From assembly GCA_016932165.1 (NCBI GenBank), contig JAFGDK010000080.1:1-64000 (forward strand): 64,000 bases of DNA. Direction: 5' to 3'. The translations under genes were made by a program, and so were the position numbers. Below, in pieces: positions 1 through 64,000 of the stretch (positions within the stretch are counted from its first letter, which is position 1; the number at the start of each line of letters is the position of its first letter). Origin of the DNA: Anaerolineales bacterium (GTDB taxonomy: Bacteria > Chloroflexota > Anaerolineae > Anaerolineales > UBA11579). The notes under the pieces are model-generated. The model was not told where the DNA came from and did not search any database. It was given only the letters and a program-made list of their open reading frames with translations.

Positions 1-126
1 ACACTTATAAAATTTTTTGACAGTTTCAAGCTGGTTGAACAGGGGCAGGATGAATTTCTCGATATTTGTCAAGCGACTTTGAGAATGCCATTGCCGACGG
101 CGTAGATTGAGCCAATTTTAGGGAAT

Positions 127-340
127 AGCTGATTTTCTGGGCCTTTTCCTGCGGAAATCGCCACCCGAATAAAGATTCGAGGCGAGAGGGACAATCGGCT
201 CTGCCGATTGTTTGGGTCTTTTCCTGCGGAAAATGCCACCCGAATAAAGATTTGGGGCAAGAGGGACAATCGGCTCTGCCGATTGTTTAGGCCTTTTCCT
301 GCGGAAAACGCCACACGAATAAAGATTCGGGGCGGAGGGA
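127..340. repeat. 75-bp tandem repeat with three hairpins per unit
   Basis: Two full units (about 144-218 and 219-293) and a partial third (294-340) repeat with a period of exactly 75 bp. A worn trace of an earlier unit lies at 127-143. Each full unit holds three inverted repeats in a row: TTTTCC-tgc-GGAAAA, CGAAT-aaag-ATTCG and ACAATCGGC-tct-GCCGATTGT. Because 75 is a multiple of 3, reading frames stay open on both strands, but they have no ribosome binding site and no protein-like composition. I read this as non-coding, palindrome-rich repeat DNA. Function unknown. Confidence 0.85.
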
Positions 341-410
341 TATTCAAGCTTCGGTTGAATGTTGGGGAGAATGACAAAGTTATTCTCCACCTGAACCCTT
401 ACGATTCCCG

Positions 411-443
411 ACAAAAAAACCACACTCTTTGGTGTGGTTTTTC
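411..443 (-). terminator. Rho-independent terminator of tRNA-Pro
   Basis: AACCACAC / GTGTGGTT stem with a five-base loop, flanked by A-runs on the plus strand that become a T-run after the stem on the minus strand. It sits directly downstream of the tRNA-Pro gene on the minus strand. Confidence 0.8.
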
Positions 444-445
444 TG

Positions 446-521
<76 letters not shown>

Positions 522-610
522 TACTATTGTGGGGCATATTCTATCCTTATAAGTCATTAACCGCAAGGGATTGGGGAATTTCAGTGTAGAATGAGGGAGA
601 GGAGGAAATT

Positions 611-766
611 GTGATTATTTGGGGTTCTAAAGGTAAACAGAAAGTCACAGAAAGCGGAGTGTTCTTTTGTCCGCGTTGTCAATCGAGAAGACAATTTCAC
701 AAAATTAGTGTAGGAAATGGAGTTGACCCGTTTTGGTGGACAGTGGTAGGCTTGTGGAAAAGGTGA
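611..766 (+). pseudogene. Truncated zinc-ribbon protein (51 codons)
   Basis: A GTG start behind a strong Shine-Dalgarno (GAGGAGG, 9 bases upstream) opens a 51-codon frame. It begins VIIWGSKGK and contains one CPRC knuckle, like the N-terminus of the small zinc-ribbon proteins that start M-I-I-W-G. Those proteins need a second Cys pair for metal binding. Here the frame runs into unrelated sequence after FHKIS and stops without one. It is probably a relic, although the ribosome binding site is intact so a short peptide could still be made. It lies in a strip of other broken genes. Confidence 0.5.
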
Positions 767-833
767 AGAAAAAGGAGTTAGAAATGCCTCGATCAAGACC
801 ACCTTATCCACCCGGAGCCGGGATGCAACCGTT

Positions 834-1145
834 ATGGAACTGTATGAAAAAATGAGCACCGAACAAAAAGATCGCTATGAAATGCTCAAGGCGTTCAAGA
901 TCAGTTTGGGGGACGATATTCAGGAGAAAGAAACCAAATATTACATTGCTTTCAAGCGTTTGAAAAACTTTGCCTGCTTTGAATTTTACCCCAATGATGG
1001 CGAGATACTGGTGTTTGTGAAGATTGATCCCAATTCGATTGAACTTGAAGAAGGTTTTACCCGTGATGTAAGGAGTATTGGCCATTTTGGTACAGGGGAC
1101 TTGGAGATCAGGATCAAGACAGATGAGGATCCACAATGGGCTTAG
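834..1145 (+). pseudogene. DUF5655-like domain fragment (103 codons)
   Basis: The product resembles the C-terminal DUF5655 domain seen in longer predicted transport/nuclease-associated proteins, with the blocks LYEKM, SLGDDIQEKE, YYIAFKRLKNFACFE and EEGFTRDVRSIGHFGTGDLE. The frame stays open upstream of the ATG back to 750, and that sequence still looks protein-like (TTLSTRSRDATVMEL), so the ATG at 834 is probably internal and the N-terminal domain has been lost. The last residues (TDEDPQWA) also replace the usual end of the domain. I read it as a remnant. A free-standing small protein is possible. Confidence 0.5.
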
Positions 1146-1212
1146 CCGTTGATTATGAAATCGTATGAGGAGAATAAAGAGATGGGAGAAGCAGATTGGG
1201 AGGAGGAAGATT

Positions 1213-2871
1213 ATGGATCAGGAAAAAGAGAACGTTGAGCGAGAAACGATTGATCTGAGTGGACTTAAACCAGTCTTCTTGGACACTGAGACTACAGGAT
1301 TCGGATCAGATGATGAAATTATTGATATTGCTGTTATTGATTTCGAAGGTAATGTTCTATTTGAATCTCTAGTAAAACCACGGAAAAAGATACCAATTGA
1401 TGCCACGGCAGTCCATGGTATTTCTAATCGAATGGTAAAAAAAGCTCCTTCGTGGAGCGAGGTTTGGGAACAAGTTGAACCACACATTTCTGGAAAACAT
1501 CTTGGGATATATAACAAAGAGTATGACCTTCGGCTAATATCCCAAACATGCAGAAAACATAAGGTTACTTATCATAGTCCTTATTTATCAGCATTTTGCA
1601 TAATGGAGTTGTTTGCAAGATATTATGGTCAATGGGATGATTATCACAAGTCATTTTCTTGGCAGAAGCTTGAGAAAGCTGGTAAGTATTTTAATATTGA
1701 TATGCCCAATTCTCACCGAGCAAAAGACGATGCTTTATTGGCTCGTGAGGTGTTCCTCAGAATGGTAGGTCATGATGTAAATCAGGTAAATCCAGAGGCT
1801 GAGTTCGAGCAGGAAAATCGAGACGCAATTTTGGATGGGGATAAAATGAAAGAAATCAGCCCCAAAATCATTAATGACAATTCTAAATATAAGCATCGAA
1901 AATATAATACCTATGGGTATTATATTATTATCGGAGATAATAAGTACACAGATTATTTCCGAAAAATTCATCTAGGTGATCATGAATTAGAAAAACACAT
2001 CTTAAACATTGAAGTAACCCAGAAATATGCAAGCAGATTTTTTGCACCGTTGATTTTAGAAAGTGAATCAGATAGAAAGAACGACTCACGGGGGTGGAGT
2101 AATTTCCCTACCCACAAAGATGTAGAATGGAGGGAATTTAACCAAGAAAGCGACAGGTATTGGTTTCCGACATTATCAAGATTAGTTTCAAGGAATAAAG
2201 GATATCAGGAGGGTGAGGTTTTATTTCATGTTGAGTGCTCATCGGAAGGTGAATATATTTACGATACATACCTCTCGGACACTATATTTTATTTTGTACC
2301 ACTTAAAGCAAGGTTGTTACGTCGAGTTAAAGACTACAATTTTGCAAACTTGGTTAAGTTCAATCTTGAATGTTTAGACCATATCTTTGATAAAAGATAT
2401 TTTGAATGGGAACCAAAAAGTCGAGATATATATTTCTTTTGCAATCGTGTTGTTTCCTACGTTGAAGAATTTAGTTTGAATAATCCAATAAACCCTAGTG
2501 GATTTAGAACTTTCTTATGGGAGTATTATCCGGATATTGAAAGCGAAAAAAATAAATTAATGCCAATTGTTAATGATTTATGGAAACACATTGACCACGG
2601 AATTATGGCACTAACAAGGTTATTTTATGAAATTACTTGTGGACACGAAGGAGTAATCGACAGATCTTGCATTTCTTATTGTCAAATAGCATCAGCTATG
2701 GCTTATCGTGTAGATTTGGAGGACGAGGGATATGTTTTTCCCAGTATTTTCGAGGGAATAGATGATCCTGTCAAGAAACTCATGGCCGATAGAATTTGGT
2801 ATGCGTGTTTAAAAAGAGAATATGATTGGCAAGCAAATAAGCTTGCAACCATATTAAATATTATGGATTGA
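1213..2871 (+). CDS. DEDDh 3'-5' exonuclease-domain protein with large unknown C-terminus
   Basis: A 552-residue protein. Residues about 18-195 form a DnaQ/RNase T-like exonuclease. DTETTG supplies the first acidic pair, the NKEYDL block the third Asp, and HRAKDDA the catalytic His and last Asp, so all DEDDh residues are present. The remaining 350 residues match nothing I recognise. They are rich in aromatic and charged residues and have no obvious membrane segment. The ATG at 1213 is preferred over one at 1165 because AGGAGGA lies at 1201-1207. The gene is clearly more AT-rich than the rest of the window and sits between gene relics, a tRNA fragment and an integrase relic, which suggests it was acquired. 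A nucleic-acid-directed accessory role is likely, and a defence role is possible but unproven. Confidence 0.75.
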   Translation: MDQEKENVERETIDLSGLKPVFLDTETTGFGSDDEIIDIAVIDFEGNVLFESLVKPRKKIPIDATAVHGISNRMVKKAPSWSEVWEQVEPHISGKHLGIYNKEYDLRLISQTCRKHKVTYHSPYLSAFCIMELFARYYGQWDDYHKSFSWQKLEKAGKYFNIDMPNSHRAKDDALLAREVFLRMVGHDVNQVNPEAEFEQENRDAILDGDKMKEISPKIINDNSKYKHRKYNTYGYYIIIGDNKYTDYFRKIHLGDHELEKHILNIEVTQKYASRFFAPLILESESDRKNDSRGWSNFPTHKDVEWREFNQESDRYWFPTLSRLVSRNKGYQEGEVLFHVECSSEGEYIYDTYLSDTIFYFVPLKARLLRRVKDYNFANLVKFNLECLDHIFDKRYFEWEPKSRDIYFFCNRVVSYVEEFSLNNPINPSGFRTFLWEYYPDIESEKNKLMPIVNDLWKHIDHGIMALTRLFYEITCGHEGVIDRSCISYCQIASAMAYRVDLEDEGYVFPSIFEGIDDPVKKLMADRIWYACLKREYDWQANKLATILNIMD

Positions 2872-3023
2872 ATATTTATTTGGTCAAATGTTACAAAATT
2901 TTACAGAATAGACGATATTTCTGCCAATTCGAATAAGCAGGTTAATTTAATAATTTCATAGGATCTATGAATATAGTTTAGAGTTTCTGCCGGCTCACCT
3001 TTCCAAATGTTAAAGAAAACTTT

Positions 3024-3072
3024 GGTGCAACGTGGTGCAACCGCTATCGCACCCCATGGAAATAATGGGTGC
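3024..3072. repeat. Short direct and inverted repeats in gene-free DNA
   Basis: GGTGCAAC occurs twice with a 10-bp period (3024-3031 and 3034-3041), followed by a GCACCC/GGGTGC inverted repeat (3049-3054 and 3067-3072). These lie between the exonuclease-like gene and the tRNA fragment, where an integrating element could have had recombinase arm sites. I see nothing else in 2872-3149. Confidence 0.3.
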
Positions 3073-3149
3073 TGTGGACTAAAATACCCCCTAAATCTGG
3101 AACCTGTGGAAACAATAGACCTGTATATAGGGGATGGACACTTGGGGCG

Positions 3150-3198
3150 TCTGTCTCTGGAACAGAAAGCCCTGGTTCGAATCCAGGTCCCGCGGCCT
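3150..3198 (+). pseudogene. 3' part of a tRNA-Gln (CTG)
   Basis: TCTGT-CTCTGGA-ACAGA makes a perfect anticodon arm with anticodon CTG. It is followed by a four-base variable loop, the T-arm CCTGG-TTCGAAT-CCAGG, the acceptor half TCCCGCG, discriminator G and CCT. No matching 5' acceptor half (CGCGGGA) or normal D-arm lies upstream, so only the anticodon-to-3'-end part is present. Such 3' tRNA fragments commonly mark att sites left by tRNA-targeting integrases, and an integrase relic lies 70 bp away. Confidence 0.65.
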
Positions 3199-3200
3199 AG

Positions 3201-3230
3201 AAAACCACCATTTATGGTGGATTTCGCTTT
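3201..3230 (+). terminator. Hairpin terminator after the tRNA-Gln fragment
   Basis: CCACCA-ttta-TGGTGG stem flanked by AAAA upstream and ATTTCGCTTT downstream. It sits immediately behind the tRNA fragment, as expected for the end of a normal tRNA transcription unit. Confidence 0.6.
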
Positions 3231-3267
3231 AATGCACCTCTATATATGGGGTATGCATTAAATGGCA

Positions 3268-3423
3268 TCATAGATCTGGGTGCAAAGTGTATGCAAATAA
3301 CTCAGGATCCTCACCAAAAAGCAGTCTATCCAGCATCTCGGCCGTCTTCTTATCTTTGGCCGAGGTTGAGTGACTGTAGTGAAGAGTCATCTCCGTGTCG
3401 ACATGGCCGGCCCCGAAGCCAGA
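3268..3423 (-). pseudogene. Tyrosine recombinase (integrase) C-terminal relic
   Basis: Read on the minus strand, the last 48 codons before the TGA at 3268-3270 give a phage-integrase C-terminus: GHVDTEMTLHYSHST, which contains the conserved Gly-His and the Tyr that would be the nucleophile, followed by a charged helix (KDKKTAEMLDRLLFG). Upstream the frame closes at 3424, and neighbouring frames hold only scraps, so the rest of the gene is deleted or frameshifted. Together with the tRNA-Gln fragment it marks a decayed tRNA-integrated element. It is not functional. Confidence 0.7.
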
Positions 3424-3486
3424 TCAGCTTCCTAATCGAAGTGCCGTGTGAGTAGGGGGAGACACTATTCACACAATAATCCTCAA

Positions 3487-3819
3487 TTACCTTTTGACCC
3501 TCATCAGGAAAATTTTCGGCAGGTTAGAAATAGCCACCAGCGTCCAGGCGATGATCCCGGCAAACCCAATAATGCGCCAGATCAGCGCCCAGGTTGATTC
3601 CCAGATCCACAACCCAACCATGACCGGCAGCAGCAATAACCAGACAATCAGCTCTGGCACTGGGGGAAGCGCCTGCACCCAGTCCCAGAGGATATCCAGC
3701 CATGCTGTGTTCACTGCCAGAGCAGCAACGAACCCCAGCCACAGTACTACAAAGATCAGGTTGGCGTAGATGGTCAGCACCCAGGTGACCACAACTTGCC
3801 ACAATGGTGATTCTTTCAT
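3487..3819 (-). CDS. Small multi-pass membrane protein, unknown function
   Basis: A 110-residue hydrophobic protein with about three membrane helices (around residues 8-35, 55-72 and 78-98), rich in Trp, ending in a basic tail (FLMRVKR). A Shine-Dalgarno GAGGAG stands upstream of the ATG. I recognise no family motif. It is transcribed away from the TetR gene and shares the intergenic region with it. Real gene likely, function unknown. Confidence 0.6.
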   Translation of the reverse strand: MKESPLWQVVVTWVLTIYANLIFVVLWLGFVAALAVNTAWLDILWDWVQALPPVPELIVWLLLLPVMVGLWIWESTWALIWRIIGFAGIIAWTLVAISNLPKIFLMRVKR

Positions 3820-3910
3820 TCCTGCTCCTCGTGATAAAACTCCTCAACTTGCCTGCCATAAAAATTATATAGCAAAAAAGACAGAAAATTCTGATGCTGG
3901 GATGTGATGC

Positions 3911-3968
3911 TTGACATTGCCCCCCAAAATCCGCTATACTGGAGACGAATACCAACCGACCGGTCGGT
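3911..3968 (+). promoter_or_regulatory. Promoter and palindromic operator of the TetR/beta-oxidation operon
   Basis: TTGACA (3911-3916) and TATACT (3935-3940) are separated by 18 bp, a near-consensus sigma-70 promoter. Fifteen bases past the -10 lies the perfect 14-bp palindrome ACCGACCGGTCGGT (3955-3968), over the expected start of transcription and just ahead of the TetR gene. Palindromes of this kind are typical TetR-family operators, so autoregulation is likely. Confidence 0.8.
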
Positions 3969-3979
3969 AGGGACGTTGT

Positions 3980-4543
3980 ATGTCAAAAGAAGCGATACTC
4001 GAAGCCGCTGCCCAGATCATCCGAGAGAAAGGGTACCACGCCGCCTCGATGGCAGACATCGCAAATGCCGTGGACCTGAGCAAAGCCACTCTTTATTCCC
4101 ACATCGACAGCAAACAAGCCATTTTGGTCGCCCTGTTGGACCAAGCCCTCGAAACCCTGATCGAGGATATCCAGCCAGTGCTGACTGCCAATGTCCCTGC
4201 CGATGAAAAGTTCCGGCGGGCGATGCATGCCTTCCTCAGCTACATGTCCGAGAACCTCGATCTATCTGCTGTCCTGCTGCTTGAACATCGCTCGCTTGAT
4301 CCTGAGAAGCGCGGTGAACACATCCCCCGCCGGGACGAATATGAAAGCTATTGGCGGCAAATCATCGAGGAGGGTGTGGCGGAGGGCATCTTCACGGTTG
4401 AAGATCCCAGCCTGTCTGCCAAGGTTGCCCTGGGTGTGGCCAGTTGGACGGTGATGTGGTTCAACCCCCAGGGACGCTTATCCGCAGAGCAGATCGCCGA
4501 TCAGTCTGCCGATATCCTCTTGGAAGGTTTTTACAAGCGATAA
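3980..4543 (+). CDS. TetR/AcrR-family transcriptional regulator
   Basis: 187 residues. The N-terminus (about 5-50) is a TetR helix-turn-helix (AAQIIREKGYHAASMADIA, then LSKATLYSHIDSK). The C-terminal helical half is a ligand-binding and dimerisation domain of TetR_C type. It is the first gene of a beta-oxidation operon (the next start is 24 bp downstream) and sits directly behind a palindromic operator, so it most likely represses itself and the operon and is released by an acyl-CoA or fatty acid. The ligand is inference. AGGGA 7 bases upstream supports the ATG. Confidence 0.85.
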   Translation: MSKEAILEAAAQIIREKGYHAASMADIANAVDLSKATLYSHIDSKQAILVALLDQALETLIEDIQPVLTANVPADEKFRRAMHAFLSYMSENLDLSAVLLLEHRSLDPEKRGEHIPRRDEYESYWRQIIEEGVAEGIFTVEDPSLSAKVALGVASWTVMWFNPQGRLSAEQIADQSADILLEGFYKR

Positions 4544-4567
4544 ACGCGTCAAAAAAAGGAGAAAGAT

Positions 4568-5662
4568 ATGTACTCATTTGAACCATCTGATGAACAACAA
4601 ATGCTCATTGATGTCGCCAGGCGGTTTGCCGAGAATAACCTCCGGCCGGCCGCCCATGAAGCAGAAGAGCACAGGGGTTTCGATCCTGGTCTGATTGAAA
4701 AGGGTTGGGAGTTGGGCGTGCTGCAAGCCTCTGTGCCGGATGAATACGGCGGCTTCGGCGAGAGGTCAGCGCTGACCAGCATCCTCGCTGCGGAGGAGCT
4801 CGCCTGGGGAGACCTGGCCGGTGCGCTTGCCATCATGGCACCCTCGCTGTTCGTTACCCCCATTCTGGTAGCCGGCAGCGAAGAGCAGAAGTCCCAATAT
4901 CTCCCTCCCGTGCTGGAGGCTGAGTGGCAGCCCTATACCGCCGCCCTGACTGAATACCGCTACGATTTCGATCCCAACGACCTCAAGACCACTGCCGTCC
5001 TGGATGGAGAGCATTATGTACTCACCGGCGAGAAATGCGCGGTGCCCTTTGCCGATAAAACCGAAGCCATGATTGTGTATGCCAGCCTGGATGGGGTTAC
5101 CCAGGGATTCATCGTTCCTGCCGGACTGGAGGGGGTCGAAATTGGCGAGAAGGATAAGTACATGGGCCTCAACGCCCTGCCGCTTTTCACTGTTAATTTC
5201 AACCAGGTCAAAGTCCCGCTGGAGAACCGCCTCGGCGGCGGGGAGGGCCATGATTTTGCCCCGCTGCTGGCCTCGTTCCAGTTGACTATGGCCGCCCTGG
5301 CAGTTGGGATGGCCCGGGCTTCACTGGAGTATGCCAAAGACTATGCCAAGGAGCGCTGGGTGCTTGGTTCCTACATCGCCCAGAAGCAGTCGATTGCCTT
5401 TATGCTGGCCGAGATGGCTGCTGAGATCGAAGCTACCCGGCTGCTAGCCTGGCAGGCTGCCTGGCAGCTGGATAATGGCGATGAGGAATACCCCACTACG
5501 GCTTATCTGGCTTATATGGGGGCTGTTGACATGGTCATGACAGTCACCGACCGGGGCGTGCAAACCCTTGGCGGGCATGGCTATATCCGTGAGCACCCCG
5601 TGGAATTGTGGTACCGCAACGCACGGGCCATTTCTGCCCTCACCGGCCTGGCGATTGTGTAG
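4568..5662 (+). CDS. Acyl-CoA dehydrogenase-like subunit lacking the usual catalytic Glu
   Basis: 364 residues with the acyl-CoA dehydrogenase fold: an N-terminal helical domain, a middle beta domain (TEYRYDFDPND, GEKCAVPFADK) and a C-terminal helical domain ending QTLGGHGYIREHPVELWYRNAR. Active enzymes of this family usually continue with a Y-E-G-T block carrying the base, but here the protein ends ISALTGLAIV with no Glu. The next gene encodes a complete paralogue, so this is plausibly the partner of a heteromeric alpha2beta2-type enzyme, as known for some actinobacterial FadE pairs. It would contribute FAD/substrate binding. Ribosome site AAAAGGAG. Activity alone is doubtful. Confidence 0.8.
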   Translation: MYSFEPSDEQQMLIDVARRFAENNLRPAAHEAEEHRGFDPGLIEKGWELGVLQASVPDEYGGFGERSALTSILAAEELAWGDLAGALAIMAPSLFVTPILVAGSEEQKSQYLPPVLEAEWQPYTAALTEYRYDFDPNDLKTTAVLDGEHYVLTGEKCAVPFADKTEAMIVYASLDGVTQGFIVPAGLEGVEIGEKDKYMGLNALPLFTVNFNQVKVPLENRLGGGEGHDFAPLLASFQLTMAALAVGMARASLEYAKDYAKERWVLGSYIAQKQSIAFMLAEMAAEIEATRLLAWQAAWQLDNGDEEYPTTAYLAYMGAVDMVMTVTDRGVQTLGGHGYIREHPVELWYRNARAISALTGLAIV

Positions 5663-5677
5663 GAAGGAGAGAGAAAA

Positions 5678-6919
5678 ATGATTTCATTCGAAAAATCTAA
5701 AGCTGTAGCCCAGTCCCAATATCTCACCAAGACCGTGGCTGAGAACATGATGCGCCCCTATTCCCGTGAATATGACGAGAAAGAGGGTGAGATTCCGTGG
5801 GACTATATTGAGTTCATGCACGCCGCGCTCAAGGGAATGGGTTCTGCCAACCTGACCGCCAAGGAAGAAAAGCCCGACGAGCAGAAAGAGAAGAAGCCCC
5901 GCCAGGCGTATGTGGTCATGGCTCACCAGATGGAGATGCTTTCCTGGGGCGATGCGGGTTTTTACCTGTGCACGCCGCGCGGCGGTCTCGGCTCGGCAGC
6001 TGTTGAAGCTGCTGGCACCCCTGAGCAGAAGGAAAAGTTCCTCAAAATTCTCGATGGGGACAAACCGATCTTCACTGCGATGGCGATCACCGAGGCGGAT
6101 GCCGGCTCAGATAACTCTGCGATCAAAGCCCGCGCGGTGCTGGATGAGGAGACCAATGAGTGGATCCTCAACGGCGAAAAAATCTTCGTCACCGCCGGGC
6201 ACAAAGCTATGGTTGATACCGAAGGTTATACTGTTGTCTGGGCGACGCTTGATCCCGAAGCAGGGCGGGCCGGGATTCGCTCATTTGTTGTCCCGGCCAA
6301 CACACCTGGCGTCAAGGTCACCAAAAAGGAGATTAAACTCGGTATCCGCAGCTCTGATACCGTCACCATTGTGATGGATGATGTGCGCCTGCCCTATGAT
6401 CACATCCTAGGCAGCCCGGTGATCGAAAGATCAACCACGGGCTTTAAGGGGGCGATGCAGACCTTCAACGTCACCCGTCCATTGATCGCCGCCTCTGCTT
6501 TGGGCATCGGCCGGGCCGCGCTGGAGGAGACCCGGCGCATCCTAGAAGAGAATGGGGTGGAACTGCGGATGGGCTTGCCGCGCAACAAGATGACCAATCT
6601 TGAACGCGAGATCGTGGATATGGAGCGGATGCTGCGCTCCTGCTGGCTGCTGACTCTCAAAGCTATCTGGATGTCCGATCAGCGTATGCCAAATGCCAAA
6701 GAATCCTCGATGAGCAAGTTTTATGCTGGTGATGCAGTCACCAAGATTACCCAGAAGGCAGTTGAGATCCTCGGGCCGCTGGGATATTCCCGCGAGTACC
6801 TGCTGGAAAAGTGGATGCGGGATGGCAAGATCAACGATATCTACGAAGGCACCGGGCAGATCAACCGTCTGGTGGCCGCCCGTGCGCTGCTTGGGTACCG
6901 GGGCAAGGACCTGCGCTAG
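5678..6919 (+). CDS. Acyl-CoA dehydrogenase (catalytic partner)
   Basis: 413 residues, FAD-dependent first step of beta-oxidation (acyl-CoA to trans-2-enoyl-CoA). The family blocks are present: TAMAITEADAGSDNSAI (flavin/substrate loop), LNGEKIFVTAG, a C-terminal helical domain, and ILGPLGYSREYLLEKWMRD followed by IYEGTGQINR, which carries the expected catalytic Glu. It starts 15 bp after the preceding catalytic-residue-less paralogue, behind GGAAGGAGAG, so the two are probably co-translated and may form one complex. Electron acceptor (ETF) genes are not in the window. Confidence 0.9.
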   Translation: MISFEKSKAVAQSQYLTKTVAENMMRPYSREYDEKEGEIPWDYIEFMHAALKGMGSANLTAKEEKPDEQKEKKPRQAYVVMAHQMEMLSWGDAGFYLCTPRGGLGSAAVEAAGTPEQKEKFLKILDGDKPIFTAMAITEADAGSDNSAIKARAVLDEETNEWILNGEKIFVTAGHKAMVDTEGYTVVWATLDPEAGRAGIRSFVVPANTPGVKVTKKEIKLGIRSSDTVTIVMDDVRLPYDHILGSPVIERSTTGFKGAMQTFNVTRPLIAASALGIGRAALEETRRILEENGVELRMGLPRNKMTNLEREIVDMERMLRSCWLLTLKAIWMSDQRMPNAKESSMSKFYAGDAVTKITQKAVEILGPLGYSREYLLEKWMRDGKINDIYEGTGQINRLVAARALLGYRGKDLR

Positions 6920-6938
6920 CGCGCATAAAGGAGGAATA

Positions 6939-9362
6939 ATGAACTATCGAGTTGAAAATGCTGTAGTGGTCGGCTCAGGTACCATGGGGGCGGCGATTGC
7001 CGCCCATCTGGCCAACGCCGGGATACGCGTCACCCTACTGGATATTGTACCCCGCGAGCTGACCGAGCAAGAAGCCGCCCAGGGACTGACCCTTGAGGAC
7101 AAGGTAGTCCGCAACCGGATCGTTGAATCCGGGCTCCAGGCTGCCCTCAAGTCCCGCCCGGCCAGTTTTTTCTCCCCTGAAGTTGCCAAGATGGTTACCG
7201 TCGGCAACCTGGAGGATGATCTGGACGTTATCAAACAGGCCGATTGGGTCATCGAGGCGATCATCGAGAATTTGAAGATCAAACGGCAGTTGTTTACCCG
7301 CATCGAAGAAGTCCGCCCAGAGCACACGATCATCAGCACCAATACCTCCGGCATTCCCATCCACTCCATTTGTGAGGGTATGTCTGAGGGTTTCCGCCAG
7401 CATTTCCTGGGGACGCACTTCTTCAACCCGCCCCGTTACCTCAAGCTGCTGGAGCTGATCCCCGGGCCGGATACGCTGCCTGAGGTGATCGACTTTATCG
7501 CCAAATTGTGCGAAGTTCGTCTTGGCAAGGGCGTTGTCATGTGCAAGGATACCCCCAACTTCATCGGCAACCGGGTCTTCTCGGTGGCTGGAGGTTTTGC
7601 CCTGAAATACGTGCTGGAGAACGATTACACCATCTCAGAGGTGGACGCCATAACAGGCCCGGTGATGGGCCGCCCCAAAACGGCCACTTTCCGCCTGCTT
7701 GATCTGGTTGGGTTGGATGTGGCTCATTTTGTTGGCGAGAATCTCGCCCCCCTGATCGAACACGACCAGGTGGCACAGGAGGTGCTCAAAGCCGAGAAGC
7801 CTGCTGCACTTTCCAAGGCGATGCTGGAGAAGAAATGGCTGGGCAACAAGACCAAGGTGGGCTATTACAAGGTGGTGATGGTCGATGGGAATCGTGAGTT
7901 CTGGACCTTGAACCTCAAAACGCTGGAGCATGAGCCGCCTGGAGACAAGGTGAGATTCGATTCGATTGGCAAAGTGAGGGGGATTGAAAAGCCCGGAGCT
8001 CGGATTAAGGCTTTGCTGGAAGAGGATGACAAAGCAGCTGACCTGGCCCGCGCCCTCACCTACCAGATGCTGGCTTACTGCAGCCAGGTGATCCCCGAGA
8101 TTGCCGATCTGCCCTCTTCAATCGATGATGCCCTGCGTTGGGGCTTTATGCATGAGATTGGCCCCTTCGAAATCTGGGATGCGCTGGGTGTCGCCGCTGC
8201 AGTTGAAAAAATGCGCGCTGAAGGATTTGACCCCGCCGCCTGGGTTGATGAAATGATCGCATCGGGCTTTGAGACTTTCTACCAATATCAGGGCGAGCTA
8301 AAAGTGGGGATCTATAACCCTGCAGTGAAGCAATACCAATCGTTTGAAAAACCGCCGGGGATCATCTCTCTGCCGGCGCTGCGGATGAATGAGAAGGTGG
8401 TTTCCAAGAATGACTCCGCCAGCCTGGTCGATCTGGGAGAGGGGATCGTGTGCGTCGAGTTCCATTCCAAGATGAATACCTTCGATACCGACATCGGTGA
8501 AATGATCAACAAGGCTATGGATCTGGCTGAAGATCAGTTCGAGGGGATCGTCATTGGCAACCAGGGAGCGCATTTCAGCGCCGGGGCAAACCTTTTCCTG
8601 ATTGTGATGTATGCCCAGCAAGGACAATGGGATGAACTCAGTGCGGTGATCAAAGGTCTTCAGGATATGAACATGCGCATGCGTTACTCACTGGTGCCTG
8701 TGGTATTGGCTCCCTTTGGGTATACCCTTGGCGGCGGCGCAGAAGTGATGATGCATGCCAGCCGGATCGTGGCTTCAGGCTTCCTGGTCACCGGGCTGGT
8801 TGAAGTCGGAATGGGACTCCTTCCGGCGGGCGGCGGCACCAAGGAAATGGTCCGCCGGGTGGTCAATCCGGTTATGCGCACGGAGAATGCTGACCCGATG
8901 CCTTTCATCCAGCAGCTGTTTATGCAGATCGGCACCGCCAAGGTGGCCACCAGCCCGGTGGAAGCGCGTGAGTTTGGCATGCTCTCAGCATATGACCGGA
9001 TTGTGATGAACGATGATTACCTGCTGATGGAAGCCAAACGAGAAGCCCGGCACATGGCCGATTCAGGTTATGTGCCCCCATACAAAGAATTGATCTACGC
9101 CGCTGGACGGGATGTGTTGTCCTCCCTGACGGTGGGTGTTTGGATGTTTGAGAAGGGTAAATACATCAGCGAATATGATGGTGTGGTTGGCCAGCATGTC
9201 GCTGAGGTGCTGACTGGAGGAAACATCAGCCAACCCCAGTGGGTGGAGGAACAATATTTCCTTGATCTGGAACGAGAGAAGTTCCTCTCCCTGTGCGGAC
9301 AAGAGAAAACCCGAGAGCGCATCTGGCACTTCCTGAATACGGGCAAGCCGCTGCGGAACTAA
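6939..9362 (+). CDS. 3-hydroxyacyl-CoA dehydrogenase / enoyl-CoA hydratase fusion (FadN type)
   Basis: 807 residues. The N-terminal half is the NAD-binding hydroxyacyl-CoA dehydrogenase (VVGSGTMGAAIAAHLANAG at the start, NTSGIPI, THFFNPPRYLKLLEL), with the C-terminal HAD domain after about residue 190. The last 330 residues form a crotonase/enoyl-CoA hydratase domain: HFSAGANL gives the oxyanion site, and GGGAEV and VEVGMGLLPAGGG carry the two acidic positions. The order HAD then hydratase matches Bacillus FadN rather than E. coli FadB. The start is the ATG behind AAAGGAGG at 6927-6934. It performs steps two and three of beta-oxidation. Confidence 0.92.
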   Translation: MNYRVENAVVVGSGTMGAAIAAHLANAGIRVTLLDIVPRELTEQEAAQGLTLEDKVVRNRIVESGLQAALKSRPASFFSPEVAKMVTVGNLEDDLDVIKQADWVIEAIIENLKIKRQLFTRIEEVRPEHTIISTNTSGIPIHSICEGMSEGFRQHFLGTHFFNPPRYLKLLELIPGPDTLPEVIDFIAKLCEVRLGKGVVMCKDTPNFIGNRVFSVAGGFALKYVLENDYTISEVDAITGPVMGRPKTATFRLLDLVGLDVAHFVGENLAPLIEHDQVAQEVLKAEKPAALSKAMLEKKWLGNKTKVGYYKVVMVDGNREFWTLNLKTLEHEPPGDKVRFDSIGKVRGIEKPGARIKALLEEDDKAADLARALTYQMLAYCSQVIPEIADLPSSIDDALRWGFMHEIGPFEIWDALGVAAAVEKMRAEGFDPAAWVDEMIASGFETFYQYQGELKVGIYNPAVKQYQSFEKPPGIISLPALRMNEKVVSKNDSASLVDLGEGIVCVEFHSKMNTFDTDIGEMINKAMDLAEDQFEGIVIGNQGAHFSAGANLFLIVMYAQQGQWDELSAVIKGLQDMNMRMRYSLVPVVLAPFGYTLGGGAEVMMHASRIVASGFLVTGLVEVGMGLLPAGGGTKEMVRRVVNPVMRTENADPMPFIQQLFMQIGTAKVATSPVEAREFGMLSAYDRIVMNDDYLLMEAKREARHMADSGYVPPYKELIYAAGRDVLSSLTVGVWMFEKGKYISEYDGVVGQHVAEVLTGGNISQPQWVEEQYFLDLEREKFLSLCGQEKTRERIWHFLNTGKPLRN

Positions 9363-9372
9363 GGAGAGAAAA

Positions 9373-10578
9373 ATGACAAAATTAGAACGAGACCCACAAT
9401 TTGATCCGGTAATCGTGGCTGCCAAGCGGACCGCGGTGGGCAAGGCCAAGAAAGGCGCTCTGGCAAGTGTCCGCCCAGAGGATCTGGGGGCGATTGTGAT
9501 CAAAGCCTTGATGGAGGAGATTCCCCAGGTCCGCCCAGAACAACTCGACGACGTGCTGATCGGCTGTGCTATGCCAGAAGGCCCTCAGGGACTCAACCTG
9601 GCCCGGCGGGTAGTGATCCGGGCTGGCCTGCCAGTTGAAATCCCTGCGGTCACGATCAACCGGTTTTGTTCATCTGGCATCGAAACCATTGCCCATGCCG
9701 CCCAGGGGATTATGTCAGGGATGATTGGGGTTGCCCTCGCGGGAGGGATTGAATCCATGTCGATGGTGCCGATGACTGGCTTTAAACTCACCCCCAATCC
9801 GACATTGTCAGTGGAATACCCCGAGATGTATATCAATATGGGTCTTACCGCTGAGAATGTGGCTGATGAGTTCAACGTCAGCCGTGAAGACCAGGACGAG
9901 TTTGCGTATCACAGCCAACGCAAAGCCGCACAAGCCCTGGCGGAGGGCAAATTTACTGATCAGATTGTCCCGGTGGAATTTGAAGTTGTATCACCAGGCA
10001 AAGACGGAAAACCTGTGATTGAAAAATTCACCCACCGAGTAGACGAAGGCGTGCGCGCCGATACTACGATCGAAGCGCTTTCCAAACTGCGCCCGGTATT
10101 TAAGGAAGGCGGTACTGTTACTGCCGGGAATTCCTCCCAAACCAACGATGGGGCTGCGATGGTGATGATCATGTCGCTGGCCAAGGCAGCAGAATTGGGG
10201 CTCAAACCGCTTGCCCGGCTGATCAGCTATGCAGTCGGGGGTGTCCGGCCGGATATCATGGGTGTAGGCCCGATCGCTGCTATCCCCAAGGCATTGGCCC
10301 TGGCCGGGATGTCGCTAGATGAGATCGGTTTGATCGAACTCAATGAGGCTTTTGCCTCCCAGTCTGTTGCTGTCATCCGTGAGGTAGGTCTCAATACCGA
10401 GATCACCAATGTGAACGGCGGGGCAATTGCCCTCGGCCACCCCCTGGGATGTACCGGCGCCAAGCTGACCACCCAGTTGCTCTACGAGATGCCGCTGCGG
10501 GATGTCCAATATGGGATGGTCACGATGTGCATCGGCGGCGGGATGGGTGCGGCAGGTATATTTGAAAATCTACAATAA
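9373..10578 (+). CDS. Acetyl-CoA C-acyltransferase (thiolase)
   Basis: 401 residues. Thiolase signatures in order: [17 protein letters not shown] with the acyl-accepting Cys, [22 protein letters not shown] with the catalytic His, and [13 protein letters not shown] near the C-terminus with the second catalytic Cys. It cleaves 3-ketoacyl-CoA to acetyl-CoA and a shortened acyl-CoA. Ten bp behind the FadN-like gene with AAGGAGAG ahead of the start, it completes the beta-oxidation set. The pairing with a FadN-type partner indicates the degradative rather than the biosynthetic thiolase. Confidence 0.93.
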
Positions 10579-10591
10579 ATAGGAGAAGATA

Positions 10592-10918
10592 ATGGCGATT
10601 ACAATCGAAGAACTATTTGAGAAACTTCCCGGAGCGTTTTTGCCCGAGAAAGCCGGCGATCTGGATACCGTGATCCAGTTTGTGCTTACCGGTGAGGAAG
10701 CCGGAGACTGGGCGATCGTCATCAAGGAAGGAGCCGTAAAAGTGGAAAAGGGCAAGCGCGAAGACGCCGCCATGGTGCTCAGCGCAGACTCCCAGGACTA
10801 CAAGGATATCGTCACCGGCCGCCTTGCCCCGATGAAGGCATTCATGGAAGGCAAAGTCAAGTTGCAGGGGAACTTGAATATGGCGATGAAATTTGCTGAG
10901 ATGTTCAAATTGAGCTAG
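10592..10918 (+). CDS. SCP2 sterol-carrier domain protein
   Basis: 108 residues, a stand-alone SCP2 domain (blocks WAIVIKEGAVKVEKGKRED, MVLSADSQDY and LAPMKAFMEGKVKLQGNL). Such proteins carry a hydrophobic tunnel that binds acyl chains or lipids. As the last gene of the beta-oxidation operon (13 bp after the thiolase, ribosome site AGGAG) it probably presents acyl-CoA or a related lipid to the enzymes. Transport specificity is inference. A strong terminator follows 90 bp downstream. Confidence 0.88.
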   Translation: MAITIEELFEKLPGAFLPEKAGDLDTVIQFVLTGEEAGDWAIVIKEGAVKVEKGKREDAAMVLSADSQDYKDIVTGRLAPMKAFMEGKVKLQGNLNMAMKFAEMFKLS

Positions 10919-11009
10919 CGGATTTGGATAATAAATACAGCTAGACACAAAATAACGCAGATGACAAAAACCAATCTGTGTAAATCTGGGTAGTTTCTGA
11001 GGTTTAAAA

Positions 11010-11037
11010 CAGGGACCGGATTCCGGTCCCTGCTTTT
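11010..11037 (+). terminator. Terminator of the beta-oxidation operon
   Basis: CAGGGACCGG-att-CCGGTCCCTG, a 10-bp perfect GC-rich stem followed by CTTTTT. It ends the plus-strand operon and separates it from the convergent sufT-sufR pair. Confidence 0.92.
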
Positions 11038-11063
11038 TACTTTCTGCTGGCCACGATCTGGGA

Positions 11064-11423
11064 TTAGAACAATCCCCAATCAGCGCCTGTCCCTTCTTCC
11101 ATATAGGCCATATCCCACAATTCCATTCCCATCTCAATAGTGGTTTCCACCTTGAGGGTTTCTTCCACTTTGCTGCGGGCTGCCTCCAGAATGGCGGGTG
11201 CATACGGGCAAAACGGGGTCGTCATAATCATCTTAACATTGGCGGTACTTTCATCTTCATTTAACTCCACCTCGCGCACCAGGCCAAGTTCAATGATATT
11301 TAACCCAATTTCAGGGTCAATTACCTCTCGCAGACTGGTGTCAACCGGTTCAACCAGTTCAGGGTGGGTGGACTCGATCGTCCATACCGGGGTTCTTCGG
11401 GGATCTTGGGATTTACCTGGCAT
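11064..11423 (-). CDS. MIP18/DUF59 Fe-S assembly factor (SufT-like)
   Basis: 119 residues with the MIP18/DUF59 fold: LREVIDPEIGLNIIELGLV near residue 30 and MTTPFCPYAP with the conserved reactive Cys. SufT proteins help deliver or mature Fe-S clusters. It overlaps the end of sufR by 11 bp on the same strand, so the two form one unit diverging from the suf operon. This location is the main support for the SufT name. Related DUF59 proteins also act in phenylacetate degradation, which nothing here suggests. Confidence 0.82.
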   Translation of the reverse strand: MPGKSQDPRRTPVWTIESTHPELVEPVDTSLREVIDPEIGLNIIELGLVREVELNEDESTANVKMIMTTPFCPYAPAILEAARSKVEETLKVETTIEMGMELWDMAYMEEGTGADWGLF

Positions 11424-12078
11424 TTATTTCTTCCTCCTCTGAGAGTTTAATCTCAGTGATCGGTGGTAGTGGGGTTTGATAAGCGCAGAATTTATCGCCG
11501 CTCAGGACGCAGTGGGTCTTTTCTACATGTGTAGAGAGTACTTTTTCAATGATCGCCTGGTCCACCATGCAAATCTCAGGATGCTCTTGGCCCACATGCT
11601 TGTACGGGCAGCTAACCCCTTTGATCTCGTAGCCTTTTTCATTGGGGGTGATCTCGATGGTGAATCCTTCACTCTCGAGCAATTTGGTAATCAAATTCAG
11701 GCGCTCTTCAAAATCCAGCCGGCTGAGGTTGACCTGGGCGGTGTGGTCATGCACCATGTCAGCGGCGATCTCCCGAAAGAGTTTTGCGACTGTTTTTTCT
11801 GGCAAGACACCCTTTAATTGCTCCAGCAGCCGGATCGAGAGAGTCAGATAGCGGGTGGGGAATTCTTCCATCCCTGATTGGGTGAGGAAATATTCCCGCT
11901 TGGGCCGCCCTACACGGCCTTTGATCTCCTCAGAGGTGATCTGGCCGAGGGTTTCCAACTTGGAAATGTGGTGCCGAACAGAAATCGGGTGGATGCCGAC
12001 TTCCTCCGCCAGATCGTTGATCGTGGCTCGATGTTTCACCAGCAAAATATTGAGAATTTGTTCTCTTGTGTTGTTCAT
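11413..12078 (-). CDS. SufR-type Fe-S-sensing transcriptional repressor
   Basis: 221 residues. The N-terminal winged helix-turn-helix (about 5-70) is of the DeoR/ArsR kind (HRATINDLAEEVGIHPISVR, then RVGRPKREYFLT). The C-terminal half has Cys157, Cys170, Cys190 and Cys198 in the pattern used by SufR to hold a 4Fe-4S cluster (SCPYKH, EICMVD, THCVLSG, KFCAY). It is divergent from sufC, with a promoter and an inverted repeat between them, so it most likely represses suf when clusters are plentiful. Its stop overlaps sufT. Confidence 0.88.
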   Translation of the reverse strand: MNNTREQILNILLVKHRATINDLAEEVGIHPISVRHHISKLETLGQITSEEIKGRVGRPKREYFLTQSGMEEFPTRYLTLSIRLLEQLKGVLPEKTVAKLFREIAADMVHDHTAQVNLSRLDFEERLNLITKLLESEGFTIEITPNEKGYEIKGVSCPYKHVGQEHPEICMVDQAIIEKVLSTHVEKTHCVLSGDKFCAYQTPLPPITEIKLSEEEEINAR

Positions 12079-12222
12079 ATCAGGATTAGAACCATCTGCA
12101 ACCAGGCTGTTTACCCTTTGTGAAGTAAGGATATTACTCTATTCAGGCTCAATAATGTAACCAATCTGCGTCCGCCGCGGGACAAGCAATTGTCTGGCAG
12201 TATACCATTTGGCATAATATGT

Positions 12223-12256
12223 GTCAATAATTAAGAATATTATCATAAATATTGAC
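12223..12256. promoter_or_regulatory. Candidate SufR operator (inverted repeat)
   Basis: GTCAATA (12223-12229) and TATTGAC (12250-12256) form 7-bp inverted arms separated by 20 bp. The right arm overlaps the -35 box of the sufC promoter, a position suited to repression by the adjacent SufR-type protein. No experimentally known consensus is implied. Confidence 0.5.
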
Positions 12257-12280
12257 GATATGCCTGTGTTTTGCTATAAT
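12252..12280 (+). promoter_or_regulatory. suf operon promoter
   Basis: TTGACG (12252-12257), a 17-bp spacer and a perfect TATAAT (12275-12280) give a strong sigma-70-type promoter 91 bp ahead of the sufC start codon. Confidence 0.85.
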
Positions 12281-12370
12281 TCGGTCTGTTTGATAATAAC
12301 AAGGAAAAGTTATCAAGTATAATCTACCAGTTTGTTAGAAAACCCTGGAACAGTAAGGAGAACGATCTCA

Positions 12371-13141
12371 ATGGCTAAATTGGAAATCAAAAATCTGCAT
12401 GTCAGTGTAGAGAATACTGAAATATTAAAAGGTGTGGACCTAACCGTTTATCAGGGCGAGGTCCACGCTATTATGGGTCCCAATGGCAGCGGCAAATCAA
12501 CCCTGGCGTATGCGCTTTCTGGGCATCCTCACTATGAGGTCACCGAAGGCGAAGTGATCCTGGCTGGGGAAGACCTACTCGAAATGGACGCAGCCGAACG
12601 CTCCCAGCTGGGGTTGTTCCTGGCCTTCCAGTACCCGGTAGCAATCCCCGGCGTCACCCTGGCGAATTTCCTGCGCACGGCGATCAATTCACGCCGTAAG
12701 GCAGATAATCCGGATGATAAGGGTATCCCGATCCCGGAGTTTAGAAAATTACTTAAAGAGAAGCTCGATTTGCTCAAGATGGATCACAGCTTTGCCGGCC
12801 GGTATCTAAATGATGGTTTCTCCGGTGGTGAGAAAAAGCGCGCCGAGATCTTGCAGATGGCCACTTTGCAGCCCCGATTTGCCGTCCTCGACGAGACTGA
12901 CTCAGGCTTGGATATTGATGCCTTACGCACCGTTTCGGAAGGCGTGAACGCCTTGCGCGGGCCCGGACTTGGGGTCGTGGTGATCACTCACTACCAGCGC
13001 ATTTTGGATTACATTAAACCTGATTTTGTGCATATTATGTTTGAAGGCAAGATTGTAGAATCAGGCGGCCCCGAGATGGCGCTGCTCCTTGAAGAACAGG
13101 GCTATGACTGGATCCGTGAAAAGTACGGCGTAAAAGCTTAA
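12371..13141 (+). CDS. Fe-S assembly ATPase SufC
   Basis: 256-residue ABC-type ATPase without membrane domain. Walker [10 protein letters not shown] is near residue 37. A SufC-type signature [15 protein letters not shown] is followed by Walker B ([14 protein letters not shown]), with the Glu-Thr-Asp form of the D-loop typical for SufC, and an H-loop ([11 protein letters not shown]). It works with SufB and SufD as the SufBC2D scaffold. The ATG at 12371 follows AAGGAG and is preferred over an earlier in-frame TTG. First gene of the operon. Confidence 0.96.
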
Positions 13142-13172
13142 ATGTTTAGAAATATACCTTTTGGAGGTAACT

Positions 13173-14579
13173 ATGTCTTCAGATGTTGAACTCCTTGATG
13201 GGTTAGATGAATACCGCTGGGACTTTCAAGACCCAGATACCTATGTTTTTAGAACGAAGAAAGGACTGAGTGAAGAGGTTGTCCGCCAGATATCTGGCCG
13301 TAAGGGAGAACCTGAGTGGATGCTTGAATTCAGATTGAAAGCTCTCAAACATTTTGAGGCGCGTCCCATGCCCACATGGGGACCAGATCTCTCTGAGTTG
13401 AATATGGATGAGATCTATTTCTATACCAAACCAGTGGAAGCCGAGGGCCGTTCCTGGGATGATGTCCCCGATACGATCAAGGAAACTTTTAATAAACTCG
13501 GTATCCCTGAAGCGGAACAGAAGTTCCTTGCCGGTGTTGGCGCGCAGTATGAATCCGAGATGGTCTACCACAGCATCCAGGAGCACCTTGAGGAACAGGG
13601 TGTCATCTTCAAGAGCATTGAGGATGGTTTGCGCGAGCATCCGGAGATGTTCCGGGAATATTTCGGCACGATCATTCCAATCGAAGATAACAAATTTGCG
13701 GCGTTGAACAGTGCTGTCTGGTCGGGTGGGTCATTTGTCTACGTGCCGCCCGGGGTAAAGGTAGATATGCCCATGCAGGCTTACTTCCGCATGAACACTG
13801 CCGATCAGGGGCAATTCGAGCGCACGCTGATCATCATAGACGAGGGCGCTGAAGCACACTATGTGGAGGGCTGTACCGCCCCTATCTACACCACCGACTC
13901 TTTCCACAGCGGTGTGATTGAGATCGTGGTTAAGAAGGGGGGGCGGTTCCGTTACACCACCATCCAGAACTGGTCTAACAATATGTACAACCTGGTCACC
14001 CAGCGGTCTATTGTGCATGAGAACGCCACGATGGAGTGGGTGGATGCTAACCTGGGCTCAAAGATCACCATGAAGTACCCCTCCTGTTACCTGGTGGGTG
14101 AAGGCGCCCATGGCGAGATTCTCTCGCTGGCTTTTGCCTCTGCCGGGCAAATTCAGGATACCGGTGGAAAGGTGATTCATCTTGCGCCGCATACCAGCAG
14201 CAAGATCACCTCAAAATCGATCTCCAAGAGTGATGGCCAGGCTTCCTATCGAGGCCTGTTGAAGGTGCATGCTAAAGCTGAGGATTCTAAATCGAATGTG
14301 GTCTGTGATGCGCTGCTTCTAGATGACCGTTCCCGCTCTGATACTTACCCTTACATCGAGATCGATGCCCAGGATGTCAACATAGGGCATGAGGCTTCTG
14401 TTTCTAAGGTTGGTGAGGAGCAGCTCTTCTATCTGATGAGCCGCGGGTTGAGTGAGGAGGAAGCTGCCTCAATGGTGGTATCCGGCTTCATTGAGCCCTT
14501 GGTGAAAGAACTGCCGATGGAATATGCGATTGAGATGAACCGCCTGATCCAACTCCAGATGGAAGGATCGATTGGCTAA
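13173..14579 (+). CDS. Fe-S cluster scaffold protein SufB
   Basis: 468 residues. SufB-specific blocks are clear: [40 protein letters not shown] with the conserved Cys, [12 protein letters not shown], and near the end [21 protein letters not shown] and [15 protein letters not shown]. It is the scaffold on which clusters are built by SufBCD. The start at 13173 is chosen because GGAGG at 13162-13166 overlaps an upstream TTG. Its 3' end lies 10 bp before the start of sufD. Confidence 0.96.
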
Positions 14580-14589
14580 GGGATTGAAG

Positions 14590-15933
14590 ATGACAGATAA
14601 AAAACGAGTTGTAACCACCAGCGCCCGTCGGACTGCCCGGAAAACCTCGGCAGAATTTAATTTCAGCGCAGAGATGCTCCCGGTAATCGAAACTGGTTCT
14701 GAAACGATTTCCAGCTACCGCCAGACTGCCTGGGAGGCTTTCCAGCGGTTGGAAATGCCGAAGACAACAGAGGAAGCCTGGCGCCGCACCGATATCCGCG
14801 GCTTGCGGGCAGATTCGTTTGCGATAGCAAAAGCTGATCCTACGGATGCGTCTGTACCTGCTGAACTGCTTAAACCTCTGGTTGGGGAGGGACACGGCGG
14901 GCAGATTACCATGCAGGCCGGTAAAACTGAGATCTATCTTGACCCAGACCTGGCTGCCAAAGGCGTGGTTTTCACTAACTTGAGGACCGCCCTCAGCCAG
15001 CATCCAGAGGTGGTGGAGAAGATCCTCGGTCAGATCGTGGCGGTGGATGAAGACATATTCTCCGCTCTGACGGCAGCTTTTGCCGAGGACGGCGTGCTCC
15101 TTTATGTGCCGCGCGGCGTGCAGATTGAAGACCCGCTGCACAGCGTGCTCTGGGGGCCTGGCGCTTCCCGGGCGTACTTCTCTCATCTGCTTGTTTATCT
15201 GGATGAGCAGTCTTCTGCCACTTATGTACATGAATACGCCTCACCTGATGAGAGCGATCAGTCTCTGCATACCGGTATTGTTGAGATCTTTGTTGGCAAG
15301 GCTGCCCGTCTTCAGTTCGTCGAGTTCCAGTCCTGGGGCCGGCATGTGTGGAATTTCACCCACGAGCGCGCCAAAGTTGAACGTGATGCCAATCTGGATT
15401 GGATCTTCGGGGCGATTGGCACCCACCTGACCAAGAACTTCAGTGAGATTGACCTGGTTGGGGAAGGTTCGACCGGCCGCATGTCTGGTTTCTACTTTAC
15501 CGATGGGATCCAGCACCTCGACCACGATACCCAGCAGAACCATCATGCGCCGCATACCACCAGCGATTTGCTCTTCAAGGGCGCTCTCAAGGATCACAGC
15601 CGTTCGGTCTGGCAGGGGATGATTTATGTCGCCCCAGGCGCCCAGAAGACGGATGGCTACCAGTCCAATCCCAACCTGATCCTGGATAAAACCGCCCGGG
15701 CGGACTCTATCCCCGGGTTGGAGATCATGGCCGATGATGTCCGCTGCACCCACGGCGCGACCGCCGGTAAGATTGACCCCACTGAGGTCTTCTATCTTAA
15801 CAGCCGTGGCATACCCACCGAAGACGCTGAACGCCTGATTGTGGAAGGTTTTTTTGATCCGGTTATGCAGCGGATCCCATTTGAGGGTGTCCGCCAGAGG
15901 CTGCAGCAGGCAATTATTGACAAGCTTGCCTGA
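14590..15933 (+). CDS. Fe-S cluster assembly protein SufD
   Basis: 447 residues, homologous to SufB over its C-terminal half: VLLYVPRGVQIEDPLHSVLW, FVEFQSWGRHVWNFTHERA, HHAPHTTSDLLFKGALKD and CTHGATAGKIDPTEVFYLNSR, whose His is the SufD residue implicated in cluster assembly. N-terminal helical region as usual. The ATG at 14590 is favoured (AAGGG eight bases upstream). An alternative TTG at 14572 would overlap the end of sufB. Confidence 0.95.
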   Translation: MTDKKRVVTTSARRTARKTSAEFNFSAEMLPVIETGSETISSYRQTAWEAFQRLEMPKTTEEAWRRTDIRGLRADSFAIAKADPTDASVPAELLKPLVGEGHGGQITMQAGKTEIYLDPDLAAKGVVFTNLRTALSQHPEVVEKILGQIVAVDEDIFSALTAAFAEDGVLLYVPRGVQIEDPLHSVLWGPGASRAYFSHLLVYLDEQSSATYVHEYASPDESDQSLHTGIVEIFVGKAARLQFVEFQSWGRHVWNFTHERAKVERDANLDWIFGAIGTHLTKNFSEIDLVGEGSTGRMSGFYFTDGIQHLDHDTQQNHHAPHTTSDLLFKGALKDHSRSVWQGMIYVAPGAQKTDGYQSNPNLILDKTARADSIPGLEIMADDVRCTHGATAGKIDPTEVFYLNSRGIPTEDAERLIVEGFFDPVMQRIPFEGVRQRLQQAIIDKLA

Positions 15934-16061
15934 GTTTCTATACAATACTATAGTGAGGGCAAGAGGTCTGTGCATGAGGATTCTCGTGGATAGGTTTTAG
16001 TCCTGGATTAATGAATATCAGCATCAGCCAGAGGGTTGGGTGCAGACAACAGGAGACAGAA

Positions 16062-16349
16062 TTGACAGAAATCAGCTTTACATCCAAACCTGAAAATCAA
16101 CATGAGTTTCAGGTCGGTGATCTTGTGGAAGTGAACTGTGATCACGAAAATGAAAACAAAGACCGCGTGCGCGGCTGGTTGACTGGCGTGGTCGTGCAGG
16201 TGGACCCCAAGATCGTTGCCGTCCAGTTTGACGAAAATGTTTATCTTACCGACGGCTGGATGGTGCCTGACCATGTCTTATGGTTTCCGCACAATTCGCC
16301 GAATATCCGCTTTGCCCGAAAAAAGAAGCGCCGCCAGCGTTCCTCATAG
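16062..16349 (+). CDS. Small suf-operon protein, unknown function
   Basis: 95 residues if started at the TTG at 16062, which has AGGAGA 6-9 bases upstream. An ATG at 16011 in the same frame has no ribosome site. After about 20 residues it forms a compact beta-rich domain (FQVGDLVEVNCDHEN, VRGWLTGVVVQVDPKIVAVQ, LTDGWMVPDHVLWF) that looks like a small SH3/Tudor-like barrel, followed by a very basic tail (RKKKRRQRSS). I do not recognise the family. The position between sufD and sufS implies a role in or around cluster assembly, or nucleic-acid binding by the basic tail. Confidence 0.7.
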   Translation: MTEISFTSKPENQHEFQVGDLVEVNCDHENENKDRVRGWLTGVVVQVDPKIVAVQFDENVYLTDGWMVPDHVLWFPHNSPNIRFARKKKRRQRSS

Positions 16350-16358
16350 GAAATAACC

Positions 16359-17606
16359 ATGCCAGAGCCTGAAAATGCGGTCCAGATTGATGTCAAAAAA
16401 ATAATTCAGGATTTTCCGGTCCTCGACCAGGAAGTGCATCCTGGAAAGAAATTAATCTATCTGGATTCCGCAGCCACCAGTCAGAAACCAGTCCAGGTGA
16501 CCGGGGCGATGACCGATTATTATCATCGGGCGAATGCCAACATCCACCGCGGCATCCACGCCCTTGCTGAGACCGCCACCGATATGTATGAGGGGGCTAG
16601 GGAGAAGGTGGCTTTCTTGATTAATGCTGCAACTCCATCAGAGATCATCTATACCCGCAACACCACCGAGTCGATCAACCTGGTAGCATCGTCCTGGGGA
16701 CGAGCGGGATTAAAACCCGGTGATCTGGTCATCCTGACTGAGATGGAACATCACTCCAACCTGGTGCCCTGGCAGATGCTGGCTGAGACAATTGGCATTC
16801 GGCTGGAATTCATCCCTGTCAGCCAGGACGGATTGCTGGACTTACAGGCCTACCAGCTGCTTTTGGAAGAAGACCCGAAATTGGTGGCCTTTATGCATAT
16901 GTCGAATGTATTGGGCACGATTAACCCAGCCCAAAAAATCATTCAGCTGGCGCACCAGGCAGGCGCCCTCACCCTGGTGGACGGCGCACAGGCAGTTCCA
17001 CATTTCCCGGTTGATGTGCAAGATCTGGATGCGGATTTTTATGCTTTCTCCAGCCATAAGATGCTCGGTCCCACCGGGATTGGCATCCTTTACGGCAAAA
17101 AGCACCTGCTGGAGGCCATGCCTCCCTACATGGGGGGTGGAGATATGATCAAGCGAGTAAAGCTGCGCAGCTTTGCCCCCAACGACCTGCCCCACAAATT
17201 TGAAGCCGGCACCCCGGCGATTGCGGAGGCTGTTGGTTTGGGCGCAGCAGTTGATTATCTCAGCGCAGTTGGGATGCACAATGTGGCGGCCTATGAGCAC
17301 CACTTGACCAAATACGCCCTTGATCGTCTTGCAGAGGTGCCGGGTGTATGGGTTTTTGGTCCTGAGGCGAACCAAAAAGGCGGGGTGGCTTCGTTTACCT
17401 TTGAGGGTGTCCACCCGCATGATGTTTCTCAGATACTTGACGCTGAGGGCATCGCCGTTCGAGCCGGACATCACTGTGCCATGCCACTGCACGAGAAATT
17501 TAAGATCAACGCGACCTCCAGGGCGAGTTTTTATATTTACAATACTACCGCAGAGATAGACCGGCTGATTGATGGACTGTATTCTGTGAAAAAGATTTTT
17601 GGATAG
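16359..17606 (+). CDS. Cysteine desulfurase SufS
   Basis: 415 residues, PLP-dependent class V aminotransferase fold of group II desulfurases. IYLDSAATSQKP lies at the N-terminus, EMEHHSNLVPWQ carries the cofactor-stacking His, LVDGAQAVPHFPVD and FYAFSSHKMLGPTGIG carry the Schiff-base Lys, and VRAGHHCAMPLH holds the persulfide Cys. It releases sulfur from cysteine for SufU. It follows the small basic protein gene by 9 bp and precedes sufU by 9 bp. Confidence 0.96.
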   Translation: MPEPENAVQIDVKKIIQDFPVLDQEVHPGKKLIYLDSAATSQKPVQVTGAMTDYYHRANANIHRGIHALAETATDMYEGAREKVAFLINAATPSEIIYTRNTTESINLVASSWGRAGLKPGDLVILTEMEHHSNLVPWQMLAETIGIRLEFIPVSQDGLLDLQAYQLLLEEDPKLVAFMHMSNVLGTINPAQKIIQLAHQAGALTLVDGAQAVPHFPVDVQDLDADFYAFSSHKMLGPTGIGILYGKKHLLEAMPPYMGGGDMIKRVKLRSFAPNDLPHKFEAGTPAIAEAVGLGAAVDYLSAVGMHNVAAYEHHLTKYALDRLAEVPGVWVFGPEANQKGGVASFTFEGVHPHDVSQILDAEGIAVRAGHHCAMPLHEKFKINATSRASFYIYNTTAEIDRLIDGLYSVKKIFG

Positions 17607-17615
17607 AAGGACAAG

Positions 17616-18017
17616 ATGGACGACCTGTACCGAGAGCAGATTATTGACCGTTATAAAAATCCCCGCCACCGCGGGAGCCTTGCCCCCAACGACATCAGCT
17701 ATCAGGACGATAACCCGTTGTGCGGCGATCATATCCAGATAGACCTGCGCGTCAATTCTGAGGGGATCATCACCGAGGCCGCTTTTGATGGCCAGGGTTG
17801 TTCCATTTCTCAGGCCTCTGCTGATTTGCTGATCGAAACTGTGATTGGAAAATCTCTGGATGAGGCCAAGGACATATCCAAAGATGATATTCTCGATCTG
17901 CTGGGAATTGAGCTTGGTCCGGTGCGTTTGAAATGCGCCTTGCTTTCTTTGAAGGTGCTCAAAGCAGGTGTCTATGGTCTTGGCGCTGGCGAGGCCAGCG
18001 ATGAGTTGGTGGAGTAG
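17616..18017 (+). CDS. Sulfur-transfer protein SufU
   Basis: 133 residues of the NifU-N/IscU fold. LCGDHI (Cys36, Asp38), GQGCSIS (Cys62) and LKCALL (Cys107) are the zinc/persulfide ligands. Like Bacillus SufU it lacks the HSCB-docking motif of IscU, and directly behind sufS it most likely accepts sulfur from the desulfurase through its zinc site. Ribosome site AAGGA. Slightly short for the family (133 residues). Confidence 0.93.
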   Translation: MDDLYREQIIDRYKNPRHRGSLAPNDISYQDDNPLCGDHIQIDLRVNSEGIITEAAFDGQGCSISQASADLLIETVIGKSLDEAKDISKDDILDLLGIELGPVRLKCALLSLKVLKAGVYGLGAGEASDELVE

Positions 18018-18029
18018 GAGGAGATCAGG

Positions 18030-18383
18030 ATGAGTTTGAATTACAACGAACGCAAATCTGAAGAGCTGGAATTTGTCATTGTGGCTGAAGAAGGCAGCCT
18101 GTCTAACGGCGACCGTCTGTTTGTCGAGATTGATGAGTTCCGGATTGTGGTTTTCAACATTGCCGGAAAGTACTTTGCTATTGAAGATGTTTGCTCTCAT
18201 GACGACGGCCCGTTGGGAGACGGCGAATTTGAGGATGAGTTTGAGATCGCCTGCCCCCGTCACGGCGCTCGTTTTGATGTCCGCAACGGTCATGTCCTCA
18301 GCCTGCCCGCTGTTGAAGATATTCCTGCTTACCCGGTCAGGGTGGCAGACGGGAATATTGAAATCGGGATCCCGGTGGAGTGA
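18030..18383 (+). CDS. Rieske-type [2Fe-2S] ferredoxin
   Basis: 117 residues, a single soluble Rieske domain. CSH (Cys55, His57) and CPRH (Cys75, His78) are the four ligands. The sequence resembles non-haem oxygenase ferredoxins (FNIAGKYFAIEDVCSHDDGP). It starts 12 bp after sufU with GGAGGAGA and is the last gene of the suf operon. It might supply electrons for cluster assembly or be a cluster client. That role is inference from the context. Confidence 0.9.
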   Translation: MSLNYNERKSEELEFVIVAEEGSLSNGDRLFVEIDEFRIVVFNIAGKYFAIEDVCSHDDGPLGDGEFEDEFEIACPRHGARFDVRNGHVLSLPAVEDIPAYPVRVADGNIEIGIPVE

Positions 18384-18415
18384 TCTGCACCCAAGCAGTT
18401 TGAAAAAAGGAGATT

Positions 18416-18463
18416 ATTGCAGTCACCTGCAATAGAAGTAAACCCAATGCCGCTGTCGAGCGG
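18416..18463 (+). other. Two hairpins in the leader of the transketolase gene
   Basis: ATTGCAG-tcac-CTGCAAT (18416-18433) and CCGCT-gtcg-AGCGG (18450-18463) are perfect stems in the 216-bp gap between the Rieske gene and tkt. Neither is followed at once by a T-run, although TTTCTTTTT occurs at about 18491. They do not fit a riboswitch class I can name. Confidence 0.4.
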
Positions 18464-18599
18464 TTAGATGGCTAGCAGATGGATAACGCTTTCTTTTTAT
18501 CGATCTCACAAAAAACAATCAATTAATGGTTGGGCCAGCTTTTTCAACCACAAGTTTGCCAACAATCTTTTGCAAGAATATAAACACGAGGAGACCTTA

Positions 18600-20606
18600 A
18601 TGTCTGACCAGGCAGATTTACAAACCCGCGCAATCAATACAATTCGGTTCTTATCAGCCGATGGCGTGCAGAAAGCCAATTCTGGGCATCCCGGGTTGCC
18701 CATGGGTGCGGCTGAGATTGCCTACACGGTGTACACCAAGCACCTTCGCCATAATCCAAAAAACCCCAACTTTTTTAATCGAGACCGTTTTGTGCTTTCA
18801 GGCGGGCATGGCTCCATGCTGATCTACAGCCTGCTGCATTTGACTGGTTATGACCTTTCTTTGGAGGAATTAAAAAACTTCCGCCAGTGGGGCAGCCGCA
18901 CACCGGGGCATCCGGAATATGGCCTCACACCCGGCGTGGAGACCACCACAGGTCCGCTGGGACAGGGGTTTGCCAATGGGGTGGGCATGGCAATCGCAGC
19001 CGAACATTTAGCCGCGCGCTTCAATCGCCCCGGCCACCGGCTGATTGACCACTACATTTATGCGATTGTCACGGATGGGGATTTGATGGAAGGGGTTTCC
19101 TCTGAGGCGGCTTCACTCGCTGGGCATCTCAAGCTGGGCAGGTTAATCTACCTGTATGATGATAATCAGATATCAATTGACGGCAGCACTGATCTTGCTT
19201 TTACCGAGAACCGTAACAAACGCTTCGAGGCCTACGGCTGGCACGTGCAGACTGTTTTGAATGGTAATGATGTCGAAGCACTTGACGATGCGATCCGGGC
19301 GGCCAAAGTCGATCAGCGTCCATCGTTAATCTCGGTCAAGACCCAGATCGGCTATGGTTTGCCCACCCGCGCGGGCACTGCCAAGGCGCACGGGGAACCA
19401 CCCGGGGTGGAGGAGCTTGAGGGTGCTAAAAAAGCCCTCGGCTGGCCGCTTGAGCCGGATTTTTACATCCCCGAGGATGTGGCTGAATTTTACAGAAAAG
19501 CCCTGGAAGCGGGCAGTACATTGGAAGCGGAATGGCAGGCTGCATTGGCGGAGTATGCGGCCGCCTACCCAGATTTGGGTGCTGAACTCAAACGTATCCT
19601 CACCGGGGACCTGCCTGCTAACTGGCAGGAAGGGCTTCCAACATTCGAAGCAGATGCAAAAGGGCAGGCCACCCGGGCTGCCTCTGGAAAGGTGCTCAAT
19701 GCCCTGGCCGATGTTCTGCCGGATCTGATCGGTGGCTCCGCTGACCTGGCCCCCTCCAACAAGACCTGGATCGACGGGGGGGAGTCCTTCCAGGATGGGG
19801 CTTACGGCAATCGTAACTTCCATTTTGGCGTCAGGGAGCACGGGATGGCGGCGATTCTCAACGGGATGTCTACCTATCACGGGGTGATTCCTTACGGCGG
19901 TACTTTCTTGGTATTTTCGGATTACATGCGAGGCGCACTGCGTATAGCCGCCTTATCTCACCTGCACACCATCTGGGTATTCACCCACGACAGCATCGGG
20001 CTGGGCGAGGACGGCCCTACCCATCAGCCAGTTGAACATGCCGCCGCCTTGCGGGCGATGCCCAATATGACCGTTATCAGGCCGGCAGATGCCAACGAGG
20101 TGGTGGAAGCCTGGCGGGCGGCGATATTGAACCACAGCGGACCCACCGCGCTTTTGCTATCCCGCCAGGGCACGCCCACCCTCAACCGGGAGATATTTTC
20201 CCCGGCAGACGGCCTGCACAAAGGTGGATACATCCTCGTTGACCTGGGGGAAGGTGATCCAGAAGTGATTTTGATGGCCACCGGCACTGAAGTCCAGTTG
20301 ATTGTTGAGGCAGGGCAAAAGCTGGCCGCTGAGGGGGCAAATGTGCGCCTGGTATCCTTCCCCAGCTGGGAGCTCTTCGCCAAACAGGATCAAGCCTACC
20401 AGGACTCTGTCCTGCCACCAGATGTCACCGCTCGTATTTCGATTGAAGCCGGCGTTTCAATGGGTTGGGAGCGCTGGGTCGGCCCGGCAGGTAAGATGAT
20501 TGGCGTGGACCGCTTTGGCGCTTCCGCACCCTATAAAACGATTTATCAAAAATTGGGCATCACTGCTGAGGCGGTGGTTGAGGCTGCAAAGGATCTGTTG
20601 GGCTAA
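18600..20606 (+). CDS. Transketolase
   Basis: 668 residues, thiamine-diphosphate enzyme of the non-oxidative pentose phosphate pathway. [14 protein letters not shown] and [14 protein letters not shown] are at the N-terminus, [14 protein letters not shown] is the cofactor/metal motif, and [10 protein letters not shown] and [17 protein letters not shown] lie in the pyrimidine domain. The ATG at 18600 follows GAGGAGA. An in-frame extension upstream lacks a ribosome site and overlaps the leader hairpins. It begins a pentose-phosphate cluster with transaldolase and G6PD. Confidence 0.96.
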
Positions 20607-20609
20607 CAT

Positions 20610-21467
20610 ATGACCGGTCAAGCTGCTGGCAGGGTGATTTTTGGCGACAATCTCGGCGTGCTTGAATCCCTCGGGGATGCCAGTGTAGATTTGGTTTACA
20701 TTGACCCGCCATTTAATACCGGACGGATACAGTCCCGCACCCAGATCTCGGTCGAACGCAGCCAATCGGGAGACCGGGTAGGCTTTAAAGGCCAGCGCTA
20801 CCAGAGCAGGGTCTTGGGTACCAAAGCCTTCGCTGACCAGTTTGACGATTTTCTCGCCTTTATCGAGCCGAGATTGGTGGAAGCCCACCGCGTTCTTGCC
20901 TCTCACGGGACGCTTTACTTCCATATTGACTACCGCGAGGTGCATTACTGCAAGGTGCTGCTTGATCTGATCTTTGGGCGGGAGAACTTTATCAACGAGA
21001 TCATCTGGGCCTACGATTACGGCGGGAAGCCCAAAAATCGCTGGCCGGCAAAGCATGATAACATTCTCATGTATGCCAAGGACGCTGGTAACTATATCTT
21101 CAACCGGGAGGATATTGACCGCATTCCCTATATGGCGCCGGGTCTGGTGGGCAAGAAGAAAGCTGAAAAAGGCAAGCTGCCTACCGATACCTGGTGGCAT
21201 ACCATCGTAAGCCCAACCGGCAAAGAAAAAACCGGCTACCCCACACAGAAGCCGTTGGGGATCCTCAAGCGGATCATCTCAGCATCCTCCAACCCCGGCG
21301 ATCTGGTGCTGGATTTTTTTGCTGGCGCTGGGACCACCGGGGCAGCGGCACTTGAGCTGGACCGGAATTTCCTGCTGGTGGATAACAATCCTGAAGCAAT
21401 TGAAGTTATGAAAAAGCGTTTCGCCGGTGCGCCGGTGGAATTCGAAACTTGGAACCAAGGAGCCTGA
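20610..21467 (+). CDS. Orphan beta-class DNA methyltransferase
   Basis: 285 residues. VYIDPPFNTG near residue 34 is the catalytic motif IV of N6-adenine or N4-cytosine methyltransferases. GYPTQKP and LVLDFFAGAGTTGAAAL near the C-terminus are motifs X and I, which is the order of the beta class. A short middle segment acts as recognition domain. No restriction gene is nearby. The start is 3 bp after the transketolase stop and the stop is 4 bp before transaldolase, so it is transcribed with carbon-metabolism genes. Solitary methyltransferases often mark replication or regulate expression. Specificity unknown. Confidence 0.9.
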   Translation: MTGQAAGRVIFGDNLGVLESLGDASVDLVYIDPPFNTGRIQSRTQISVERSQSGDRVGFKGQRYQSRVLGTKAFADQFDDFLAFIEPRLVEAHRVLASHGTLYFHIDYREVHYCKVLLDLIFGRENFINEIIWAYDYGGKPKNRWPAKHDNILMYAKDAGNYIFNREDIDRIPYMAPGLVGKKKAEKGKLPTDTWWHTIVSPTGKEKTGYPTQKPLGILKRIISASSNPGDLVLDFFAGAGTTGAAALELDRNFLLVDNNPEAIEVMKKRFAGAPVEFETWNQGA

Positions 21468-21471
21468 AACG

Positions 21472-22563
21472 ATGAATAATTCCCAGAAAGTTTACCAACT
21501 TGGACAATCCATCTGGTATGACAATATTCAGCGGAAGCTGCTGGAAAATGGTGAGCTGGCCCGGATGATCGCCGAGGGCGAGATCTACGGGGTGACCTCC
21601 AATCCGAGCATCTTCAACAATGCGATTGCCAATTCCAATGACTACGATGCCGACCTGCTGCCCCTGCTGGCCGATGGGAGGTCACCCTTCGAAGTTTTTG
21701 AAGCCCTGGCTGTTAAGGATATCCAGGCCGCTTGTGATCTATTCGTTGAACTTTACCAAAGCACCAACGGTGGGGACGGCTATGTCAGCCTAGAAGTCGA
21801 TCCTGAGCTGGCACACGAAACGGAAGCCACTGTAGTGGAAGCTAAAAAGCTGTGGAAGCTGGTTGACCGCCCCAACCTGATGGTCAAAATACCGGCCACT
21901 CTGGCCGGCATCCCCGCTGTTGAGCAGGCTATCGCAGCTGGAGTGAATGTCAATGTGACCTTGATCTTTTCCCTTGAGCGTTACCAGATGGTGATGGAAG
22001 CCTATCTGGCCGGGCTGGAGCAGCGGATTGCTGCCGGCTTGCCGGTGGACAGGATCGCCTCTGTCGCCTCTTTCTTCGTCTCCCGGATGGATACCAAGGT
22101 GGATCAGCTGTTAGCAGAGATTGGTACTGGCGAAGCCAAAGCCCTGATGGGCAGATCGGCGGTTGCCAATGCAAAATTGGCCTACCAGCGCTACCTGACC
22201 ACCTTTGGGGGGGAGCGCTTTGCGAAGATCAAGGCTGCCGGAGGGAGGGTGCAGCGTCCGCTGTGGGCTTCTACCAGCACCAAAAACCCTGCCTATCCCG
22301 AGACGCTTTATGTGGATACCCTGATTGGTGCTGACACGGTCAATACCATCCCCCCCAAGACGCTGGTCGCTTTTCTTAATCACGGAGTGGTGGCTGACAC
22401 TATCCTAAAGAAGATTCCTGAACAGGAGAAGATCATAGAGGCACTCGAAGCCCTGGGGATATCGGTCAAACAGGTCACCGATGAATTGGAGGCAGAAGGT
22501 GTGGCTGCTTTTGCCAGGGCTTTTGCAGATTTGCTGGCGGTGATCGAATCTCGCAAAGAGTAG
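21472..22563 (+). CDS. Transaldolase
   Basis: 363 residues, with IYGVTSNPSIFNNAI at the N-terminus, LMVKIPAT holding the Schiff-base Lys, and VTLIFSLERYQMV downstream. RPLWASTSTKNPAYPE is typical for the longer transaldolases found in Chloroflexota, cyanobacteria and actinobacteria. It exchanges three-carbon units in the pentose phosphate pathway. AAGGAG ahead of the ATG at 21472. It follows the DNA methyltransferase gene by 4 bp. Confidence 0.95.
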   Translation: MNNSQKVYQLGQSIWYDNIQRKLLENGELARMIAEGEIYGVTSNPSIFNNAIANSNDYDADLLPLLADGRSPFEVFEALAVKDIQAACDLFVELYQSTNGGDGYVSLEVDPELAHETEATVVEAKKLWKLVDRPNLMVKIPATLAGIPAVEQAIAAGVNVNVTLIFSLERYQMVMEAYLAGLEQRIAAGLPVDRIASVASFFVSRMDTKVDQLLAEIGTGEAKALMGRSAVANAKLAYQRYLTTFGGERFAKIKAAGGRVQRPLWASTSTKNPAYPETLYVDTLIGADTVNTIPPKTLVAFLNHGVVADTILKKIPEQEKIIEALEALGISVKQVTDELEAEGVAAFARAFADLLAVIESRKE

Positions 22564-22598
22564 GGTAAAATATTTGCATTGGTGAGAGGAGTGCACCC

Positions 22599-23276
22599 AT
22601 GGCAGAATCCATCACCCAACCGAATTTGATCGTGCTGGAAAACCAGGATACAGATGCCTCGCTGGAATTATTCCCGGCAACCTGGCAGGCAGCTGAGAAG
22701 CTGCTTTGCTCGGATGTGAAAACAAGGCATCAGGGCCTGGATGAACTTCTGTCCTCCCAGGCGGCCAGGGTTTCTCCCCTGATCGCCTATCTGGTTGTTA
22801 CCCGGCTGTTTGACCCTGACAAAGAAATGCGCCTTCGCGTGGTTGAAGCGCTGGCCAATATCCTGCGCCGGGATGAAAACGGCCAGTATGCCCCGGAAGC
22901 TGTCCGCGCCCAGATCATCTCAGGGCTTTCTCATTTGGGAGATCAGGGACTTTATTCGCTGTTAGAGGCTGGGATAGAGCATGGTGAAATGCGGGAGCAC
23001 ATAGCCAAGTTGATTAATTTTGCCCCCCACACCGGCCGTTTCCTCAAAGAACTGGCTGGAGACCGCAGCAAGCAGATAGAGATGCGCAGGTTGGCGATCC
23101 ATTTCCTCGGCCGGATTGGTTATGTGGATGCCTACTCCGAGCTGCTTCGCATTCGCAATCGGATTGAATCGCGCCAGTTGGGCCAGAAAAGGATGCCTTT
23201 TGCCCCGCCATCCGCGGAGAGTGAAGAGCTTCTCCTCCCTGATTTGCGCAAGGTGCTGATTGCGCTGGGAAGTTGA
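22599..23276 (+). CDS. HEAT-like helical repeat protein
   Basis: 225 residues, all-helical, with HEAT-type units (RVSPLIAYLVVTRLFDPD, MRLRVVEALANILRRD, QIEMRRLAIHFLGRIGYVDA). No catalytic motif, signal peptide or membrane segment. It sits between transaldolase and G6PD in the same direction (GAGAGGAG before the start) and may be a scaffold or adaptor for these enzymes. The function is not known. Confidence 0.7.
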   Translation: MAESITQPNLIVLENQDTDASLELFPATWQAAEKLLCSDVKTRHQGLDELLSSQAARVSPLIAYLVVTRLFDPDKEMRLRVVEALANILRRDENGQYAPEAVRAQIISGLSHLGDQGLYSLLEAGIEHGEMREHIAKLINFAPHTGRFLKELAGDRSKQIEMRRLAIHFLGRIGYVDAYSELLRIRNRIESRQLGQKRMPFAPPSAESEELLLPDLRKVLIALGS

Positions 23277-23318
23277 ACTGCGATTACCCAGCAATCCTGC
23301 CAATAGGAGTCTGATTTG

Positions 23319-24812
23319 ATGTTCCCTCAATCTGAAAAACCTTCTGAGCGGATCGGATTTGTCATTTTTGGCGTCACCGGTGATCTTACCCGGAGAAAAC
23401 TGATCCCCGCACTCTACCAGCTTTCCCTCGCGGAGCAGCTTCCTGATGAACTGGTCATCATCGGGTTTGCCCGCCGTGACTGGAGTGATGAATTCATGCG
23501 CGCTGAACTTAAAAAGGGCGTGGAGGAATTTTCCCCTGTCAAACCACTGGATCAGGACAAACTGGACGAGCTGCTTGGGTGCATGTATTACGTCCGCTCA
23601 TCCTTTGATGACCCAGAGGGCTATCATCGTCTGGCGGAAAAGATGGATCAATTGGAGATTACCAATCGGATTTACTATCTTTCCACGCCTCCATCTGCAT
23701 ACCGCACAATCATCAATGGAATTGGGGAGGCCTGCCTGGCGGAATGCGCTACCGGTTGGGTGCGGGTGGTGATCGAGAAACCGTTCGGTCATGACCTTTC
23801 CTCGGCTAGAGAACTGGATAACCATGTCCACCAGGTGTTTGATGAAAGCCAGGTCTACCGTATAGATCACTATCTGGGCAAAGAAACGGTGCAGAATATC
23901 CTTGTCTTCCGCTTTGCCAACGGCATCTTTGAGCCGCTCTGGAACCGCAATTACATCGACAATGTGCAGATCACTGTTTCTGAGACGGTGGGGGTTGGTT
24001 CTCGCGCCGGTTATTATGACACCGCTGGCGTGATCCGGGATATGTTCCAGAATCATATCCTTCAGTTATTGGCACTGACTGCCATGGAGGCTCCCGTAGC
24101 ATTCAGCGCGGCGGCTGTCAGGGATGAAAAGGTCAAGGTGCTGCAGGCTGTTCGCCCTCTTCAAGGCGAAGAGGCCCTCAGACACACTTTCAGAGCCCAA
24201 TATGTAGCTGGAACAATCGCGGGCAAGCGGGTTTTGGGTTATAAGGATGAGCCCAATGTGCCCGATAACTCGGTGACCGAGACTTTGCTGGCTGCCCGCC
24301 TGGAGGTGGACAGCTGGCGCTGGGCCGGGGTGCCGTTTTATATCCGCTGCGGCAAGCGTTTGCCCAAACGCGTCACTGAGATCGCCATCCAGTTCAAGCA
24401 GGTGCCGCTGCCGCTGTTTGGATGGCAGAACATGGCCGGTGATGCGCCTAACGTGTTGGTTCTCAACATCCAACCTGAAGAAGGGATTACCCTCAGGATC
24501 GGCGCTAAAAAACCAGGGCCGATCAATACCATTGAACCGGTGCAGCTTGATTTCTCCTATGCTGAGAGCTTTGGCGCCACCCCGCCTGAGGCTTACGAGC
24601 GCCTGCTTCTGGACAGCATGAATGGGGATGCTACCCTATTTACCCGCGCCGATGAGGTTGAAACCGCATGGACGATTACGAGCGATATTATCCAGGCCTG
24701 GCAGGATTTCCCAGTGAAAAATTTGCCCGTTTACGAAGCTGGCACCTGGGGCTTTGCTGCCATGGATGAATTTATCCGGCGAGACGGCCGCACCTGGCGC
24801 AACCTGACTTAG
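23319..24812 (+). CDS. Glucose-6-phosphate dehydrogenase
   Basis: 497 residues. The N-terminal dinucleotide-binding site reads FVIFGVTGDLTRRKLIPALY, and the active-site peptide YRIDHYLGKE holds the catalytic His-Tyr-Lys set. IEKPFGHDLSSA and RCGKRLPKRVTEI are further family blocks. It catalyses the first oxidative step of the pentose phosphate pathway. The ATG at 23319 is chosen over the TTG three bases earlier by distance from AGGAG. It closes the pentose-phosphate cluster. No gnd or pgl gene is in the window. Confidence 0.96.
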   Translation: MFPQSEKPSERIGFVIFGVTGDLTRRKLIPALYQLSLAEQLPDELVIIGFARRDWSDEFMRAELKKGVEEFSPVKPLDQDKLDELLGCMYYVRSSFDDPEGYHRLAEKMDQLEITNRIYYLSTPPSAYRTIINGIGEACLAECATGWVRVVIEKPFGHDLSSARELDNHVHQVFDESQVYRIDHYLGKETVQNILVFRFANGIFEPLWNRNYIDNVQITVSETVGVGSRAGYYDTAGVIRDMFQNHILQLLALTAMEAPVAFSAAAVRDEKVKVLQAVRPLQGEEALRHTFRAQYVAGTIAGKRVLGYKDEPNVPDNSVTETLLAARLEVDSWRWAGVPFYIRCGKRLPKRVTEIAIQFKQVPLPLFGWQNMAGDAPNVLVLNIQPEEGITLRIGAKKPGPINTIEPVQLDFSYAESFGATPPEAYERLLLDSMNGDATLFTRADEVETAWTITSDIIQAWQDFPVKNLPVYEAGTWGFAAMDEFIRRDGRTWRNLT

Positions 24813-24879
24813 TTTGGGGGATGGTAGTTAGGAAGTTAAAAACCAATGCAATCTCTGGATTGTAAGTCAGCCTGGGATA

Positions 24880-24913
24880 CAAAAATTCCGCCACAAGGCG
24901 GACTGAATTTTTC
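24880..24913. terminator. Bidirectional terminator between zwf and the zinc-ribbon gene
   Basis: CCGCC-acaa-GGCGG stem flanked by AAAAATT on the left and GAATTTTT on the right. It can end both the convergent plus-strand zwf transcript and the minus-strand zinc-ribbon gene. Confidence 0.7.
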
Positions 24914-24958
24914 CATGTTCAATCGTGGTGAATCGGGTGTTGTCAATCTAACAACTGC

Positions 24959-25546
24959 TTACTTCAACTTGGCCCCACAATTGGTGCATTCTAGATCCGC
25001 TTCGGTCATCAAGAAGCCGCATTTCAGACAGGTCACCGGTTGGTTATCACCCTGCGGGGCGCCGCAGGCGATGCAGCGCGGTGTACCGACCGGGTTGGCC
25101 GTGCCGCAGAATTCGCATTTGTTGCGGCGCAGTTTCTCCGACAGCCGTTGAGAGGCGTTCATTGTCGAGGCAACCTCATCGATCAGGGTCCACAGCCGGT
25201 CGTCCAGGGTCAGGTTTTCGATATCCTGGGCGATGTCATCCAGCCGCCCCAGCAGGCTGAGCGGGTTACGCCGCACAGAAAGGGCTGATATCCCCAGGCT
25301 GGCAGCAATCCCTATCCAATCTTGCTTGCCGATCTTGACAGCCACGCCATCCTCAAGCTGCTGCAGCACCACGCCGATGGCGGTTTTCCCGCCTGACTGG
25401 GCATGAGCCCGGCTGGCGATCCGCACGATGTATTGATTCTCGCTCTTGGTGTAATTGGCGATCAGATCCTCATCTGAGAAGCGGGTGGAGATCGCTTTTG
25501 CCAGCGTTGCTGCGGTTAGTTTTCCGTGATAAATTTTTGTCGTCAT
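24959..25546 (-). CDS. Double zinc-ribbon protein
   Basis: 195 residues. The first 140 are mixed alpha/beta, with a mid-part (EDGVAVKIGKQDWIGIAASLG) resembling small membrane-proximal domains but without a clear membrane helix. The C-terminus holds two zinc ribbons with four Cys each: CEFCG...CIACG and CLKCG...CTNCG (about residues 144-195). No enzymatic motif. It is divergent from the SH3 protein, sharing a symmetric promoter-like palindrome. Function unknown. Confidence 0.75.
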   Translation of the reverse strand: MTTKIYHGKLTAATLAKAISTRFSDEDLIANYTKSENQYIVRIASRAHAQSGGKTAIGVVLQQLEDGVAVKIGKQDWIGIAASLGISALSVRRNPLSLLGRLDDIAQDIENLTLDDRLWTLIDEVASTMNASQRLSEKLRRNKCEFCGTANPVGTPRCIACGAPQGDNQPVTCLKCGFLMTEADLECTNCGAKLK

Positions 25547-25552
25547 CTCGAT

Positions 25553-25568
25553 TTGGATTATAATCCAA
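25553..25568. promoter_or_regulatory. Symmetric divergent -10 palindrome
   Basis: TTGGATTATAATCCAA is a perfect 16-bp palindrome in the 44-bp gap between two divergent genes. It contains TATAAT on the plus strand (25559-25564) and TATAAT on the minus strand (25562-25557). A TTGTCG box lies 16 bp upstream for the plus direction. It could serve both genes or act as an operator. Confidence 0.55.
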
Positions 25569-25590
25569 CCTGCTTGGGTTTGGAGGCTTA

Positions 25591-26214
25591 ATGGTTAAAA
25601 CTTTCTATGGTATTTTGCTTTCGATCATCCTGATTGTGGTCGGGCTGTTGGTGATGGGAACAGGGGAGGCAGGGGCTCGGCAATTCGCTCAGCAGCCCAC
25701 CGTTTCTGTTCCCACCGTTACCGGCACGCCGCAGGGAGCCTCCATTCGCGTCAACGCCGATAATGAGCAAATTAACGTGCGCACTGGTCCTGGTACGGAC
25801 TACGACTCTATCGGGGTGCTGATCGCCGGCCAGGTGGTACCCGCCCTGGGCCGCTCTGCAGGGGGCTCCTGGATTCAGATTAAATACGCCGGGGTGGCCA
25901 GCGGTGTTGGCTGGGTTTATTCTCCGCTGGTGACCCTGATCGAGGGCGGTGATTTGCCAGTGGTGGAACCGCCTCCGACTGCCACCCCCCGGGTGACGCC
26001 GACGATTGATCCCACACTTGCCTCCCAGTTCATTGTGGAATCACAACCCACCCGCCTGCCTACCTTTACCGCCCCTCCGCCCCTGGTGGTGCCCACCTAT
26101 GTCCCTGTGGAACCGGCCACCTTTAACTTCGGCATTCCGATTGGTTTGGTGATTGTCATCCTCGGCACGCTGGGTCTGCTTGGCTTGCTTGCTTCTATCA
26201 TCCGCGGCCGGTAA
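25591..26214 (+). CDS. SH3b-domain surface protein with C-terminal membrane helix
   Basis: 207 residues. An N-terminal signal/anchor (LLSIILIVVGLLVMG) precedes a bacterial SH3 domain (about 50-112: INVRTGPGTDYDSIGVLIAG, GGSWIQIKYAG, GWVYSPLVT). Then comes a Pro/Thr-rich stalk and a C-terminal hydrophobic helix (IPIGLVIVILGTLGLLG) with a basic end. It is probably anchored in the envelope with the SH3 domain outside, where such domains bind cell-wall or protein ligands. Ligand unknown. Confidence 0.8.
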   Translation: MVKTFYGILLSIILIVVGLLVMGTGEAGARQFAQQPTVSVPTVTGTPQGASIRVNADNEQINVRTGPGTDYDSIGVLIAGQVVPALGRSAGGSWIQIKYAGVASGVGWVYSPLVTLIEGGDLPVVEPPPTATPRVTPTIDPTLASQFIVESQPTRLPTFTAPPPLVVPTYVPVEPATFNFGIPIGLVIVILGTLGLLGLLASIIRGR

Positions 26215-26236
26215 GGAATATTCTTGGTTAGCAAAA

Positions 26237-26268
26237 GAGGGCTCCAATTACGGAACCCTCCAGTTATT
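26237..26268 (+). terminator. Terminator after the SH3 protein gene
   Basis: GAGGGCTCC-aattac-GGAACCCTC imperfect 9-bp stem followed by the T-rich CAGTTATTATTT. It separates the SH3 protein gene from the convergent Fe-S carrier gene. Confidence 0.6.
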
Positions 26269-26319
26269 ATTTAGGCAGCCTTACTTAAGAAGTTATTTGC
26301 CCGTACAATCTTGTGCTGA

Positions 26320-26745
26320 TTAACACCCGCCGCCGCATCCGCAACCACTGCCCCCGCCATGGCCATCTGAACCGCATCCGCAGCTGTCATAAGCTTGGGC
26401 TTCCCCGCTGCCGCAGCCGCAGGATGAGGCAGGCAAAGGATTCGGGTTGTTGATCTGGAACCCGCTGCCGTACTCGTTGGTGATGAAATCCACAGTTGCA
26501 CCAGCTAAGTATTGGATCGAAACATCATCGATCATCAATTTGACGCCATGCTGTTCCAATACAGTATCATTTTCGATCAGGTCTTTATCCAACGACATGC
26601 CGTACTGGTACCCGCTGCACCCACCGCCAGACAGAAATACCCGCAGGCCGTAGCCTGTCAGATCACGGTCTTCTAACAATTCTCGCACAGCCTCAGCGGC
26701 GGCTTCAGTCAAAGTGATCAACTTTGTGGTTTCCTGTTTTTCCAT
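26320..26745 (-). CDS. A-type Fe-S carrier (IscA/ErpA/HesB family) with Cys/Gly-rich tail
   Basis: 141 residues. Residues 1-112 are a standard A-type carrier. GGGCSGYQYGM holds Cys43, and the C-terminal CGCG holds Cys109 and Cys111, the three cluster ligands. Beyond the usual end there is a tail of about 30 residues with CGCG and CGCGGGC motifs (Cys122, 124, 135, 137, 141) plus a His-Gly segment. This may be an extra metal-binding site. It has its own promoter and is not in the suf operon. Confidence 0.88.
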   Translation of the reverse strand: MEKQETTKLITLTEAAAEAVRELLEDRDLTGYGLRVFLSGGGCSGYQYGMSLDKDLIENDTVLEQHGVKLMIDDVSIQYLAGATVDFITNEYGSGFQINNPNPLPASSCGCGSGEAQAYDSCGCGSDGHGGGSGCGCGGGC

Positions 26746-26785
26746 GTGTGTTTCCTTTGGGTGGTTATTTATAAAAATTTTACCG

Positions 26786-26814
26786 ATTTTATCAGAATTA
26801 TCTATTTACGTCAA
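26786..26814 (-). promoter_or_regulatory. Promoter of the A-type carrier gene
   Basis: On the minus strand TTGACG (26814-26809), a 17-bp spacer and TAAAAT (26791-26786). The -35 hexamer and the spacing are the same as in the sufC promoter. Confidence 0.7.
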
Positions 26815-27013
26815 ATTTAGTTTGCGGGGATGTTTGGCAGCGGTTTGAGCCAATATAGCTGTGTGAATTGCCTGAAAATTGGATGGTTTCAGCTCCCTGA
26901 AGTCTTACCTCTGTTTAACCGCATTGCTGCTATTATAGAAGTGATTTTTTTGAACCAAACATGGTAACGAGGGGGTGTATTATGCGGTTTGGAGGAGATG
27001 CCTGAGATCCAAA

Positions 27014-28552
27014 TTAGAAATTACCCAGAGCCAGATCACCAGCCTTAACCATCTCTTTCACAACCTCAATCTCAGGGTACCACCAAGCATCTCCTGGCTG
27101 GTAGGGGACTTGATCGCGGATGCGCTGATAAGCTTCGGCCACACCGATGCCCATCTTGTAAGCTGGTTCATCCCGCATGCGTATATCCAGCGCGCGCACC
27201 GCACTATACAGTTCCACCGCCAAAATATGGGCCGCGTTCTCGGCAATCATCAGGGCATGGCGGGCTGCAGTGAGTGAGTTGGCGTTGTGGTCTTCCTTGC
27301 CTCCTGATGTTGGCAGTGAGTTGATTGAGTCGGGGGTGGAGAGGTGCTGGTTTTCCAGGGTTAACGAGGCAGCCGTGTATTGCGGCATCATCATCCCGGA
27401 GTTCAATCCCGCTGCTTCTGGATGATCCACCAGCATGGAGGGCAGCCCGGCATTCATTTTTACATCGGTCAGTTGGAAGGTGCGTCGTTCAGAGATTGCC
27501 CCCAGCTCAGCCAGAGCAATTTTAAGATAGTCCATCATCATCCCAACCACCTCACCATGGAAGTTGCCGCCCGAAATCGCTTCACCTGCGCCAAAGATAA
27601 GCGGGTTATCGGTGGCGGCGTTGATCTCGCGGGTTACAATCTGTTTTACAAACTCCAGCGTATCCCTAGCTGGACCCTGTACCTGCGGCGCACAGCGCAG
27701 CGAATAGGCATCCTGAACCCGCCCGGCAGCATTCAGCAATGTGCTCTCCGTAGTCAGGGAGCGGATCCGCCTGGCCACCTCAATTTGACCAATCTGGTTG
27801 CGGCTTTGATGCAGGCGCGGGTCAAAAGCGGCTGAAGCCCCCAGGAGCGCTTCCAGGCTGGCAGCGGCGGCCACCTCTGCCGTCAGGATCAAAGTCTCTG
27901 CCAGGTCACAGACCAGCACCGCGATGGCAGCCGAGAAAGTGGCCCCGTTGTTTAAGGCCAGGCCTTCTTTTGCTTTCAGGGGCAGGCGCTCGATCTGGCT
28001 GGCTGCCATTGCTGCCTTTCCGCTCATTCGTTGGCCTTGATAGATTGCAAACCCAGAATCTTCTTCTCTGTCATCCTCATCTGTAGTCAGCACCAGCGCC
28101 AGGTGGGATAAGGGGGCCAGGTCTCCGGAAGACCCCAGTGAGCCTTGCGATGGAATGCAAGGGGTCACATTTTTGTTCAGCATTTGCAGCAAGTTTTCAA
28201 TCAATACGGTGCGTATGCCGGAATGTCCAGCTGCCAGGGTATTCGCGCGGATCAGGATCGCCGCCCGGGTGATCTCAGGGAGGAAGTCTGGGCCAGTGCC
28301 GACGGCATGGCTCAGGATCAGGTTGCGGTTCAGCGCTGCTATTTTGGTATGGTTAATCGGTCGATCGGAGAAGATCCCGAACCCGGTGTTGATCCCATAT
28401 ACTGCTTTCTCACCCTGGCTGATCTCGCACACCCAGGCATGCGCCCGGTCAATTGCCGGGATTGCTTCCGGGGCCAGCACTACCTTTACATTGTTTTGGG
28501 CGGCTCGCACAACCTGGTCGATCGTCAAGTTTTTTCCATCAATTGCGATCAT
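27014..28552 (-). CDS. Histidine/aromatic amino acid ammonia-lyase
   Basis: 512 residues. VYGINTGFG near residue 52 carries the catalytic Tyr. GSLGSSGDLAPLSH supplies the residues that cyclise into the MIO cofactor, here Ser-Ser-Gly (141-143) in place of the more common Ala-Ser-Gly. The C-terminal blocks match histidine ammonia-lyase best (QYTAASLTLENQ, SGGKEDHNANS). It would turn histidine into urocanate, but no hutU, hutI or hutG gene is nearby, so another aromatic substrate is possible. It is the last of four minus-strand genes that include smpB. Confidence 0.85.
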   Translation of the reverse strand: MIAIDGKNLTIDQVVRAAQNNVKVVLAPEAIPAIDRAHAWVCEISQGEKAVYGINTGFGIFSDRPINHTKIAALNRNLILSHAVGTGPDFLPEITRAAILIRANTLAAGHSGIRTVLIENLLQMLNKNVTPCIPSQGSLGSSGDLAPLSHLALVLTTDEDDREEDSGFAIYQGQRMSGKAAMAASQIERLPLKAKEGLALNNGATFSAAIAVLVCDLAETLILTAEVAAAASLEALLGASAAFDPRLHQSRNQIGQIEVARRIRSLTTESTLLNAAGRVQDAYSLRCAPQVQGPARDTLEFVKQIVTREINAATDNPLIFGAGEAISGGNFHGEVVGMMMDYLKIALAELGAISERRTFQLTDVKMNAGLPSMLVDHPEAAGLNSGMMMPQYTAASLTLENQHLSTPDSINSLPTSGGKEDHNANSLTAARHALMIAENAAHILAVELYSAVRALDIRMRDEPAYKMGIGVAEAYQRIRDQVPYQPGDAWWYPEIEVVKEMVKAGDLALGNF

Positions 28553-28594
28553 TTTCCCGGATCCTTTCGCTTTGCTTTGAAGGTTATGTTTTCT

Positions 28595-29302
28595 TTAGAA
28601 GAGCAAATGCCCCAAAATCAGCGCAGTCAGCGTCACGGTGATATTATCAATTTCCCGGATGGGCAGTGATTCAACCAAGGTCGCCGCCAGGCAGATGATC
28701 GTGACAGGAAAGAGCATCTCGGCCAATGTGGATGTCAGCAAGCCGGTTGACGACAGGACTGCCATTACGAAGATTGCTAGCAGCCAGCTCCCGGCAAACA
28801 TGCCAAAGGTCCCCATCCAACTCTTGGAGGCTGACCAGGGCAATTTACCTTTGCCAAACCTTCGACCCAGCACATCAGCCAGCCCGTCGCCTCCGCACAG
28901 TGCCATCAGCGCTGTGATTCCGATTGGAGAATCATGCCAATAAAAGATCGTGATCAACACGAATATGATGCCGTAATACAGCGGGCCTTTCAGAATTTCC
29001 CGCCGGTCTCCGGTGCGTGAAAGGGCTGCGACGGCGGCTTCGTCTTTCATTAATCCCGTGCCAACCAGCACAAATTGCCCGGTGATCGCCAGCGGCACCA
29101 GCGCAGCCAAATAACGGGCGCTGGGCACCGGGGGGTAAAGCATCCAGCAGAGTACGAAAATCGGCCCGGTGCCGATGTGGATGACCTTCCGGCTTAATTT
29201 GGTCTCCAGCCAGCCGCGGTGGGCAAGGAAATCGATGATCCGCAGCCAGGTCAGAGTGAGCAGGAAGATGACAATTGTTGCCAGGATTGGATTTTTGATC
29301 AT
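28595..29302 (-). CDS. Phytol/dolichol kinase-like (CTP-dependent) membrane protein
   Basis: 235 residues with about seven membrane helices. ETKLSRKVIHIGTGPIF near the N-terminus and CGGDGLADVLGRRFGKGKLP followed by KSWMGTFGMF are the blocks shared by phytol kinases, dolichol kinases and CDP-diglyceride synthetases, where the acidic and Gly-rich loop binds CTP and metal. It probably phosphorylates a prenyl alcohol. The exact substrate cannot be told. It starts 4 bp after the unknown 260-residue protein gene. Confidence 0.75.
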   Translation of the reverse strand: MIKNPILATIVIFLLTLTWLRIIDFLAHRGWLETKLSRKVIHIGTGPIFVLCWMLYPPVPSARYLAALVPLAITGQFVLVGTGLMKDEAAVAALSRTGDRREILKGPLYYGIIFVLITIFYWHDSPIGITALMALCGGDGLADVLGRRFGKGKLPWSASKSWMGTFGMFAGSWLLAIFVMAVLSSTGLLTSTLAEMLFPVTIICLAATLVESLPIREIDNITVTLTALILGHLLF

Positions 29303-29306
29303 TTCT

Positions 29307-30089
29307 TTACCAGTGGATGCCAGGAGCGGTATTGATATCGGCTCTTTTATTTAATATCTTATACATGGTGATATTGGGGAAGGGTTCTCCCAAGACCCCG
29401 TCGTGGATTGCCCAGGAGCGATGGAAGATGCTGGTCTGGGCTGCTGGATCCCGAAATGGGCTCCCGTCCAGTTTTTTGATGACTGACTCATCTTCCTGGA
29501 AGCGGCGGTTGATCTCCGCCATGCGACGTTTGCCAGACTGGTAGTTAAACCCGTAGCGCTCAAAAATGATCGCATTGTGATAATACAGCGGTTCGTTGAA
29601 ATACAGGTTATGGCCCAGGAAGGCCATAAATTTCTCAAACGAAGCCACCGCATCTGAGAGGATATTCAACCCTCTCCTAATCTGTCCGGGGAGCAGACCG
29701 GCTTCCATTGCAGCCAGTTCGGCCTCCAGATTGCGTTGTTCGGTGGCGAACATCGTCCGGCTGCCGTCGGGCATTACATCGACATCATAACGGGGCGAAT
29801 CCGGGTCATTCATGATATAGAGCAACACATGGATTTGGCCGTTGAGGGTGTCGATCAGGTGGCTGTAGAGGATCGGGTCTGGGAAACCAGCTTGATGGTG
29901 CAGATACAGCTCCAGGCTACCTTCGCCCGGTTTTCCTTTGATTGTCAGTAAATTATTGCCGTGTTTGTCTATCAGGTTCTCAGGGAGCTGAAAGCGGGTG
30001 AAAATCTCGTCTGGGATCAGGCGGACGAAGATTTCTCTTTTTTCATCGTACGGAAGCCGGTTAATTCCGGCGATTGAATAGGCATCCAT
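29307..30089 (-). CDS. Conserved-looking protein of unknown function
   Basis: 260 residues, soluble, mixed alpha/beta, with no signal peptide, membrane segment or motif I can name. Distinct parts are an N-terminal domain with PYDEKREIFVRLIPDEIF, a middle with VLLYIMNDPDSPRYDVDVM, and a C-terminal part rich in aromatic residues (NLYFNEPLYYHNAIIFERYG). It is placed between smpB (5 bp) and the prenol kinase-like gene (4 bp), so the three are co-transcribed. A link to lipid metabolism through its neighbour is only a guess. Confidence 0.6.
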   Translation of the reverse strand: MDAYSIAGINRLPYDEKREIFVRLIPDEIFTRFQLPENLIDKHGNNLLTIKGKPGEGSLELYLHHQAGFPDPILYSHLIDTLNGQIHVLLYIMNDPDSPRYDVDVMPDGSRTMFATEQRNLEAELAAMEAGLLPGQIRRGLNILSDAVASFEKFMAFLGHNLYFNEPLYYHNAIIFERYGFNYQSGKRRMAEINRRFQEDESVIKKLDGSPFRDPAAQTSIFHRSWAIHDGVLGEPFPNITMYKILNKRADINTAPGIHW

Positions 30090-30094
30090 AGGGT

Positions 30095-30547
30095 TTATCT
30101 GTTTCTCAGCGCCCGGTCGATCTCTCGTTGTGAATCTTGCTTTTTGATCGACTGGCGCTTGTCGTAATTCCTTTTACCCCTGGCAACGGCGATCTCCACC
30201 TTGGCGCGCCCTTGAGAGAGATACAGCCGGGTAGGGATGATCGTGGTGCCTTTTTGCCTGATCTCGTCGTACAGTTGTTGGATTTCTTTTTTGTGAAGCA
30301 GGAGCTTCTTGGTACGCAGCGGATCGTGGTTCTGGGTGCTGGCAGGGTCATAGGGGGCGATATGGGCGTTCACCAGCCAGGCTTCTTCCCCGTCGGTGCG
30401 CACATAAGCCTCTTTGATGCTGACCTTCCCCGCCCGGATGGATTTGATCTCGCTTCCCTGCAAAGCCAGACCGGCTTCAAAGGTCTCCAGCAGGAAGTAA
30501 TCGTGCTTGGCTTTTCGATTCGTGGCAACTACTTTCACGTTCTCCAT
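30095..30547 (-). CDS. SsrA-binding protein SmpB
   Basis: 150 residues. VATNRKAKHDYFLLETFEAGLAL opens the OB-like barrel, followed by GSEIKSIRAGKVSIKEAYV and the basic C-terminal tail (ARGKRNYDKRQSIKKQDSQREIDRALR) that folds in the ribosomal mRNA channel. It binds tmRNA for trans-translation. The ssrA gene itself is not in the window. First of four co-directional minus-strand genes. Confidence 0.95.
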   Translation of the reverse strand: MENVKVVATNRKAKHDYFLLETFEAGLALQGSEIKSIRAGKVSIKEAYVRTDGEEAWLVNAHIAPYDPASTQNHDPLRTKKLLLHKKEIQQLYDEIRQKGTTIIPTRLYLSQGRAKVEIAVARGKRNYDKRQSIKKQDSQREIDRALRNR

Positions 30548-30640
30548 TGGGGTGATTCTAGCACAAATCGGGGAGAGTTGGCAGTGAACAGAAGGCAGCA
30601 GGTAGTAAATGAAAATCTGGTGAAGGAAACATGGGTTAGA

Positions 30641-30769
30641 TCAGTCCGGTTCCTTGGGGGCCAAATTCATTGAGATCAGCTGCACCCCCAGGTCACGCAG
30701 TTTCCTCATCAGACCGTACAGCCCGGCTCGTCCTAATACCGGGCAGGCTGCTTCTATGTATTGTCTTCC
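30641..30769 (-). pseudogene. Relic of a small conserved protein C-terminus
   Basis: The minus strand holds 42 sense codons ending AGLYGLMRKLRDLGVQLISMN and a TGA at 30641-30643. The phrase resembles the common small-protein ending A-L-Y-G-x-L-x-x-I-R-D-L-G in Chloroflexota. There is no start codon with a ribosome site, and an in-frame stop (TGA) lies just upstream, so it is probably a decayed gene end. The rest of 30548-30826 shows nothing else. Confidence 0.35.
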
Positions 30770-30826
30770 TCAAAAACAGGTATTTTGGGTTATGCAGCCC
30801 CCCGGTTTGTATGCTAAGATTCTGTT

Positions 30827-32296
30827 GTGTTGCAAACCAAATCTAATTCCTGGATCAATCTGGTTCTGCTGGGGGTCTTGTTTGCCGCCTCTTCCCTGTT
30901 GGCCTCCCGGTCTGTTCGCGCATCTGTTGCTCTCCAGGATACCTGCCCCCAGCTCGATTGGCGGGAAAAAACCACAGGTTCTTTCGTCATCCTCTATACC
31001 ATTAACCATATCCAGCTGGCGGAGGAGATTCAGAAAAATACCCTCCCTGTGATTGAAGATGAATTGACCCGTCTCCAGCAGGCTCTTGGCCAATCGCTGG
31101 TTACTCCCATCACCATCCGGATTTACCCCTCTGAAGCCGAATATTACTGCCTGAATGCGTTTGCACCAGCCATCAGCAGTGAGGATTTTCATTCGCATAT
31201 TGGCAGCCGTGAGATTGCTCTGCTCGCTGAGGTGATTAATCTCCAAAAAATGTATTGGGAGACCTATGCCGTGAATGCCTTCCGTCACCAGGTGGCTGTC
31301 CTTTACGGGGAATTGATCTCGGATGGCGCTGCGCCTCCCGGACTGCTGCAGGGGTTTGGCGGCTATTTGGAAGACCCTGCCCAGACTTTCAACCCCCGCT
31401 ATCAAGCTGCTGGAGAGATGACGGCCCCAGACCGGAGCTGGCAGCGTCTGTTGGAGGAAGATATTCCCGCATCTGATGCTGTCACAATGTTCCAGCAGAC
31501 CTCATTGGTTGCTTTTCTCATCGATCTGTATGGCTGGGACGATTTTATGGCCTTTCTGACCCGCATCCCTGAGGTGCAGGGTTACCGCCAGGCGATTTTG
31601 GATGTTTACGGTGTAAATTTACAGGATTTGCAGGATTATTGGGTGCAATATTTCCCGGTCTATGTCCAGCACCGCTGGCAGGCCAATGTGATCCATAATT
31701 ATGACCTCACGCAGTACGATCAATTGATTGCCGGAGGCGCATACAGCGATGCTCAAGCCCAGATCAAGGCTGCGCTGCCGCTGATCGAGCTTTTTGGCAA
31801 CCAGGAAAAAGTTGAACGGGCAAACCATCTGCTTGAGAAGGCCGGCGTCGGTGTGGAGGCAAGTGCCCTGGCCCTGGCAGCCCGGCAGTCGATCCTGGAT
31901 GGAGATTTCCAGACCGGACTGGGTTATGCTGATCGTTCACTGCAGCTTTACCAGCAGTTGGGGGATACCCGCCGGGAAACCGAGATCGAGCTGTATCGCC
32001 AAATCTGCACCGAGGTGCTTGCCCTGCGGGCTGAGGTGGAAAAAATAAGCGGCAATGCCGCTCCCCTGGACCCTGTCCGTACTGAGCAGCTCATCCTCAT
32101 CGGGCAGCGCCTGGCTGAGTTGGGTGACCGCGAGGGCACCCAACAGGTGCGGCTGGCCCTCCTGCTGCTGGGCATCGGCCAGCAGAATATTATCCGCTGG
32201 GTGACTGTCATCGGGGTCTTGCTCTCCGCCTTTCTGATCTGGCGGCGTTTTTGGGCCGCCCTCCGCCAGGATTACGGTCTGGGAGATCTGCTGTGA
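30827..32296 (+). CDS. Exported peptidase-MA-like protein with lost zinc motif
   Basis: 489 residues with a signal peptide (LVLLGVLFAASSLLA) and a C-terminal membrane helix (WVTVIGVLLSAFLIW). The N-terminal 250 residues resemble the peptidase_MA-like family. Where an active enzyme has H-E-x-x-H, this one reads HQVAV (154-158), so it is likely catalytically dead. Residues about 300-430 look like TPR-type helices. First gene of a six-gene operon: its stop overlaps the next GTG start as GTGA. Probably an envelope scaffold for the VWA/MoxR system. TTG start, weak ribosome site. Confidence 0.7.
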   Translation: MLQTKSNSWINLVLLGVLFAASSLLASRSVRASVALQDTCPQLDWREKTTGSFVILYTINHIQLAEEIQKNTLPVIEDELTRLQQALGQSLVTPITIRIYPSEAEYYCLNAFAPAISSEDFHSHIGSREIALLAEVINLQKMYWETYAVNAFRHQVAVLYGELISDGAAPPGLLQGFGGYLEDPAQTFNPRYQAAGEMTAPDRSWQRLLEEDIPASDAVTMFQQTSLVAFLIDLYGWDDFMAFLTRIPEVQGYRQAILDVYGVNLQDLQDYWVQYFPVYVQHRWQANVIHNYDLTQYDQLIAGGAYSDAQAQIKAALPLIELFGNQEKVERANHLLEKAGVGVEASALALAARQSILDGDFQTGLGYADRSLQLYQQLGDTRRETEIELYRQICTEVLALRAEVEKISGNAAPLDPVRTEQLILIGQRLAELGDREGTQQVRLALLLLGIGQQNIIRWVTVIGVLLSAFLIWRRFWAALRQDYGLGDLL

Positions 32297-33549
32297 ACCC
32301 TTCTCACTTTCTCCTCGAGATCCGCAAGTTGTTCCGGATTGCTCTCGTCCAGAAAGCGGTTATCGTCCTGCTGCGGGCCGCCTGGGTTGGCGGGGGAGTG
32401 TATATCCTCTGCTGGGGCACAAACCGGTTATGGAGCTGGTTCCCCCAGCAGGATGGCTGGACTGTGTATGCGGCTTTGGTGGCAATTGCGATCCTTGTTT
32501 CTCTTTTGCGGTATCTCAGACCAAACCGGGCCTTTGTCTGGCGGCTGGACCGTACCTTTGAACTGGGTGAACAGGTTTTTACCGCCTATGAAAGAATACA
32601 TGCGTTGGGCGAAGGCTCCAGACAGGATCCCGGCACGCAAATGCTGCTGGAAAGTGAGGCAGTCGCCAATCTGCCAAAGATCAGACGCCGGGTGATCGGG
32701 CACAGCTGGCAGTTCCAGCGGGAGATCGAGTCCACCATCGTGGTGCTGTTGATGCTGGTGGTGATCTACCTGGCCGGGATTGGCAGCCTAGACCTGATTT
32801 CTGCTGGCAGTGAGTCTGGTTTGCTGCCACCAGTCCCTAAAGAGCCCCAGGCCAGGGATATCTTTCGCAGAGGCATCCCCGGGGAGGAAATTGTGACAGT
32901 CCCTGAGGGAGATTCTTCTTCGCCACCAGAATTTGCCGGCAGCAACTCGCCAGATGCATTTTGTGATCCCAACCAGCTCCTCGACCAGCAAGCCTGGCAG
33001 CAGACCCAGCAAGTGCTGAACCAATTGGGAGAGCGGTTGTGCTGTGGATCGGCTGCGCTGCAGCTCAGCCAGGCGCTTAAATTCCAGGATTATCAGACCG
33101 CCAGTGACCAGTTCAGCGTGATGGCCGAGAAGATCGTGGACTACTCGGACGAAACCCGCCAGCTCCTTGCTGACCAATTCCTGGAGAGTTCTGTCCAGTT
33201 CCAGCAGCTCAGCCAGCCAGATGTTTACCAGGTGTTCTCGGAGGCCACAGCGGCCTTGCTGGGTGATTCGTTTGCTGAGATGGCCGAAGGTTTGGACGGG
33301 CTTGCCCTCCTGATGCAGCAATTTGAACGCCAGCAGCGTTGTATCTCCATCGCCGATTGGCAGCCTGGCAGCCAATGGGTACCTGCCGATCAAGGAACGA
33401 TCTCCTCTGGCATATTGGAGATCAGTTCTCCGTCTGATTTTTACTCACTGGAGGTGCCTTCCTTCACAGGTGTAAATTCAGAAATGCTGTTCTACGAAAT
33501 TCCGTTGGAAGATGCAGATGTGGTATCGTCGTATTTTTCGCCTGAGTAA
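32293..33549 (+). CDS. Membrane protein of the MoxR/VWA operon, unknown family
   Basis: 418 residues from a GTG that overlaps the previous stop. Three membrane helices lie in the first 180 residues (around 20-40, 52-70 and 152-172). The C-terminal 230 residues are soluble and rich in Gln, Leu and acidic residues, with helical stretches such as QQAWQQTQQVLNQLGERL. No catalytic motif is visible. The N-terminal layout resembles membrane proteins found with DUF58/VWA genes. It ends 38 bp inside the next gene. Confidence 0.65.
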   Translation: MNPSHFLLEIRKLFRIALVQKAVIVLLRAAWVGGGVYILCWGTNRLWSWFPQQDGWTVYAALVAIAILVSLLRYLRPNRAFVWRLDRTFELGEQVFTAYERIHALGEGSRQDPGTQMLLESEAVANLPKIRRRVIGHSWQFQREIESTIVVLLMLVVIYLAGIGSLDLISAGSESGLLPPVPKEPQARDIFRRGIPGEEIVTVPEGDSSSPPEFAGSNSPDAFCDPNQLLDQQAWQQTQQVLNQLGERLCCGSAALQLSQALKFQDYQTASDQFSVMAEKIVDYSDETRQLLADQFLESSVQFQQLSQPDVYQVFSEATAALLGDSFAEMAEGLDGLALLMQQFERQQRCISIADWQPGSQWVPADQGTISSGILEISSPSDFYSLEVPSFTGVNSEMLFYEIPLEDADVVSSYFSPE

Positions 33550-34489
33550 GCAGGTGATTCAGGCTGTCCCCAAGCTGTTTATCCGCCCCAGTAAAGGGAA
33601 TGGAGAGGGACACCGGCTTAACCTGGAAGCTCTGCGCCAACTGGAGCGTCTGCAGATCCGCGGCAGCCGGGCTTTGCGCGGGGACCGTACCGGCGGACGG
33701 ATTTCTCACCGGCGAAAGCCGGCTTCTGAATTCATCGAGCACCGCATGTATGTTCCTGGAGACGATATCCGCTTTGTGGACTGGCAAGCCACGGCCCGGC
33801 ACGAGCAGGTTTTTATCCGCCAGGGCGAGATGCCCAAGGATGTGCTTGTTTATTTGTTGGTGGATACCTCAGGTTCCATGCTGTGGGGCAAGCCGCCCAA
33901 ACGTGATACTCAACTGGCTGTGGCCACTGCGCTGGGGGTTTCCGCTCTTCAGAACGGAGACCGGCTCTATGTGGTTCCGTATGGTGAAAACCCTAATCCT
34001 GAATTCGGACCTGCCAGCGGGAAAGGGCATCTCACCGGCTTTACCCGCCATCTCAACCAGCTTTCATATGGCGGTGAATCACATCTGGAAGCCGCGGTCC
34101 AGTCGCTGACACACAAGGTTGCCCGCGGCGGGGTGGTCTTTATCCTCTCCGATCTGCTCGAACGCGGTGATCTTGGACGGGTTCTCTCCTCTCTCCCGGC
34201 ACCCAAATGGTGGGTCAATGTACTTCATCTGCTCCATCCCGCCGAGGTTGCACCAGAAATTCGCGGCTCCTGGGTATTGGAGGATAGTGAAACCGGACTC
34301 GCCATCAATTACGATCTCTCCAATGAGGCCATCCGCAGATACCAGCAGCGGGTGGTAGACTGGTGCGAACAGCTGGAGATGACCGCGGTTGCCCATCATG
34401 CCTTTTATCTGATGATCGATACCGATGCACTGCTGGATAAAGAAATTCTGCCTCTGCTGCGAGAAAGGCAGGTACTGCTTCCCTTATGA
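33512..34489 (+). CDS. DUF58 protein
   Basis: 325 residues. The DUF58 core EHRMYVPGDDIRFVDWQATAR is near residue 80, followed by a VWA-like domain (VYLLVDTSGSMLWGK) that retains the metal-binding D-x-S-x-S. No membrane helix. DUF58 proteins accompany MoxR ATPases in aerotolerance-type and cofactor-insertion systems. The start overlaps the previous gene by 38 bp, and the stop overlaps the next start (ATGA). A second ATG at 33518 is an equally possible start. Confidence 0.88.
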   Translation: MQMWYRRIFRLSKQVIQAVPKLFIRPSKGNGEGHRLNLEALRQLERLQIRGSRALRGDRTGGRISHRRKPASEFIEHRMYVPGDDIRFVDWQATARHEQVFIRQGEMPKDVLVYLLVDTSGSMLWGKPPKRDTQLAVATALGVSALQNGDRLYVVPYGENPNPEFGPASGKGHLTGFTRHLNQLSYGGESHLEAAVQSLTHKVARGGVVFILSDLLERGDLGRVLSSLPAPKWWVNVLHLLHPAEVAPEIRGSWVLEDSETGLAINYDLSNEAIRRYQQRVVDWCEQLEMTAVAHHAFYLMIDTDALLDKEILPLLRERQVLLPL

Positions 34490-36285
34490 ATTTCCTGAAT
34501 CCTTGGGCATTCCTTGGTCTCCTCAGCCTCCCGGCGATCATCGCCCTCCACTGGCATTTTCAACGCAACAGCCGGGTGGTGGTCTCCAGTATGTTCCTCT
34601 GGCGCTTCCTGGATGAAAAGTTTCAGGGCAACAAAATGAATTTTCTCCACATATCCTGGCTGCTGATCCTCGATTTGCTGGTCGCCCTGGTGCTAACCCT
34701 CGCCCTGACCCGCCCGGTGTTGGAACTCCCATCGTTTGGGGCTGGCATCCGCCAGCAGGTGATCCTGCTCGATGATTCCGCCAGTATGCTTGCCCTGGAG
34801 GGTTCTTCTAATCGCTTTGCTGAGGCTATTGAAGTGGCTGCTGGGATCATCGAGGACAGCGGCGACAAGGGTGAGGTTGTCTTAATCACTTTTGGCGGTA
34901 AGGCGGAGTTGGTTGCCCAGGGAGTGGACGAAGATTTTTCCGCCTTCGCTTCCCGTGTGCGTCAACTCCAGGCCTCCGGTACGGGAGAAGACCTGCGCGC
35001 CGCGCTGGCGATTGCGCAGCGGTTGGAAAACCCGCGCTTACCGCAAAGTGTTACCATCATCACCGATGGGGCTTACCCTGTGCCTTCCCTGGATGGTTTT
35101 CCGCAAGAGATTGAATGGAGCTTTGTCGGTGATGGGGATAACAACCAGGCGGTGCTGGATTTGTCGGTGGAGGGCAGCCGGCAGGCCCAGGTCGATCTTT
35201 TCTTTCGCCTGGCAAACTACAGCAGACAGCCTGTCACCCGGGAAGTTGAAGTCAGCGTGGACGGCAGTCAGATCACCAGCCTGGCGCTTGAACTGCCCCC
35301 CAACAGCCTCACGCCCCAAACGGTAGCCGTGACCGGCGGGGGAGAATCCGTCTCGGTGCAGCTGCTGGGTACCGATCAGATGCCTGCGGATGATGTGGCA
35401 GTTGTTGGAACAGCCAGGGACCGAGAGGTGAAGGTTGCCATTGTCGCTAATACTCCTTATCCCCTGGACCGCGCGATCGAAACGATTCCTGAAGCCAGTT
35501 TGGATGTGTTCACCCCGGCTGGTTTCCTAAATAATGAGACCTATGACCTGGTGATCTTCCGTGATTTTGTTCCCCCAGTCTGGCCCAGTGGGATAACCCT
35601 CATCTTTGACCCCCCGCCGATAAGCTCTGTGATCTCGGTTGGAGACCTTATTGCGGTGCAATCGCAGGCAGAGGTGTTGCCGGGATCCATTCTGATTGGC
35701 GCCGGGATGGAAAGCGTCCGTTGGGAATTTGGCTATGACCTCTCGGATGTTCAGAATTTCGAGCCGTTGGCTGAGGCTGACAATATTCCCCTGGTTCTTC
35801 ACCAGAAAACCGGTCAGAGTGATATCTATCTCTTCGCACTGCTGCTGGAGGCCGGTAACTTCACCAAGCATCCTGCTTTCCCCATCCTGCTCTCCCGGTT
35901 TGTCTCCCAGGCCAGGGATTTTGCCCCGCAGCCGGGTTACCTGGCAGGAGATGTGCTCATCTTGCCGGATGGTGAGACAAGCATCCAAACGCCTTCCGGG
36001 GAGTTGATTTCCGGGGAAGAAACCGGCAAGATCAACCTTGTGGAACCCGGGCTCTACCGCTATTTGGCTGCTGATAATTTTGGGGGCATCCATGAAGTGC
36101 TCTTTGGGGTCAATCTGGGCGAGGCGGATGAAAGCGACATCACCCCGCAGGACTGGCGCGCCGGGGTTGCGGTTTTTACCCCTGAGGATGGGGGGTGGCA
36201 GCGGGTAGAGGTTCATCTCGGCCCTTGGCTGCTAGCGATTGCTATCATATTGCTGATGGTGGAAGCCTGGAGGGCCTGGCGGTGA
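34486..36285 (+). CDS. BatA-type VWA membrane protein
   Basis: 599 residues. An N-terminal BatA-like region (MNFLNPWAFLGLLSLPAIIA) and two membrane helices precede a VWA domain (QQVILLDDSASMLALEG, intact D-x-S-x-S, then GTGEDLRAALAIA). A long beta-rich extracytoplasmic part and a final helix (WLLAIAIILLMVEAW) follow. It overlaps both neighbours in a start/stop fashion, so it is strongly coupled. Likely a membrane partner of the MoxR ATPase, possibly in envelope stress or protein maturation. Confidence 0.85.
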   Translation: MNFLNPWAFLGLLSLPAIIALHWHFQRNSRVVVSSMFLWRFLDEKFQGNKMNFLHISWLLILDLLVALVLTLALTRPVLELPSFGAGIRQQVILLDDSASMLALEGSSNRFAEAIEVAAGIIEDSGDKGEVVLITFGGKAELVAQGVDEDFSAFASRVRQLQASGTGEDLRAALAIAQRLENPRLPQSVTIITDGAYPVPSLDGFPQEIEWSFVGDGDNNQAVLDLSVEGSRQAQVDLFFRLANYSRQPVTREVEVSVDGSQITSLALELPPNSLTPQTVAVTGGGESVSVQLLGTDQMPADDVAVVGTARDREVKVAIVANTPYPLDRAIETIPEASLDVFTPAGFLNNETYDLVIFRDFVPPVWPSGITLIFDPPPISSVISVGDLIAVQSQAEVLPGSILIGAGMESVRWEFGYDLSDVQNFEPLAEADNIPLVLHQKTGQSDIYLFALLLEAGNFTKHPAFPILLSRFVSQARDFAPQPGYLAGDVLILPDGETSIQTPSGELISGEETGKINLVEPGLYRYLAADNFGGIHEVLFGVNLGEADESDITPQDWRAGVAVFTPEDGGWQRVEVHLGPWLLAIAIILLMVEAWRAWR

Positions 36286-38828
36286 GTGGCGGATTATTGG
36301 TTGCCCTGGCCTTGTTTGCTACCGCTGGTTTTGCCTGGCTGGCTTATCGGTTGTCCCTGCGCTGGTGGCCCAGCCTGCTGATTCGCCTGGCGGTGCTGGG
36401 ATTGGTGCTGGCTGCCCTCAGCGCCGGCTGGCTGGGCTCTACGGAATCCCAACCCGACCACCAAATCTTGCTTGTGGATCTCTCCGACAGCGTTTCTGAG
36501 AGAGGAAAGCAAACCGCCCGGTCTTTCTCTGAAGACTGGCTGCAGGACGGGGAGAACCGAGAGGTGATCGTCTTTGGCGCGGATGCAGATTTTCTCCTGT
36601 CTGGGGAATGGCCCCAGGTGGAAACTGGCGGCACAGACCTGGCTGGTGCCCTGCTCCTGGCACAGTCCCGCCTGGTTGGTGATCCAGGCAGGATCCTGAT
36701 CGCCACCGATGGGCAGGTATCTGACCAACAGCAGGTCGACACTGCCCTGGATGAGATCACCGCCGCGGGTAACACGATCCAATTCATCCCCCTTGAGTCT
36801 ATCGACCAGCCCGGGGATGTGTACCTTGCCAGGGTGCGGGGGCCAGACCAGATCTGGCCAGGGACCGAGTTCCAGCTTGAGGTCACTACCTTCAGCCGTG
36901 TGGGCGGGGATGCTGTCCTTGAGGTCTCGGCTGGAGAAAATGTGGAGAAAATTCAACTCTCGCTGGAAGCTGGCGAAAATCGTAAAATCATTCCACTCAT
37001 AGCTGGAGAAACCGGGGTACTGCCGCTCAGCTTCCGGGTGGTGAAAGAAGATGATCCCTTCCCGGCAAACAATACGTTCTACAAATCCGTCCGGGTGCTC
37101 CCCCAGCCGCAGGTCTTATTTGTCACCCAGGCGGCGGCTTCAGCGCAGAAGTTGATCCGCAGTCTTGAGAGGGAGGGCTTCCCGGTGACAGTGATCTCGC
37201 CGGCTGAGTTCCCCCGTTCTGTCTATGACCTGCAGCCGTACCCGGCAGTCTTTATCCATGACATACTTGCACAGGACCTCGATCTGGAACAAATGCAAGC
37301 CCTGGAGTTGAATGTTGTTCAGTTTGGCAAGTCTGCGATCTTCATTGGTGGCCGCAACAGCTTTACCCTTGGCGGTTACCAGAATACTCCTCTTGAGCGG
37401 CTCCTCCCGGTGATTCTGATCCCGCCAACCCGCGTCCAGCGGGTTCCATTGACCTTTTTGATGGTGCTCGACCGGTCAGGAAGTATGGCTGGTGACCGGG
37501 ATTCTGAATTCCCCCCGATTGAACTGACCCGCGAAGCAGCCATGCGCGCCATAGAAACGCTCAGGCCGGATGATTATATCGGCGTGTTGACTTTTGCCAG
37601 TACTCTCAATTGGGATGTGCCGCTTGCCCCGGTGGGGGACGGTCTGGTGCTGCGGACTGTCCAGGACAAGGTCAGCCAGATCGAGGCGGTCGGCGGCACT
37701 AATATGTATCTTGGCCTGGAAGAGGCTGTTGATGAACTGATCCATTCCCTCACTACCGATTATCTACACATCCTGCTGATGTCCGACGGGGTCAGCGGAG
37801 ACGGCTCCCGCCAGGAATTTGAAACCCTGGTTGGAGAAGCCCGGCAGCGCGGAGTGACGATCTCAACGATTGCCCTCGGGCGCGAGAGCGATCCTGAAAC
37901 GCTTTCTGCTATTGCCGGCGCCGGGGGAGGGCGCTTCTATTATGTGCTTGAACCTGTTGACCTCTCCACCGTGATGGTCGATGAAACCCGAGCTGTGCAG
38001 ACCGAGAATGTCCAGGAGGGGCGCACCAATCTGATCCTGGGGATCGACAACCACCCGATTCTCTCAAAAATTATCCTAGATTCCCGCGCCCTTGCAATGG
38101 AAGGTTATCTTGCTGTGCAAAGCAAATCCACTCTCGGCGCTGAGGATGTGCTCCTCTCCGGTAATTTCGGAGACCCGATCCTTTCCGTCTGGCAGGTTGG
38201 GCTGGGGCACACGGCTGCCTGGATGGGGGATGTGGGGGAGTCCTGGCTGCCGAACCTGGATACCTGGCCTGAGTTGGGCAAGTTCTGGAGACAGGTGATC
38301 TGGTATTCTCTCCCCGATCCATCGGTTACCGAACCAGAGGCGGCAGTCCGCGTGGAAGGTGATCAGGTGCTGGTGAAGATCCAGCTCACCCAGGCAGACA
38401 GGCAAGCTTTGGATGCCGGGTCGCTGCGTTTCCTGCTGCCTGGCATGGATGGGCAGATTGATGAAGCACTCGTGGAGCAGGTGGGTGTCTCTACCTTCCA
38501 GGCAGTCTTCCCGCGGCCGGCGGATGGGGCTTATGGCGGGGTGATCCAGTTCACAGCTGGCGGGGTGGAATCGCAAATTTTAGTGCCGTTTGCGGTGAAC
38601 TACCCGGAGGAGTGGCAGTTTGCTGACCCTCAGATAGGGGAAGAGCAGATTGAGGTCTGGACGCAAAACCCCGCAGCCGGAAAAATTGAGCTGGAAGCCG
38701 GCTCAGCGCCTGAATCTGCACGACTAGAAACCAGCCGCGCTTTTGAAATTCTGATAGGATTGTTATTGGTCTCCTGGCCGCTGGAGGTCGCCATCCGCCG
38801 CTGGCGGATGCCGTGGCGTCGTCCATGA
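36282..38828 (+). CDS. Large membrane protein with two VWA-like and one glutamine-amidotransferase-like region
   Basis: 848 residues from a GTG overlapping the previous stop. Two N-terminal helices (up to about residue 55) precede a first VWA-like domain (QILLVDLSDSVSERGKQ), a Rossmann-like region resembling glutamine amidotransferases (QVLFVTQAAASAQKLIRSLE), a complete second VWA domain (FLMVLDRSGSMAGDRDSE) and a C-terminal helix (LIGLLLVSWPLEVAI). Such proteins are regular members of MoxR/DUF58/VWA clusters. Cargo unknown. Confidence 0.82.
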   Translation: MSGGLLVALALFATAGFAWLAYRLSLRWWPSLLIRLAVLGLVLAALSAGWLGSTESQPDHQILLVDLSDSVSERGKQTARSFSEDWLQDGENREVIVFGADADFLLSGEWPQVETGGTDLAGALLLAQSRLVGDPGRILIATDGQVSDQQQVDTALDEITAAGNTIQFIPLESIDQPGDVYLARVRGPDQIWPGTEFQLEVTTFSRVGGDAVLEVSAGENVEKIQLSLEAGENRKIIPLIAGETGVLPLSFRVVKEDDPFPANNTFYKSVRVLPQPQVLFVTQAAASAQKLIRSLEREGFPVTVISPAEFPRSVYDLQPYPAVFIHDILAQDLDLEQMQALELNVVQFGKSAIFIGGRNSFTLGGYQNTPLERLLPVILIPPTRVQRVPLTFLMVLDRSGSMAGDRDSEFPPIELTREAAMRAIETLRPDDYIGVLTFASTLNWDVPLAPVGDGLVLRTVQDKVSQIEAVGGTNMYLGLEEAVDELIHSLTTDYLHILLMSDGVSGDGSRQEFETLVGEARQRGVTISTIALGRESDPETLSAIAGAGGGRFYYVLEPVDLSTVMVDETRAVQTENVQEGRTNLILGIDNHPILSKIILDSRALAMEGYLAVQSKSTLGAEDVLLSGNFGDPILSVWQVGLGHTAAWMGDVGESWLPNLDTWPELGKFWRQVIWYSLPDPSVTEPEAAVRVEGDQVLVKIQLTQADRQALDAGSLRFLLPGMDGQIDEALVEQVGVSTFQAVFPRPADGAYGGVIQFTAGGVESQILVPFAVNYPEEWQFADPQIGEEQIEVWTQNPAAGKIELEAGSAPESARLETSRAFEILIGLLLVSWPLEVAIRRWRMPWRRP

Positions 38829-38856
38829 CAGCCAAAACTTTTTATAGGAGAAAAAC

Positions 38857-39864
38857 ATGGAAAACGGAGAAAACAGAACTCTGACCGTTGAGCAGTACCG
38901 CCAGATTGCGGTGGCGATTGATAAACAACTCTCCCGCTATATCGTCGGGCAGCGTGAGCTTGTCCATGATCTGTTGGTGACTCTGTTGGCGGGGGGCAAT
39001 GCGCTGCTTGAGGGCGTCCCCGGATTGGGCAAGACTCTGCTGATTCAGACTCTCTCCGAAACGCTGGCCTGCTCCTATGCCCGCATCCAGTTTACCCCCG
39101 ACCTGATGCCCGCCGACATCCTCGGAACGATGATCCTCACCACCCAGGAAGACGGGCAGCGCGGCTTCAAATTTGAGAAGGGACCAATCTTCGCCAACCT
39201 GGTGCTTGCCGACGAGATCAACCGGGCGGCCCCGCGCACCCAATCGGCCCTGCTGGAGGCGATGCAGGAGGGGCAGGTGACCATCTCCGGCCAGACCTAT
39301 GATCTGCCCAAACCCTTCTTCGTCCTTGCCACCCAGAACCCGATCGAAATGGAGGGCACCTACCCGCTCCCTGAGGCGCAGATTGACCGCTTCCTCTACA
39401 AGCTATATGTTCCCTATCCCAATGAGAATGACCTGGTGGAGATTGCCCGGCGCACCACTGGCGCATCTCTGCCGGTGGTGGAACGCGTTTCATCTGGCAA
39501 GGTGCTGGAGGCGATGCAGAAGCTCACCCGCACCGTGCCAGTCGCTGAGCCGGTCTTCCGTTACGCAGCCCGCCTGGTGGGTGCCACCCAGCCTGACCAG
39601 CCTGAGGCGCTGCCCTCGGTCAAGCGCAATCTGCGTGTAGGGGCCAGCCCGCGCGGCCTGCAGGCCCTGATCTGGGGCGCCAAAGCCGAAGCCTTGCTGG
39701 ATAACCGTAAAGCTGTCTCGATAGAGGATGTCCGCAAGGTGATCTATCCCGCCCTGCGCCACCGCCTGATCCTTAACTTTGAAGCCCAGGCCGAAGGAGT
39801 CAACCCTGATACAATCCTTAGAGAGATCCTCAAGAATGTGAAACTGCCGGTGGTCAAGGATTAG
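38857..39864 (+). CDS. MoxR-family AAA+ ATPase
   Basis: 335 residues. Walker A GVPGLGKT (53-60), Walker B with LVLADEINRAAPRTQSALLE, sensor region ATQNPIEMEGTYPLPEAQID and an arginine-rich lid (RRTTGA). Residues about 260-275 carry GASPRGLQAL, usual for MoxR. MoxR ATPases act as chaperones that activate VWA-containing partners, and two such proteins plus a DUF58 protein lie directly upstream. It is the last gene of the operon here, whereas MoxR genes usually come first. Confidence 0.95.
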   Translation: MENGENRTLTVEQYRQIAVAIDKQLSRYIVGQRELVHDLLVTLLAGGNALLEGVPGLGKTLLIQTLSETLACSYARIQFTPDLMPADILGTMILTTQEDGQRGFKFEKGPIFANLVLADEINRAAPRTQSALLEAMQEGQVTISGQTYDLPKPFFVLATQNPIEMEGTYPLPEAQIDRFLYKLYVPYPNENDLVEIARRTTGASLPVVERVSSGKVLEAMQKLTRTVPVAEPVFRYAARLVGATQPDQPEALPSVKRNLRVGASPRGLQALIWGAKAEALLDNRKAVSIEDVRKVIYPALRHRLILNFEAQAEGVNPDTILREILKNVKLPVVKD

Positions 39865-40011
39865 GGAATAGTCACTTAGGCACAGAGGGAAGAGGAAACC
39901 GCAGCAAATTTTCCGAGACGCACATCCACCCCAGGATGGGTTGGATATCCAATTCGTGACGATCTGACTGACTGACTATATAACTAAAACCAATCAAACT
40001 TCAGTTTTGTA

Positions 40012-41163
40012 CTACTCAAGGCTATTAAAATAGTTAACCGCCAGTTCCAGCACCTGCTCATAACTGAGCTCTCCCTCGCCAGCGCCGATGTCGGGGATTA
40101 GCTTAAACGGTTCCCCTGCTGAGCCACCCGGCAGCCACCACACTGCTGAGGTCACATGGATGCTGGACTCGTCATCCAGGGTGAAGACCAGCTGCACGGT
40201 GTTCTTGCCGAAGGAGGGCATCCCGATCAATGGGGCGCGGCCGTGCACCTGCAAAGCCCCGGCGATGATCTCCGATGCACTGGCCGAGTTCTGGTCGATC
40301 AGCACTGCAATTGGCAGCTCTGCCAGTGCGCCTTTCTCTTTCACCTTGTATACTTTAGGGTCCTGCCCTTTGAACTGCTGGGAAATGATCTCGCCGTCTT
40401 CCAGGAACAGCCGGGCGATCTCGATCCCACCATCCAGCAGGCCTCCGCCGTTGCCCTGCAGGTCGAGGATGAAATATTCCACTCCCTGCCCTTGCAGTTC
40501 TTCGACTGCCTGGATGATCTCATCCGTGGTGGAGGCTGCGATCAGGTTAATATCGATCAGCCCGACGTGTGGATACTGGTCCAACGGGCGGGAGGAGACC
40601 GAAGGGAGGTCGATCCTGGCTCTTTTGATCTCAAAACTGTATTCTTCCATCTCCGGCGGGCGCTGGATGGTGATCTGTACTTTTTCCCCCTCTGGGCCGC
40701 GGATTAAGGCAACTGCCTCGTGGATGTCCATCTCGATCGTGATCAGGGCATCATCCACACCTACCAGGATATCGCCGTCTATCAGGCCGGCTTCGCGTGC
40801 CGGGCTGTCTGCATTCGGATACAGCACGATCAGCCCTTCCTCGTTGTAGGACAATTGGCTGCCGATCCCACCAAAATGACCCGCAAAATTATCCGAGGAA
40901 AGTTCGTGCTGCACCGGCTCGCTGAAGGAGGCGTACGGATCATCCAGCGCGCCTACCATCCCCTGGATCATCCCGTGTTCCAGGGCTGGATCCTCTGGGA
41001 TTGGATAATAGGAGTGGTTGAGGATGATCTGCTTGGCCTGGGAAAGCACGGGCAGGTCCAACTCGGGTGGGGAGATCATCTGGTGGGTGTACCAGCCTGC
41101 TGCAAAGGCGATCCCCAGGCTGACCAGGGTGATAATCGCTGTTATGATCGTTTCTCGTCTCAT
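40012..41163 (-). CDS. C-terminal processing protease (S41/Ctp family)
   Basis: 383 residues. An N-terminal anchor helix (TIITAIITLVSLGIAFAAGW) precedes a short helical region, a PDZ domain (IGSQLSYNEEGLIVLYPNAD, GLIDGDILVGVDDA) and the S41 catalytic domain. QNSASASEII with Ser295 and SFGKNTVQ with Lys320 form the dyad with the standard 25-residue spacing. It cleaves proteins near their C-termini outside the membrane. The ATG at 41163 is chosen because AGGAA stands 6 bases upstream. A GTG 13 codons earlier lacks this. Confidence 0.92.
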   Translation of the reverse strand: MRRETIITAIITLVSLGIAFAAGWYTHQMISPPELDLPVLSQAKQIILNHSYYPIPEDPALEHGMIQGMVGALDDPYASFSEPVQHELSSDNFAGHFGGIGSQLSYNEEGLIVLYPNADSPAREAGLIDGDILVGVDDALITIEMDIHEAVALIRGPEGEKVQITIQRPPEMEEYSFEIKRARIDLPSVSSRPLDQYPHVGLIDINLIAASTTDEIIQAVEELQGQGVEYFILDLQGNGGGLLDGGIEIARLFLEDGEIISQQFKGQDPKVYKVKEKGALAELPIAVLIDQNSASASEIIAGALQVHGRAPLIGMPSFGKNTVQLVFTLDDESSIHVTSAVWWLPGGSAGEPFKLIPDIGAGEGELSYEQVLELAVNYFNSLE

Positions 41164-41235
41164 AGGTTCCTGCCTGAAAAATTTGATAAGATAGTTTAAC
41201 ACAGGGACTAGAATTGAATAGGCTCAACTTCAGAA

Positions 41236-41251
41236 TCAAACAAAAGTTTGA
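41236..41251. repeat. Inverted repeat in the ctp/phosphoesterase gap
   Basis: TCAAAC-aaaa-GTTTGA, a perfect 6-bp inverted repeat in the 124-bp intergenic region between two divergent genes. It may be an operator or a weak hairpin. Confidence 0.35.
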
Positions 41252-41287
41252 TATCTTATGACCGAAATAATCCAAAGGAGGAACTCC

Positions 41288-41785
41288 ATGAAAATCGGCA
41301 TCATCAGCGACACCCACGATAACCTCTGGCGCCTGGCGGAAGCGATCCCCCACTTGCAGACGACCGAGGCGGTGATCCACTGCGGGGATCTGATCTCTCC
41401 GTTCATGATCCACCGCTTAGGGCAGGGGTTATCTGGGAAACCGGTGCATCTGGTGTGGGGCAACAACGACGGCGATAGGCGCACCGTTTCGAAGGCAGCT
41501 GAGGGTTACACAGGCTTTCAGATCCACGGGGAATACGCAGAAATTGAACTGGGAAATTTTCGCATAGCCGTAAACCATTATCCTGAAATCGGGCGCGTTC
41601 TGGCAGCCTCAGATAAATTCGATCTGGTCTGTTATGGTCACGACCACACCGCCCACGATGAGATTATCGGCAGCACTCTCCTGCTCAACCCTGGCGAGAT
41701 CATGGGATTGAACGGCAGTTCATCCATTGTCATCCTGGAGACAGAAACGCTGGAATTTGAACGGATTACAATCTGGACTGAATAG
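41288..41785 (+). CDS. YfcE/MJ0936-type metallophosphoesterase
   Basis: 165 residues, calcineurin-like fold. The metal ligands are in GIISDTHDN, VIHCGDLI, VWGNNDGDR and YGHDHTAH. Small proteins of this family hydrolyse phosphodiesters such as cyclic nucleotides. The natural substrate is uncertain. Strong ribosome site AAAGGAGG ahead of the ATG at 41288. Transcribed divergently from the Ctp protease. Confidence 0.9.
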   Translation: MKIGIISDTHDNLWRLAEAIPHLQTTEAVIHCGDLISPFMIHRLGQGLSGKPVHLVWGNNDGDRRTVSKAAEGYTGFQIHGEYAEIELGNFRIAVNHYPEIGRVLAASDKFDLVCYGHDHTAHDEIIGSTLLLNPGEIMGLNGSSSIVILETETLEFERITIWTE

Positions 41786-41944
41786 GAAATTTTGGGAGAT
41801 AACAAACCAAAGTCCCTGTCCCGCTTGATGCGGGGGAGGGGTTGGGTCGTGGATGAAATAAAAAAAACACTATTTGCTGGTTGCCAGTTCTCGGGCAGGC
41901 GAGACTCCAGCCATCAGATTTTTTCTAAGTAATTTACTTGATCC

Positions 41945-42064
41945 TTACCTTGAGACCGCCAGTTTGGTCATTATCCCTTCACTGTTCAGGGTGATACGGG
42001 CGTGATGGGTGGATTTATCCCTAACGATCTGTTTGCTGAAGGAGACAATTTCCCTCTGAGTTTA
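41945..42064 (-). pseudogene. 3' fragment of a C25-like protease gene (partial duplicate)
   Basis: On the minus strand, codons ending with SKQIV, HHARITLN, MTKLAVSR and TAA match the C-terminal 35-40 residues of the protease encoded at 43702-46218. The upstream part is missing and the frame closes at about 42065. Between the two copies lie a methyltransferase gene and a small gene of opposite direction. It is a truncated duplicate or the scar of a lost paralogue. Confidence 0.85.
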
Positions 42065-42299
42065 ATTGATTCGACCTGACTTTGCTGCTAAGTTTGAGGG
42101 AATTAAGGATTTGCTCCAATATAAGATAAATTATACCCAAATTATAAGATATAATTATATAGATTACCTCATAAGTGATCCTTTAAACTTCACCCATCTC
42201 GTAAATCCCCATCGAGTGATCTGATCAGACCTGACATCGATTTAGCTTTCCCTGGGGACCAACCGACTTTTCGGCCATTTATTTCTTAAGAGGCAAAAG
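42065..42299. other. Gene-free AT-rich stretch
   Basis: The 514-bp gap 41786-42299 holds the protease fragment, a CCCGC-ttgat-GCGGG hairpin near 41822-41836 and, from about 42100, an AT-rich segment with TATAATTATATAG that may provide the promoter for the methyltransferase. I see no further gene. Confidence 0.5.
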
Positions 42300-43121
42300 A
42301 TGAAAACCCAAAGAGAAAACGGAAACCCATTATCCTCTGCTGAACCCTGGAATCTTGTAGCAGATGGATATACTACAGAATTGAAGTATTGGTCAGAATT
42401 AATTGCCGGCAAAGCTTTGGAATTGGCAAATCTCCCCTCCTCACCGCATATTGTGGATATAGCGGCAGGTCCAGGCTCGCTGTCACTTCTGGCGGCCAAG
42501 GCAGGCGCAGTCGTCAGTGCCATCGATTTTTCAGAGAATATGGTTACCAATCTATTAAGGAGTTCTAAGGAAATGGGCTTAACCCTCGCAGATGTGAGAG
42601 TTGGGGATGGTCAGAATTTGCCTTACGATGATTGTCAGTTCGACGGAGCATTTTCGATGGTTGGACTTATTTTTTTCCCAGATCGAGGTGCTGGCTTCAG
42701 AGAAATGTGCCGGGTTTTACGTCCGGGTTGCAGGGCAGTTGTCAGCAGCATTGCATCCATCGAGGGACCTTTTGTGCAGGTCCTTGAGGTTATGAGTGAG
42801 ATTGTACCAGCTATGCCTAACACCTCAAACAATAAACCCCCTTTAAGCAATTCAAACGATTTTTCTCAGGAAATGTCAGACGGGGGATTTCGTGATGTCA
42901 CCATTCATACCGTTACCGAAGTTTTCACCACTCCGACACTGGCGGATTTCTGGTGGAAAACGCAGCGCTCTGCCGCCCCGGTCGCCCTGATCAAAAGCAG
43001 CCTGGGGGAGGAACAATGGGATGAAGTCTCTACCGAGGTGATTCGTCACCTTCAAGAGACGTTTAGCAAAGGATCTGTCGAAGAGGTTTTTACCATGCAT
43101 TTGGGGGTGGGGGTTAGATGA
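42300..43121 (+). CDS. SAM-dependent class I methyltransferase
   Basis: 273 residues. Motif I is VDIAAGPGSLSLLAAKAG (about 57-74), followed by VSAIDFSENMV and FDGAFSMVGLIFFPD, the layout of UbiE/COQ5-like small-molecule methyltransferases. GAGG stands ahead of the ATG. Its stop (TGA) overlaps a possible ATG of the next gene, so the two are coupled. The substrate is unknown. The pair is flanked by two copies of the protease 3' end. Confidence 0.85.
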   Translation: MKTQRENGNPLSSAEPWNLVADGYTTELKYWSELIAGKALELANLPSSPHIVDIAAGPGSLSLLAAKAGAVVSAIDFSENMVTNLLRSSKEMGLTLADVRVGDGQNLPYDDCQFDGAFSMVGLIFFPDRGAGFREMCRVLRPGCRAVVSSIASIEGPFVQVLEVMSEIVPAMPNTSNNKPPLSNSNDFSQEMSDGGFRDVTIHTVTEVFTTPTLADFWWKTQRSAAPVALIKSSLGEEQWDEVSTEVIRHLQETFSKGSVEEVFTMHLGVGVR

Positions 43122-43141
43122 TAGATTCTAATGAGGATTAT

Positions 43142-43525
43142 ATGTCAGCGCCGATTGTCTTTATCACAACGTTTGTGATCGAAGAGGGTGCTCTTGAGAA
43201 GTTCAAAGAAGCTGCTCAACGTTCAACCAATTTCCTTAAGGATAATGGTCTGCAGCTTTTGGCTGAGGTTTGCATCGATGAAAAAGACATGCGCGCACAC
43301 GGCATTCAGGTACATAGGGACTCGGAATCAATATTAGATCATTGGCTGCTCTCCGATCCTTATATGAGCAATGTGATGCAGTATATTAGAACCACACATG
43401 TTGAGATATATGGTCAGCCAAATGAGGCTGTGTTGGAAGGCATGCGCAGACTCACCTCTCAGGGTGCAGTAATCACAGTAACTCCCCATCTTACCGGTTT
43501 CAGCCGGCTTGTGGCCCCAGATTAG
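43142..43525 (+). CDS. Small ABM-like (dimeric alpha/beta barrel) protein
   Basis: 127 residues from the ATG at 43142 (GAGG six bases upstream). An ATG at 43118 overlapping the previous stop is an alternative start. IVFITTFVIEEGALEKFKEAAQ at the N-terminus and a beta-alpha-beta arrangement resemble antibiotic-biosynthesis-monooxygenase-like ferredoxin folds. No cofactor motif. It is coupled to the methyltransferase and may act on the same small molecule. Confidence 0.6.
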   Translation: MSAPIVFITTFVIEEGALEKFKEAAQRSTNFLKDNGLQLLAEVCIDEKDMRAHGIQVHRDSESILDHWLLSDPYMSNVMQYIRTTHVEIYGQPNEAVLEGMRRLTSQGAVITVTPHLTGFSRLVAPD

Positions 43526-43649
43526 ATTTGTTCTCTCCGAAAATAGGACATTGGAGTTCAGTGGATTTAAACAGAAGCTATCTGAGCAGCTTTTCATTGG
43601 TTTAACCTTGGAACTGCAGCCCCTTATCAAACAGTCATCCATAAAATAA

Positions 43650-43678
43650 AAAATCCGTTGGTCACCCCAACGGATTTT
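43650..43678 (-). terminator. Terminator of the protease/TPR operon
   Basis: AAAATCCGTTGG-tcacc-CCAACGGATTTT, a 12-bp perfect stem. On the minus strand it is followed by TTTATTTTAT. It ends the long minus-strand operon and may also stop the convergent small plus-strand genes. Confidence 0.9.
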
Positions 43679-43701
43679 AATAGTCCTTTATTTCGAAGTA
43701 T

Positions 43702-46218
43702 TTATCTTGAGACTGCCAGTTTGGTCATTTTTCCTTCACCGTTCAGGGTGATACGGGCGTGATAGTTGTGGGTGGTTTCATCCTTGACGATCTGCTTGCT
43801 GAGCGTTATTACCTTGCGGGTGGGGGTTGATTTGGCAACCTTCGGGTCCGTTGCCTGGCCTTCAGCAAAAGAGAACTTTGCCCCTTGCATACCGGGCAGG
43901 TAATCCTCCACAATCCCTTTCACTTGACGGATGACTTCTTCCGGCACCTGAGAATTGTCTACCAGGTTGGCTTTATCGCTCACCATTTTGATCCTTTCCG
44001 GGTTGAAGTTAGGCTGCAGGGCAAGTTTGGCATTCGCTGAAATTTGCCCGCCAAAGGCACTCGCCAATGGGTCTCCGTAGAGGACGAAAGAGATCAAGGT
44101 CTTCTGGTCTTCGCCGTCCAGGTAACCCTGGCGTTTGTCCATCTCTTTCGCCAGATGGATCTTTGCCCGCCGCAGGGCTTCGCCTGCCGGATAGCCGTCC
44201 TGGGTCAGGCTCCAGAAGGTCTTGCCCAGCAGGTCAGCGGCGATCAGCGGGGTGGTGATTGAACCGTATGAGGTGCAGGTTGAGCCGATCAGCGCCTGGG
44301 TGCCAGAATCGAGGAACTTCAGGCAGATTGCCTCTTCCACGCGCTTGTCGATGATGTTGGCCCCAAAGCAGGCCTCTGAGAATACGATCTTTGGCGCCGC
44401 GCCGCTGTTGCGGATATCTGCTGGGCGCAAGGCAATCGGGTAATCCGGTCCCAGTTGTCCCTCCACCGGGTCTCTCTGACCGTACCATTCGGCGGCATCC
44501 TCAAGCCCGTGGAGGTTAAAGTATGCCAGATGGCTTGGGCTACTGGTGACCTGGCCGATGCGCTTTGCCGTGACAGGGGGTGAGATTTTTAAGTGGTGCG
44601 GTTTGCCGATCGGCCGGTAGACGGCATGGGAGGCCCGCCGCCAGACTTCAGCCGAATAGCCAAAGTTTGGTTTTAGCCTTCTGGATCCTCTGAGAGGGAA
44701 GAGCCAGCGCAACCACCAGTTCAAGCCGGAGGGCATTGGTTTGATTGCTTGCTCTTCACGTGCTTTGATAATTTTCTGAAGCTGGTTCAGCAGGGCTGCG
44801 GGGTCTCCATCCGAACTGCCGGGCAGCCTTCCCAGCGGCCATTTGGGGATAAAGTAGTTCTCATCCTCGCAGGCATACGGGTTGTCGCTGGGAACGTGCA
44901 CATCGAAATCGTCCAATGGGTTGGGCAGCAGGTGAAAGGGAACAACTTCATTGCCCCCGACGATCAAAATCGCGCCGATCCTTTCTCCATTTGTCGCCAG
45001 CGATTTATCCAGGTCTTGAATGAAATTCTTGATCGACCAGGGGTCATCAGGCAGTGACGGGGGCAGGCCGAACGCGTCTGCACACATCGGGTCGTCTATG
45101 TAGATGGTATATGCATTCCATCCCTTGATCTGTTTGGTGGTTCTCTCCACCAGGGTGATTGCATCGCAGATTTTGGTTAGATTCTCGCTCCCATATTGGG
45201 ATTCAAGTTTATTCTTTGCAGTTAGGATCACATAAGCCGGGTAACGTGCATCCACTACCCCCAGGTCTGGATTGTGGATCTGGACGGCCAGCTCTTCCAA
45301 TTCTCGCCTGGCTTTGCTGACTGCCTTGCGAGATTCGGCGATTTCGTGCCTGGATTTGCCTAAATAACGGTTTCGGGCTTTTTCAGGCGGTTTGATGCCA
45401 ATTGCTGCTGGTCTGCCAGCTGGGAGTTGATTCCAGCCTACCGCCGTGGCCACATCAGCGGGGATAGGCAAATCCAGCTCGATCCGCGGAGATTCCGGCC
45501 ACAGGTTGATGTAACCATGCCCGGCACCCCAGATACGTAATGCCACCTGACCGCCGATATCCAGCGAAACCGCGTGGTGCAGCAGGTTGATCCCCTCTTC
45601 TTCCTGACCGGATTTGATTAGCGCATCGGCGTAGATCAGGATGCAGGCCAGTGTGTCCGGCCAGCGTTTGGCATACCTTTCTGCAGTGGAAAGGATCACA
45701 GCCTGATCCATATTATCCAGCATGAATTTGAGGTGCAGCACATGGGCCAGCGGGGAATCTGGCTGCTGGGCAAGTGTATGCTGATAGGCCAGCTCTGCCT
45801 GTTGCCGGCTTCCCTCTTTCTGGTATCTAAGTGCCTGGATCAACGGATCGCTCCATCCAGGCAGCGATTTTGATTCTGGAATCCGGCCGCCCAGCGAGCG
45901 GATACATTCCTGGGCAGTCTGCACCGATTGGTATTCCATCAGACTGGTGGAATAGGCCAGCAGGCGCTGGGCTGGGAGGTATTCCGGGTCGGTGTAAACA
46001 ATCTTTTTGATCAATGGTACAGCTTCATCGATCCGGTTTTCTTTCAGGCAGGCTTGAGCATAGAGATGTTCGATTACGAGATCACCACTGTAAATATCCA
46101 ACCAGGCCTGTGCCAGGCGGCGGGCAAACCGGAACGATTCCACCTGGATCGCATTGGTCAGCAGTGAAATGACCGTACTGCGGTCGAAATTGTGCGTGTT
46201 CTCTGTGTTTATTTTCAT
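43702..46218 (-). CDS. C25 (gingipain/caspase-like) protease-domain protein
   Basis: 838 residues, no signal peptide. Residues about 1-230 are TPR-like helices. Residues about 300-720 form a peptidase C25-like domain: GAILIVGGNEVVPFHLLP, then the acidic DENYFIPKWPLGRLPG block, YFNLHG with His570 and VFSEACFGA with Cys617, the expected His-Cys dyad of clan CD. A C-terminal region of about 110 residues is beta-rich. Clan CD includes caspases and CHAT proteases, and cytosolic CHAT/C25 proteins with TPRs are known as regulated proteases in bacterial defence. It starts 15 bp after the giant TPR gene (AAGGGA site). Confidence 0.85.
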   Translation of the reverse strand: MKINTENTHNFDRSTVISLLTNAIQVESFRFARRLAQAWLDIYSGDLVIEHLYAQACLKENRIDEAVPLIKKIVYTDPEYLPAQRLLAYSTSLMEYQSVQTAQECIRSLGGRIPESKSLPGWSDPLIQALRYQKEGSRQQAELAYQHTLAQQPDSPLAHVLHLKFMLDNMDQAVILSTAERYAKRWPDTLACILIYADALIKSGQEEEGINLLHHAVSLDIGGQVALRIWGAGHGYINLWPESPRIELDLPIPADVATAVGWNQLPAGRPAAIGIKPPEKARNRYLGKSRHEIAESRKAVSKARRELEELAVQIHNPDLGVVDARYPAYVILTAKNKLESQYGSENLTKICDAITLVERTTKQIKGWNAYTIYIDDPMCADAFGLPPSLPDDPWSIKNFIQDLDKSLATNGERIGAILIVGGNEVVPFHLLPNPLDDFDVHVPSDNPYACEDENYFIPKWPLGRLPGSSDGDPAALLNQLQKIIKAREEQAIKPMPSGLNWWLRWLFPLRGSRRLKPNFGYSAEVWRRASHAVYRPIGKPHHLKISPPVTAKRIGQVTSSPSHLAYFNLHGLEDAAEWYGQRDPVEGQLGPDYPIALRPADIRNSGAAPKIVFSEACFGANIIDKRVEEAICLKFLDSGTQALIGSTCTSYGSITTPLIAADLLGKTFWSLTQDGYPAGEALRRAKIHLAKEMDKRQGYLDGEDQKTLISFVLYGDPLASAFGGQISANAKLALQPNFNPERIKMVSDKANLVDNSQVPEEVIRQVKGIVEDYLPGMQGAKFSFAEGQATDPKVAKSTPTRKVITLSKQIVKDETTHNYHARITLNGEGKMTKLAVSR

Positions 46219-46233
46219 CGGAATCCCTTAGAT

Positions 46234-49200
46234 TTAATCACGTTGATGGATAATCGCCATGGCAATCACAGAGGCGAGATGACGTTTTATGTTGGTGTCT
46301 TCTGGAGCCAGGGCAGCAGCCTGCTTCAACATTGTTTCGGCTTGCTGATAGTTCTTGCCCTCTTTATGCATTAAGCCGGCTTCCAGGTATGGCCGCGGGT
46401 CTTCTGGAGCAATCCGGATGGCATTTTCCAAATATTGGAGCGCCTTATTGTAGGATCGTTGGCTCTTGAGCGTTTTGGCGATCTCCAAATACGCCTCAAG
46501 GAATTGCGGCATACGGTTAATCGCTTTACTCAAGTGGCTGATCGCCTGATCCAGCTGACCGGTCCGGTGGAATAATGCCCCTACCTGGTAATGCAGCCGG
46601 GTTACCTGCTTTGGAGAGAGCTGGGTACCGGCGTTCTTGATTGCATATTGCCCGGCCTTGATCGCATCCACCAGATTTTCCGTTTGGAGATATGCTGCGC
46701 TCAATCTGGCGAGGATTAAAGGGTTCTTGGGGTCTTGTTTGGCCAGATTTACCAGCAGTTTGATTTCCTCATTAATTCCGGCTGTTTCTCTGATGATGGC
46801 AGCTTTTTGAAGCTGCAGGGGAGTGGCATCCACGGCATGGGAGATGACCTCATCTAAAACGTTGAGTGCTTTCTCACGGTCATTCTTCCGGATCAGCAGC
46901 CTGGTGAGGTGGATAATATCTTCAGTTTCTCTCGGGTTCAGTTCAATCGCCTGCCGGATGAATTTATCCCGCTTTAAGAGGGAACCATGATCAGCGGCGA
47001 TATCGGCAGCCATGAGCAAGAATTTGGGCAGTTTTGGTGCGAGTTTGACCGCTTTTTCAATGCTGGCTGTAGCTGCGCCATATTCCCCGGCTGCATGGTG
47101 TGCCTGAGCCAGTCTGGCCCAGTAATCGGCATTGAGAGGCTCCTGGTTGACCGCCCGTTCCAGCACACGGATGGCATTTCCAGGCAATCCCCCTTTCATA
47201 TAAGCCAGTCCTAATTTGAATAGGGTGACAGGGTTCTCTGGGTCCAGGTTGGAAGCCTGCTCCATGTGATCAATGGCGCGTTCATATTCCCTGATTTGCA
47301 GAGAGAGGTCGCCTGCCAGGAGCTGCCAGTCTGGTTCATCTTGCCAAAGTTCCAACGCTTTTCGAATGAAATCAAGCGCAGGCGCATTCCGATTAGCGCG
47401 GTGGCAAAGGTGGGCAAAATGTGCCTGGTAAATTGGGTTTTTTGTATAGTTTGCAGCCAGGTCTTCTGCAATCTCTAAAGCAATCCCCAAATCGGAGAGG
47501 CTGTATGTCAGAGAGAGCTGGAATTTGACTGCCTTGTCGTTCAACCACTCGTCCGGGATGCTGTTCAGATCCAGGGGTTGATCTACACGACGGGAGGCGG
47601 CAAGCAGGGCGGCCAAATCTTCTTTAGTCACCAAGGTGGGGGAGGGGTAGGGGGCCTGGTTTTTGATCGCGTAGCTGCCGCGCTGTTCCCAGCGGAGAAT
47701 TTGGACGGCTGCGTCTGATTCTGGGGTGAGTTGGTAAAGATTCTCAATGGCCTGCTCGAATTGCGCCCGACTTTCTTCGCTGAAGGCAGCTTTTCCCGGG
47801 CCATTGGACCGGGCTTTTACTGCTGAACAGGCTAGCTGGTGTTCTGCCTGGCGGGTTAATGTCCTCGCAATGTAGAGATGAGCCCGTGGTTCTTTGAGCC
47901 CTTCTTGGGGCAGTTTTTTGATGATGTTCAATGCTTCAGGCCATTTGTTCAGGGCTGCTGCGGCTTCACCCAAAGTGAGGAGGAGATTGGTTCGATCAAA
48001 TGGATCCAGTCTGTTGTTTTCAATTGTGTTGATTGAACTCCAGGCATGCTCAAAGCAAGCGGCTGCCTCATCGCTATTCCCCAGTCCCGACTGGATGCGG
48101 GTTTGGACTGCAAGTGCACGCAGATCATTGGGTTTGATCTTTAAGGCCAGGTTGAGCGCTTCGTCTGCCAGATAGTGGTTTTCCAGGCTATCTTCACCGA
48201 TGATTAACTCAGCCATCATGATTTGCCATTCGAATGCTGCCGGCTGAGTTGTCACCTGGCGGAGAACCCGCTGGGCTTCTCCAAATTTCAGGCATGCCCG
48301 GAAGATTTCCGCTGCCTGAAGTGCCGCATCAGGTGATTGCGGCGCCAGTTGGCTGGCCTTGGTGACATGGGTCAGGCAGGAGGGCAGGTCATGTTCTGCG
48401 CGCAGTAACTTTGCTGCTTGCAGGTGCAATTCTGCCGAGCCTGGGGCCAGCCGCAGGGCTTCCTCAATCGAGGAGGCAGCCGCCTTTGGCCGCCCAAGCT
48501 GTTCCAGAATCCTGGATTTAGTGATCCATAAAGAAGCATTCTTTCCCTCGATCTGAAGATGTTTATTCAGCGTTTCCAGGGCTGCCAGGTACTGCTCAGA
48601 TTCGATTTGCAGCCTGGTTAATTCAGCCAGTAAATCTTTGGATTGGTAATCACAAAGCTCCAAAGCCTGTTCGATGAAGGGGATGCTTGTATGTGGATCG
48701 TTCATCCCGATCAGGGCGTGGGCAGCCATCTTTAGATCGGTAATATCCACATTTTCCACTTCAAACAACTGTCCAAAGGTCTCTTTGGCCTGGGCTTCCT
48801 GACCATTCTCAAGTTGGATATATCCCAGCCGGACAATGATCTCAGTATTGTGGGGAGCAATCTGGCTGGCAAGGTTTAGATTATCAGTGGCCAATGCCAG
48901 TGCATCTAACGCGACTGCCTGGTCGGCTATCCACAGGTAATTCTGGAGTGTGGGGGCAGCCAGTTCCTGGATCTCGGCCAGAATGCTGAGCGCTTCGGGT
49001 TTGAGATTAGCGTGGATATAGGCCTGGCACAGGGTTTTCTTCAGGGGCAGGTTGTCAGGTATCTGGTTTAATCCTTCCCTTAAAAAAGTAATTGCCACAT
49101 GCGGTTGTTCGGTCTTAAATGCAGATTCAGCGACCCCGATTGTCAGAGCAGTGAAATACTCCGGCTGGCGGGAGAGCTCTGTCTGCATGGCTTCCTGGTA

Positions 49201-51480
49201 CAACTCCAGGGCTGCGCAGTGATCATCTGAGGCCGCGGTGGCCTTTGCCAGCAGTATCCGGCCCCGTTCATGCTGAGGATCGAGTTCCAGGACGGTGTTG
49301 ATGTGGGTCAGGGCTTCTTCTGGGCTTTTTTCCAGCTTTAGGATCAAATCTGCATAGTCCAGCCGGGTTTCAATGCTAGGCTCCTGGGACTGGACTACCA
49401 GAGTGAGAACAGGGAATGCAGTGCTGAAGTCTCCGGTATTTACCAACGCCTGGGCATACCAGGTTGCCAGTTCGACATCGGTGGGGGATTGCTGATAAGC
49501 TTTTCCGAATGCTGTGACCGCTTCTTCAATATAGCCTCCTTGATATAATGCCTTACCCAGTTGCAGCCCGATCTCTTTCCGTGTCTTGATGTCGGTATCT
49601 GGTTGGATAAATCGAGCTGCCTGGTTGAAGGCTGCCAGCGCTTTTAAAGGTTCGCCTTGGGTCTGGTAGGCAAGCCCAATCTGCAAGTTAATTCGGGCAT
49701 TGTTGGGATTGACGTTGTCTGCTGAGATCAGCTTTTCCAGGGCTTTCTCAGGTTCGTTGTATTTGCTGTGCAGGTCCGCCAGTTCCAGCCAGGAATCAAT
49801 TCTTTCAGGATTATAGATAATCGCCTTGCTCAGACTTCGCTCTGCAGAACGGATATCGTGAGTCGATTGATAAACCCGCGCCAGCATGTGCAGCAGTTCC
49901 CAGTTTTCAGGATCGACAGCCAAGCCTTTCTCGCAGGCAGCAATTGCATCAGATGCCTGTCCGGTTTGCAGATATGCCTCGGCCAACAAGACAAAATCTC
50001 CTGCCACAAATATCTCTGATGAAGTGATTAATTTCTCGGCTTCCTTGCGGGCTTCTATCCAGTCCCTATTTTGCATCAGAATATCGATCAATTCGCGGTG
50101 GATAGCAGGCAAGTCTCCTGCAAGGGCCCGGGCAATATAGGTGTATTCCAAAGCTTCGCTCAGCTTGCCAAATTGTTTCAGGGCTCGAGCATACAGGCTT
50201 ATCAGGGTGGCATTGTTTGGTGTGATTTTTTGGGCCAAGGCGCCAATCTGGACAGCTTCTTCTACCAGATTGACCGCCAATAATAATTCGATCAAGGTGT
50301 GTATAAATTCTGGAGCCAGGTGTATGCTGCCTTTTAGTAATCCTTTTTTTGTCTCAGTGAATGCCTGCTGGGCCAGCCGTTGGGCTTGTTCTGGTTCCTG
50401 GTTCTGGATTGCCATACGAGCAGAGGCCAGTAAAGCAGCATGGTTATTTTTTGTTTCACCACTTTTACGGAGTACGATCTCAGCCGTATCTTCAAGCGTC
50501 CCGGTGTGGATCTGAGCCAGGGTAATGTTCTGGTTACCGGTGATGATCTCCTCCTCCAGGGCTGAAACCTTGCTGATCGCCTCCAGAGCGGTCTTTTGAT
50601 CATTGCCGCGTGCGGCAGCCTGGGCCAGTTGAGCGGTCAGGTCAGCCTGCAGGCTGGTGGTCATCTCCCGAATCTGATCCAGGGCGGGAAGCACGGCTTG
50701 ATAACTGCCCTGCATTTTCAGCAGTTCTGTGCGTTCCATAAAGGTGATCAAGGTTTGCATCGGTTTGCCCTGGTCAGGTTCTGCCTCAGGGAGGGTTTCG
50801 AGCAGATCGTGTGCCAGATGGCGGGTGAGGGCTGGATCGTGGCTTTCAAAACTTTGGAGAATAGATAAGCGCTGTAGGGAGGGGATATTTAACAATGCAG
50901 GCAGCAACGCGGCTGTTTGGTTTTTCATCTCCTGCGGTTGGGATGTGACCAGTTGTAAAGACAGCAGATGGTGGTTCTCATCGGGTGACTGTAACAGCGC
51001 CTCAAGCAGCTTTCCTGCGTGAGGAAGCAACCCGTAAAGAATGCTGAGGATGGTCTGCCATAATAGTGGGTTGGAAGAAACCTGGTCGAGGAATGCCGTT
51101 TCAACAGTATCCAGCATTAACCAGCGTTCCCGGATGGCAATTGCCGCCAGGGCGGCCGTGGTCAGGTCATTTTCCGTATCTGGGCTGCCAGCAGGGGAAA
51201 GCAGAGCTTCCAGTGTGTTGGCTGCCCGAAACTTTGTCTCTTGGTCCAGATTATTGGGCAGCGCTGAGAGCATTTTCGGGCCGCTGTGGGGGAACAGCCA
51301 GATGAGGGCGATATTTGCCGGCATCCAGGGCTTAAGCCCAGTCAGTTGTGCAGTCCTGATCCGGTTGAGGAACTCGGTGTCCTGTAATGCGGACCAGATG
51401 ATTGTATCCTGGCGCAGGGCGCGCACCACGATATTAAACTCTGCGTCATTGAATTGTTGCTTGAGTGTGTGGATGATCAT
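46234..51480 (-). CDS. Giant TPR protein (1748 residues)
   Basis: No signal peptide or membrane helix. The first 250 residues are helical and Leu-rich without clear TPR consensus. From about 260 to the end there are dozens of TPR-type helix pairs (for example ALEYTYIARALAGDLPAIH, AIAACEKGLAVDPENWELLH, AIRVLERAVNQEPLNADYW), broken by a less regular stretch near 1215-1350. Such superhelices bind proteins. With the C25-type protease 15 bp downstream and the small membrane protein 14 bp upstream it probably acts as scaffold or sensor controlling the protease. Ribosome site weak, so translational coupling is likely. Confidence 0.88.
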   Translation of the reverse strand: MIIHTLKQQFNDAEFNIVVRALRQDTIIWSALQDTEFLNRIRTAQLTGLKPWMPANIALIWLFPHSGPKMLSALPNNLDQETKFRAANTLEALLSPAGSPDTENDLTTAALAAIAIRERWLMLDTVETAFLDQVSSNPLLWQTILSILYGLLPHAGKLLEALLQSPDENHHLLSLQLVTSQPQEMKNQTAALLPALLNIPSLQRLSILQSFESHDPALTRHLAHDLLETLPEAEPDQGKPMQTLITFMERTELLKMQGSYQAVLPALDQIREMTTSLQADLTAQLAQAAARGNDQKTALEAISKVSALEEEIITGNQNITLAQIHTGTLEDTAEIVLRKSGETKNNHAALLASARMAIQNQEPEQAQRLAQQAFTETKKGLLKGSIHLAPEFIHTLIELLLAVNLVEEAVQIGALAQKITPNNATLISLYARALKQFGKLSEALEYTYIARALAGDLPAIHRELIDILMQNRDWIEARKEAEKLITSSEIFVAGDFVLLAEAYLQTGQASDAIAACEKGLAVDPENWELLHMLARVYQSTHDIRSAERSLSKAIIYNPERIDSWLELADLHSKYNEPEKALEKLISADNVNPNNARINLQIGLAYQTQGEPLKALAAFNQAARFIQPDTDIKTRKEIGLQLGKALYQGGYIEEAVTAFGKAYQQSPTDVELATWYAQALVNTGDFSTAFPVLTLVVQSQEPSIETRLDYADLILKLEKSPEEALTHINTVLELDPQHERGRILLAKATAASDDHCAALELYQEAMQTELSRQPEYFTALTIGVAESAFKTEQPHVAITFLREGLNQIPDNLPLKKTLCQAYIHANLKPEALSILAEIQELAAPTLQNYLWIADQAVALDALALATDNLNLASQIAPHNTEIIVRLGYIQLENGQEAQAKETFGQLFEVENVDITDLKMAAHALIGMNDPHTSIPFIEQALELCDYQSKDLLAELTRLQIESEQYLAALETLNKHLQIEGKNASLWITKSRILEQLGRPKAAASSIEEALRLAPGSAELHLQAAKLLRAEHDLPSCLTHVTKASQLAPQSPDAALQAAEIFRACLKFGEAQRVLRQVTTQPAAFEWQIMMAELIIGEDSLENHYLADEALNLALKIKPNDLRALAVQTRIQSGLGNSDEAAACFEHAWSSINTIENNRLDPFDRTNLLLTLGEAAAALNKWPEALNIIKKLPQEGLKEPRAHLYIARTLTRQAEHQLACSAVKARSNGPGKAAFSEESRAQFEQAIENLYQLTPESDAAVQILRWEQRGSYAIKNQAPYPSPTLVTKEDLAALLAASRRVDQPLDLNSIPDEWLNDKAVKFQLSLTYSLSDLGIALEIAEDLAANYTKNPIYQAHFAHLCHRANRNAPALDFIRKALELWQDEPDWQLLAGDLSLQIREYERAIDHMEQASNLDPENPVTLFKLGLAYMKGGLPGNAIRVLERAVNQEPLNADYWARLAQAHHAAGEYGAATASIEKAVKLAPKLPKFLLMAADIAADHGSLLKRDKFIRQAIELNPRETEDIIHLTRLLIRKNDREKALNVLDEVISHAVDATPLQLQKAAIIRETAGINEEIKLLVNLAKQDPKNPLILARLSAAYLQTENLVDAIKAGQYAIKNAGTQLSPKQVTRLHYQVGALFHRTGQLDQAISHLSKAINRMPQFLEAYLEIAKTLKSQRSYNKALQYLENAIRIAPEDPRPYLEAGLMHKEGKNYQQAETMLKQAAALAPEDTNIKRHLASVIAMAIIHQRD

Positions 51481-51494
51481 GACGGCTGGCCAGG

Positions 51495-51836
51495 CTAAAC
51501 CAGAATGTATTCAACCAGCAGCAACAGTGACCCGGCAATAAAAATACCCCCAAAAAGGATCAGGAATGCCCCGATCCCTCCAGCGGTTTTGACCATCTCC
51601 TGGAGCGCGTTCATCAAGACCGAGGCGTTCCCCACCAGCCCAGAGATATCATCAGCGATGCCTTTCTGAGCCAGCTTCGCAGTGGTGGCTGCCAGGTTTT
51701 GGACCTCTGTCCCGAATCCTTTTTTCACTAGGATGCCGAGGCCGATCAATACCATGACCGCCCCAAGACAGAAAATGGCGGCATCCATCACCAGCAAGAT
51801 AAATTGATAGTCCATCTCCATGAGTTCAATCATCGT
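51495..51836 (-). CDS. Small two-helix membrane protein of the TPR/protease operon
   Basis: 113 residues from the ATG preceded by GGGAGGGAACG. An upstream in-frame start would add 16 residues but lacks this site. Two strongly hydrophobic segments (about 9-33 and 86-112) flank an amphipathic Ala/Gly-rich middle (VQNLAATTAKLAQKGIADD), giving a hairpin topology. No family recognised. It is the first gene of the operon. Possible roles are membrane anchor for the TPR protein or an effector released or cleaved by the protease. Both are inference. Confidence 0.7.
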   Translation of the reverse strand, partial: TMIELMEMDYQFILLVMDAAIFCLGAVMVLIGLGILVKKGFGTEVQNLAATTAKLAQKGIADDISGLVGNASVLMNALQEMVKTAGGIGAFLILFGGIFIAGSLLLLVEYILV

Positions 51837-52072
51837 TCCCTCCCGGAATATGTTGTGAACTTCAGCGTACCAATCAAATTGCAACTTCTATGCCAGAGAA
51901 TTGATTCCAATGGAGGAAATTTTGAATTATTTCATTGGGGATTGGCAAAACGGCAGATTTTCTTAATTCGACTTTGACCAGAAGGAAGTGAGTAATTTTA
52001 TAAAATATCGAATGTGGCAAAATCGGCTGTCGATAAAATTTTTATCTCAGTGCAAATGTCATCCTGTATCAG

Positions 52073-52114
52073 GGACAATTGTCCTAACTATAATGAGATT
52101 AGTGTAACTATAAT
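52073..52114 (+). promoter_or_regulatory. arsR promoter region with palindrome and repeated -10-like boxes
   Basis: GGACAATTGTCC (52073-52084) is a perfect 12-bp palindrome and TAACTATAAT occurs twice with a 20-bp period (52085-52094 and 52105-52114). This lies 12-54 bp ahead of the arsR start and is a likely ArsR-regulated promoter. The exact -35 cannot be fixed. The remainder of 51837-52072 shows nothing else. Confidence 0.5.
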
Positions 52115-52126
52115 ATATTCAGGATT

Positions 52127-52513
52127 ATGAATATAAAAATTACGTCTGTTGAAAAACGAATGGCCAATATTCTGAAAGTGCTCGGGTCTCCTTTCCGGGT
52201 GAGATTGCTGTTCACGATTGGACATAGCGAAGCCTGTGTTTGCCATCTTGAGGCTGTTTTGAAAAAACGGCAGGCTTATATCTCCCAGCACCTGATGGTC
52301 TTACGGGATGCGGATATTTTGAAAACTAGGCGTGATGGTAAATATATCTTCTACAGGATTGCGGACGACTCCATTTTCGAGTTGTTAGAGATTGCAGCCG
52401 CTATCCAAAAGATCTCACCAGAGATGCTGCCAAAAATAAATGAACCCGGCACTCAGGCCAACTGTGCCTGCCCGAAATGTGAACCTGAAAATTCTCTAGA
52501 AAAAATCGAATAA
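52127..52513 (+). CDS. ArsR-family metalloregulator
   Basis: 128 residues. The winged helix contains GSPFRVRLLFTIGHSEACVCHLEAVLKK, where CVCH stands in place of the ELCVCDL metal-sensing motif of arsenic-responsive ArsR, followed by RQAYISQHLMVLRDADIL (recognition helix). The C-terminus adds a Cys cluster (ANCACPKCE) that could bind metalloid or metal. It starts an arsenic resistance cluster and probably represses it in the absence of arsenite. Confidence 0.88.
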   Translation: MNIKITSVEKRMANILKVLGSPFRVRLLFTIGHSEACVCHLEAVLKKRQAYISQHLMVLRDADILKTRRDGKYIFYRIADDSIFELLEIAAAIQKISPEMLPKINEPGTQANCACPKCEPENSLEKIE

Positions 52514-52530
52514 CTCTTGGAGGAACATTT

Positions 52531-52782
52531 ATGTTAAAAATTAAAATTCTTGGTTCTGGTTGTCCAAATTGCAAACGCCTCGAACAAGAAACTAAAAAAG
52601 CAGTCGGCAACCTGGCGGTCGAGGCTGAATTCGAGAAGGTGACTGATTATCAAAAGATTTTGGAGTACGATGTTCTCAGCACACCAGGGCTGGTAATCAA
52701 TGAGAAGGTTGTTTCAACCGGGAGAATCCCTTCCCAATCTGAACTTGTCTCCCTCCTTGCTACTGCTTTGGATGAGAACTAA
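52531..52782 (+). CDS. Small thioredoxin-like redox disulfide protein
   Basis: 83 residues, thioredoxin fold, with the active site GCPNCKR (Cys11, Cys14) and the cis-Pro loop STPGLVINE. This is the family of small redox-active disulfide proteins often found with ArsP-type permeases. It may reduce ArsC or its substrate. GGAGG ahead of the start, 17 bp behind arsR. Confidence 0.88.
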   Translation: MLKIKILGSGCPNCKRLEQETKKAVGNLAVEAEFEKVTDYQKILEYDVLSTPGLVINEKVVSTGRIPSQSELVSLLATALDEN

Positions 52783-52798
52783 CCTCCTGTATTTTTAC

Positions 52799-52818
52799 CC
52801 TGCAATGCAGGTTTTTTT
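52799..52818 (+). terminator. Possible terminator/attenuator
   Basis: CCTGC-aat-GCAGG hairpin followed by seven T (52812-52818), between the thioredoxin-like gene and the permease. It may limit read-through into the permease gene. Confidence 0.55.
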
Positions 52819-52865
52819 AGGCCTGAACATATTCAATAACGCGAATACAAATCAATGTGACCTTT

Positions 52866-54341
52866 ATGAACATAACATTCGAATTCATCGTCCGCTTGTT
52901 CAATGGCGGGATTGGCAACCTGGCAGCGTATTTGGCCGCTCACGTGCTGCTGTGCCTGCTGCCGGCTTTTCTGATCGCTGGTGCTATGTCTGCCATGATC
53001 CCGAAAGAGGTGGTCACCCGCTATCTGGGACGAAACACCCCTAAATATATCTCTTATCCTGCCGCTGCGGCAGCGGGTTTCCTGCTGGCAGTTTGTTCCT
53101 GCACCGTGATCCCCTTATTTGCTGGGATTTATAAGAAGGGTGCAGGGTTAGGTCCGGCGATCACTTTCCTGTTTGTTGCGCCGGCTGTTAACATCCTCGC
53201 CCTAACCTACACTGGAACCGTGATTGGAATGGATTTGGCGATTGCTCGTTTAGTACTTTCAATCGCCTTCGGGATCGGTGTGGGAATCATTATGGCGTTG
53301 ATCTTCCGCAAGGAAGATGCTGCCCATGATAAAGCCACCGATGCTATGTTCGCCGGGCAAGCCGCTATGCGAAGGACCTCGATGATCTTCCTGCTCATAC
53401 TGGTGGTTTTATTGATTTTTGGTACTTTACAAATTGATCTGCTCAAAACCACCTACTTCCAGGTGGATTTGTCAGTAGGCTGGGTTAACAACCTTCAGGA
53501 ATATCTGTTCAACCTGGTGCCGTTTGATCCGGCCAAGGGCGAAGAAGGGGTTACTGCTCAGGGTGCGATCTTAATTGGGATGTTGGTTCTGATTGGCCTG
53601 ACTGCCTGGAGAGGACTAGAAAAAATCCATGATGGATTCAACGCCTGGACCTGGGTATCAACTGGCTTGGTGGGGCTGACCTTGCTGATCGCGGCACTTG
53701 GCGTCAGCCCTTACCCTGGAGGTGTGGCATTTCAATTTACGGGAAAATTCATCGGCGTACTGCTGAGCATCTTCCTCTTAGGTTGGATGCTGCCTACACA
53801 ATTGACCCAGGATGAGACTCGGGATTTTCTGTGGGAAACCTGGCGCTTCATCAAGCAAATTTTCCCGCTGCTGATCGTAGGCGTGTTCGCTGTAGGCATG
53901 ATCCGTGAACTGATCAAGCCTGAATGGATCCAGGCGATTGCCGGGGAAAATACATTGCTTGGCAACTTTTTTGGGGTTGTGTTCGGTGTGTTCATGTACT
54001 TCCCCACACTGGTAGAAGTGCCCATCGCCCAGATGTTTTTGCAATTGGGGATGCACCGCGGCCCGCTGCTGGCTTACCTAATCTCCGACCCGGAGCTCAG
54101 CCTGCAAAGTATTTTGATCACTGCTTCGATCATCGGCCGCAAAAAAGCTTGGGTGTATGTCGGCTGGGTGGCGGTTTTCAGCACAGCGGCTGGCTGGCTG
54201 TACGGCTTGTGGGTCAATGGTGCGGGTTTGGAGGTGGTTTCTATTTATCTGGTCTTATTCTTTTCCTTGCTCGCTGGTTTATTTTGGTTGATCGATAAGC
54301 GGATATTTAATAACAGGAATGATGCTAAGACTAACCAGTAG
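52866..54341 (+). CDS. ArsP/DUF318-type permease
   Basis: About 491 residues with eight to twelve membrane helices. LAVCSCTVIPLFAGIYKKGAGLGPA is the hallmark of the DUF318 permease family, whose ArsP members export trivalent organoarsenicals using the neighbouring Cys residues. A second half repeats a similar topology (YFPTLVEVPIAQMFLQLG). The start is uncertain: GTG at 52857 and ATG at 52866 are both possible and neither has a good ribosome site. Confidence 0.85.
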   Translation: MNITFEFIVRLFNGGIGNLAAYLAAHVLLCLLPAFLIAGAMSAMIPKEVVTRYLGRNTPKYISYPAAAAAGFLLAVCSCTVIPLFAGIYKKGAGLGPAITFLFVAPAVNILALTYTGTVIGMDLAIARLVLSIAFGIGVGIIMALIFRKEDAAHDKATDAMFAGQAAMRRTSMIFLLILVVLLIFGTLQIDLLKTTYFQVDLSVGWVNNLQEYLFNLVPFDPAKGEEGVTAQGAILIGMLVLIGLTAWRGLEKIHDGFNAWTWVSTGLVGLTLLIAALGVSPYPGGVAFQFTGKFIGVLLSIFLLGWMLPTQLTQDETRDFLWETWRFIKQIFPLLIVGVFAVGMIRELIKPEWIQAIAGENTLLGNFFGVVFGVFMYFPTLVEVPIAQMFLQLGMHRGPLLAYLISDPELSLQSILITASIIGRKKAWVYVGWVAVFSTAAGWLYGLWVNGAGLEVVSIYLVLFFSLLAGLFWLIDKRIFNNRNDAKTNQ

Positions 54342-54436
54342 CTCTACCATTGGTAGGTTAACTTAACCTTTACAAATGGATTATTCGCATTGGGTAAAAT
54401 CTTAACAAATAAGTCAAATTCCAAGAGGAGTTACCC

Positions 54437-54874
54437 ATGGATAAAGATAGGAAAATCAAAGTAATATTTCTTTGCACCGGCAACTCTGCCCGCAGCCAGA
54501 TGGCAGAAGCGTTTTTACGGAGGTATGCGGGTGACCAGTTTGAGGCCCACAGCGCAGGTCTGGAACCAAAAGAAATTCACCCCTACACGATTATCGTCAT
54601 GGGAGAATTGGGATACAGCTTGGAAGGGCAGCAATCAAAAAGTGTAAGAGAGAATTTGGGAAAGGTCCACTTTACATATTTATTCACTGTCTGCAGTCAA
54701 GCTGAGAAAAACTGCCCGAGAACATTCCTCTCCTCAGGCATTCATACCCATTGGGATTTTGAAGACCCGGCTGCCTTTGAAGGCACGGAGGAAGAAAAAC
54801 TGGCAAAGTTCCGGGAGATCCGCGATCAGATTGATGAACGTATCCGTCAATGGTTGCAGGAGCAAATAATATGA
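54437..54874 (+). CDS. Arsenate reductase ArsC (thioredoxin-coupled, low-molecular-weight phosphatase fold)
   Basis: 145 residues. P-loop [11 protein letters not shown] with Cys13, then [11 protein letters not shown] with Cys86 and Cys93. The three Cys have nearly the spacing of the pI258 ArsC triad (10, 82, 89). It reduces arsenate to arsenite for export. It ends with an ATGA overlap into a second arsC. Ribosome site GAGGAG. Confidence 0.93.
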
Positions 54875-55281
54875 AAAAAGTTTTGATCCTATGCACCGGC
54901 AACTCGTGCCGTTCACAAATGGGCGAAGCGCTGATCAATGCCAAAATGTCAGATGCCTGGCAAGCATACAGCGCCGGGACCGAGCCATCCGGCTACGTCC
55001 ACCCAAAAGCGCTTCAGGCGCTGGAGGAGATCGGTATCCAGCATGAGGGCGAATCCAAACACATCGACGACCTGCCGACCAAGGAATTTGACGCCGTGAT
55101 TACTGTGTGCGACGATGCAGCCGAGAACTGCCCGGTCTGGCTGGGTCAAGGGGTGCGCAAGCACATCGGCTTCCCGGACCCGGCTAAGGCAGAAGGCACC
55201 GAGGAGGAGATCATGGCTGTCTTCCGAAATGTTCGAGACTGTATTGATCAACAAGTATTGTATTATTTGAAAGCGCTTTGA
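54871..55281 (+). CDS. Second arsenate reductase ArsC
   Basis: 136 residues from the ATG at 54871, which overlaps the stop of the first arsC and has AGGAG 9 bases upstream. P-loop [17 protein letters not shown] with Cys8, then [11 protein letters not shown] with Cys80 and Cys87, so all three redox Cys are kept. It is distinct in sequence from the first copy (about half identical by eye) and so is an old duplication or a separate acquisition. Confidence 0.92.
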
Positions 55282-55308
55282 AAGCAATACAATTACAAGG
55301 AGAAAGGT

Positions 55309-56358
55309 ATGAGTAACGAAGAAAAGAAAGGACTGCCATTCTTAGACCGCTACCTGACGCTGTGGATCTTCCTGGCGATGGCGGTGGGGGTGGGGATCGG
55401 TTTTCTCTTCCCCGCCGCGGTGAAGGATTTCAACACGGCTGTCTCGATCGGGACGACCAATACCCCCATCGCCATCGGGTTAATCCTGATGATGTACCCG
55501 CCGCTGGCAAAGGTGCATTATGAGGACTTGGGCAGGGTGTTCCGCAACTGGAAAATCTTGGGGCTCTCACTGATCCAGAACTGGATTGTGGGGCCAATTC
55601 TAATGTTCCTGCTGGCGATCATCTTCCTGCGCGGCTATCCGGAATATATGGTCGGGTTGATCATGATCGGGCTGGCGCGCTGTATTGCGATGGTGATCGT
55701 GTGGAACGAACTCGCCAAAGGCGACAATGAATATGCCGCCGGGCTGGTGGCTTTTAACAGCATTTTCCAGGTCCTGTTCTACAGCGTGTATGCCTATGTC
55801 TTTATCACTGTGTTGCCCACCTGGTTCGGGATGGAAGGCAGTCTGGTGGAGATCACGATTGGAGAGATCGCCAAGAGTGTCTTCATATACCTGGGAATCC
55901 CGTTCATCGCCGGGTTTCTGACCCGCTTTGTGCTGATCCGCGTCAAAAGCAAAGAGTGGTACCACAACGAGTTCATTCCCAAGATCAGCCCGCTGACCTT
56001 GATCGCCTTGCTGTTCACCATTGTGGTCATGTTCAGCCTCAAGGGCGACCTGATCGTCCAGATCCCGATGGATGTTGTCCGGATTGCGATCCCGCTGCTG
56101 ATCTACTTCGTGCTGATGTTCCTGGTTTCCTTCTGGATGGGTCACCGCATCGGAGCGGACTATTCTAAAACAACCACGCTGGCTTTCACGGCGGCCAGCA
56201 ACAACTTTGAACTGGCCATCGCCGTGGCAGTGGCCGTGTTTGGGATCAACAGTGGAGCAGCCTTCGCCGCGGTGATCGGGCCATTGATCGAGGTGCCGGT
56301 GATGATCGGGTTGGTAAATGTGGCCTTCAGGTTCCAGAAAAGGTTTGATGTGGCATAA
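55309..56358 (+). CDS. Arsenite efflux transporter Acr3
   Basis: 349 residues, ten membrane helices. [13 protein letters not shown] carries Cys125 of the arsenite site in helix four, and [13 protein letters not shown] near the end carries the conserved Glu of helix ten. It exports arsenite by proton antiport and completes the reductase-efflux pathway. AAGGAGAAAGGT stands ahead of the ATG. Confidence 0.95.
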
Positions 56359-56431
56359 AAAGCATTGGGTAAGATTTTCTGCCGGCAAGGATTTTGGGCG
56401 GACTTTTTTGTGTTGGATTATCGGTTTTTGC

Positions 56432-56460
56432 TTGTATTATCCCCATCTGGATGTTATAAT
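56432..56460 (+). promoter_or_regulatory. rpsB promoter
   Basis: TTGTAT (56432-56437), a 17-bp spacer and TATAAT (56455-56460), about 127 bp ahead of rpsB. Confidence 0.75.
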
Positions 56461-56467
56461 CTCACGG

Positions 56468-56544
56468 CTCTGGAAACCAGAGACTAATTACACACGTTCC
56501 TGGACTTACGCGTGCGGGCAGTTGAAACAACAGCCGCGTGTAAG
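56468..56544 (+). other. Structured rpsB leader
   Basis: Two stem-loops lie in the transcribed leader: CTCTGG-aaa-CCAGAG (56468-56482) and CTTAC.GCG...CGC.GTAAG with a bulge (56505-56544). Ribosomal protein leaders commonly bind S2 or S2-L4-like feedback regulators, so autogenous control is plausible. I cannot match a named class. Confidence 0.5.
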
Positions 56545-56586
56545 GATGAAGGGGGCGGAGGCCAAAACGCAAAGGAGTAAATTCGC

Positions 56587-57540
56587 ATGGCTAAAGTATC
56601 TATGAAAGCGCTGCTGGAAAGCGGCGTCCACTTCGGGCACCGGACCCACCGGTGGCATCCTCAGATGAGGCCCTACATTTTCACTGAGCGCAACGGTATC
56701 CATATCATTGACCTTCAGCAGACTGTTAAGGCGATGGAAGAAGTGGGCAACGTGGTCAGCCAAACTGTGGCCAATGGCGGCTCTGTGCTATTTGTCGGCA
56801 CCAAGCGCCAGGCAGTTGAAACCATCGAAGAAGAAGCCAAGCGCTGCGGGATGCCCTATGTGACTTTCCGCTGGCTGGGCGGGATGTTGACTAACTGGTT
56901 CACGATGCGCCAGCGCATCAACGAACTGGACCGGCTGGAACGAATGCGCGAAAAGGGCGAATTCGACCTGCTGACCAAGAAAGAAGGCTTGATGCTCAGC
57001 CGCAAGATCGAGAAGCTGCTGGCACGTTTTGGTGGTATCCGCAAGATGCACAGGCTGCCCGATTTGATCTTCATCGTCGATGTGCGCCGGGAAGAAACCG
57101 CCGTCCGTGAAGCCAATTCTTTGGGCATTCCGATCGTGGCGCTGGTGGACACCAATTGTGATCCCCGGATGATTGATTACGTGATCCCCTCCAACGATGA
57201 TGCCATCCGCACGATTAAGTTGATGGTTGGCTTCATTGCCGATGCTGTGGAAGAAGGCAGGGCAATGCGCAAGGATGAAGACGTTGAGGACATTGTGGTC
57301 ACCGCCCCGGCTGCTGCCGACCTAGAAGAAGAACTCAGCGATGAGGAACTTCTGGGTGCCTCTACCCTGGCAAAGATGGAAGCCGAGGCAGCCGCCGAAG
57401 CTGAAGCCGCTGAAGCTGAAGAAATTGAAGAGGTTGTGACTGAAGCAGACGAGGTTGAGGAAGCTGAAACTGAGCTTGGAGACGAGACTGCAGAAGAAAA
57501 CCAGGCAGAGGCTGATGCTGAAGAAACGGATGAAGAGTAA
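56587..57540 (+). CDS. 30S ribosomal protein S2 with long acidic tail
   Basis: 317 residues. The core matches S2 ([57 protein letters not shown]). Bacterial S2 is about 230-260 residues. Here about 80 extra C-terminal residues are almost all Glu, Ala, Asp and Thr. Strong AAGGAG. First gene of the rpsB-tsf operon. Confidence 0.96.
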
Positions 57541-57554
57541 AGGATCGATAGAAA

Positions 57555-58181
57555 ATGGCAATAACTGTAAAACAGATTAAAGAACTTAGAGACGCGACTG
57601 GTGCAGGCATGATGGATTGCAAGGAAGCCCTGACCAATGCGGGTGGAGATTTTGACAAGGCGGTTGACTTCCTCCGGGAAAAAGGCCTTTCCAAAGCTGC
57701 CAAGCGCGCTGGGCGCGAGGCTTCTGATGGGATTGTTGAAGTTTACTCCCATGGGGGCGGGCGCATCGGTGTAATGGTAGAAGTCAACTGTGAGACCGAT
57801 TTTGTTGCCAGCAGCGATGCTTTCAAGAAATTTGCCCACGAGATTGCCCTCCAGGTGGCGGCCACATCCCCAGAGTGTGTGGATGAATCCCAACTGACCG
57901 ATGAGATGATCGAGCGTGAGGCCAATGTGGCCCGCAACCGTGCTCTTGAAGAGGGAAAGCCTGAGCAGATTCTGGATAAGATCGTGGCTGGCCGGGTAGA
58001 GAAGTATAAGGATGAAGTCGTTCTGCTGCGCCAGGAATACATCCGGGACAGTTCGATGACCATTCAAGACTTGCTGAACGAGAATGTTGCCTCAATTGGA
58101 GAAAATATCGTCATCCGGCGATTTGTCCGCTACGAGCTTGGTGAGCACTCTCAAGAGGATGCTGACCAAGCTGAAGAATAG
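57555..58181 (+). CDS. Elongation factor Ts
   Basis: 208 residues, with [16 protein letters not shown] and the TDFVA core block ([16 protein letters not shown]). This is the short form, with one copy of the core subdomain, as in cyanobacteria and Thermus. It exchanges GDP for GTP on EF-Tu. It follows rpsB by 14 bp and is followed by a terminator. Confidence 0.96.
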
Positions 58182-58189
58182 TCTTCCAG

Positions 58190-58219
58190 AGAGACCAACC
58201 GGATGGTTGGTCTCTTTTA
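58190..58219 (+). terminator. Terminator after tsf
   Basis: AGAGACCAACC-ggat-GGTTGGTCTCT, an 11-bp perfect stem followed by TTTT. It separates rpsB-tsf from pyrH, at least partly. Confidence 0.92.
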
Positions 58220-58272
58220 CAATTCGGCTTACATCAGGTAAGATTGTGACAACCTTCAAACAGGAGCACTAA

Positions 58273-59001
<729 letters not shown>

Positions 59002-59004
59002 CGG

Positions 59005-59619
59005 ATGCAATTGAATCCCAGACTGTTCAGAGCCAGGTGGTGGCTGCTGGCTGTGATTGTATTTCTCCAATTGATTGTGCTGGTGTTTTCTCCCTCTGAG
59101 AAAACTCTGGGTACGGGGATAAAGCCCGTTTACCTGCATGTCTCCTTCACCTGGACTGGGATGCTGCTGCTGACTGGGACCGCTTTACTGGGATTAGTCG
59201 TGTTGTTTTCGGGCAACCTAATGGTCTCAGACAGGCAGCGGCTGCTGTACCAGTCTGCACTGGTTTTCTACCTGGTTGGTTTTTTGGTCAGTATGTATGC
59301 CTCCTGGCTTAATTGGGGCGGAATCCCCTGGCAGGAACCAAAGATACAGTCGGCGATAAATGTGATCGTGGCTGCCAGCGGCGCTTGGTATCTGCGGGAA
59401 TTTATCAAACCAGTGCGGTTGAAGGGTCTGGCAGGGATGATTCCTTTTATGTTTATCTCGATGAGCCGCAGCAGCCCGCGGATGGTGCTCCACCCGGATA
59501 ACCCGGTAAACTCTTCCCCGCTGGGGATTAGGACTACATTTTTGGTGATGTTTGTACTGGCGATCTCGCTGGCGGTTTGGTTTTTGTGGGTGCGTCTTGG
59601 AAAAGAACTAGAAAAGTGA
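59005..59619 (+). CDS. Multi-pass membrane protein, distant CcmC resemblance
   Basis: 204 residues, five to six membrane helices. VYLHVSFTWTGMLLLTG and ASWLNWGGIPWQEPK faintly recall CcmC-type haem-handling proteins, but the Trp-rich motif is not intact, so the name is tentative. It starts 3 bp after the pyrH stop and lies where frr normally follows. Confidence 0.5.
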   Translation: MQLNPRLFRARWWLLAVIVFLQLIVLVFSPSEKTLGTGIKPVYLHVSFTWTGMLLLTGTALLGLVVLFSGNLMVSDRQRLLYQSALVFYLVGFLVSMYASWLNWGGIPWQEPKIQSAINVIVAASGAWYLREFIKPVRLKGLAGMIPFMFISMSRSSPRMVLHPDNPVNSSPLGIRTTFLVMFVLAISLAVWFLWVRLGKELEK

Positions 59620-59637
59620 TCCCAGAATTGTTTCGAA

Positions 59638-59668
59638 TTTTGGAATTGAATTCTTCCCTATTCCAAAA
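59638..59668 (+). repeat. Inverted repeat ahead of frr
   Basis: TTTTGGAAT and ATTCCAAAA, 9-bp arms separated by 13 bp. A second small hairpin, GCCCTG-aaa-CAGGGC, follows near 59699-59713. It is perhaps the 3' end of the pyrH transcript or part of the frr leader. Confidence 0.4.
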
Positions 59669-59752
59669 CAAGCCTTATGATAAAATTGAAACGTCAACTG
59701 CCCTGAAACAGGGCATCCTTCCAAATTGGACGAAATGATTGAGGAGGAACCT

Positions 59753-60310
59753 GTGATAAAAGAAGCACTAAAAGAAGCTGAGAGTAGAATGAAAATTTCT
59801 TTGCAAGCCCTGGAGGACGATCTGGCAGGTATCCGGACGGGGAGAGCGACACCAGCGCTGGTGGAACGCCTGTCTGTGGAATATTACGGGGTGCCCACCC
59901 AGTTGCAACAGCTGGCAACTTTCTCGATCCCTGAGCCGCGCCAGATTCTGATCAAGCCTTTCGATGCTTCTTCGATCCGGGATATTGAACGGGCGATTCA
60001 GTCCTCTGACTTAGGTTTGACTCCCAGCAATGACGGAAAATCAATCCGCCTTACCCTGCCTCCGCTGACACAGGAACGCCGCCTGGAATTGGTTAAAGTA
60101 GTCAGTCATCGGGTGGAAGAAGGCCGGGTTGCTGTCCGCAACATCCGCCGGGATACAATAAAAGACCTGCGCGAGTTCGAAGAAGAGAAGCTGATCTCTG
60201 AGGATGATCTCAAGCGCGGAGAAGAGGATGCCCAGAAACTGACCGATAATTATGTGGAAGAAATGAACAAGGTTGGTGAGAAGAAAGAAGAAGAAATTCT
60301 GGAAGTATGA
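59753..60310 (+). CDS. Ribosome recycling factor
   Basis: 185 residues, the typical length, from a GTG with GAGGAGGA 3-10 bases upstream. An earlier TTG in frame would add 9 unusual residues. Blocks: LAGIRTGRATPALVERLSVEYYG, LIKPFDASSIRDIERAI and the C-terminal helix EDDLKRGEEDAQKLTDNY. It splits post-termination ribosomes together with EF-G. Confidence 0.95.
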   Translation: MIKEALKEAESRMKISLQALEDDLAGIRTGRATPALVERLSVEYYGVPTQLQQLATFSIPEPRQILIKPFDASSIRDIERAIQSSDLGLTPSNDGKSIRLTLPPLTQERRLELVKVVSHRVEEGRVAVRNIRRDTIKDLREFEEEKLISEDDLKRGEEDAQKLTDNYVEEMNKVGEKKEEEILEV

Positions 60311-60330
60311 TCCTGGTGGAGTTCTAGATC

Positions 60331-61053
60331 GTGGCAAAAACGTTAGAAGGCATTCCTCCTGAAAAGATTCCCACGCACATTGCCATCATCATGGATGGGA
60401 ATGGACGCTGGGCGAAAAAACGTGGCCTGCCGCGCTTGGCCGGGCACAGGGCGGGAACCGAGAATTTACGCCAGATTATTGAAGCCTGCGCTGAGTTCGG
60501 GGTGAAATACCTGACTATTTATGCATTTTCCACCGAAAACTGGGGCCGGCCGGCAGATGAGGTGGAAGGCTTAATGAACATCTTTGACGATGTTTTCAAT
60601 CGTGAATTGGATGAATTGCACCGCCAGGGCGTTCAACTGAGGCATGTCGGACGTTTGGAGGGTGTGCGCAGTTCTTTCATCAAGAAGATCAAGTATGGTG
60701 AAGAATTAACCAAGGATAACCGCCGCCTGGTGCTGAATGTGGCATTCAATTATGGTGGGCGGGATGAACTGATCCACGTGATTAAAAAGATCGTGGAGGA
60801 AGGTTTGTCTCCCGACGAGATCGATATGGAGGCGGTTGAGAAAAATCTCTTTACTGCTGGTTCGCCAGACCCAGACCTGGTGATTAGAACCTCGGGTGAA
60901 CAACGGATTAGCAATTTTCTGCTGTGGCAGTCTGCGTATTCTGAGTGGTTTTTTCCGGAGGTCTTTTGGCCAGATTTTAACCGGGAAGAGCTTCTTAACG
61001 CAATTTTAGAATATAGTCAGAGAGATCGAAGATTTGGCTTGGTTCAATCCTGA
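60331..61053 (+). CDS. Isoprenyl transferase (undecaprenyl diphosphate synthase)
   Basis: 240 residues. IAIIMDGNGRWAKKRGLPR supplies the catalytic Asp and the diphosphate-binding loop. Later blocks are YLTIYAFSTENWGRP and DLVIRTSGEQRISNFLLWQ. It builds the lipid carrier for cell-wall synthesis. 20 bp after frr. Confidence 0.95.
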   Translation: MAKTLEGIPPEKIPTHIAIIMDGNGRWAKKRGLPRLAGHRAGTENLRQIIEACAEFGVKYLTIYAFSTENWGRPADEVEGLMNIFDDVFNRELDELHRQGVQLRHVGRLEGVRSSFIKKIKYGEELTKDNRRLVLNVAFNYGGRDELIHVIKKIVEEGLSPDEIDMEAVEKNLFTAGSPDPDLVIRTSGEQRISNFLLWQSAYSEWFFPEVFWPDFNREELLNAILEYSQRDRRFGLVQS

Positions 61054-61060
61054 TTAGGTT

Positions 61061-61885
61061 ATGTGGCTGCAAAGGATCCTTGTCGCACTAGTTGGGCTGC
61101 CAATTGGTTTGTTGGCAATCTTCGCTGGCGAGACTTACTTTGCCATCATGATGGTGGTCTTTTTGCTGATTGCGTCATATGAATATATAGGCATCATTCG
61201 GATCGGCGGATATCACCCAGCCGATTTTTCTTTGTATGCTGCTGTGCTCTGCCTTGGATTTGGGCGGACCTATTTCCCTCAAATCGACCCGATGCTGTTT
61301 CTGGTATTCTTTGTGCTGGTAGCCGGGCTTTCTCATCTGATCCAGTACGAGCGCGGGCGCACGCATGCTGCCACAGATTTAGCTTTCTCTTACACCGGGA
61401 TCGTGTATATCGGCGTTTTAGGCAGTCATTTTATGGCCATTCGGGGATTGCCCGGAGGTGAGTGGTGGCTGCTGGTGGTGCTGACTGCTGTCTGGGCGGC
61501 GGATACGGGGGCTTACGCCATCGGGAAATGGTTCGGGAAAGACCGTTTAGCTCCTAGGCTTAGTCCCAAAAAAACCTGGCAGGGATATTTGGGTGGGGTG
61601 GTGCTGGCAACCGTGATGGCGCCGTTGCTGCTGCTGCTCTATCACCATGTTAATTTTCCGGTGGCAGAGACGATTACTTATCCGAGGGTGACGATCATTG
61701 GGGTGGTGATGGGGATTTTCACCGTGGCCGGTGACTTGATTATCTCAATGTTTAAACGCACGTATAACCTCAAGGATACAGGCGGTATCCTGCCGGGTCA
61801 CGGCGGTATTTTAGACCGTTTGGATTCATGGCTTTGGGCAGTCTCGATTGGTTATTATCTCTTATCGGTAGTCTTTAAGATTTGA
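61061..61885 (+). CDS. Phosphatidate cytidylyltransferase CdsA
   Basis: 274 residues, eight or so membrane helices. The C-terminal signature SPKKTWQGYLGGVV, with DLIISMFKRTYNLKD and ILPGHGGILDRLDS, is the CDP-diglyceride synthetase motif. It makes CDP-diacylglycerol for phospholipids. It starts 7 bp after uppS. Confidence 0.94.
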   Translation: MWLQRILVALVGLPIGLLAIFAGETYFAIMMVVFLLIASYEYIGIIRIGGYHPADFSLYAAVLCLGFGRTYFPQIDPMLFLVFFVLVAGLSHLIQYERGRTHAATDLAFSYTGIVYIGVLGSHFMAIRGLPGGEWWLLVVLTAVWAADTGAYAIGKWFGKDRLAPRLSPKKTWQGYLGGVVLATVMAPLLLLLYHHVNFPVAETITYPRVTIIGVVMGIFTVAGDLIISMFKRTYNLKDTGGILPGHGGILDRLDSWLWAVSIGYYLLSVVFKI

Positions 61886-61922
61886 AAGATACTTCAATAT
61901 CAAAATCAAGGAGGAAAACGTA

Positions 61923-62912
61923 ATGGGTGCTAGCAGCAAACCGAGCAGAAATTTGGCATTGGAACTGGTGCGGGTGACCGAGGCAGCCGCATTGATGGCT
62001 GCACATTTCATGGGACGGGATGACAAAGAAGCCGCGGATCAGGCGGCGGTGGATGCGATGCGTTACCTGCTCAATTCAGTAGAAATGGAAGCGACTGTGA
62101 TTATTGGAGAGGGCGAAAAAGATGAAGCCCCGATGCTGTTCAATGGCGAAGTGCTGGGGAAGGGAGGAGGGCTGCAACTTGATCTTGCGGTAGATCCGAT
62201 CGACGGCACCCGGCCTCTAGCTCAGGGGCGCCCCAATTCGATCGCTACGGTGGCGGCCGCACCGGCGGGGACGATGTACGACCCTGGTCCATTTGTGTAT
62301 ATGGATAAGATTGCCGTAGGTCCAGGGGCTAAAGGAGCGATCAATATTGAGTGGCCGGTGGAAGCAAATCTAAACGCGATTGCCCGGGCTTTGGGAAAAC
62401 GGATGCGAGATCTCACCGTCATAATCCTCGACCGACCGCGGCACGCTGACTTGGTGGCCAGAATTAGAAAAGCTGGGCCGCGCATTCGTTTCATTGATGA
62501 TGGCGATGTGGCTGCTGCTCTGATGACCTCCTGGCCTGATTCCGGTATTGATGTGCTCCTTGGCGTTGGCGGCACCCCGGAAGGGGTGATTGCGGCCTGC
62601 GCTTTAAGTGCGATGGGGGGTGAGATCCAGGGTAAGCTGTTTGCCAGAAATGAAGGTGAAAAGCAAAAAGGCATTGAAATGGGATATGACTTTGATAAAG
62701 TGATAACCATGGATGACCTGGTTTCATCAGATGATGTTTTCTTCGCGGCAACCGGGATCACTGATGGAGAACTGATGGATGGCGTTCGCTATCACAGCAA
62801 TGGGGCTACTACCGAAAGCATTGTGGTGCGCGGTGAGACAGGCACTGTGCGTTTTATCGAATCCCGGCACAGCTTTGAGAAGCTGGAGACAATCAGCGAT
62901 TTGCCCTATTAA
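61923..62912 (+). CDS. Class II fructose-1,6-bisphosphatase (GlpX)
   Basis: 329 residues. VIIGEGEKDEAPMLFNGE, LAVDPIDGTRPLAQGRPNS with the metal-binding Asp-x-x-Asp-Gly-Thr, and GVGGTPEGVIAACALS are the GlpX blocks. It makes fructose-6-phosphate for gluconeogenesis or the pentose phosphate pathway. GGAGG ahead of the ATG, 37 bp after cdsA. Confidence 0.94.
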   Translation: MGASSKPSRNLALELVRVTEAAALMAAHFMGRDDKEAADQAAVDAMRYLLNSVEMEATVIIGEGEKDEAPMLFNGEVLGKGGGLQLDLAVDPIDGTRPLAQGRPNSIATVAAAPAGTMYDPGPFVYMDKIAVGPGAKGAINIEWPVEANLNAIARALGKRMRDLTVIILDRPRHADLVARIRKAGPRIRFIDDGDVAAALMTSWPDSGIDVLLGVGGTPEGVIAACALSAMGGEIQGKLFARNEGEKQKGIEMGYDFDKVITMDDLVSSDDVFFAATGITDGELMDGVRYHSNGATTESIVVRGETGTVRFIESRHSFEKLETISDLPY

Positions 62913-62963
62913 CACTTCTTAATCCAACAGCGGCTGGTCTGGATAGACTGGTAAACGGTATAT

Positions 62964-64000
62964 ATGAACACTCAGAAAATGCGCTATGCCTGGACCCTAC
63001 TAGCAGCCTTGTTGTTGTTCAGTTTGCTTACCCAGGCCGGGTGCGACCTGGCTGACCGATCTCAGGAAACCCGGGTTGAACAGGTCAGCCGCACCCTACC
63101 GTCCAGCAGTGCCGTACAGTCCAGCCGATTGGCGACGGCCACTGTGGGCATCCCGCCAACCCTCACCCTTACTCAAGCCCCCGACACCTTGGATGCCAGC
63201 GTGTTATCCCAAGCTCAGAAGGACCGGCTGTACCGCGCTTCTCTGGATTATCTCGCCGATACAGAAGCGGAGGCAGTACGGGTGGCGCGTGGAATGCAGT
63301 TCGTGGAAAATGAAGGGCACCCGGCTAACTTTTGCGGTCCACTTTCGATCGCCATTCTACGGGATGCCGGTTTGGTAGACCGTTACACTGATCTGCACAG
63401 CTTCTGGCTGCTTAATCCAAGAGATGACTACACTGAGGCTTATATTCTTGAAAAGACCTTCCCGCGGGAAAAATATTTTTGGTACCGCACCAATACCCCG
63501 ATCAATGAATTTAATTTTGTGGAGTTTCCACTGTATTCCGGTGATTTTATTTACCTTTATGCCGGCGGTCGGGGGACATTCGAGCACATGATGACTGTCT
63601 CCCGAGTGGATCGTGAGGGCAGGGTTTATGCCATCACCGCAGAGACCTCGAATGGGAGCTATCTGATCAGCGAGCTGATGCTTTACGATCCGCAAAATCC
63701 TGGATTTGGTTACTTCTACGACATCACCAACAAAGAGTACAGCCAGACTCTGGGAACCACCGGATTCGGCGGGTTTCAGTTGTGGCGGCCGATTACGCCA
63801 ATTCCCGATCCATCTCCAGAGGAGGCGGCATTTCGCAACCGGATGGACAGGATATTTGAGGATTATGGGGGAGAATGGCATGTGATGGTGAAGGAAATGG
63901 ATGGGACGGTACTATTTGCGCTTGAGGCCAATGAATCGATACACCCAGCTTCGGTGGTCAAGGTGCCGCTGGCGATGCTCTTCCTGGAATCACTGCACGA
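62964..64000 (+). CDS. Lipoprotein with papain-like and beta-lactamase-like domains (3' end outside window)
   Basis: At least 345 residues. A signal peptide ends in the lipobox LTQAGC (Cys27), so it is a lipoprotein. Residues about 130-260 resemble a C39/papain-like domain: ANFCGPLSIAILRDAGL has the candidate nucleophile Cys and GTFEHMMTVSRV the candidate His. The last 60 residues begin a class A beta-lactamase-like serine hydrolase, with SVVK as the S-x-x-K motif in HPASVVKVPLAM. The fusion suggests cell-wall or extracellular peptide processing. The gene is cut by the window end. Confidence 0.7.
   Translation, partial: MNTQKMRYAWTLLAALLLFSLLTQAGCDLADRSQETRVEQVSRTLPSSSAVQSSRLATATVGIPPTLTLTQAPDTLDASVLSQAQKDRLYRASLDYLADTEAEAVRVARGMQFVENEGHPANFCGPLSIAILRDAGLVDRYTDLHSFWLLNPRDDYTEAYILEKTFPREKYFWYRTNTPINEFNFVEFPLYSGDFIYLYAGGRGTFEHMMTVSRVDREGRVYAITAETSNGSYLISELMLYDPQNPGFGYFYDITNKEYSQTLGTTGFGGFQLWRPITPIPDPSPEEAAFRNRMDRIFEDYGGEWHVMVKEMDGTVLFALEANESIHPASVVKVPLAMLFLESLH

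Follow-up and report, generated by a model that had tools for sequence, protein, structure and literature searches.

A duplicated protease 3' end on either side of an inserted methyltransferase gene pair in an Anaerolineales genome

The locus

The window analysed here is a stretch of 64,000 nucleotides from the genome of an Anaerolineales bacterium (contig JAFGDK010000080.1, positions 1 to 64,000 of the forward strand). It carries a C25-like protease gene, the 3' end of which occurs twice (table 1). Between the two copies lie a methyltransferase gene and a gene for a small ABM-like protein, both on the + strand and opposite to the protease. The protease has an N-terminal TPR region and, together with the giant TPR gene upstream of it (43702-51480), forms a pair that is conserved in Anaerolineae.

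Is the protease of the C25 type, as an earlier note on this DNA had it? The Peptidase_C25 profile matches three of the seven aligned proteins (best E 3.8e-17), while the protein of the window itself is unmatched. The assignment is thus supported by way of the orthologues.

Further along, on the phosphoesterase side, a cluster of DUF58, VWA-BatA, VWA and MoxR ATPase genes (33512-39864) adjoins an S41 peptidase gene. The VWA-MoxR-S41 portion of this cluster is retained in two of the related genomes (G002 and G008).

Table 1. Features of the protease locus, with their positions in the window, strands and the evidence or remarks that go with them.
Feature	Position	Strand	Evidence or remark
Calcineurin-like phosphoesterase gene, next to the protease 3' end in the ancestral order	41258..41785	+	Pfam Metallophos_2, E 4.2e-31
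Spacer between phosphoesterase gene and tail fragment, 159 bp	41786..41944		single copy in the genome
Displaced protease tail	41945..42040	-	DNA and profile match
Possible decayed extension of the tail, about 20 codons (tentative)	42041..42100	-	profile score
Class I SAM-dependent methyltransferase gene, presumably acquired	42300..43121	+	Pfam; homologue in G206; GC3
Gene for small protein of ABM fold, presumably acquired; start maybe at 43142	43118..43525	+	model and PDB matches; homologue in G206; GC3
Terminator-like hairpin with perfect 12-bp stem, behind the stop of the intact protease gene	43650..43678	-	hairpin count in the region not above chance
Intact gene for TPR and C25-like protease, ending in the second copy of the repeat (43702-43803)	43702..46218	-	
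TPR-repeat gene, conserved partner upstream of the protease gene	46234..51480	-	

The repeated protease tail

How alike are the two tails? When 41945-42064 was searched against the whole 3.1-Mb genome, the end of the intact protease gene was found in the same orientation at E 7.2e-26, with 84% identity when gaps are counted. No third copy was found in this search. Over the 96 bp that align without gaps the identity is 87.5%, and the longest exact run visible in the alignment measures about 23 bp. The earlier note had described a recurrence of the last 35-40 codons in the same orientation. The recurrence stands, far above chance, but its length does not: in a codon alignment counted from the stop, the repeat comprises this stop and 31 codons at the DNA level. 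The copies differ at 12 of the 96 nucleotides, six of the changes being synonymous and six non-synonymous, a split (P = 0.31) that does not discriminate between the readings weighed below; for dating by synonymous changes the repeat offers too few sites. A profile built from the protease tails of 15 relatives, without the window's own sequence, picks up the fragment at E 2.5e-10. Chance similarity of the copies is ruled out by the E values of the genome search and of the profile.

Upstream of the repeat, the next 84 nt of the two copies are 25% identical in the codon alignment, which is the random level. Since identity drops to this level at 42040/42041, the repeat has sharp edges, the stop codon being one and 42040/42041 the other.

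The fragment has no start codon, and its reading frame is open through to the stop. Relative to the intact tail it has lost two codons by an in-frame deletion of 6 nt. At the informative positions (Leu-to-Phe, Lys-to-Ile and the two lost codons) it is the fragment that shows the derived state, as is expected of a copy without function. Strong conservation of the last residues of the protease (KLAVSR or similar) suggests that the C-terminus has a function. The intact tail is itself unusual. At 65 residues after LPG it is the shortest of the set, the 70 relatives having 68-95, and this part of the gene (43702-43920, - strand) lacks the Cys/His-rich motif (e.g. HEHxxCxGHxCP) of the closest relatives. 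So short and motif-less a tail would fit an altered joint in the tail, though it does not prove one.

Does the fragment extend beyond the repeat? When about 20 more upstream codons (to about 42100) are included in the profile comparison, an in-frame TAA among them, the score climbs from 25.4 bits to 36.1; in fixed register, 21 of the 25,580 frames of the window reach as high a score. At the DNA level 42041-42100 has no match to the intact protease copy. This stretch may possibly be further, more decayed protease tail, and we list it as such tentatively.

Two origins of the repeat may be considered at this point. The first, raised in the earlier note, is that a tandem paralogue was mostly lost, the protease copy on the phosphoesterase side having been replaced by the cassette save for its last codons. 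The in-frame deletion and the open frame of the fragment would agree with this, as would the tentative extension, which has the ancestral linker spacing that the intact copy lacks. On the other hand, DNA identity falls abruptly to random rather than fading, and a full-length protease profile finds no further remnant in the insert. These observations, with the survey of related genomes given below, leave the lost paralogue less well supported, and we consider it rather unlikely. The second is an assembly or strain chimera, for the genome is a draft of 128 contigs, 86% complete and with 3% contamination. However, copies that differ at 12% of positions and by a gap, and that share so short an exact run, are not what a chimera would be expected to leave, and the ancestral gene order is kept on both sides of the insertion. 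We find a chimera hardly credible.

The cargo genes

The methyltransferase matches Pfam Methyltransf_11 at E 7.8e-16. Its neighbour has no Pfam match. An AlphaFold model of that protein (two sequences, pLDDT 82.7) has a ferredoxin-like ABM fold and finds 71 PDB matches at E <= 0.001, the top ones being MupZ of Pseudomonas fluorescens and ABM-family proteins. The earlier note's description of a methyltransferase and an ABM-like gene between the copies, on the opposite strand, agrees with these matches. To judge from fold and family, a methyltransferase with an ABM-like partner would suggest small-molecule tailoring.

Are the two genes coupled, as had also been proposed? The ATGA overlap at 43118 is present. 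However, the ABM homologue in a genome of another family of the class (G206) starts at the equivalent of Met9 (43142), which here would leave a 20-nt gap to the methyltransferase gene. Because the ABM gene may start there, the translational coupling of the pair is uncertain.

In composition the pair stands apart. The GC3 of the methyltransferase gene is 0.464 and that of the ABM gene 0.456, against 0.57-0.74 in their neighbours, and the pair lies in a GC trough extending from about 41800 to 43900. Among the related genomes sampled there is no close relative of the methyltransferase gene, and among 40 of them no relative of the ABM gene; in the 396 genomes of the class, ABM relatives occur in just six others. 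The sole genome found with the pair is G206. There the two genes lie side by side in reverse order, with 64% identity for the methyltransferase and 65-67% for the ABM protein, on a 3.9-kb contig that lacks the protease. From the foreign GC3, the GC trough, the patchy distribution and the recurrence of both genes together in a distant family, we infer that the cargo pair was horizontally acquired.

What might the source have been? A transposon or IS origin was rejected: there is no transposase, the edges of the insert are single copy in the genome and the flanking inverted repeats are weak. An imperfect inverted repeat (42254-42271 and 43649-43666, 18 nt, 83%) lies on either side of both cargo genes. 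The right arm coincides with one half of the terminator hairpin, so the repeat may be due to chance or be a transcription signal. A phage or viral origin was likewise rejected, because the tail repeat has no match in phage records and no methyltransferase relatives were confirmed in viral contigs. A plasmid source was set aside too, only distant relatives of less than 60% identity being found.

The locus in related genomes

What did the locus look like without the cassette? The order S41 peptidase - phosphoesterase - protease is unbroken in four related loci (G007, G008, G030 and L163), the second of which also preserves the order of the VWA, MoxR and TPR genes. In a fifth, G011, the phosphoesterase gene adjoins the protease gene on a short contig. 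The spacer between the two genes in relatives is about 25-190 bp long, and at none of these five junctions is there a cassette or a tail fragment. In the window the fragment lies 159 bp from the phosphoesterase stop. This length lies within the range of the relatives, and the spacer is probably the native one. It contains a short G/C-rich palindrome (41800-41845).

Because the junction in relatives is short and uninterrupted, the fragment occupies the native position of the protease end. The intact protease, for its part, retains its TPR neighbour on the other side. We conclude from these two facts that the copies are separated by an insertion of 1,661 bp. The uninterrupted junction, the foreign composition and the patchy distribution also support the other suggestion of the earlier note, an insertion by recombination at the repeated sequence.

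The nearest genome, G002, is of little help. Its assembly holds two contigs that end inside the protease gene and inside the phosphoesterase gene, and the junction itself is absent. The break could hide a second protease copy of the kind that a lost paralogue implies. An alignment-based search of the genome contigs yielded 80 protease loci where a single-sequence query yielded none. The protease was matched in 33 of 41 genomes, and in 18 of 24 in the family, and none of the genomes searched contains a second such locus, which speaks against the paralogue.

How dynamic is the protease locus? In one relative an unrelated gene, by eye a nucleoside phosphorylase (L167:6869-7630), fills the same gap between protease and phosphoesterase, and there is no copy of the tail. 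In many more distant relatives the phosphoesterase gene is not beside the protease gene, so this neighbourhood is conserved in part of the group only. The earlier claim of a dynamic locus is thus mildly supported for the phosphoesterase side; the protease/TPR pair is stable.

Integrative elements that insert at the 3' ends of genes keep the gene complete and leave the displaced end as a direct repeat. Might such a site-specific element, attached at the protease 3' end and carrying a replacement end, have lost its integrase since? The resemblance is plain, for the insertion lies at the 3' end of a gene that is complete, and the direct repeat ends at the stop codon. However, the insert is very small, with only two cargo genes between the copies, and neither an integrase, a transposase nor another mobility gene was found between them. 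Nor was a recurrent insertion found: at none of the 80 other protease loci is a tail repeated in this way behind the gene, and no second occupied site was seen. Moreover, at 96 bp and just 87.5% identity, the repeat is unlike fresh attachment sites. We regard a lost element of this type as very unlikely.

A proposed history of the locus

The explanation that we prefer, and think probable, is that a cassette was inserted at the protease 3' end together with an incoming tail, the old tail being displaced. From the arrangement in relatives, the S41 peptidase, phosphoesterase, protease and TPR genes would have followed one another in this order in the ancestor, and a short spacer would have separated the phosphoesterase gene from the 3' end of the protease gene. 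It is at this 3' end that a horizontally acquired segment with the methyltransferase and ABM-like genes would then have been inserted. Most likely the segment brought a related protease 3' end of its own, and the incoming and native ends would have recombined, either through one crossover, the incoming molecule being circular, or by one homologous and one illegitimate joint. The chromosomal protease would thereby have stayed complete with one tail, while the other was shifted past the cassette to lie beside the phosphoesterase gene. There, lacking a start codon, it would have decayed. The tail duplication would be a by-product that spared the protease, and no working part of the cassette.

Some points tell against this history, among them the unassembled junction of G002. 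The pair in G206 is in another context and in reverse order, and no donor joining a protease end to the pair was found. The tentative upstream extension of the fragment, moreover, would suit an older protease remnant.

Comparison with known systems

Displacement of gene ends has precedents. In Rhs loci the C-terminal tips are displaced, and a single crossover with a circular intermediate has been proposed (Jackson et al. 2009, PMC2935791). The window shows a like arrangement: behind a complete gene comes acquired DNA of low GC, and beyond this a direct repeat, a fragment of the gene's end that has been displaced and is decaying. It differs in that the conserved tail is itself repeated here, whereas in Rhs a different tip follows the core. 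Further, the protease is no polymorphic toxin, and only one event is seen. In the T6SS arrays of Vibrio cholerae, effector-immunity genes are displaced by homology-facilitated illegitimate recombination (Kirchberger et al., PMC5361080). These arrays and the window have in common that a conserved gene provides one homologous anchor, that acquired genes follow it and that the old end has been moved downstream. However, the cargo here is a methyltransferase/ABM pair rather than an effector-immunity module, and there is no series of displaced ends.

Several marks of gene-end displacement are seen here: a displaced fragment in the same orientation, foreign DNA between the copies and an empty site in relatives. 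The principle is already known; this instance is new. Might the protease 3' end be a recombination landing site of the lineage, at which small cassettes enter with a compatible tail and so always leave the gene whole? We hold this to be a long shot. If true, it would parallel the integrative elements without an integrase, and in a gene that is no polymorphic toxin.

Apart from the insertion scar and the distribution of the cargo pair, the locus speaks of ordinary genome evolution and of no new kind of system. What the pair adds is that a methyltransferase and an ABM-like gene occur as a unit across distant families of Chloroflexota. The locus itself offers a snapshot of a single event, in which foreign genes have entered beside a conserved gene that remains unbroken, with the displaced end as the scar.
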